Part shown: in pieces, positions 1 through 32,633 of the stretch
Position numbering within the stretch: the stretch's first letter is position 1
Layout: each line of letters starts with the position of its first letter
NCBI GenBank assembly: GCA_031278225.1
Contig: JAITKT010000085.1
Location: 1 to 32,633 of the forward strand
Reading direction: 5' to 3'
From: Deltaproteobacteria bacterium
GTDB taxonomy: Bacteria; Desulfobacterota; Desulfarculia; Adiutricales; Adiutricaceae
Length of the DNA stretch: 32,633 nt
Position numbers and translations under genes: made by a program
The notes under the pieces: model-generated
Seen by the model: the letters and a program-made list of their open reading frames with translations, nothing else
What the model was told of the DNA's origin: nothing
Databases searched by the model: none

Positions 1-635
1 GAAGACGGGTCGGTGAAACACGCCCCGCGCGATACGCCGGCGGACGCGACCCCGGAAGAAATTCGGACTCCCGCCCCGCCGCGCCGAGCCGGCGAGCAAT
101 GCTTCCGCGAGCGCGAGAAATGATTCGAGCCGGATCTTCGCGACGCGAGATCCCGGTCCGGCCGGCACCGTCACATGCTTTTTTACGTTCATGGCCCATC
201 CGTTTATCAACAAACTCCGTCGACCGCGCGGCATTAAAGTGGAGTACCCTCCCGGGCCGCCCCCATTCACCGAAGTCCCCGCGCCAATGGATGATTACCG
301 CGACGCCGTTGTCGAAACTCCGAACGACCGACCGATAAGCCCCACCCGAGAACCGGCGCTTGCCCGAAAGGGCCCCGTCGGATTCTGACCGGTGGGCCGG
401 TGAAGGTCATAATTCGACCGTTCTCGCGCAAAATTGGGGAGGCGTTCGAAAAGGCCAAGTATTCGTTGATGAGCGCTGGCGACGCCTTCCGCGGCCATTC
501 CAAGGCAAGAGTTGAAATACCGTTGAACATGGGGGGCGGGAAGCCCCGCCGGGACAAAAGATGTTGTTTTAAAAAGTACTTTGTGGTGTCATGAATCAAG
601 CGCTTATTCTGAGTCGCGTTAAAGATTTTATTTCT
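1..635. other. spacer without a recognisable gene
   Basis: No reading frame here looks like a real gene. The first about 40 codons on the plus strand (frame starting at base 1, stop near 118) are open, and could be the tail of a gene beginning outside the window, but the residues are compositionally ordinary for random high-GC sequence and I recognise nothing in them. The stretch from about 540 to 640 is more AT-rich than its surroundings and adjoins the transposase remnant. Confidence 0.5.
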
Positions 636-839
636 CCAGGGCCACTTGGTCAAGGTTTTGATTATCTTTGCGTTGGCAAGCAATTCATTCGGCCCTGATT
701 CCACCGCGCCCATGGCATCATCCAATGTCGCAAAGTATTTATTCGCAAGACAATCACGTCTCGGGATATTCCAAACCCTCTCGTGGGATCGCCGGGAGAA
801 ATCATCGGGACACTTCGGAATTCGGAGAGTTATGTCGTA
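636..839 (-). pseudogene. remnant of an IS630-family transposase (C-terminal end only)
   Basis: The minus-strand translation contains the block IPKC-PDD followed by HERVWNIPRRD and then NKYFATLDDAM and LTKWPW. This order (Pro-rich end of the second catalytic block, then the E-R-V-W motif holding the third catalytic acid, then a helical tail) is that of the C-terminal third of IS630/Tc1-like DDE transposases. The N-terminal two-thirds, including the first two catalytic Asp residues, is absent upstream (840-1000), and the flanking residues in the same frame are not transposase-like. I therefore read it as a decayed fragment, not a functional gene. No terminal inverted repeats could be assigned. 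Confidence 0.6.
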
Positions 840-1158
840 AGCGCGGTGGCGAGGAAGGAGCGAACTCGGTTCCAGCCCGAAAACAAGGACTCGAACGGTT
901 GCGAGCGAGAGCGTGGAAAAAGGCGGGCCAACGCGTTTCACGCAAAGCCTTGGCGCCTGACATACATGGAATTGAGGCTTATGAGAAGCGATTGAGGAAA
1001 AAACGGATGAAATTATGATTGGTCGAGGAAAATTTGAGAAGTTTTAATAAAAGTTGGCGTTTTTCCAATGAAATCACACTCCCGTATTGAGATATTTCAT
1101 CAATGAGGCGGGAAAAAATGATTTTGTCGGTTTTGGCCGAGCCGGCTGAGCCTCCGAT

Positions 1159-1192
1159 CCCCCTTCTCCCTTTTTTTCAGAGGGGGTTTTTT
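1159..1192 (+). terminator. Rho-independent-type terminator with no gene upstream
   Basis: A CCCCC arm (1159-1163, extended by TTCT) pairs with AGAGGGGG (to 1186), directly followed by six T (1187-1192). The T-run lies on the plus strand, so it would end rightward transcription, yet no plus-strand gene precedes it in the window. It may end a small RNA or be left over from a lost gene. Confidence 0.5.
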
Positions 1193-1495
1193 GCGTTCCG
1201 ATCTTTAAAAATAATGGAGATTTTTTTTACGCGTTTTTGTTTCGCCGTTCGACGGGAGTGAAAATCATAAACGCTTATTGACCGCGTTTTCGCTTTCCGC
1301 GGTTCACGCCGGGAGGGCTCTTCAATCCCAATCTCGATCGGTTCCTCCGTCGGTTCCTCAAGCGGGTCGACGCCTTTGACCGGGTCCTTTTTCCGATCCC
1401 AAACGAGCCTTTTCGATCGTTTGCCAGGCCAAAGTTTTTTTCGGGGGAAGCGCGACTTTCCGGCCTCAAACCGGCGCCCGTTTTTTTTCGAAACC

Positions 1496-1539
1496 GGTCA
1501 TCTGGCGGTCATCGGGCGGTCATCGGGTGGTCATCGGGT
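1496..1539. repeat. tandem repeat, 11-bp unit x 4
   Basis: Four consecutive copies of GGTCATCGGGY (first copy with one T substitution) lie just downstream of the Sel1-type gene stop. Eleven bases is not a multiple of a codon, consistent with non-coding sequence. Confidence 0.8.
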
Positions 1540-1571
1540 GGCTCGGGGCGCGAAATATTTTCACCCGGGCG

Positions 1572-2897
1572 TTATTTTCGGGAGTCGTTTCGGGACTCCT
1601 TTTCGGAATCTCCCCCGCTTGCCCTCCGGCTCTTCTTTTCCGCCTTCGCGGCGGTGGCGGCCTTTGACGTTCCGGACGCGCGCGAGGCCGCGGCGGCCCA
1701 CTTGTTCGCCGCCGAATCGTTTTTTTTCACGAGTTCCCCCGAGCGGTACATTTCGGAAAGAAGCTTCATCGACGGGACGTGACCTTTGGCTCCCGCTTTT
1801 TTCAGGAGTGCCATGGCCTTTTTTCCGTTTTTCCCCGCGCCTTTTCCCGCGAGGAAGCGCAGGGCGAGTTCGTGCCAAGCCGGCGGGAACTTCAGGGCCG
1901 CCGCCCTTTTGAGGTTCTTGAGAGCGAAGCCTTGGGAAATTTTCACGGGGACGGAAGAATCCTTGGCGAGTTTGTGCAGGAGGAACATGGCGACGGGCGA
2001 GTCGGTTCTCGCGGCTTTTTTCAAGAAACGAAACCCCTGGCGCCAGAGTTTGGGGTTCTTTTTCGCCGTTTCGAAACACAGGGCCGCGAAGGGCAAAAAA
2101 CTCGACGGGAGCTTGTGTTTCATGGCGCATTTTTTCAAAAGCGCGAAGGCCTTTTTCCGGTTCGGCGGAACGTGCGCGCCGTTCAAGTAAAATTCCGAGA
2201 GAAAGAGGGTGCCTTCCGGGATGTTTTCCTTGTGGGCCCTTCTCGCCCAGAAAAAGGCCTTCTCCAGGTTTTCCGCGGTTTCGGAGGTCGGGCTCGCGAT
2301 GGCGCGCGTTCCCGGGGGTCTCAAAACGCCCGCGAAAGTCGGATCGCCCGCGGCGTCCGGCCGGGAGCCGTCGCGAAGGCGTTCGATCGGGCCATTGGTC
2401 GGGCCATTGGTCGGGCCATTTGTCGGGTCATTTGTCGGGTCTTGGGTCCCGTCGCGGCTTTCCCGCGCGAGCCCGATGAAGCGTTTGGAAAGGGGAAGGA
2501 AGGCCCGCGCGTCCCCCGCCTCGGCCGCCCGGTGCGCCCAGAGGAAGGCTTCCGCGGGATCGGCCGCGACCCCGTGGAGTCCTTCGGCGTAAACCCCGTG
2601 GAGGAAGAAAAACGAACGGACGTCGAATTTTTTCCCCGCGGCGAGAACGAGTTCCATCCCCTTTTTCCGGTTTTTTTTCGTTCCCTCGCCGTTGAGGAAC
2701 ATGAGCCCGAGGTCGAAGTAGGCGGGGACGCACTCCGCCTTCGCGGCCTTTTCGAACCACCCGAAAGCTTTTTTTAAATTTTTGTCCCCGCCCCCGGCCG
2801 TTTTGTAGAGGGTGCCCAACCTGTAGGGGGCGGTTATGTCGCCCTTTTCCGCCCGGGCCAGGAGCATTTCCTCTTTTTCTTTGAAATCGTCGCTCAT
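1572..2897 (-). CDS. Sel1-like (TPR-type) repeat protein
   Basis: 441 residues of helical repeats of the Sel1/SLR class: units of about 36 residues with the pattern A-x-x-x-LG-x-x-Y...G...KA-x-x-W-x-x-KAA, visible at LGTLYKTAGG...KAFGWFEKAAK, LGLMFLNGEG..KNRKKGMEL, AEGLHG...AEAFLWAHRAAEAG and LALRFLAGKGAGKNGKKAMALLKKA. Such proteins act as scaffolds for protein-protein contacts; the partner cannot be told. No signal peptide or membrane segment is seen, so it is probably cytoplasmic. Around residues 150-175 the repeats are interrupted by a low-complexity PTN(G/D) stretch encoded by a 12-bp tandem repeat, and the C-terminus (from about residue 400) is a Lys/Ser/Ala-rich tail. ATG start; ribosome site weak. 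It is on the same strand as the GH57 gene but about 200 bp away. Confidence 0.8.
   Translation of the reverse strand: MSDDFKEKEEMLLARAEKGDITAPYRLGTLYKTAGGGDKNLKKAFGWFEKAAKAECVPAYFDLGLMFLNGEGTKKNRKKGMELVLAAGKKFDVRSFFFLHGVYAEGLHGVAADPAEAFLWAHRAAEAGDARAFLPLSKRFIGLARESRDGTQDPTNDPTNGPTNGPTNGPIERLRDGSRPDAAGDPTFAGVLRPPGTRAIASPTSETAENLEKAFFWARRAHKENIPEGTLFLSEFYLNGAHVPPNRKKAFALLKKCAMKHKLPSSFLPFAALCFETAKKNPKLWRQGFRFLKKAARTDSPVAMFLLHKLAKDSSVPVKISQGFALKNLKRAAALKFPPAWHELALRFLAGKGAGKNGKKAMALLKKAGAKGHVPSMKLLSEMYRSGELVKKNDSAANKWAAAASRASGTSKAATAAKAEKKSRRASGGDSEKESRNDSRK
2387..2446. repeat. in-frame 12-bp tandem repeat inside the Sel1-type gene
   Basis: Five tandem copies of a 12-bp unit close to TCGGGCCATTGG; the last copies have diverged. 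On the coding (minus) strand each copy specifies Pro-Thr-Asn-Gly/Asp (the outermost reads PTQD). The unit is a whole number of codons, so copy number can change without a frameshift. Confidence 0.85.
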
Positions 2898-3096
2898 CGA
2901 AGGATGGCCTTCATTTCGGGGTCGCGGCCGGCGGGAGGGACCTGGCCCGGGCGGTCGCCGGGGTTAAAGTTTTTCGGGGGGAACGGGGACCGTTCAAGGG
3001 AGATTCTTTCCCGACGCGGATGATATTGTTTCGAAAACGCCCTCGCCCCCGCGATCGCGAACGACGGTTTCGCGGGCGTTGACGGCCGGGGCTGTT

Positions 3097-5589
3097 TCAG
3101 GCGAGCGGGGTCATCCCGGTAATGCTCGGGCTGAATCCCAGGGTCTCGCCGATCTTGGCGAGGAGGGTCCTGTCGCCGGGACCCAGGGAGCGGAAGAAGC
3201 CCGCGTCGTCGCGGATGAGGGAGTAATAGAGGTTCTGGAACTCCCAGAAGTCCAGGTCGCGGAGGTTGTGCTTGACGAAATCGAGGAAGTTCAGGAGCTC
3301 CTCCAGGAGGGTGGGTCTTCCGGGACCGTTCCTCAACTGGCCGAAGAGCTTCTTCACGTAGATCCCCGCGGATTCCTTGATGACCGGAATGTTTCTGAAG
3401 TTCTTGCCGGCGTCCCGGCTTATGAGATCCTTCAGTTTCGCGAGATCTATGGGGCGGCCGTCGAGCATGGGTTTGGTCATGTTCTCCAGATCCGCCTCCG
3501 CCATGACCCTGAAGACGAAACGGTCCATCCAGTCCCAGGCGTTTTCCTTGAGGCTGTACTGCAGAAGGGCGTCGCGGTAGTTGCGGAAGGCCTTGACCGT
3601 GTGTTCCTTCAACTCGTCGAAGAATTCCTTCAACTGTCCCGAGAGGATGTTTTGCCGGACCGTGGTCCACAGTGTCTCCAGGGTGTGGCGGGAGGCCCCG
3701 GGGAAGAGGGCCTCGAAGGTGTTCCTCAAGTAGGCGGGGCCCTTTTCGAGGAAGAGGTTTTTCGCCCTCTCGAAGTCGGGGGCCCGTTCGAATTCCGGCT
3801 CGAAGATCAGGATGTCCAGCTTGGGACCGTCGTCGGCCAGGGCCAGGGCGTAACGCTCGAGGGTCACGCCGAGCCTTTTCTCCTCCACGGAGACCTTCCC
3901 CGCGAAGAGGTGGGGCAGGGGGTCGTCATGGTTTCTGCGGGTCTTTTCGGAGCCCATGTCGCAGAAACTCACGTAACCGCATTCTTTCAAGGCCCCGGGC
4001 TCGTCCATGGCGGTCGCGGCCGCCCACTGGGCCGCGGCCACGGTGGCGTTCAAAAAGCTCCCCGCGACCTCGGAGTTCCAGACGTCCCTTCCGGTCGCGA
4101 AATTGGGGTTGTTGGGAACGGCTTTCTCCAGAAATCCGAGAAGGCCCCCCGCGAGGTCGACGGGGGTGAAGTTTTGGGTGAGTTCGATGGCCCTCGCGGC
4201 GTAGCGGAGGTTTTGGATCGGCTCCAGGCCCGCGATGTCGTCGAAGAACCAGGCGCAGCTGGTGAACATGTACAGGCTCATGAGCTGGGCCTCCATGAAT
4301 TCCATGGCCTTCCGGGACTTGTTGGGCTCGAGGATCCCCGGTTTTCCGTGTTTCAGGAGGAAGTCGTTCTTGCGGGCGGTTTCGTAGTCGTTTTCGAAGA
4401 CCTCGAGGTAGTCGTCCCTGGCCTCCCAGGGGTCCCGGAAGAGCTCCCCGGCCTCCCGCTCGAAGACCCCGATTATTTGGTCCCGGAGCCAGTCGAGGCC
4501 GTCCCTCAGGGGGGCCCTCCACTTCTGGTTCCACGAGGGGTCGCCCCCGGTGCGGCAGCCGCAGTCGGCCCTCCAGCGCTCCACGCCGTGGGAGCAGCTC
4601 CAGGAGCTGTTCTCGTGGATTTTGGCCTCTTTTCTCGGGGGGTGCAGGCTCAAAAACTCGGAGTGGTTGGTGAGGACCACCCGGTCAGGGCTTCCGGGGG
4701 GGCTTTCCCGCAGGGCCTCGAAGAGCCAGGCGAGGGCCATGTCCCCGAAATGGAAGTGGTGGCCGTAGGATTCCCCGTCGGTCGCGAGGTTCACGAGGAC
4801 GGGCCTGTCGGCGTAGGGGGTCCCGAAGGCTATCTTTATCCTGTCCAGAAAGGCCTTCCCGTCCCTCAACAGGTTTTCGAAGGCCACGGCCTTGGAGACC
4901 TGGCCGTCGTAGACGAAGACGTCGATGTGGTCGTTTTCCCCCTTTCCCCAAAAGACCCTGTAGGGTTCCCGGGGGTCCGCCGAGCTTCCCGGGGTCGGGA
5001 CCCAGGGGGTGTTCCTGGATGGGATGAGGGGCCTCACGGCGGCTATCTGGTTTTGGCCCAAAATCGTGAACTTCATCCCGTGTTCGGACAGGAGCCTCAA
5101 GCTTTCGGTGTCGACCGCGGTTTCCGCCAGCCACATCCCGACGGGGTCCCTCCCGAAGGTCCTTTGAAAGTGTTTCTTCCCCCAGACCACCTGGGTCTTC
5201 TTGTCCCTTTGGTTGGCGAGGGGCATGATGACGTGATTGAAGACCTGGGCGATGGCCGGGCCGTGACCGCCCCGTTCGGCCGCCGCCTCCCGGTCGGCCT
5301 CGACCATCAGGCGGTGACATTCGGGATCCCAAACCTTGAGCCAGTCGAGCAGGGTGGGTCCCACGTTGAAGCTCAGATGTTTGAAGTTGTTGGCGATCTT
5401 GTCGATCAGACCGTTCCGGTCCAGGATCCGCGCCATCGTGTTCGGGGAATAGCATTCGCGGGCGATCCTGAGATTCCAGTTGGCGAAGGGGGCCGCCGTC
5501 GTCTGATTCGGGACGTTGCCGCTCCACGGGTTCTCCCTGGGGGGCTGGTAGAAGTGCCCGTGGATTATGAGATGCCTGGATGCGGTCAA
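3097..5589 (-). CDS. glycoside hydrolase family 57 protein with DUF3536 domain
   Basis: 830 residues. The N-terminal GH57 (alpha/alpha/beta barrel, amylopullulanase/4-alpha-glucanotransferase-type) domain shows HGHFYQPPRE at residues 10-19, the nucleophile block GMWLAETAVD with Glu156, and the acid/base block ATDGESYGHH with Asp271. The C-terminal half matches the DUF3536 extension typical of about 800-residue members of this subfamily. Such enzymes act on alpha-1,4-glucans, but the exact activity is not established. No signal peptide, so cytoplasmic. Start is TTG at 5589, chosen because GAGG lies 7 nt upstream and the first residues fit the family N-terminus. It follows glgA on the same strand (gap 181 bp holding a strong hairpin), suggesting a role in glycogen turnover or remodelling. 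Confidence 0.9.
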   Translation of the reverse strand: MTASRHLIIHGHFYQPPRENPWSGNVPNQTTAAPFANWNLRIARECYSPNTMARILDRNGLIDKIANNFKHLSFNVGPTLLDWLKVWDPECHRLMVEADREAAAERGGHGPAIAQVFNHVIMPLANQRDKKTQVVWGKKHFQRTFGRDPVGMWLAETAVDTESLRLLSEHGMKFTILGQNQIAAVRPLIPSRNTPWVPTPGSSADPREPYRVFWGKGENDHIDVFVYDGQVSKAVAFENLLRDGKAFLDRIKIAFGTPYADRPVLVNLATDGESYGHHFHFGDMALAWLFEALRESPPGSPDRVVLTNHSEFLSLHPPRKEAKIHENSSWSCSHGVERWRADCGCRTGGDPSWNQKWRAPLRDGLDWLRDQIIGVFEREAGELFRDPWEARDDYLEVFENDYETARKNDFLLKHGKPGILEPNKSRKAMEFMEAQLMSLYMFTSCAWFFDDIAGLEPIQNLRYAARAIELTQNFTPVDLAGGLLGFLEKAVPNNPNFATGRDVWNSEVAGSFLNATVAAAQWAAATAMDEPGALKECGYVSFCDMGSEKTRRNHDDPLPHLFAGKVSVEEKRLGVTLERYALALADDGPKLDILIFEPEFERAPDFERAKNLFLEKGPAYLRNTFEALFPGASRHTLETLWTTVRQNILSGQLKEFFDELKEHTVKAFRNYRDALLQYSLKENAWDWMDRFVFRVMAEADLENMTKPMLDGRPIDLAKLKDLISRDAGKNFRNIPVIKESAGIYVKKLFGQLRNGPGRPTLLEELLNFLDFVKHNLRDLDFWEFQNLYYSLIRDDAGFFRSLGPGDRTLLAKIGETLGFSPSITGMTPLA

Positions 5590-5652
5590 GGTTTTTCCTC
5601 TTTTTCCGGCTCCCGGAGGCCGGGGGCGGGGTGTCCGCCGGGCGCGCGGGGC

Positions 5653-5674
5653 GCCCGGGGGTTTGTCCCCGGGC
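5653..5674. other. strong GC hairpin between glgA and the GH57 gene
   Basis: GCCCGGGG (5653-5660) and its exact complement (5667-5674) with a 6-nt loop: an 8-bp all-G/C stem. There is no T-run after it on either strand, so it is not a classical terminator; it may stabilise or segment the glgA-GH57 transcript. The spacer around it (5590-5770) consists largely of G- and C-runs and holds no gene. Confidence 0.55.
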
Positions 5675-5770
5675 TCTCGGGGGGTTTGACGCCGCGTCCC
5701 CGCGGGGGCGGGGCGGGGAGGGGCGGGACGGGGTGGCCGCGGCGGGGAATCGGGTTCCCCCGGGGCGCGG

Positions 5771-7243
5771 TCAGGCGCTTTTGGTGATGTTCAGAAAAAC
5801 TGAGTAATAGGAGCGGGCGGAGGTTTCCCAGGAGAAATTCTCCCCCATGTTGTTTTTGCACATGGTCGTGAAGTCGTCCTTGCGGCGGTAGAGTTCGGTG
5901 GCCCTCCGGACGGCCCTGAAGAGGGCCCTTTCGTTGAAGGACGAGAACTTGAAGCCGGTGTCCCAGAGGCCCGAGGGGTTTTGGCCGGCGAAATCCCTCA
6001 CCGTGTCGTTCAAGCCGCCCGTGGCCCTCACCACGGGGATGGCGCCGTAGCGGAGGGCGTAAAGCTGGATGAGGCCGCAGGGCTCGTAGGTGGAGGGGAC
6101 CAGCACGAAGTCCGCGGCCGCGACCATCAGGTGGGAGAGGTTCGCGTTGTAGTCGAGTTTGAGCCAGAAGTTTTCGGGAAACTCCAGGGCCAGGGCTTGG
6201 AGCCGCTCCTGAAACCAGGGCTCCCCGGTCCCGAGGATGGCGAGATTGGTCCCGAGGGAGAACATGTTCTTCGCGGCCTCTATCACGAGGGATATGCCCT
6301 TCTGGGCCGTGAGCCTGGAAACCATCGCGAAGAGGGGCCTCTCCGGGTCGTCGGGAAGGCCCGCCAGCTTCAGGAAGGCCTCCTTGCAGCGGCGTTTCCC
6401 CTCCAGATTGTCCCGGGTGTAGACGGCGGGGATGTGGGGGTCGTTAGCGGGGTCCCAGACCTTGTAGTCCACGCCGTTCAAAATTCCGTGGAGTTTGAAG
6501 GAGTGCTCCCGCAAAAGGCCGTCCAGCCCGTGACCCTCCTCGGGGGTCTGGATCTCCTTCGCGTAGGTCGGGGAGACCGTGATGAGGGTCTTGCTGTAGA
6601 CGATGCCGGCCTTCAGATAACTCAAAAGGCCGTGGTACTCGAGCCCGTTGACCCCGTAATAGCTTTCGGGAAGCCCGATGTCGGCCTTGGCCTCCGGGGG
6701 GGCCAGGCCCAGAAAGCCCTGGTTGTGGATGACGAAGACGCCCTTGGGGGCGTCGGGACCCAGTTCCAGAAGGTAGGGCATGATGAGCCCGGTCTGCCAG
6801 TCGTTCGCGAGGATTATGTCCGGGGGATCCCCCCCCAACAGGGGGAAGGCGGCGATGACCGCCTTGGAGAAAAAGGCGAAGCGGACGTGGTTGTCGGGGA
6901 AGGCCGTTTTGTCGGCCTCGTAGATGCCGTCCCTGTCGAAATGGGGCGGGTAGTCCACGAGATAAACCGGGACCGCGGGCGTCTTGTCGTCGGAGCGCAA
7001 TTCGCCTTTGAGGAGTTTCGCCGTCTTCCGGGCGTCCCCGCGTCCCACCGCGAATTCGATGCCCGCGTCGCCGACGGTCTTGTTTTTCAAGGCTTCCCGG
7101 TAAGCCGGCATGATGACCGCGGTTTCGATGCCGAGGGAGGCGAAAGCCAGGGGCAGGCTTCCCGCCACCTCGGCCAAACCCCCGGTCTGGGCGAAAGTGG
7201 AAACCTCTGACGCGGCGATTAAAACTTTAAGGTTTTTCGACAT
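5771..7243 (-). CDS. glgA: glycogen synthase (GlgA, GT5 family)
   Basis: 490 residues, normal for bacterial GlgA. It transfers glucose from a nucleotide-glucose donor to the growing alpha-1,4-glucan in the cytoplasm. The N-terminal Rossmann domain starts KVLIAASEVSTFAQTGGLAEVAGSLP; the C-terminal domain carries the retaining-GT catalytic/donor motif YEPCGLIQLYALRYG and RATGGL. The usual N-terminal motif is K-x-G-G-L; here the Lys is Gln19 (QTGGL), a residue linked to ADP-glucose binding in E. coli GlgA, so donor preference may differ. The ATG at 7243 is chosen because the family homology begins there and GGGAG sits 5 nt upstream; the frame stays open upstream to 7597 but that part is not protein-like. 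A candidate promoter lies at 7444-7472, giving a leader of about 195 nt. The GH57 gene follows it. Confidence 0.95.
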   Translation of the reverse strand: MSKNLKVLIAASEVSTFAQTGGLAEVAGSLPLAFASLGIETAVIMPAYREALKNKTVGDAGIEFAVGRGDARKTAKLLKGELRSDDKTPAVPVYLVDYPPHFDRDGIYEADKTAFPDNHVRFAFFSKAVIAAFPLLGGDPPDIILANDWQTGLIMPYLLELGPDAPKGVFVIHNQGFLGLAPPEAKADIGLPESYYGVNGLEYHGLLSYLKAGIVYSKTLITVSPTYAKEIQTPEEGHGLDGLLREHSFKLHGILNGVDYKVWDPANDPHIPAVYTRDNLEGKRRCKEAFLKLAGLPDDPERPLFAMVSRLTAQKGISLVIEAAKNMFSLGTNLAILGTGEPWFQERLQALALEFPENFWLKLDYNANLSHLMVAAADFVLVPSTYEPCGLIQLYALRYGAIPVVRATGGLNDTVRDFAGQNPSGLWDTGFKFSSFNERALFRAVRRATELYRRKDDFTTMCKNNMGENFSWETSARSYYSVFLNITKSA

Positions 7244-7261
7244 GTGAGCTCCCGTGGGCCG

Positions 7262-7283
7262 GAATTCCCGGACGAGGGAATTC
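7262..7283 (-). promoter_or_regulatory. leader hairpin upstream of glgA
   Basis: GAATTCCC (7262-7269) and GGGAATTC (7276-7283) form a perfect 8-bp stem with a 6-nt loop in the predicted glgA leader, 18 nt before the start codon and just upstream of the ribosome binding site. It could modulate translation or mRNA stability. It resembles no riboswitch class I know. Confidence 0.5.
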
Positions 7284-7443
7284 GAAGGGGGTTTTTCGGT
7301 CTTCGTCGCCGGGGGACCCGGGGGCTTTTTCGGGCCTTCCCGCGTATTTCCGGTCTTTCGGTTCAAAACCGGGGCGAAAGGGTCAAAAGGCCGTGAGACC
7401 GGCCGGAACCGAAACAATACCTGATTTGCCTTCACGGTAAAAA

Positions 7444-7472
7444 ATTTTAGGGCAAAAATTATGATCTTGCAA
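7444..7472 (-). promoter_or_regulatory. candidate sigma-70-type promoter of glgA-GH57
   Basis: Reading the minus strand: TTGCAA (7472-7467), a 17-nt spacer, then TAAAAT (7449-7444; five of six matches to TATAAT). The site lies in a short AT-rich patch in a GC-rich spacer. Transcription would begin near 7437. The same TTGCAA hexamer with a 17-nt spacer occurs before glnS. Confidence 0.55.
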
Positions 7473-8396
7473 GTTTTTATCGTTTGGGACAACGTTTGAT
7501 TTCGAAAAAGCCCGGTTTCGTTCCGGCGCCGTCCGCGGCTTTCCCGTTTTGTTCGTTTCCCGCGCCATTTCCGGATTCGGGAGGGGGTTCGTCCCAAAAC
7601 CCGCGAATCACGGGCGCGGGCGTCTTTCGGGGCCTTCCGGCGATTCGGGGGGAATCGTCGGGTTCGGGGCGGGTTTTCGTCCCTCGCGCTCCCGGGGTCG
7701 CGAACGCGGGGGGGGATCGGCAGACCCGCGCGAGGGGGGGGGATCGGGCGAAAGACTCGTCAAAAACGAAATTTCCGGATCCGCGCCTCCGCGCCCCCGG
7801 GGGAAACGCGCGGGCGAACGCCCCGGGGCGCGGGGGGTTTTCCGGAGCGGGAAAAATCGGACGGGTTTCGGGACGGGGGACGGGGAAGGGACACCGCGAG
7901 GGATCCCGGTCGCGATTCGATTCCGGGAAAAGTCACCCGCCGAATCGATTTCGGTTCGCGCCCCTGATCTCGCGCGGGGATTTCGCGCCGGGCACCGGTT
8001 CGGGTTCGGGGCGGGATTCGCGGCGGGGGATTGTTTCGGACACCGGATTTTCGGGGCGCGAAATGAGAATGGAGCCACAAGATGTGGGGTGGCGATTTCT
8101 TCGCGATCCTTCCCCCGCCGTTTTTCCGGTGGCCGCCCGCGGCGGGGGCGCTGATTACGCCGTCATCGCGCGATTCGCGGGAGCGTTTCGAAAAAAGATG
8201 GGAAAAACGCCCGTTTTCCACTATAATGTCCCAATTTTGAAACCGGCCCCGAAGCTCCGAAACGTTTTCGGGGTTTCCGGGCGCCCTCCCGCCCGAAACG
8301 GGACCCGACCCGGCCGTCGGTCCCGTCCCGTTCGAAAGCCGCCAAACATCTCTTTTTCCCTTCCGCCGACGCGCTTTTCCCGTCTGACGACGCGGT
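7473..8396. other. G-rich divergent spacer between glgA and glnS
   Basis: About 900 bp with no supportable gene. The long open frames are those expected of high-GC sequence and give Gly/Arg/Pro-rich, unrecognisable translations. 7600-8060 is rich in runs of G on the plus strand. At 8201-8227 an imperfect inverted repeat (GGAAAAACG / CGTTTTCC) abuts a TATAAT box (8222-8227), a possible second, distal promoter for glnS without a good -35 hexamer. Confidence 0.45.
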
Positions 8397-8425
8397 TTGC
8401 AAAAATGAACCCGAGCCTGTAATAT
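8397..8425 (+). promoter_or_regulatory. candidate promoter of glnS
   Basis: TTGCAA (8397-8402), 17-nt spacer, TAATAT (8420-8425). Each hexamer matches the consensus at four of six positions. The start point would be near 8432, about 40 nt before the glnS ATG. Confidence 0.4.
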
Positions 8426-8471
8426 GGAGTTTTCCCGACGTCTCTCAGGCCCGAGCGAGCAAGGTTTTGTC

Positions 8472-10193
8472 ATGGTCACGGACAAAGAAGAACGACCCCA
8501 CAATTTCATAAGAACTTTCATAGACGAGGACCTGGCCTCCAAAAGATACGACCGGGTCGCGACCCGGTTTCCCCCGGAACCCAACGGATACCTCCACATA
8601 GGCCACGCCAAGAGCATCTGCCTCAATTTCGGCCTCGCCGCGGATTATTCGGGCCTGACCAACCTCCGCTTCGACGACACCAATCCCGTCAAGGAGGACG
8701 TCGAGTACGTGGAGTCCATCAAGGCCGACGTCAGGTGGCTGGGTTTCGACTGGGACGACAGGCTTTATTACGCGTCCGATTATTTCGAAAAACTTTACGA
8801 GTGCGGGGAACGGCTGATTCTCTCCGGGGACGCCTACGTCTGCGACCTCTCCGCGGAGGAGGTCAAGGCTTACCGCGGCACCCTGACCGAGCCCGGCAAA
8901 AACAGCCCTTACCGGGAAAGGTCGCGCGAGGAAAACCTCGACCTCTTCAGGAGGATGAGGGCGGGGGAATTCGAGGAGGGGGCCAAACTCCTCCGGGCCA
9001 AGATAGACATGGCCTCCCCCAATTTGAACATGCGGGACCCGGCCCTCTACCGGATAAAGAAGGCCTCCCACCACCGCACCGGGGACAAGTGGCCGATCTA
9101 CCCCATGTACGACTACGCCCACTGCGTCTCCGACGCCATCGAGGGCATCACCCACTCCGTCTGCACCCTGGAGTTCGAGGACCACAGGCCCCTCTACGAC
9201 TGGGTCCTGGAGAAGCTGAACTGGCCCGAGCCCAGGCCCAGGCAGATCGAGTTCGCGCGGCTGAACCTCGAATACACCATGATGAGCAAGAGGAAGCTCC
9301 TGCAGCTGGTCCGGGAGGGACTGGTGAGCGGCTGGGACGACCCCCGGCTCCCCACCATGGCGGCCATAAGGAGGAGGGGTTTCACGCCCTCGTCCATAAG
9401 GCTCTTCTGCGATCGCATAGGGGTCGCGAAGAAGGATTCCTGGATCGAGATGGAATGGCTGGAGAAGGCCGCCCGGGACGACCTGAATCCCAACGTGAAA
9501 AGGGTGATGGCGGTCCTGAACCCCCTGAAGGTCTCGATCGTCAATTTCCCCGCGGGCGATCCCCCGAGGATCGAGGCCCCGTACTTCCCGGACGAGCCCG
9601 GAAAGTTCGGGCACAGGGAGCTCTTTCTCACGCCCGAGATTTTCATCGAGCGGGAAGACTTCATGGAGGAGCCGATCCCCGGCTTCAAGCGTCTGGTCCC
9701 GGGAGGGGAGGTCCGCCTCAGGTGGTCGACCTACGCGAAGTGCGTCGGGGTCGAAAAGGACGGGGAGGGGAACGTAACCGGGCTCAAGTGCGAGATGAAC
9801 CCCGAGCCCGTCGGGAAGGACGCGAAGGGAAAACCCGCGAGACCCAACATCGTCCATTGGGTTTCGGCGGAGCGCTCGAGGCCGGTCGAGGTCCGTCTCT
9901 ACGACAGGCTCTTCACGGTCGCGAAACCCGCGGGCGACCTCGCGGGCGAACTGAACCCGGACTCGCTCGTCGTCAGGAAGGACGCGAGGATCGAGGAGGC
10001 CGTGAACGACGTTTCCCCGGGCGATCGTTTTCAGTTCGAAAGGCTCGGTTATTTCATGGCGGATCCGGACACCGCCGCGGGCGATCGCCCGGTCTTCAAC
10101 AGGATCGTGACCCTCAAGGACTCTTGGGCCAAGGGCGCGGCCGGGGCCGCGAAAGGCGCGGGAAATCAAGGCAAAAGAGACCGGAAGGAATAA
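8472..10193 (+). CDS. glnS: glutaminyl-tRNA synthetase
   Basis: 573 residues, a class I aminoacyl-tRNA synthetase that charges tRNA-Gln with glutamine. The Rossmann signature PNGYLHIGHAK has HIGH at residues 42-45; the second signature is MMSKRKL (Met271-Ser272-Lys273), the GlnRS form of KMSKS. RFDDTNPVKEDVEYV and the C-terminal anticodon-binding beta-barrels (FPAGDPPRIEAPYFP, RLYDRLF, FQFERLGYFMADPD) follow the E. coli order. The ATG at 8472 is preferred over one at 8424 because it reproduces the family N-terminus (ERPHNFIRTFIDEDLASK) and has AAGG 7 nt upstream. A short Gly/Ala/Lys tail extends past the family end. Direct GlnRS implies that this organism need not make Gln-tRNA only by the amidotransferase route. 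No operon partner is close; pilT begins 250 bp downstream after a GC hairpin (10210-10230). Confidence 0.97.
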   Translation: MVTDKEERPHNFIRTFIDEDLASKRYDRVATRFPPEPNGYLHIGHAKSICLNFGLAADYSGLTNLRFDDTNPVKEDVEYVESIKADVRWLGFDWDDRLYYASDYFEKLYECGERLILSGDAYVCDLSAEEVKAYRGTLTEPGKNSPYRERSREENLDLFRRMRAGEFEEGAKLLRAKIDMASPNLNMRDPALYRIKKASHHRTGDKWPIYPMYDYAHCVSDAIEGITHSVCTLEFEDHRPLYDWVLEKLNWPEPRPRQIEFARLNLEYTMMSKRKLLQLVREGLVSGWDDPRLPTMAAIRRRGFTPSSIRLFCDRIGVAKKDSWIEMEWLEKAARDDLNPNVKRVMAVLNPLKVSIVNFPAGDPPRIEAPYFPDEPGKFGHRELFLTPEIFIEREDFMEEPIPGFKRLVPGGEVRLRWSTYAKCVGVEKDGEGNVTGLKCEMNPEPVGKDAKGKPARPNIVHWVSAERSRPVEVRLYDRLFTVAKPAGDLAGELNPDSLVVRKDARIEEAVNDVSPGDRFQFERLGYFMADPDTAAGDRPVFNRIVTLKDSWAKGAAGAAKGAGNQGKRDRKE

Positions 10194-10445
10194 AATGGGA
10201 TTGGGGCGCGGGGCCTTTTCGGGCGGCCCCTCGCGGCGATCGGTCAATTGTTTTTTCCCCCGGGGCCCCATACGTCATCTTCTTTTTTTCGCCGGACGCC
10301 CCTTGTCCGTTGTTTTCACGCGTCCCCCGGCTCTTTTTTCGGGGACGGTTTTCCGATTGAACGGTTTTCGCGGCGCGTCCCACCCGGATTTCCCGCGGCG
10401 CGGCGGACCCGTTCGCGAGGTCCGAAAAGGTTTTAGGAGACGACA

Positions 10446-11528
10446 TTGGCTTATCTGGACGCCTTCTTCAAGTTCATGCACGACGTGGGAGCCTCGGACC
10501 TCCACCTAAGCTCGGGCAACCAGCCTTTGCTTCGTTTGAAAGGCAAGATCGAGAAGATCAAGTTCAAGGTCCTGGACAACTCGGAGCTCAAGAAAATGCT
10601 CTACGAGATTGCCCCGGAGGAAAAGGTCAAGATATTCGAAGAAACCGGGGACGTGGACTTCGGTTACGAGATCCCCAACATCGCGAGGTACCGGGCCAAT
10701 TTTTTCAACCAGAAGTGGGGCGTGGGGGCGGTCTTCAGGGAGATACCGTCCAGGATTCCCACGGTGGAGGAATTGGGGCTGCCCCAGGTCATAGAAAGGA
10801 TGGCCACCCTCCCCAAGGGCCTGGTGCTCGTCACGGGACCCACGGGGTCCGGGAAATCCACCACCCTCGCGACCATCATCGACCACGCCAACCGCTGCCG
10901 CCACGACCACATTCTGACCATAGAGGACCCCATCGAATTCGTGCACCACAGCATCAACTGCGTGGTCAACCACAGGGAGGTCTACACCCACACGAGAAGT
11001 TTCGCCTCCGCCTTGAAGGGGGCCCTGCGCGAGGACCCGGACATCATAATGGTCGGGGAAATGAGGGACCTCGAGACCATAGCCCTGGCCCTCGAGGCCG
11101 CCAACACCGGACACTTGGTCATGGGGACCCTCCACACCACCTCCGCAGCCTCGACCATCGACCGCATCATAGACATCTTTCCGGCGAACGAGCAGCCCCA
11201 GATAAGGACCTCCCTGGCCGACGCCCTAAGGGCCGTCGTGGCCCAGTCCCTCTTCAGGAGGGTGGACGCCCCCGGGAGGGTCGCGGCCCTGGAAATACTT
11301 TTGGCCACGCCCGCCGTGAGAAATCTCATCCGGGAGGGAAAGATCCATCAGATAGCCACCACCATCCAGACCGGGAAGAAATTCGGCATGCAGTCCATGG
11401 ACGACGCCATCCTGGACCATCTGCTCGCCGGGAGGGTCTCTCCCAACGACGCTTACAACTATTGTTCGGACAAGGGCAAATTTCGCCAATACCTGACCTC
11501 GCCCCCGGAAGATTTCACGGACGTGTGA
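10446..11528 (+). CDS. pilT: type IV pilus retraction ATPase PilT
   Basis: 360 residues, the usual PilT length. This hexameric inner-membrane-associated ATPase depolymerises pilin and powers twitching motility. The N-terminal PAS-like domain begins ASDLHLSSGNQPLLRLKG; Walker A GPTGSGKST is at residues 131-139, the Asp box follows around LTIEDPIEFVH, Walker B is DIIMVGEMRD (about 199-208), the His box lies in GTLHTTSA, and the PilT-specific AIRNLIRE motif is present as AVRNLIREGK near residue 290. Start is TTG with AGGAG about 6 nt upstream. The next ATPase gene starts 3 nt after the stop, so the two are translated from one message. Confidence 0.95.
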   Translation: MAYLDAFFKFMHDVGASDLHLSSGNQPLLRLKGKIEKIKFKVLDNSELKKMLYEIAPEEKVKIFEETGDVDFGYEIPNIARYRANFFNQKWGVGAVFREIPSRIPTVEELGLPQVIERMATLPKGLVLVTGPTGSGKSTTLATIIDHANRCRHDHILTIEDPIEFVHHSINCVVNHREVYTHTRSFASALKGALREDPDIIMVGEMRDLETIALALEAANTGHLVMGTLHTTSAASTIDRIIDIFPANEQPQIRTSLADALRAVVAQSLFRRVDAPGRVAALEILLATPAVRNLIREGKIHQIATTIQTGKKFGMQSMDDAILDHLLAGRVSPNDAYNYCSDKGKFRQYLTSPPEDFTDV

Positions 11529-11531
11529 ACC

Positions 11532-13085
11532 ATGCTGCACCTCTTTCACCTGGAACTCATACTCGACAAGCTCATGAACGCCGCCCCGGAAGTCTCCGAC
11601 ATCAACATGACGGTGGGGCACCCCATTCAGGTCGAAAGCGGCGGGGAACTGCTTCCGGTGTACATCGAGCCCGAGATAAGGACCTTGACCGCCTACCAGA
11701 CGGAGACCCTCGCCCTGAGTCTTTTGAGGGGGGACAGGCACCTCATCGGAACCCTTTTGGACACGGGGGCCTGCGACCTTTCCTTCAACTTGGAAAACAA
11801 GGCCCGTTTCAGGGTGAACATCTTCTCCCAGCAGGGCCGTTTTTCCATAGTCATGAGGAAATTGGAAAATTACATCCGTTCGGTCAAGGACCTGGGGCTC
11901 CCCGACATATTCGTCAAAATGGCGGGGGAGAAAAACGGCATAATTCTCGTGACCGGCGCGACGGGAACCGGAAAGACCACCTCCCTCGCGGCGATTCTGG
12001 ACGAGATCAACACCAACCAGGCGGTCCACGTGGTGACCCTCGAGGACCCCGTGGAGTTCGTGCATCCCCCCAAGAAATCCACTTTCAACCAGCGGGAACT
12101 GGGCATGGACTTCAGGTCCTTCTCCGAGGGCCTGAGGTCGGCCCTGAGACAGGCCCCCAAGGTGATTCTCGTGGGCGAGATGCGGGACAGGGAGACCGTG
12201 GAGATGGCCCTGTCCGCCGCCGAGACCGGGCACCTCGTCTTTTCCACCCTCCACACGGTTGACGCCGGCACCACCGTCAACCGCATCGTGGGACTCTTCG
12301 ACCACGAGGAGGAGAAACTCATCCGGGTGAGGCTCTCGGACACCCTCCGCTGGGTGGTGAGCCAGAGACTCCTTCCCAAGGTGGGGGGAGGCAGGGTGGC
12401 GGCCTTGGAGATCATGGGCTCGACCCTGTTAATCAAGGACATCATCACCAACGGGGAGGACCAGGACAGAAGCTTCTACAACTCCATCGCCTCCCTTTCG
12501 TCCCTGGGGTGGCAGACCTTCGACCAGCACATCCTGGACCTCTACAAAAAAAAGATCATAAACGAGGACGTGGCCCTGACCTACAGCTCCAAGAAGTCCG
12601 TCATGTCCAGGGGAATAGACACCGTGAAGGCGGAGCTGGGCGAGTCCCAATACGAGGTGAAGGACCTCGTCCTCGAAAAGGACGATTATTATCTCGACGA
12701 CCATGGCGGTGGCGTCGATCCGAAGCTTCAGCCCCAGCCGCGGGAGTTTCAACAGCAGAATCATCACCAGCAGCAGGGAGTCCACGGCGCGGTTCCCAAA
12801 TCCAGGATGGGCGGCGTGAAACTCCACTCCTGCCAAGGTTTCCCGCGGCGGCGTCTCGAAAAAAGACGAGGGGAAAAGAAGCGGGGAAAAGTCGCGGTGA
12901 AAGTCGCGGGGAAAAGTCGCGGGAAACGAAGCCGGAAACGAGGTTCGGGGGGATTTGAAAATGATACTGGAATGCGCTTTTTGTCAGAGGAGACTCAACA
13001 CCCCTCCCAACGCCAACATCCCCTACGGAAGGCCCTTCACCTTCGTTTGCCCGAGTTGCAAACAAAAGAACACGGTCACGATTGA
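11532..13085 (+). CDS. second PilT/PilU-type ATPase with an aberrant C-terminal tail
   Basis: Family homology covers residues 1 to about 390: ASD-like N-domain (SDINMTVGHPIQVESGG), Walker A GATGTGKTT (142-150), Asp box VTLEDPVEFVH, Walker B KVILVGEMRD (210-219), His box STLHTVDAG. It probably acts with PilT in pilus retraction, as PilU does in other bacteria; being adjacent to pilT supports that. Past about residue 390 the sequence becomes Gln/His-rich, then Arg/Lys-rich across a 12-13-bp tandem repeat, and the last 41 codons are read through the next gene (from 12961) in another frame. The tail beyond about 12840 is therefore doubtful: the true stop may have been lost by a small indel. A frame shifted by one runs through the repeat and stops at 12958, immediately before the next start. 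Confidence 0.85.
   Translation: MLHLFHLELILDKLMNAAPEVSDINMTVGHPIQVESGGELLPVYIEPEIRTLTAYQTETLALSLLRGDRHLIGTLLDTGACDLSFNLENKARFRVNIFSQQGRFSIVMRKLENYIRSVKDLGLPDIFVKMAGEKNGIILVTGATGTGKTTSLAAILDEINTNQAVHVVTLEDPVEFVHPPKKSTFNQRELGMDFRSFSEGLRSALRQAPKVILVGEMRDRETVEMALSAAETGHLVFSTLHTVDAGTTVNRIVGLFDHEEEKLIRVRLSDTLRWVVSQRLLPKVGGGRVAALEIMGSTLLIKDIITNGEDQDRSFYNSIASLSSLGWQTFDQHILDLYKKKIINEDVALTYSSKKSVMSRGIDTVKAELGESQYEVKDLVLEKDDYYLDDHGGGVDPKLQPQPREFQQQNHHQQQGVHGAVPKSRMGGVKLHSCQGFPRRRLEKRRGEKKRGKVAVKVAGKSRGKRSRKRGSGGFENDTGMRFLSEETQHPSQRQHPLRKALHLRLPELQTKEHGHD
12881..12942. repeat. degenerate 12-13-bp tandem repeat
   Basis: Five consecutive units related to GCGGGGAAAAGTC (lengths 13, 12, 13, 12, 12), lying at the end of the second pilus ATPase frame and just before the zinc-ribbon gene. 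Because unit length varies between 12 and 13, expansion or contraction here would change the reading frame of the ATPase tail. Confidence 0.75.
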
Positions 13086-13221
13086 GCCGGACCTGGACCT
13101 CCCCGGCGGGACGAAAACGCCCCCGGAGGACTTTTCCCAAGGGATCCGGGACGCGGTTCCGCCCGCGGTCCCCGGACCCGCGAGGGAGGCTCCACCCTTT
13201 CCGCCCCCGGGTCCAAGGTAG
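12961..13221 (+). CDS. zinc-ribbon domain protein (N-terminal part of a probably frameshifted gene)
   Basis: A short frame with two Cys-x-x-Cys pairs, CAFC near the start and CPSC about 30 residues later, spaced as in MJ0042-type zinc ribbons, followed by a Pro/Gly-rich linker. ATG at 12961 is used; a TTG two codons earlier is less likely since GGGGGG would then touch the start. The frame ends in the linker at TAG 13219-13221, while an in-register-looking continuation (residues YNIAGYNAAEARSYL, then a receiver-like domain) opens in the neighbouring frame with no start codon of its own before 13299. The likely original product is one protein, zinc ribbon + linker + receiver-like domain, of about 255 residues. 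It is the third gene of the pil operon; its job is unknown, plausibly regulatory. Confidence 0.7.
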   Translation: MILECAFCQRRLNTPPNANIPYGRPFTFVCPSCKQKNTVTIEPDLDLPGGTKTPPEDFSQGIRDAVPPAVPGPAREAPPFPPPGPR

Positions 13222-13298
13222 GCGCGGTTTACAACATAGCCGGCTACAACGCGGCGGAGGCCAGGAGTTATCTCGCCCTGGCCGACGCCGGGGAAGGT

Positions 13299-13727
13299 TT
13301 GAAGACGGCCCTCGTCATCTACGACAACGAGGAAGTTCAGGAGACGCTCAGGGAGAAGCTCACCAACATGGGCTACAAGGTCTCCCTCGCCTTGAACGTC
13401 AGGGACGCCGCCAAACAGCTGAAGTTCGGGACCTTCCAGGTGGTGCTTCTCCAAGAGGATTATTACGGCGCGAACATCCGCTCCAATCAGCTCCTCAAGG
13501 CCATCACCAACCTGGAGGTCCGCGTCCGGCACAGGATGTTCATCGCCCTCATAGGGCCCGAATTCACTTCCCTGGACGACCTCGTGGCTTTCAGCCTCTC
13601 CCTGGACACGGTCATAAACACCAAGGACCTCGACGACATCGAAAGGATCCTGATAAGCGCGACCGAACACGTGGCCAAGTTTTTTTCCACCTACAACGAA
13701 CTGCGCGCCCAGAGAGGGATCGAATAG
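13299..13727 (+). CDS. receiver-like domain (C-terminal part of the frameshifted zinc-ribbon gene)
   Basis: 142 residues from a TTG that has no convincing ribosome site. KTALVIYDNEEVQETLREKLTNMGYKVSLALN is the start of a CheY-like receiver with an acidic pair after beta-1. At the end of beta-3 (FQVVLLQEDYYG), where the phosphorylated Asp normally stands, there is Gln-Glu instead, so this looks like a pseudo-receiver that is not phosphorylated in the usual way; the later Lys is kept (NTKDLDD). The open frame extends upstream without a stop to 13086, and the coding-like residues just before 13299 argue that translation enters from the zinc-ribbon gene. The product could be split by a one-base deletion in the C-run around 13204-13208, by real decay, or rejoined by a -1 frameshift. 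Confidence 0.65.
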   Translation: MKTALVIYDNEEVQETLREKLTNMGYKVSLALNVRDAAKQLKFGTFQVVLLQEDYYGANIRSNQLLKAITNLEVRVRHRMFIALIGPEFTSLDDLVAFSLSLDTVINTKDLDDIERILISATEHVAKFFSTYNELRAQRGIE

Positions 13728-13828
13728 GTTCGCGGGACAAACTTCGAAAACGCGCGGACCCGATCCCCGGCGTTCCCCGCGGCCGGGAGCGGGCCTTTTG
13801 CCGCTTTAGGGACTGTAAAATAAATCTC

Positions 13829-13857
13829 TTTACAAGTTTATCTTTTTATGTTATTAT
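13829..13857 (+). promoter_or_regulatory. promoter of the ISAzo13-type transposase
   Basis: TTTACA (13829-13834), 17-nt spacer, TATTAT (13852-13857): five of six matches in each hexamer. The -35 box lies inside the left terminal repeat, a common IS arrangement that couples promoter and transposase binding site. It reads toward the transposase start at 13938. Confidence 0.6.
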
Positions 13858-13937
13858 GCCTTTGGATCAGCAGCTTGTATTTCTGCAAAAATGACCCCCT
13901 ATATCTAGGGAGTTAAAATCCGTAAAGGCTGTATATC

Positions 13938-15140
13938 ATGAAGTTTGAAGATGGAGATACCGAACAATTCTTCAAAACCGTATGGCCTCATTTACCTAAA
14001 CCTCAACGAAGGGTAGTAGCGGCAGCCTACAGTAAGAAATTAGGATATGGCGGCGTATCATATATCAGTGGCATATGTGGCCTATCAAGAGTTACTATCA
14101 CTAAAGCAATGAAAGAACTTGAAGAAGAACCTCTAGAATTTGGCAGGCTTCACAGACCAAGTGCGGGGAGGCCTTCACTGGTAACATTAGAACCAGCTAT
14201 AGTAGAAGCGATTCTTGAAATAGTAGAAGAAAGTACGAGTGGTGACCCTCAGGCAGCCAGATTATACACTTTGAAAAGTACAAGAATAATTTGCCGTGAG
14301 TTAGAGGACAGAGGACACTCTATTAGTCATACCAAAGTTGCACAAATACTGAAGCAAGAAGGATATACTCTTCAAGGTAATTTTAAATCAGATGAAGGGG
14401 CCTGTCATATTGATAGAGATGCTCAGTTTAAATTCATAAATAGGCTAATAAAGGAGGCAATGAAAAAGAATCATCCTATCATATCTGTTGATACAAAGAA
14501 GAAAGAATTAATCGGCAATTTTGACAACAAAGGAAAACAATGGCGAAAGTCATACCATCCTAGAATAGTTAAGGGCCATGATTTTCCTGGACCAGATATT
14601 CCTATTGCGCATCCATATGGCATCTATGATCTTAACCACAATATAGGTTTTGTTAATATAGGCACTGATCACGACACAAGTGAATTTGCTGTAAACTCCA
14701 TAAAAGGATGGTGGAAACACGTAGGTAAAAAAATATATGCTAGTCCTGAAAAGCTGATAATCACAGCTGATTGTGGAGGTTCAAATGGGTATAGAAATCG
14801 CATGTGGAAATATAAGTTAAAAGAATTGGCCAATTATATAAATTGCGAGATAAACGTTGCCCATTTCCCTCCTGGAACCTCAAAGTGGAATCGAGTTGAA
14901 CATAGACTATTCTCCTTTATATCAACCAACTGGAAAGGTGAACCATTGGTTGATTATGAAACTGTGGTTAATTTGATTAGTGCTACCACAACAGTGACAG
15001 GATTAAAAGTAACTTGTGTATTAGATCATAAGAAATACAACACTGGGAAAAAAGTAACCGATGAACAGATGGCTACGATAGATTTACGTCGGTCTAATTT
15101 CCATGGAGATTGGAATTATTCAATTTTTCCGAACAAATAG
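13938..15140 (+). CDS. ISAzo13-family transposase
   Basis: 400 residues, full length for the family. An N-terminal helical DNA-binding part (VSYISGICGLSRVTITKAMKEL, an HTH, then RPSAGRPSL) is followed by the DDE core: first Asp in ISVDTKKKELIGNF, second in LIITADCGGSNGYR, the Glu in SKWNRVEHRLFS. The C-terminus HGDWNYSIFP is the family ending. No internal stop or frameshift, so probably active. Codon use is AT-rich, unlike the neighbouring genes. Confidence 0.95.
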   Translation: MKFEDGDTEQFFKTVWPHLPKPQRRVVAAAYSKKLGYGGVSYISGICGLSRVTITKAMKELEEEPLEFGRLHRPSAGRPSLVTLEPAIVEAILEIVEESTSGDPQAARLYTLKSTRIICRELEDRGHSISHTKVAQILKQEGYTLQGNFKSDEGACHIDRDAQFKFINRLIKEAMKKNHPIISVDTKKKELIGNFDNKGKQWRKSYHPRIVKGHDFPGPDIPIAHPYGIYDLNHNIGFVNIGTDHDTSEFAVNSIKGWWKHVGKKIYASPEKLIITADCGGSNGYRNRMWKYKLKELANYINCEINVAHFPPGTSKWNRVEHRLFSFISTNWKGEPLVDYETVVNLISATTTVTGLKVTCVLDHKKYNTGKKVTDEQMATIDLRRSNFHGDWNYSIFPNK

Positions 15141-15219
15141 TTGTAAACTGAATTAATTGCCAGACCCTTAGGGGTTTCGCGCGGCCGACATGACAACGCC
15201 CGCGCCCGATCGAAGGAAG

Positions 15220-15247
15220 ACCCGCGAACCCGCGGGTGTTTTTTTTT
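15220..15247 (+). terminator. Rho-independent terminator, originally of the pil operon
   Basis: ACCCGCG (15220-15226), AACC loop, CGCGGGT (15231-15237), one G, then nine T (15239-15247). It lies 53 nt past the right end of the ISAzo13 element, in host-like sequence. Without the element it would stand about 130 nt after the last pil-operon gene, so it most likely belonged to that operon. Confidence 0.8.
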
Positions 15248-15757
15248 AATCCGGTCAAACGGGCGCGCCGAAAATTCTTTTCGCGGCATCGGCGGTTTTC
15301 GCGGTTTTCGAAAAAACGGGCGCGACCCCCGGGCGCAATCACAATCGCAATCCCCGAAGCCCTGGCTTTTATGGCTTCGGAGGATTGACGCTTTTTGTTT
15401 TGGAACCCGGAAAATTTTAAAACCCGGCGATGACCCGGATAAAACGCCTTCCCGTTCCCGCGGTCTCTGACGAGAATTCGGACGGAAGCGGCGCGCGATT
15501 TTGACTTCCCCGAAGGAAAAAAATCGGAAACCCGGACGTCCCCCCGCGATGGGTTGTTTGAAGGCCCGTTCCGCCGCGCCGGGGGATCCCCGAAAAGCTC
15601 TCCGGCCGTTTCGCGGTGGTTTGGCGACTTGTTCGCGAGTTCCGGGGGGCCGCCGCTTTGGTTTTTGAAGATTAATCGCGCGGTCGTCGCTCCCATTGAC
15701 CGGAAGGACTCATTCGTTCGATCCGCGTTCGATACCGATTCGAAATCAAAAAAAGCG
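15248..15757. other. spacer between the two insertion sequences
   Basis: No gene is supported. Two stem-loops are clear: CCGAAGCC (15354-15361) with GGCTTCGG (15373-15380), 11-nt loop, and CGATTTT (15496-15502) with AAAATCG (15520-15526) enclosing TTCC/GGAA. The outer boundary of the IS1634-type element must lie in this stretch or inside the transposase's immediate flank but could not be fixed. Confidence 0.5.
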
Positions 15758-17353
15758 TCACCACTCCGGTATTTGAAATCCGAAAGCCGAAAAAATTTCT
15801 TTTTGATCCGGCGTGAGAGGCGTGGATATCGTATCTCCCTTTATGCGCATTATTTGACATCCTTTCAATATCATCAACAAATCCCACACATTCCATTTCT
15901 CGCGCAGACCGGTTTTTGTCATGACATTGTCAATTTCCGCAATCAAAATAAGAGATATGAAAGAAACAAACCTTGTGTTATTCATGAAAGTTTTGTTTGG
16001 CTGTTTATTGGTTTCGGGGCCAATAAAATATTCTGACCTTTCCAATGCTTCTTCCATGACGCGTTTGGAGCGGTATGTTCGCAGAGCCTCTTTGGGGTCG
16101 CGAATGAAATTGCCGACGGACACCATCCAACCCCAACCCGAGTCGGCCAGATTTTTCTTCATGACGTCTTCTTTTATTTTAACCGTTAAACCGGATTTGT
16201 TTCCGGATGTTTTATTGATTGTCAAATACTTCTTAATCTCGGGATAGTGTCTTTCGTCGCATTGACCCGATAATACCATGTCTTTTAAGAGAGAAGCGCT
16301 TGCGTGAAATTTGTTCCACAGACCACGCGTCAAATCGGCGTTATAAAAAATATGCGCGTGAATTTCATGCTTGTTGTTCCACAACTTGTTTAAGGTAACG
16401 GCGTAAAGCCCGCCGTTGCCGATGGCCATGGCGTTTTCGGGCGGATCGATGCCGTTTTTTTCGTTTTTCACCAAATCTTTGGCGAATTTCATCGTGAGCG
16501 GAATCGGAATCATAAATCTCGTTTTGTCCGCGTCCTTCAACAACGAGTCAATGTTTGTTTTGTTCGCGAAGCCTTTGTCCGGGATGATTGCCATGTTTGA
16601 CGACTTATGGCCCAATTGGGCGGCAAGTGAAGTTTTAAGGGCAATCGCGTCATTTGGAGCTCCGTCATATGTCATTTGAAAGACCGGAAGCCTTGACTTT
16701 TCGTCCACGACGAGATAAATGTTTTCTTTGGGCCGTTTTTCGTCATCTTCGCCATACATCAGAGGAATTATTCCCAGGAATTCCGAATAAGACGAATCCG
16801 CGGTCATGTCAAGCGCCAAGAGTTCGCTCGACGATATTTTTTTCGCCCATTTTTCGTAAAATGAGATTGTGTCGCGCTCGGTGAAGGACATAAGGAATTT
16901 TTTAATCGTTCGCGAGGAAAGACCCTCGGCGTCAACACAGGTATTGGCATTCAACCAAAAATCGAAGAGCGCCATCGGCTCCGCGGTCGCCGCGACATAA
17001 CAGGCCAAAGCCATTATCCGTTCGCGCAAACGGGGCAGACATGATTTCAGAGTCTCCGAGAGGCCGATGGAATCGGCGATATTGTTCAGAAAATAATTCA
17101 CACCGTATGTTTTGGTGGTCGCGTTTCTCACGTCCTCGACGCCATAACGCGTTTCTTCGTTTGAATCCTCTTGTTTTTCGGCTCGCCCCGAACGTTCAAA
17201 GTATTCCCGATGGAAAACTTCCTGTCCGGTTTTGGGATCCACGCGTCCCACGCGTCTGCGGACATTTACGGTTTTTCCGTTTTCATCGAGATACGATGTC
17301 AATTCGTACAAATAAGTGTGTTTTCCCGATTTGCGTTTCACGACGCGCGTCAT
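15758..17353 (-). CDS. IS1634/IS4-type DDE transposase
   Basis: 531 residues, uninterrupted. It begins with the basic strand-rich N-terminus usual for IS1634-type proteins (KSGKHTYLYELTSYLDENGK...RRRVGRVDPKTG), then a DDE core with the first Asp in LALDMTADSSYS, the second in IIPDKGFANKTN, and the Y-x-x-x-R-x-x-x-E-E helix YRSKRVMEEALERS carrying the third acid. ATG start with GGGGAG about 9 nt upstream. G+C (about 40-45%) is between that of the ISAzo13 element and the host. It should move the element by cut-and-paste. Terminal inverted repeats were not found by eye, so element ends are open. Confidence 0.9.
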   Translation of the reverse strand: MTRVVKRKSGKHTYLYELTSYLDENGKTVNVRRRVGRVDPKTGQEVFHREYFERSGRAEKQEDSNEETRYGVEDVRNATTKTYGVNYFLNNIADSIGLSETLKSCLPRLRERIMALACYVAATAEPMALFDFWLNANTCVDAEGLSSRTIKKFLMSFTERDTISFYEKWAKKISSSELLALDMTADSSYSEFLGIIPLMYGEDDEKRPKENIYLVVDEKSRLPVFQMTYDGAPNDAIALKTSLAAQLGHKSSNMAIIPDKGFANKTNIDSLLKDADKTRFMIPIPLTMKFAKDLVKNEKNGIDPPENAMAIGNGGLYAVTLNKLWNNKHEIHAHIFYNADLTRGLWNKFHASASLLKDMVLSGQCDERHYPEIKKYLTINKTSGNKSGLTVKIKEDVMKKNLADSGWGWMVSVGNFIRDPKEALRTYRSKRVMEEALERSEYFIGPETNKQPNKTFMNNTRFVSFISLILIAEIDNVMTKTGLREKWNVWDLLMILKGCQIMRIKGDTISTPLTPDQKEIFSAFGFQIPEW

Positions 17354-17672
17354 CGGTCAATTCTCCCCAAACGGTCATCGTCAGGACGATCGTTTCGAAG
17401 TTCGTCCCGGGATTGAAGCGATGGTTATCCCGTCGGGACGCGGTCACGCGCGGACGGGGGTTTCCGGTCCCGGGCACCGTTTTGGCCGGGGCGGTTCCAA
17501 AGCGGGATCGGGGCGTTTTCTTTTTCGGGTCAAATTTCGTTTCGCGATCCCGCGCGCCCCGCGAAGCCCGGGAAAGAACGGGGACCGCTCCGGAAACGAT
17601 TTCGGCCCGGATTCGCGCCGGAGACCGGACGGCCCGGTGCCCGATCCCCGAAGATCCGAGGCGGCCCGGCCG
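17354..17672. other. spacer upstream of the IS1634-type transposase
   Basis: No gene seen. Host-like GC-rich sequence. ATCGTC and GACGAT around a 2-nt centre (near 17373-17386) form a small inverted repeat in the presumed transposase leader; whether it is part of the element's end is unclear. Confidence 0.45.
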
Positions 17673-18590
17673 CTATTTCGTTTTTTTTCCCGTCACGTAC
17701 CAGAGGGACAGGTTAAAGGACATCTGGGTCGCCGCGATCAGGGACAAGGACACCTTGAGGGCGACCATGAGGTCCTGATCCCGCATGGAAAGTTCCCATT
17801 CGTTTTTTATGTCGGCCGCCGCCTCGCGGATCGAGGACTCGGGCAGGGTGGCCAGGAGGAAAAACATGTTCGCGAGGCTTTGGACGTTGTTCAGATACAG
17901 AAGTTCCATTCTGGCCTGATAGTGAATGTCCCGCCTCGACGCTATGATTTCGGCCCTGTTCAGGAGGTCTTCCACGATGTCGTCGAGTTCCGAGGCGCTC
18001 GAGACGGCGACGGTTTTGATTACCAGGGGGAAAAGGGCGACAAGGCGGTTGGACCAAAAAACCTTGGTCTCGGCGAGTTGGGCGGGCTCCGCGATGGCTT
18101 TGGTGGAGTCCACCCCGTGCAGGGTCATGAGGGACTGGAACTCGGTCAGGACTTCGTTGTTCTGACGGCGATCGGCCAAGATCACCGTGAGCCTCGTCAG
18201 GGACTCGTCGCAGAAACGCATGGCGTAGATGGCCTTGTGGTCCCAGGTGAGGTTTTTGTCCTTCCAGATTTTCTCCACCTCGGTTTGTTTCAGTTCGAAC
18301 CGGTCCCCGTAGCGTTCCGGCTCCAAGGCCGAGACCGCGGCCGCGAGGGTCAGGCTCATGGTTTTCCAGGAATTGGCCTGTCGGACCGATTGGGGCGCTT
18401 CCTTTTCCCCGAGCACGGAAGACTCGAAATCGTCCTTGAGGGCGGCCAGCCGCACCTCCAGACCCGCCAGATCCACGTCCGGTTCCAGGAGCCGGGCTTC
18501 CGCGGGACCCGCCAAGATTGTCAGACATAAGGCCAGAAAAAAAAGACCGGCGGGGACGGCGGATCTTTTCGGCCTCGCGATGAATGTCAA
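17673..18590 (-). CDS. exported protein of unknown function
   Basis: 305 residues that I do not recognise. The N-terminus is a clear signal peptide: basic start (ARPKRS), hydrophobic core (AGLFFLALCLTILAG) and an A-E-A type cleavage site near residue 32. The mature part is predicted by eye to be mostly alpha-helical with regularly spaced Leu and acidic residues; the last 30 residues (MVALKVSLSLIAATQMSFNLSLWYV) are hydrophobic enough to be a membrane-associated helix. TTG start with GAGAG upstream. It lies 76 bp after ahcY on the same strand, separated by a 10-bp G/C hairpin, so co-transcription is possible but not certain. Nothing links it functionally to ahcY. Confidence 0.75.
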   Translation of the reverse strand: MTFIARPKRSAVPAGLFFLALCLTILAGPAEARLLEPDVDLAGLEVRLAALKDDFESSVLGEKEAPQSVRQANSWKTMSLTLAAAVSALEPERYGDRFELKQTEVEKIWKDKNLTWDHKAIYAMRFCDESLTRLTVILADRRQNNEVLTEFQSLMTLHGVDSTKAIAEPAQLAETKVFWSNRLVALFPLVIKTVAVSSASELDDIVEDLLNRAEIIASRRDIHYQARMELLYLNNVQSLANMFFLLATLPESSIREAAADIKNEWELSMRDQDLMVALKVSLSLIAATQMSFNLSLWYVTGKKTK

Positions 18591-18632
18591 AGTGGAATCT
18601 CTCTTTTTCGTGAATGTCGTCCTCGGCGCCGG

Positions 18633-18656
18633 GGCGGGGGGGCCGTCCCCCCCGCC
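18633..18656. other. very stable G/C hairpin after ahcY
   Basis: GGCGGGGGGG (18633-18642), a CCGT loop and the exact complement (18647-18656): a 10-bp all-G/C stem in the ahcY to exported-protein gap. It lacks a T-run on either strand. It could act as a transcript-end stabiliser or imperfect terminator. Confidence 0.55.
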
Positions 18657-18666
18657 GGAAAGCGCG

Positions 18667-20930
<2,264 letters not shown>

Positions 20931-21410
20931 GAAAGGAACGACGCGCCGACGGCGCGGTTTTCACGGGGCGGAAGCGTTTCGAAAGCGGCGAATCTCATCC
21001 GGAACAAGACCGGGGGAACCCTTTTCGAGATTGTCGCGGTCCCGCCCCATTCGAAGGATTACGACACCCGCGCGAAGGAAGCGATGAGGGACCTTGGCGC
21101 CAAGGTCAGGCCGAAACCGGCGAACGCGCTCGGCGCGATTGAGGACGACCTCGTCGCGTCGGGTTGTCCGAATTGGCGCGGCATCGCGCCCGGGCCGATC
21201 CGCGGCTTTTCGGAAGAGTGCGGTTTTTCCGATGAAATCATCGCTCCCTTTTGCCGTCGCGGCTGAGGGGGAGCGGGCCGGAGCGCGAAGGACATCGCCT
21301 GCCCGGCGCCGAAGGCGAAGGTCCCGGAGCCTCTCGCGCCGAAAATCGGGAGGGGGCGCCTCCCCCGGAAAGGAAATCGACGCGCGGCTCCCGAGGATCG
21401 GGGCGATCCG
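20931..21410 (+). pseudogene. decayed flavodoxin-like gene
   Basis: The plus-strand frame after a TGA at 20928 reads FSRGGSVSKAANLIRNKTGGTLFEI, then PPHSKDYDTRAKEAMRD, CPNWRGIAPGPIRGF and GFSDEIIAPFC, which is the order of a single-domain flavodoxin: FMN phosphate loop (normally SRTGNT), the KTGG-LFEI strand, the (Y/C)PNWWG loop and the strand ending in PFC. An in-frame TGA (21264-21266) interrupts it right after PFCRRG; the same frame then resumes with GRSAKDIACPAPKAKV, as in intact flavodoxins, and a later shift is needed to reach KEIDARLPRIG. There is no start codon, the FMN loop is altered (SRGGSV), and the conserved WW is now WR. It is clearly inactive. It runs convergently into the end of ptsI. 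Confidence 0.75.
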
Positions 21411-21473
21411 GCAATCCGCCGTTTTGACCGCCCCCCTCCTTCTTTTCCCGCCGCTTTTCGGGCCCCGGTTTCC

Positions 21474-23249
21474 CTATTTCGTCGTCGGCGGTTCCGCCTC
21501 CGCCTCCGGCAACGCGCATATGGGGGGGGACTCGGGCTTTTCCGGGTGTGTTATTTTCCGGACGGCCTCCACCGTGTCGGCCTTCAGGGCGGCTTCCGCT
21601 ATCTTCAGGGCGCACTTGTAGTCCGCGTTGCGGATGATCTTTTTCACGACCGGGACCGATATGGAGCTCATGCTGAACTCGTCGAGGCCCAGACCCAGGA
21701 GCAGCAAAACCGCGCTCTCGTCCCCGGCCAGCTCCCCGCACATGCTGGTCCATTTCCCGGCCTTGTGGGCGGCGTCTATCACCTTCTTTATCGCGCGGAG
21801 CACGGCGGGATGGAAGGGGTTGTAGAGATGGGCTATGTTCTTGTTGGTTCTGTCGACCGCCAGAATGTACTGGGTGAGGTCGTTGGTGCCGATGCTGAAG
21901 AAGTCCACCTCGTTCGCGAACTCCTCGGCCATCAGGACCGCGGCCGGGGTCTCGACCATCATTCCGACCTTTATCGACTTGTCGAAATCGATTTTGGCCT
22001 CCTTCAACTCGTTTTTGCACTCGGCTATGAGGCTCTTGGCCTTTCTGAACTCCTCGAGGCTTATGATCATGGGGAGCATGATCCTCACCTTGCCGAAGGC
22101 GCTGGTCCTTATTATCGCCTTCAACTGGGCCTTGAAGAGATCTTCCTTGTCGAGGCACATGCGCACCGCCCTCCAACCCAGGAAGGGGTTGAGCTCGGGG
22201 GGAAACTTGAAATAGGGGAGGTCTTTGTCCCCGCCTATGTCAAGGGTGCGGATGATTATCCCGTGACCCGCCATTTTGTCGCAGACCGCCTTGTAGGCCG
22301 CGAACTGCTGGTCCTCGGACGGGAAGGCGTTCCATTGCATGTAGAGGAATTCCGTGCGGTAGAGGCCTATGCCCTCGGCCCCGTGCTTCAAGGCGCTTTC
22401 GGCGTCGGCCTCGTTTCCGACGTTCGCGCACAGGCGCACCTCTTTCCCGTCCCTCGTGACGGCCGGGAGCAGCCTCAGGGCCTCGAGCTTCTCCCGTTCC
22501 CTGACGTAGTCGTCCCTTTTCGCGATGTACTCGAGGAGGAGGTCCTCGGAGGGGTCTATCACAATCTCCCCCTCGCGGCCGTCGAAGACCGCGAGCGAAC
22601 CGTCCCTCGCGGCGTCCAGAACGCCCACGGCCCCCACCACCGCGGGGATCTCGAGGCTTCTGGCCATGATGGAGGTGTGGGAGGTGCGGCCCCCGGCGTC
22701 GGTGATGAATCCGCTGACGTTGTCGAGGTCCATCATGGCGGTGTCCGAGGGCATGAGGTCCTTGGCGATTATCACGCTGGACGGGGGAAGGGCGCTTAAG
22801 TCAATCACCTTTTTCCCCAGGATGTTTCTCACGACCCGCCGTCCGACGTCCCTCACGTCCGCCGCCCTTTCCTTCAGGTATTCGTTGTCGACCCCCTCGA
22901 ACATGGCGCAGAACTCGTCGAAGGTGGCCTGGACCGCGAACGCGGCGCAAACCCTCCCGTCCTTTATCTTGCTCTTGACGGAGTCCCGGAGCGCCGGGTC
23001 CAGGAGGATGTCCTGATGGGCCTTGAATATCGCGGCCTTTTCTTTCCCGAGCTTGGCGGAGGTCTTTTCCCGCACGAGCTCGAGCTGCCTCAAAGAGATG
23101 GAGGTCGCTTCCTCGAAACTCTTCAGGGCGTCCTTGACGTCCTCTTCGGCTATTTCGATTCTGTCGACCGTTATGATTTCTTCCCTGATGACCAGGGCCT
23201 TGCCTATGGCGATTCCGGGGGATGCTCCCGTTCCTTTGAGCGCGGGCAT
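21474..23249 (-). CDS. ptsI: PTS enzyme I (phosphoenolpyruvate-protein phosphotransferase)
   Basis: 591 residues. It takes phosphate from phosphoenolpyruvate and passes it to HPr. The N-terminal HPr-binding and phosphohistidine domains carry GGRTSHTSIMAR with the active His191; the C-terminal PEP-binding TIM barrel shows IGLYRTEFLYM, DIGGDKDLPYF, NPFLGWRAVRMCL, VGMMVETPAAV, FFSIGTNDLTQY and the active-site Cys in SMCGELAGD. An extra Pro/Glu-rich tail follows the barrel. ATG start with AGGAG 7 nt upstream; this ribosome site overlaps the stop of ptsH (TAG-GAG), so the two are tightly coupled. It is the last gene of the gat operon. No terminator could be recognised between it and the convergent flavodoxin remnant. 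Confidence 0.97.
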   Translation of the reverse strand: MPALKGTGASPGIAIGKALVIREEIITVDRIEIAEEDVKDALKSFEEATSISLRQLELVREKTSAKLGKEKAAIFKAHQDILLDPALRDSVKSKIKDGRVCAAFAVQATFDEFCAMFEGVDNEYLKERAADVRDVGRRVVRNILGKKVIDLSALPPSSVIIAKDLMPSDTAMMDLDNVSGFITDAGGRTSHTSIMARSLEIPAVVGAVGVLDAARDGSLAVFDGREGEIVIDPSEDLLLEYIAKRDDYVREREKLEALRLLPAVTRDGKEVRLCANVGNEADAESALKHGAEGIGLYRTEFLYMQWNAFPSEDQQFAAYKAVCDKMAGHGIIIRTLDIGGDKDLPYFKFPPELNPFLGWRAVRMCLDKEDLFKAQLKAIIRTSAFGKVRIMLPMIISLEEFRKAKSLIAECKNELKEAKIDFDKSIKVGMMVETPAAVLMAEEFANEVDFFSIGTNDLTQYILAVDRTNKNIAHLYNPFHPAVLRAIKKVIDAAHKAGKWTSMCGELAGDESAVLLLLGLGLDEFSMSSISVPVVKKIIRNADYKCALKIAEAALKADTVEAVRKITHPEKPESPPICALPEAEAEPPTTK

Positions 23250-23259
23250 GTTTTGGCTC

Positions 23260-23523
23260 CTAGTCTTTCAGTTCTTTCAGGAATCGAATCAATTCGGAGA
23301 GGACGTCCTCTTCGGCGCCGCCTTCGACCTTCACGGTGATCTCCGACCCGGGGCCCACGCCCAGGGTCAGAAGATGGAGAATGCTCTTGCCGTTCACCTC
23401 TTTTCCGCCGTGGGTCACGGTGATGTTCGATTCCTTGAACTTGTTGGCGAGAGCTATGAATTCGGACGCGGGACGCGCGTGCAGTCCCGACGCGTTTTGA
23501 ACCGTCATGTTCGACTCGATCAT
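23260..23523 (-). CDS. ptsH: PTS phosphocarrier protein HPr
   Basis: 87 residues, standard HPr length. Active-site His15 sits in ASGLHARPAS; it receives phosphate from EI and hands it to EIIA proteins, here most simply GatA and the EIIA-like domain of the neighbouring regulator. The regulatory-serine region NGKSILHLLTLG keeps a Ser (residue 47) at the position phosphorylated by HPr kinase in many bacteria; no hprK is in this window. ATG start, TAGGAG about 9 nt upstream. The 94-nt gap from the preceding regulator gene contains a GCGGG-TTT-CCCGC hairpin. Confidence 0.96.
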   Translation of the reverse strand: MIESNMTVQNASGLHARPASEFIALANKFKESNITVTHGGKEVNGKSILHLLTLGVGPGSEITVKVEGGAEEDVLSELIRFLKELKD

Positions 23524-23617
23524 TTGTGTTGCTCCTAAGCGGGAAACCCGCGAAAAACCTTTTGGCGCCCCTTGGAGTCGCGGATCCGTCGGACGCCTTC
23601 GATGATAAAAAAGCCCG

Positions 23618-25690
23618 TCAGCCCTCCATGCTTTCCTCGTAATCCCTGATGAGAGCGTGGGCCTCCTCGCTCGTTTTGACCTTTCTCAGCTCGTCCTTGA
23701 AATCGTCAAGGCGCAGGATGTTCACGAGATTGAAAAAGGCCCTCATGTGGGTTTCCTCGTCAATGGCGCTGAATGAGCAGACGAGATCCACCGGCTCGTC
23801 CGACGTCTCGTCGTATGACACCCCCTCGGTGAGTCTTATGAGAGCCATGCCGACCTGGAGCGCCCCTTCGCTTATCGCCGCGTGGGGCAGGGCGAATCCC
23901 TTGGATATGACGACGTAGGGACCGTTTTCCCTGATGTTGTCTATCATCGCGGAAATGTATCGGCTCTCCACCCGGTTTTTGTCCAGAAGCATCTGGCCGG
24001 ATTTTCTCACCGTGTCTTCCCAATCCTCGCAGCGGACGTCCAAACGGATGAATTCCGGGGAGAGAAGGTCGGAAAGTTTGGGGGACAAAGAATGTTTGTT
24101 GTCCTTGACTCCCAACATTTCCTCCAGGACGAGATTTATGTCGGAAAGCAGATCCCTTCCGTCCCGGGGGAGGTATTTCGTCACCAACGGCGTTATTTTT
24201 TGGATTATTTCCTTTCCGCCGATTAAAGATCGCCTTTTTTTGACCGCTATCTTCTTTTTGATTCTCAGGGAATCCGCCTTCTCGGAGATTTTTTGGAAGT
24301 CCTCGTCGGACAAAAAGGGCGAAACGAGCACGGATTCCGCTTCCGCGTCCAGTATGGGAACGGTGGTGATGATGAGATCGATGTCCTCTTTTTTGAGGTT
24401 TTTGGCCTCGTGCTCGAAAATCACCGCGCGGACGTCATAGGTCGAATATTTTCTGAGCTTGGCGTGAAGCAGTTTGGAAGTGCAGATTCCCCCGTGGCAG
24501 ACGAGAGCCACCCTCAAGGGCGCGACGTTTTGTTTCGCCCGTTCCATGGCCGCGCAGACGTGGATGGTTATGTAGGTGAGCTCCATGTCCAGGGCGTCGG
24601 GGTTTATGAAGTCCCCGAAGACCCCGACGTTCGCCTTGACCGCCTCGTGGACCTCTTTGTTTTTGTTCAGGATGTCCTGGGCTTCCGGGATCTTGGGCAT
24701 GAAGGAGTTTTTGTTGGACGCCACGGAACTCACGTGGGCGCAGAGGTGCCCGTGGAAGTCGTAATCCTCGAGGAGATCGATTTTCAGGGCTTTCGAGACG
24801 TTTTCTATGAATTTGCTCGTGAGAAGCTGAATCTTCAAGGCGTCTTTGTTTTGGGTTTTTCCTCCGGCGTATTTGCAGGTCTCCAAAATTTCGGCCAAAA
24901 AACGTTCTTCGTCGTCGTTGGGAACAAACCCGCGATGACGGCTCAGGGCGAGGACTATGTCCCTCGCGAGGGCCGCCTTGTGCCCCGCGACTGGCGGCCG
25001 CGGCTCCATCGGAAAACCGTTCGCGATTCTCCCGACCATGACGTTCAAATACAAACTCACGTAGGAGAGGGACTCGTCGGTCAGTCTCAACTCCCGAAAC
25101 TTCTCTTCCCCCCGCATGATTTTCAGGATCGTCTCCCGTTCCCCGGGGTCGGCGTCCGCGAAGACGCCCGAGTCGAAACTCGTGATTTCGGCGCCGCGCG
25201 CGGCGGCTATTTTCAAAATGAGTTTTCTCGCGTCGCTTTCCCGGGCCTCGATTCTCATGCCCTTGTTGGGGTGGGAAATCACCCTGACGCCGTTGGATCT
25301 CAAATAATTTTTAACCCCGTCCAGGTCGTTTATGACGGTTTGTCTCGAAACGCAGAGTTTTTCGGCCATGGTCGAAAGGGTGACGTGCCCGGGGGCGGTG
25401 AGAAGGAGGAGCGAGGTCAGGAGTTTTCGCTCCTCTTTGGAGAGCCTGTAGGTTTGGAAGTCCTTTTTGTCGAGGTGAAGCGCGACTTCCCGGAAATCGT
25501 CCCCGGCGACCACGCGGCCGGCCTTCCCGATCGCGGTTTCGGAAAGGCCCCTGGATTTCAAAAAATCGTTTATCTCCGCCAAATCGTTTCGGATGGTGCG
25601 CTCGGAAACGGCGTGTTTTTCCGCGAGCGACGCGATGGTCTCGTGTCCCCTCAAAAGATCCCGGGTTATCGAAACGGTTCTTTTCTTCAA
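23618..25690 (-). CDS. PRD-containing transcriptional activator with EIIB- and EIIA-like domains (LicR/MtlR type)
   Basis: 690 residues. Domains in order: winged HTH (about 1-55), second HTH (about 80-140: TMAEKLCVSRQTVINDLD), PRD1 (about 190-295), PRD2 (about 300-390), EIIB-like domain with Cys398 in VCHGGICTS, and a mannitol/fructose-type EIIA domain with His603 in GFALPHA. In relatives, phosphorylation of PRD, EIIB and EIIA sites by HPr and EII components sets activity, so the protein reports on sugar and PTS flux. By eye PRD2 keeps histidines (DFHGHLCAH; ITIHVCAAMER) whereas PRD1 lacks an obvious one. The N-terminal HTH pair means DNA binding, not the RNA-binding CAT domain of antiterminators. 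TTG start overlaps the gatY stop (TTGA), so translation is coupled. It very likely controls this operon. Confidence 0.9.
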   Translation of the reverse strand: MKKRTVSITRDLLRGHETIASLAEKHAVSERTIRNDLAEINDFLKSRGLSETAIGKAGRVVAGDDFREVALHLDKKDFQTYRLSKEERKLLTSLLLLTAPGHVTLSTMAEKLCVSRQTVINDLDGVKNYLRSNGVRVISHPNKGMRIEARESDARKLILKIAAARGAEITSFDSGVFADADPGERETILKIMRGEEKFRELRLTDESLSYVSLYLNVMVGRIANGFPMEPRPPVAGHKAALARDIVLALSRHRGFVPNDDEERFLAEILETCKYAGGKTQNKDALKIQLLTSKFIENVSKALKIDLLEDYDFHGHLCAHVSSVASNKNSFMPKIPEAQDILNKNKEVHEAVKANVGVFGDFINPDALDMELTYITIHVCAAMERAKQNVAPLRVALVCHGGICTSKLLHAKLRKYSTYDVRAVIFEHEAKNLKKEDIDLIITTVPILDAEAESVLVSPFLSDEDFQKISEKADSLRIKKKIAVKKRRSLIGGKEIIQKITPLVTKYLPRDGRDLLSDINLVLEEMLGVKDNKHSLSPKLSDLLSPEFIRLDVRCEDWEDTVRKSGQMLLDKNRVESRYISAMIDNIRENGPYVVISKGFALPHAAISEGALQVGMALIRLTEGVSYDETSDEPVDLVCSFSAIDEETHMRAFFNLVNILRLDDFKDELRKVKTSEEAHALIRDYEESMEG

Positions 25691-26553
25691 ATGTCCACCC
25701 CGACGTTCGGTTTGACGTTTTCCGGAGGGATTCTTCCCGCGCCGCCGCAATTCGCGATCCGGCTTTCCGCGCGGTTTTTGACCGCCTCCATGGCCACCTT
25801 GAGGTATTTTTTGGGGTCCGTCGTCTTGGGATCCCTCGCGAGACTGTCTTTCACGGCCTGGGTGAATATGACCCGGAGGTCGGTCGCGTAATTCACCTTG
25901 GTGACGCCGTTTTTCACCGCGGCCCTGACCGCGTCGAAGGGAACCCCCGAGGCCCCGTGAAGGACCAGGGGAATTTTCGCTTTGTCCCGAATGGCCGCGA
26001 GACGGGCCAGATCCAATTTCGGTTCCTTTTTGTAAAAGCCGTGAGCCGTGCCCACCGCGACGGCGAGGGAATCCACGCCGGTTTCCCCCGCGAAGGCGGC
26101 CGCCTCCCCCGGGTCCGTGAGGCCGTCCCCGGACAAGCCGGAAAGGTCGTCCTCTTTTCCCCCGATGGCGCCCAGTTCGCCCTCGACGGGGATCCCGCAG
26201 GCCCGGCAAACCCTCACCACGGATTTGGTGAGTCTGACGTTTTCGGCGAAATCCAAGCGGGATCCGTCTATCATGACAGATGTGTAGCCCGCCCGCAAGA
26301 CCCGGACCGCGAGCTCGAAGGAGTCCCCGTGGTCCAGGTGAAGGGCAACCGGGACCCGGACGCCGTCCGCGAGGGATTTGACCATCGCGGCGAAGATTTC
26401 GGGCCCCGCGTGCCGGAGGGTCCCGGGGGTGGTTTGGATTATGACCGGGGCTCTCATGGCCTCCGCCTTTTCGATCGCGGCGATGACCATTTCCATGTTC
26501 TCGACGTTGAAGGCGCAGACCCCGTAGCCCCCGAGGCTTGCCTCAATCAACAT
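25687..26553 (-). CDS. gatY: class II tagatose-1,6-bisphosphate aldolase, catalytic subunit
   Basis: 288 residues from the first ATG (26553). It is the zinc aldolase that cleaves tagatose-1,6-bisphosphate to dihydroxyacetone phosphate and glyceraldehyde-3-phosphate with GatZ as partner. Zinc and catalytic motifs are seen: HLDHGDS, the ELG of VEGELGAIGG, GTAHG and LHGASG; IGGKEDD and NYATDLR are family blocks. The homologous start lies eight codons upstream: E. coli GatY begins with eight residues before the Met of KQML, and here the corresponding codon (26577-26575) is ATC, preceded by GAAAGGA at good distance, whereas the ATG at 26553 has no spaced ribosome site. Either ATC is used as a rare start, or a base error hides an ATG. 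A class II fructose-bisphosphate aldolase is the alternative reading, but the neighbouring gatZ argues against it. Confidence 0.92.
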   Translation of the reverse strand: MLIEASLGGYGVCAFNVENMEMVIAAIEKAEAMRAPVIIQTTPGTLRHAGPEIFAAMVKSLADGVRVPVALHLDHGDSFELAVRVLRAGYTSVMIDGSRLDFAENVRLTKSVVRVCRACGIPVEGELGAIGGKEDDLSGLSGDGLTDPGEAAAFAGETGVDSLAVAVGTAHGFYKKEPKLDLARLAAIRDKAKIPLVLHGASGVPFDAVRAAVKNGVTKVNYATDLRVIFTQAVKDSLARDPKTTDPKKYLKVAMEAVKNRAESRIANCGGAGRIPPENVKPNVGVDI

Positions 26554-26596
26554 CTCTTTGGTTGTCGTTAGAGTGATGGCGACGTCCTTTCGAAGA

Positions 26597-26628
26597 GGGC
26601 CCCCCGCCGGGGAGGGGGAAGGGGGCCC
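26597..26628 (-). promoter_or_regulatory. hairpin between gatZ and gatY
   Basis: GGGCCCCC (26597-26604) and GGGGGCCC (26621-26628) form an 8-bp all-G/C stem around a 16-nt loop, just upstream of the gatY ribosome site. In the operon message it would be a stable structure that could protect the downstream part or hinder movement from gatZ into gatY. Confidence 0.55.
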
Positions 26629-26648
26629 GCGGAACGGGAAAAGGGTTT

Positions 26649-27959
26649 TCAGACTTTCCCGGTGTGAACGGAAAAGGCCCCGTTGTAGTCCTCGAGGCGA
26701 ACCTTCACGCGGTCCTTCAGGAGTTCCCTGGGGGTCTTTTTCAATTCCCCCAGACGGACCTTCGGGTACTGGACGGGGAACCATTGGCTGAGGATGCCGT
26801 CCGGGATCTCTTCCCGCGAGAGGTTGTCGACGAGCTTGGAGATCGCGGCCGTCACCTCGGGTTCGGTCAGGTAATATCTCAGACGGTCCGAATAACTGTA
26901 TTTCAACTTGAAGCGCACCTCGCTTTCGGAGCCGCGGTAGTGTTTTTTCCAGTTGTCCGGTTTTTCGCTCATGCATTCCATGAGGGTTTCCCGAAGATAG
27001 GAACGCTTGGCCGCGGGGACGAGTTCGTTTTCGATCTCGCACAGCGCGAAAAGACCTTCCCGCAAGGCGAAGGTCAGGGCGGGCCCGACCTTCAGGATGG
27101 CCACGCCGTCCGCGACCATTTCCCTCAACGACTCCGGGGTCTGGTAGTCGGTGGAGTGACCCTCGAAGACGATTCCGGGGTATTCCCTAAGAGACGCGCA
27201 GAGGTCTCTGGCCTTGGCCCCGTCGTAGCGGATGACCGCGGCGTCCCCGAACTCGACCCCGGGTTGGACCACGACCGCTATGACCCTGGACCAGGCGTCC
27301 GAAAGACCGTTCTTCTCGAAGGCTTCCTTGAAAGTCCGGACGGTTTCCTTGAAGGCCCCGGGGGTGGTGACGGAGACGCTGTCCTCTTCCTCCTGGGCCC
27401 CGCCCGGGATGGGAACTTCGCTTCCTATCACGTAGAGGGGTTTTTCCGCCTTCGGGTCCTTGGCCTTGAGTTTTTGAAAGGCGTCCTCGGCGGCGCGGCA
27501 AAGCCTCGCGGCCCTTCTCGCGATGGTGGCGTCGGAGAGCCTTTCGGTCTTGGAGTCCGAGGCCACCCTCATGCTGGTGTCCAGGTGAATCTTCGCGAAA
27601 CCCTCGAGGGCGTAGGAATAAACCAGTTCCTCCGCCTTTTTCATGGCGGATTCCTCGTCTTCCCCCACCCAGGTGAGCGGCCCCAGATGGTCGCCGCCGA
27701 GAATGATTTTTTTCTTGTCGAAAGAAATCGCGTCGGCTATGCCCAGGACGAATTTCTTGAAATCCCCGGGCTTCATGCCCGTGTAACCGCCGAACTGGTT
27801 CACCTGGTTGGCCGTGGCCTCGACGAGAACGGGAATTCCCATTCCGGCGGCGCTTTCCATGGCGGCTTCGATGACGATCTCGTTCGCGCTGCAAACCGAG
27901 ACCACGCCCGCGGGGATCCCGCGCTTCTGTTCGTCCACTATCTTAAGTAAGTGATTCAT
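26649..27959 (-). CDS. gatZ: tagatose-1,6-bisphosphate aldolase, non-catalytic subunit GatZ
   Basis: 436 residues, close to E. coli GatZ/KbaZ. It is needed for full activity and stability of GatY. Family blocks are GIPAGVVSVCSANEIVIEAAM, VEATANQVNQFGGYTGM, ILGGDHLGPLTW, KIHLDTSM, YVIGSEVPIPGGA, FEGHSTDYQT, LKVGPALTFALREGLFAL and DRLRYY. It begins 9 nt after the gatD stop with GAGG 4-5 nt upstream of its ATG. KbaZ (N-acetylgalactosamine pathway) is nearly the same protein; the gatABCD neighbours decide for GatZ. Confidence 0.95.
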   Translation of the reverse strand: MNHLLKIVDEQKRGIPAGVVSVCSANEIVIEAAMESAAGMGIPVLVEATANQVNQFGGYTGMKPGDFKKFVLGIADAISFDKKKIILGGDHLGPLTWVGEDEESAMKKAEELVYSYALEGFAKIHLDTSMRVASDSKTERLSDATIARRAARLCRAAEDAFQKLKAKDPKAEKPLYVIGSEVPIPGGAQEEEDSVSVTTPGAFKETVRTFKEAFEKNGLSDAWSRVIAVVVQPGVEFGDAAVIRYDGAKARDLCASLREYPGIVFEGHSTDYQTPESLREMVADGVAILKVGPALTFALREGLFALCEIENELVPAAKRSYLRETLMECMSEKPDNWKKHYRGSESEVRFKLKYSYSDRLRYYLTEPEVTAAISKLVDNLSREEIPDGILSQWFPVQYPKVRLGELKKTPRELLKDRVKVRLEDYNGAFSVHTGKV

Positions 27960-27968
27960 GTCGCCTCT

Positions 27969-29015
27969 TCACCTCTCGCTGTCGATGAGTATCTTTCCCT
28001 TGACGAGTCCCGGGGTCGCGAACATTTCGAAGGCTTCGCGTATGCGGGACAGGGGCACTATTTCGTGGATCAGGGAGTCGTCGAATTTGAGAAGACCCTT
28101 TTTGAAATAGTGGGCCGTCATTTCCCATTCTTCCCCCGGGAAGGGGGGACCGTAGGACATCCAGGACCCGGTCAGGGTGAACTCTTTCCGGTTCAGGTTT
28201 TCCCATTCCCCGACGGTGAAGGAGAAGTCCCTGGTCGGGGTGCCTATGAGGCAGACCCCTCCCTTGTTTTTGACCAGTTTGAAGGCCGATTTTATGGTGG
28301 CCTCGTTTCCCGCGGTCTCGTAGATCCTGTCGAAACCCCCGCCCGTGACGGCGAGCGCGTCCTTCTCGAAACGGGCCGTGGTCGAGTCGAAGACCCCGTC
28401 GGCCCCCATTTTCAAGGCCAGATCCAGCCTCGCGGGGCTTATGTCGAAGACCATGACTTCTTTCGCCCCGTAGATTTTGGCCCACTGCATGGTGAAAAGC
28501 CCGATGGTTCCGCCGCCCAGGATGGCCACGCTCTTTCCCTCGACGAAATTCAGTCTTTTGAGGCCGTGATAGGCCACGGTGGCGGGCTCGAAGAAGGCCC
28601 CCTTCTCGAAGGAGACTTCGGGGTCAAACCTCACCGCGTTCTTCCGGGGGAGGAGCACGTACTCGGCGAAGCTCCCGAATTGCCTGGAGCCCACGAAACC
28701 GTAGTGTTTGCAAAGCGAGTAGTCTCCCCGGGCGCAGTCCTCGCAGGCGAAACAGGGGATTAAGGGCACCCCGGCCACCCGGTCGCCGGGTTTGAGATCC
28801 GTCACCCCTTCCCCGACCTCTTCCACGGTTCCGGAAAACTCGTGACCGAGGACGTTGGGGAAGAAACGGCAGGCGTCTCCCCAAACCCTGGGGATGTCCG
28901 ATCCGCAGATGCCCGTGTATTTGACTTTGATGAGAACCTTTCCGGGTTCGATTTCGGGTTTTTCGATGTCGCCAAAGCGGATGTCCCCTTTGGCGTGAAC
29001 TATGCCGGCTTTCAT
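27969..29015 (-). CDS. gatD: galactitol-1-phosphate 5-dehydrogenase
   Basis: 348 residues, a zinc-dependent medium-chain dehydrogenase that oxidises galactitol-1-phosphate to tagatose-6-phosphate with NAD. Catalytic-zinc motifs: GICGSD and GHEFSG; the structural-zinc loop has four Cys (PCFACEDCARGDYSLC); the NAD fold is AILGGGTIGLF. The segment RKEFTLTGSWMSYGPPFPGEEWE closely parallels E. coli GatD (KELTVIGSWMNYSSPWPGQEWE), which separates it from sorbitol and threonine dehydrogenases. ATG start; AAAGGATC upstream is a somewhat distant ribosome site. The gap to gatC holds a 12-bp stem-loop that may reduce transcription into gatD and the downstream genes. Confidence 0.93.
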   Translation of the reverse strand: MKAGIVHAKGDIRFGDIEKPEIEPGKVLIKVKYTGICGSDIPRVWGDACRFFPNVLGHEFSGTVEEVGEGVTDLKPGDRVAGVPLIPCFACEDCARGDYSLCKHYGFVGSRQFGSFAEYVLLPRKNAVRFDPEVSFEKGAFFEPATVAYHGLKRLNFVEGKSVAILGGGTIGLFTMQWAKIYGAKEVMVFDISPARLDLALKMGADGVFDSTTARFEKDALAVTGGGFDRIYETAGNEATIKSAFKLVKNKGGVCLIGTPTRDFSFTVGEWENLNRKEFTLTGSWMSYGPPFPGEEWEMTAHYFKKGLLKFDDSLIHEIVPLSRIREAFEMFATPGLVKGKILIDSER

Positions 29016-29033
29016 ATGTTTGAAGATCCTTTG

Positions 29034-29086
29034 AAAAAACCGCCGTCAACGACCCGGGAAGCGATTGGTTTCCGCGGGTCGTCGAC
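29034..29086 (-). promoter_or_regulatory. stem-loop with T-run between gatC and gatD (possible attenuator)
   Basis: On the minus strand GTCGACGACCCG (29086-29075) pairs with CGGGTCGTTGAC (29056-29045) across an 18-nt loop; all 12 positions pair if one G-U is allowed. Five bases later comes a run of six T (29039-29034). It resembles an imperfect Rho-independent terminator inside the operon, dividing transport (gatABC) from catabolism. Confidence 0.55.
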
Positions 29087-29100
29087 CTCGGTTGTGGACG

Positions 29101-30474
29101 CTATTGAGCCGCGACTTCCCGGGCTTTCAGGGCCGCCGCCCTCTGTCTCGAGAGCTTGACCGCGAAGAACCAGCAGAAGACGTAGACCGCCGCGACCAAA
29201 ATCAGGGCGAACATGTCCTTTCCGCTCATGAACATCTCGGTGTAAACGTAGGTTATGGGGCAACCGCCCTGGTCCAGGGCCGCGATCTGGGTGTCGGGGC
29301 TGATGGAGTTCGTGGCGATTCCCATCTGGGTCACCCAGCCTATGGTCTTGTTCGCCACCCAAATGGTGAAGTACATGATGACGACGCCCGAAATTAAGGA
29401 CCTGAAGAGGTTCCCCTTGTGGACGGCGACGGCTATGGCGATGAAGAATCCGATGGTGGCGAGATCGCCGAAGGGCAGGATGACGTTTCCGGGGACGATT
29501 ATCGCGATGAGTATGGTCAGGGGGATGAAGATGAGGCCGGTCGTGACGACCTGCGCGTCCCCGAGGAGGATGGCGGGGTCGAGACCGATGTAGAACTCGG
29601 AATTGCCGCCGTATTTCTTGGTCAACACCTCCTTGGCCCGCTCCGAAAGCGGAAGGAGTCCGTCCATGATGCATTTCACGACCTTGGGCATGAGGACCAT
29701 GACCGCGGACATCTTGACCCCGAGCTGGAGGGCCAGTTTCGCGTCGTAACCGGCCAAAAAGCCGACCACGGCGCCCAGGACGCCGCCTATGACGATGGGC
29801 TCGGCGAGAACCCCGACCTTCTCGTGGAGGGTGTCGGCGGTGAAGTCAATCTTGTTGATCCCCGGGATTTTCTCCATGACCCAGTCGGTGAAACAGGCGA
29901 CCGGGGCCATGTAGGCCGAGGTTCCGTGGGGAACCGTGAGCCCGTCGAGCTCGAAATAGTCCTTCATGAGCGGCGCCCAGAGGTCCCCGAGTTTGTAGGC
30001 GATGACGGCGTGGACGATGACCCCGACGACGCCTATGGCGAAACTTCCCGTCGCGGTGTAGGCGATGGCGCCGGTGAAGGTCATGTGCCAGATGTTCCAG
30101 ATGTCGATGTTGATGACCCTCGTGAGCTTGAAGAAAAGCATGATGAGGTTCACCGCTATCGCTATGGGGATGGCGACCGTGGCTATCTTGGTCGCCCAGG
30201 TGATGGGAGAGGCTCCGGGCCAACCCACGTCGACGACGCTCAGGGTGAGTCCGAAGTTCTGGGACATCGCGGTGGCGGCGGGTCCGAGCTGCTCGTTCAT
30301 CATGCCGACGATTAAGCCCAGACCCACGAAACCCACGCCGACCATCAGTCCCGAACGAATGGACTTGCCGACGGAAACCCCGACCGCCACGCTTAAAATG
30401 GCGAGGACGATCGGGAGCATGACCGACGGCCCCATGGCGATCACGTAATTGATGATGTTTGCGAATATTTCCAT
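29101..30474 (-). CDS. gatC: PTS galactitol transporter EIIC
   Basis: 457 residues, an integral inner-membrane protein with about 10-12 hydrophobic segments (for example MLPIVLAILSVAVGVSVG, LMVGVGFVGLGLIVGMM, VAIPIAIAVNLIMLFF, GLIFIPLTILIAIIVPGNVILP). It forms the galactitol channel and works with phospho-GatB to release galactitol-1-phosphate in the cytoplasm. Family blocks are VDVGWPGASPITWATKIAT, NIWHMTFTGA, DPAILLGD and VPGNVILPFGDLATIGFF. The C-terminus is basic and cytoplasmic. It starts 27 nt after the gatB stop. The substrate is inferred from the family and from gatD/Y/Z beside it; a related polyol cannot be excluded. Confidence 0.95.
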   Translation of the reverse strand: MEIFANIINYVIAMGPSVMLPIVLAILSVAVGVSVGKSIRSGLMVGVGFVGLGLIVGMMNEQLGPAATAMSQNFGLTLSVVDVGWPGASPITWATKIATVAIPIAIAVNLIMLFFKLTRVINIDIWNIWHMTFTGAIAYTATGSFAIGVVGVIVHAVIAYKLGDLWAPLMKDYFELDGLTVPHGTSAYMAPVACFTDWVMEKIPGINKIDFTADTLHEKVGVLAEPIVIGGVLGAVVGFLAGYDAKLALQLGVKMSAVMVLMPKVVKCIMDGLLPLSERAKEVLTKKYGGNSEFYIGLDPAILLGDAQVVTTGLIFIPLTILIAIIVPGNVILPFGDLATIGFFIAIAVAVHKGNLFRSLISGVVIMYFTIWVANKTIGWVTQMGIATNSISPDTQIAALDQGGCPITYVYTEMFMSGKDMFALILVAAVYVFCWFFAVKLSRQRAAALKAREVAAQ

Positions 30475-30501
30475 TGTGAAAAACCCCCGAAAGAGTGAGT
30501 G

Positions 30502-30783
30502 TTAAATGTTCAGAACGTCCAAAATCGCCTTCTCCGTCGCCTCGACGCCGACGCCGGAAATAAAGGGCATTCCCGTTATGATCGGCACCCCGTAGTCCCT
30601 TTTAACCTTGGATGTCGTGACGATTAAAGAGACTCCGGTGAGATTGGATTCGATTTCCGAGATCCGGATCTGATTGATTTCGACGTCGATTCCGTTTTTT
30701 TTGCAAAGTTCGGCCACCTTGCTCGCCGCCACCGTGGAGGTGGCCACCGCGCCGCCGCAGGCGACGATTACCTTTTTCTTCAT
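30502..30783 (-). CDS. gatB: PTS galactitol EIIB
   Basis: 93 residues, the usual size. The phosphorylated Cys9 lies in the first strand and loop, VIVACGGAVATSTVAASKV, almost identical to E. coli GatB. It accepts phosphate from GatA and donates it to galactitol at GatC. The end GMPFISGVGVEATEKAIL is also family-specific. Its ATG overlaps the gatA stop by four bases (ATGA), so translation is coupled. Confidence 0.96.
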   Translation of the reverse strand: MKKKVIVACGGAVATSTVAASKVAELCKKNGIDVEINQIRISEIESNLTGVSLIVTTSKVKRDYGVPIITGMPFISGVGVEATEKAILDVLNI

Positions 30784-31244
30784 GTCTGCTCCTTGTCCCT
30801 GATGATTTTCACGACTTCCTCGCCGGTCGCGCTTTGTCCGATTCTCGCGAGAACCGATTTGTCCTGAAAAATCGTCAGGATTTGCTGCATTTTCGCCAAA
30901 TGCGCTTTGGCGTTTTCTATGGCCAACATAACGACAATCCGCGCCTCGACGGGACTGTCCTCGGTACCCATTTGCGTGAAGACGACGGGCGTCTTCAAAA
31001 CCCCGAGAGCCATGCCGGATTTGACGACGTGCGTGACGTCCGTGTGGGGCATGGCGATTCCGAATCCGTCGATGTCTATTCCCGTGGGGAATTCGGATTC
31101 CCTCTTTTTCAAAGCCCCGACGAAGGTTTCCTTGCAGTAACCCTTGTCGACGAGCTTTTGTCCGATTGTTTCCATGACGTCGTCCGAACTTTCGGCTTTC
31201 ACGTCCGTGAGTATGAGATCGATGTCAAGTTCTTCCCAAATCAT
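30780..31244 (-). CDS. gatA: PTS galactitol EIIA
   Basis: 154 residues. It receives phosphate from HPr on His67 in the block GFGIAMPHTDVTHV and passes it to GatB. Fold and motifs are those of the mannitol/fructose-type EIIA superfamily (ETFVGALKKRESEFPTGI at the N-terminal side, QILTIFQD near the end). The ATG at 31244 is chosen over the open upstream frame because homology starts there and GGAGG lies about 9 nt upstream. It is the first gene of the operon. Immediately upstream are a hairpin (31271-31298) and a 22-nt palindrome (31310-31331). Confidence 0.95.
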   Translation of the reverse strand: MIWEELDIDLILTDVKAESSDDVMETIGQKLVDKGYCKETFVGALKKRESEFPTGIDIDGFGIAMPHTDVTHVVKSGMALGVLKTPVVFTQMGTEDSPVEARIVVMLAIENAKAHLAKMQQILTIFQDKSVLARIGQSATGEEVVKIIRDKEQT

Positions 31245-31270
31245 AAAACCTTTTCCTCCGAGAGAAATTT

Positions 31271-31298
31271 CGACCCGAATGTAAACGAATCCGGGTCG
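31271..31298 (-). promoter_or_regulatory. stem-loop close to the gatA ribosome site
   Basis: CGACCCG (31271-31277) and CGGGTCG (31292-31298) form a 7-bp stem with a 14-nt loop ending about 27 nt before the gatA ATG. It may affect ribosome access or pair alternatively with the palindrome region upstream. Confidence 0.45.
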
Positions 31299-31299
31299 G

Positions 31300-31331
31300 A
31301 AAAAAAAGTCAAAATCATCGCGATGATTTTG
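31300..31331 (-). promoter_or_regulatory. 22-nt perfect palindrome followed by T8 upstream of gatA
   Basis: CAAAATCATCG is followed directly by its exact reverse complement (31310-31331). On the operon strand two bases (AC) separate it from eight T (31307-31300). It can be read as an operator for a dimeric regulator, the PRD protein being the obvious candidate, or as a weak leader terminator (9-bp AT-rich stem, CGCG loop, T-run). The ATG of gatA is 66 bp away. Confidence 0.6.
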
Positions 31332-31337
31332 GAAAAC

Positions 31338-31358
31338 ATTCGGACCGGTACCCCGAAT
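31338..31358. promoter_or_regulatory. second inverted repeat upstream of gatA
   Basis: ATTCGG (31338-31343) and CCGAAT (31353-31358) with a 9-bp centre, 7 bp from the palindrome. The half-site spacing suits a dimeric DNA-binding protein. No convincing -35/-10 pair was found nearby. Confidence 0.35.
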
Positions 31359-31764
31359 CGTCCGGAAACGCCCGAGGGGCAGCCTCGGGACGTTCGCGGC
31401 GGATGACCCGCTTCCGCGGGCCGGGGTCGAAACCGCCTTTTTCGTCGGGGTTTCCGGGCGCCGAAACGCCCTTGTGGTTTTTGACGGCGGAAAAACGCGG
31501 TTGTTTCTCCGCCGTTCCAAACCCTTCTCGAGTTCGCCGAAGCGATTTCGGGCTCCTGATGGAATGGGGCCGGGTCGGAGAGGATTTGGCGGGATTCCCG
31601 TCGGGTCCGGGTCGGTTTCGGCTTACCGCGCGAAACCTGACCGGCGGTTTCGGATCGACGTTCGCAATCGAGGAGTGACGGCATCGCCCGGGAGGGCTCC
31701 GCCTCGCGCAAAACATATAATCAGTGTTTAATAGCATCGATTGCGGCGGAAAAAAAGTCAAAAG

Positions 31765-31792
31765 ACGTTCACGAAATCGTGAAACGTTTTTT
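31765..31792 (+). terminator. possible bidirectional terminator
   Basis: ACGTTCACGA (31765-31774) pairs with TCGTGAA-A-CGT (31777-31787, one bulged A), followed on the plus strand by six T (31787-31792) and on the minus strand by TCTTTTGAC and a further T-run. It could end transcripts from either side, though no flanking gene is evident. Confidence 0.5.
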
Positions 31793-31859
31793 GTCGTTAT
31801 GTTTAAGCGAAAATCGGCTTGTCATGGTGATTCCGGGACAAGCCGGGACAAGGATTGGC

Positions 31860-31934
31860 GGGGAAAGTCCACTCTTCGGGGGAAAAACCGACGGTCCCGT
31901 TTTTTTGGGATTTTCTCGGTTTTTGACTTTCCCC
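31860..31934. repeat. nested three-stem hairpin
   Basis: Outer arms GGGGAAAGTC (31860-31869) and GACTTTCCCC (31925-31934), inner arms AAAAACCGA (31883-31891) and TCGGTTTTT (31916-31924), apex TCCC/GGGA (31895-31898 with 31907-31910). The two 3' arms are contiguous, while 13 nt (31870-31882) bulge on the 5' side. All arms are exact complements. Confidence 0.7.
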
Positions 31935-32497
31935 TTCGGAGATTTCCGTTTCCTCGAAGCTTGAAAACGGAAAACTCTTTGGAAATCATAAAGCCCCCGG
32001 GAGTTTTCAGTCTTTGATCGCACTCAATTAACCGCTTCGTTAATTTTATGAACGACAAAGTGTTTTTACCCAATCCGGTTTTTTGAACAACTTTTGATCC
32101 CGGACAAGCTGGTAACATTTTTTTCGATTTTTCCGGGGGTAGTTAAAATTTTTATTTTTTTTAAAGTTCGTTTTTCTTTTCGACCGCCAATCAAGGCTTT
32201 CGGGCGCGCGCCCCGGGCTTCGCGCCCCATGCCCGCCGGTTTCGCGGGGATCGCGGGTTTTCGAACTTTTCCCCCAAGTGTTCCCGAACCTCGAACATGA
32301 CCCCCGTTTCGCCGAAAAGGGGCGAATTCCCGCCGCCCGAAACCAATGGTCGCCGCGGGCTCCGCGAACGCGAAAAAATTTCGGGGGTTTGGGACTCTCG
32401 GCGGTCTTTGTCCCGTTTTTCCCCGTTTTTCCAAGGGAATTTTTTCGAGGCGGATTTCACCATTTTGGTTGGCGACAAAAAATTATTTTGAAAACTT

Positions 32498-32516
32498 TGA
32501 TTTTAAGTTAAAATCA
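32498..32516. promoter_or_regulatory. AT-rich 19-bp palindrome
   Basis: TGATTTTAA, a central G, then TTAAAATCA: nine base pairs each side without mismatch, in an AT-rich patch. Its half-sites contain the same AAAATCA heptamer as the gatA palindrome, in opposite relative order. It could be an operator for a gene beyond the window's right end. Confidence 0.4.
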
Positions 32517-32633
32517 CTTATTTTAAACGATGTTGGCTTAATTTCGGGCGCAATCACCGATCCGACGGGTCAAAGACGCCCGTCGCCCGACCCCGCGGGG
32601 TCTACGGCCCGGACCCGCCGACCGGGCGCGAAT

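Follow-up and report, generated by a model that had tools for sequence, protein, structure and literature searches.

The hairpin cluster in the non-coding spacer upstream of gatA is real and goes beyond chance. Tentatively, and with somewhat less than even confidence, we read it as part of a lineage-specific, hairpin-rich terminator/5'-leader region (~31270-32060), which would lie ahead of the gat operon and act at the RNA level.

Setting and composition of the hairpin cluster

The window, i.e., the whole stretch of 32,633 nucleotides analysed here, is one complete contig (C305) of a draft genome (3.05 Mb, 499 contigs, ~78% complete), and the contig end (32633) falls inside the spacer on the side away from gatA. 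Its relatives may be Adiutrix-type bacteria from termite guts. To the left of the spacer, a galactitol-type PTS operon for sugar uptake is encoded on the minus strand. Past gatC, the gene order continues with a galactitol-phosphate dehydrogenase-like gene and a gatZ/kbaZ-like gene, followed by the Mga/PRD-type regulator and ptsI (Table 1). The window also carries a transposase gene with an ISAzo13-type DDE domain (13938-15140) and another transposase gene at 15758-17353, whose IS1634-like match was slightly below the cut-off.

Table 1. Coordinates of the spacer, its hairpins and the neighboring genes in the window
Feature	Position	Strand	Basis or remark
Non-coding spacer upstream of gatA	31245..32633 (1389 nt, to contig end)	.	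no ORF with coding score; ORFs tested had no Pfam match
Overlapping inverted repeats, cluster as first reported	31765..32045	.	
Bidirectional terminator-like hairpin: A-tract, one-bulge stem, T-tract	31761..31791	.	-12.1 kcal/mol on +, -9.1 on -
9-bp hairpin CGGCTTGTC/GACAAGCCG	31815-31823 + 31837-31845	+	exact arms
Nested hairpin, 10 + 9 + inner pairs	31860..31934	+	exact arms and fold
Outer arms of nested hairpin GGGGAAAGTC/GACTTTCCCC	31860-31869 + 31925-31934		
Arms enclosed in nested hairpin AAAAACCGA/TCGGTTTTT	31883-31891 + 31916-31924		
9-bp hairpin TTTCCGTTT/AAACGGAAA	31943-31951 + 31965-31973	.	exact arms
Alternative pairing GAAAACTC/GAGTTTTC, 8 bp	31970-31977 + 32001-32008		overlaps hairpin 31943..31973
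7-bp hairpin AATTAAC/GTTAATT	32026-32032 + 32039-32045	.	exact arms
22-bp perfect palindrome CAAAATCATCGCGATGATTTTG, terminator-like or operator-like	31310..31331	.	- strand continues as ACTTTTTTTT
Hairpin CGACCCGGATTC...GGGTCG, directly upstream of gatA start	31271..31298	-	U-rich tail weak
gatA (PTS EIIA), first gene of operon downstream of spacer	30780..31244	-	
gatB, probable	30502-30783	-	assigned from position and size
gatC (EIIC-GAT)	29101..30474	-	
Mga/PRD-type regulator gene, same gene cluster as gat	23618-26209		

All inverted repeats named in the sequence-only reading were found, at the positions it gave or at most one base off, and the repeat at ~31971-32007 proved to have arms of 8 bp, not 7. 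The bulged hairpin around 31764-31788 has the form GACGTTCACG-AAAT-CGTGAAACGTT, and both the tandem duplication of CCGGGACAAG and the later related CCCGGACAAGC are present. The six stem-loops described in that reading exist as repeats, but they cannot all form simultaneously because the repeats overlap, arms 31965-31973 and 31970-31977 having bases in common. The structured stretch, from ~31270 to 32060, exceeds the limits first drawn for it.

Excess over chance and the genome background

Exact non-overlapping arms of at least 7 bp amounted to 44 bp, compared with 11.6 in dinucleotide shuffles (z 3.97, reached by 0/60 shuffles), by which an equal repeat density in shuffled sequence was rejected. 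For exact repeats, the cluster ranked first among 309 sampled intergenic 281-nt windows of the same genome, a comparison that covered ~40 of the 499 contigs and in which the cluster's own window had been picked post hoc. Folding of 31755-32060 (306 nt) gave z-scores of -4.95 on the plus strand and -4.65 on the minus strand, with none of 100 shuffles as good; within the limits of the sequence-only reading the values were -3.6/-4.1, and the core 31855-31984 by itself was less exceptional (z -3.41, equalled by 2/200 shuffles). Low fold z-scores were obtained on both strands in adjacent windows from 31245 to ~32085, a stretch of ~800 nt.

In this genome, intergenic windows on average already fold better than their shuffles (mean z -0.65 to -0.95), and for exact repeats their mean z is +0.49. 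Four windows elsewhere in the genome (L101, L086, L085, and L088; second contig sample) had more extreme combined fold scores, and strong hairpins in other non-coding regions included a textbook terminator (L101) and hairpins located just ahead of genes (L085 and L088). The cluster is the upper tail of a genome-wide continuum, not a separate class. This background favors a mostly neutral explanation, by which the cluster would be an extreme of the general inverted-repeat richness of non-coding DNA in this genome, together with one or two ordinary terminators and no integrated function. The lack of conservation in relatives and of a G-U excess, both described below, agrees with it as well, whereas the first rank among 309 windows for exact repeats and the low scores of all adjacent windows speak against it. 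We regard such a neutral spacer as possible, if doubtful, and as nearly as likely as a terminator/leader region.

Terminator-like hairpins and a putative gat leader

The terminator-like hairpins on the minus strand, towards gatA, are those at 31761-31791 (terminator-like on both strands), 31310-31331, and 31271-31298. Hairpin 31761-31791 has the stable stem and following T-tract of an intrinsic terminator, and its succession of A-tract, stem and T-tract resembles intrinsic (Rho-independent) terminators, including bidirectional ones; on the minus strand it is followed by TTTTGACTTTTTTT (31763-31750). The minus-strand T-tract after the palindrome 31310-31331 is a further likeness. Unlike such terminators, only some of the cluster hairpins have a T-rich tail, and terminator-like sites in the region showed no excess (5 observed vs 5.6 expected from shuffles). 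The 14-nt TTTTGACTTTTTTT is identical at 31301-31314 and 31750-31763 on the minus strand, immediately after two different hairpins. Of just five genomic occurrences of TTGACTTTTTT, two are in this spacer, and CGGGACAAGC was not enriched in the genome (12 vs 17 for reversed controls).

If the region is a terminator/leader, a minus-strand transcript heading for gatA, which could be the leader of the operon itself or could read through from an upstream gene lying past the contig end, would fold into the hairpins, and those with U-rich tails (31787-31750 and 31331-31301) would end or pause transcription before gatA. Hairpin 31761-31791 could also stop plus-strand transcripts. This reading, for which we infer transcription, its direction and its termination, is favored by the hairpin excess on both strands across 31245-32085, by the terminator-like hairpins with T-tracts on the gatA-ward strand, two of which share the 14-nt tail, by the position of the spacer directly upstream of gatA and by the strong hairpins seen in further non-coding regions of the genome; against it stand the terminator-like site count at shuffle level, the weak promoters and the similar folding of both strands with no G-U excess. 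No convincing promoter was found: the best sigma-70-like scores, at 32482-32527, barely exceeded the maxima of shuffled sequences and would imply a leader of ~1.2 kb, and a sigma-54 pattern was absent. The spacer resembles structured 5' leaders (attenuators and riboswitches) as structured non-coding DNA that adjoins an operon and has terminator-like hairpins on the operon strand, and it differs from them in having no Rfam match, no conservation and no competing antiterminator in the folds.

The minimum-energy fold of 31755-32060 reached -110.4 kcal/mol on the plus strand vs -98.9 on the minus strand, and G-U pairs were not above shuffles on either (plus, 13 vs 14.2 expected; minus, 6 vs 8.9 expected). 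Because both strands fold about equally and G-U pairs are not enriched, no single transcribed strand is indicated, and the result is as compatible with DNA-level repeats as with RNA.

Homologues, relatives and the remaining alternatives

Rfam searches at gathering and relaxed thresholds returned no family match, the best weak hit (suhB, E 0.23) lying outside the cluster, and ARAGORN predicted no tRNA or tmRNA for the hairpin cluster. By DNA search, the cluster is single-copy in its own genome (~78% complete) and has no match in 60 related genomes, plasmids and phages. In 60 relatives and 63 class genomes, nothing was found with a covariance model built for the core (31855-31984); weak relatives could be missed by this model, which was built from one sequence and used with stricter filters when more than 40 genomes were scanned. 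The proposal of a structured RNA or regulatory element in the sequence-only reading survives in part: a regulatory element is plausible from the position and the terminator-like hairpins, and conservation as a structured RNA is unsupported, given no Rfam family, no DNA homologue in the 60 relatives and no core-model match in up to 63 genomes. Its other proposal, a mobile element, and likewise a MITE, for which additional copies were sought in the genome and on mobile replicons, are not supported, given the single copy and the lack of plasmid or phage matches.

A protein-level scan of genome contigs identified 23 gatA relatives with an alignment as query and nothing with the single gatA sequence. 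Comparison of their loci with the spacer by blastn and nhmmer gave no convincing similarity. The relatives G001 (z near -5), L117, and L119 have a strong fold at 400-1000 nt upstream of gatA, and no comparable fold was seen at this distance in G008, G015, G020, and L121. Because these four relatives have no such fold and the folds share no sequence similarity, a position-conserved structure was not accepted. L117 and L119 have ~140 nt of alignable DNA upstream of gatA in common, and a promoter-like box close to GTATATTGC, ~110 nt before the gatA start codon, is common to five related genomes with homologous gat operons (L117, L119, L118, L115, and L120); in this alignment, the box is missing from the window and G001.

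Several other elements were observed at these loci. L117 contains a MITE-like arrangement (L117:3000-3320) in which a near-perfect inverted repeat of ~20 bp (ATTACCCGTTTAATT...AATTAAACGGGTAAT) surrounds ~110 nt. In G001, the non-coding stretch ahead of gatA contains tandem AAAGYCAGAGCYT-like units of ~13 nt (L019:6000-6115), and a Mob_Pre (plasmid recombination) gene lies ~1.1 kb upstream of gatA (L019:6920-8905); in the genome to which the window belongs, a different contig (C345) carries a relative of this gene.

A structured plus-strand RNA, with a hairpin at its 5' end and a multibranched domain (31792-32057) that is closed by GUCGUU/AACGAC, appears improbable. The minimum-energy fold closes the entire domain and is slightly stronger on the plus strand; however, the z-scores are similar on both strands, G-U pairs stay at shuffle level, Rfam and the core covariance model (up to 63 genomes) gave no relative, and no good plus-strand promoter was found on the 5' side. 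We give a similarly small chance to a structured RNA not yet described (~300 nt, plus strand, 31755-32060) or a large regulatory gat leader, either one limited to this species or to very close relatives that have not been sampled; a structured RNA of such narrow range may exist, though the comparative searches gave nothing in its favor. Still less likely are DNA-level operators for a gat regulator, for example the Mga/PRD-type protein encoded in the same gene cluster: the palindrome close to gatA, which does not recur in the genome when up to 2 mismatches are allowed, would suit such a role, but the arms of the reported hairpins differ in sequence from each other and so do not represent a set of repeated sites for a single protein. 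A CsrA-binding sponge RNA of the CsrB/RsmZ type was rejected, since none of the plus strand's 10 GGA motifs (4.5 expected) is fully unpaired in the minimum-energy structure, and Rfam gave no match.

If the spacer is ordinary, the finding has little import, and inverted-repeat clusters here mirror a genome-wide tendency of non-coding DNA and need to be judged against that background. If the terminator/leader region is a transcribed leader, it would suggest that an uncultured group regulates a sugar PTS operon at the RNA level.
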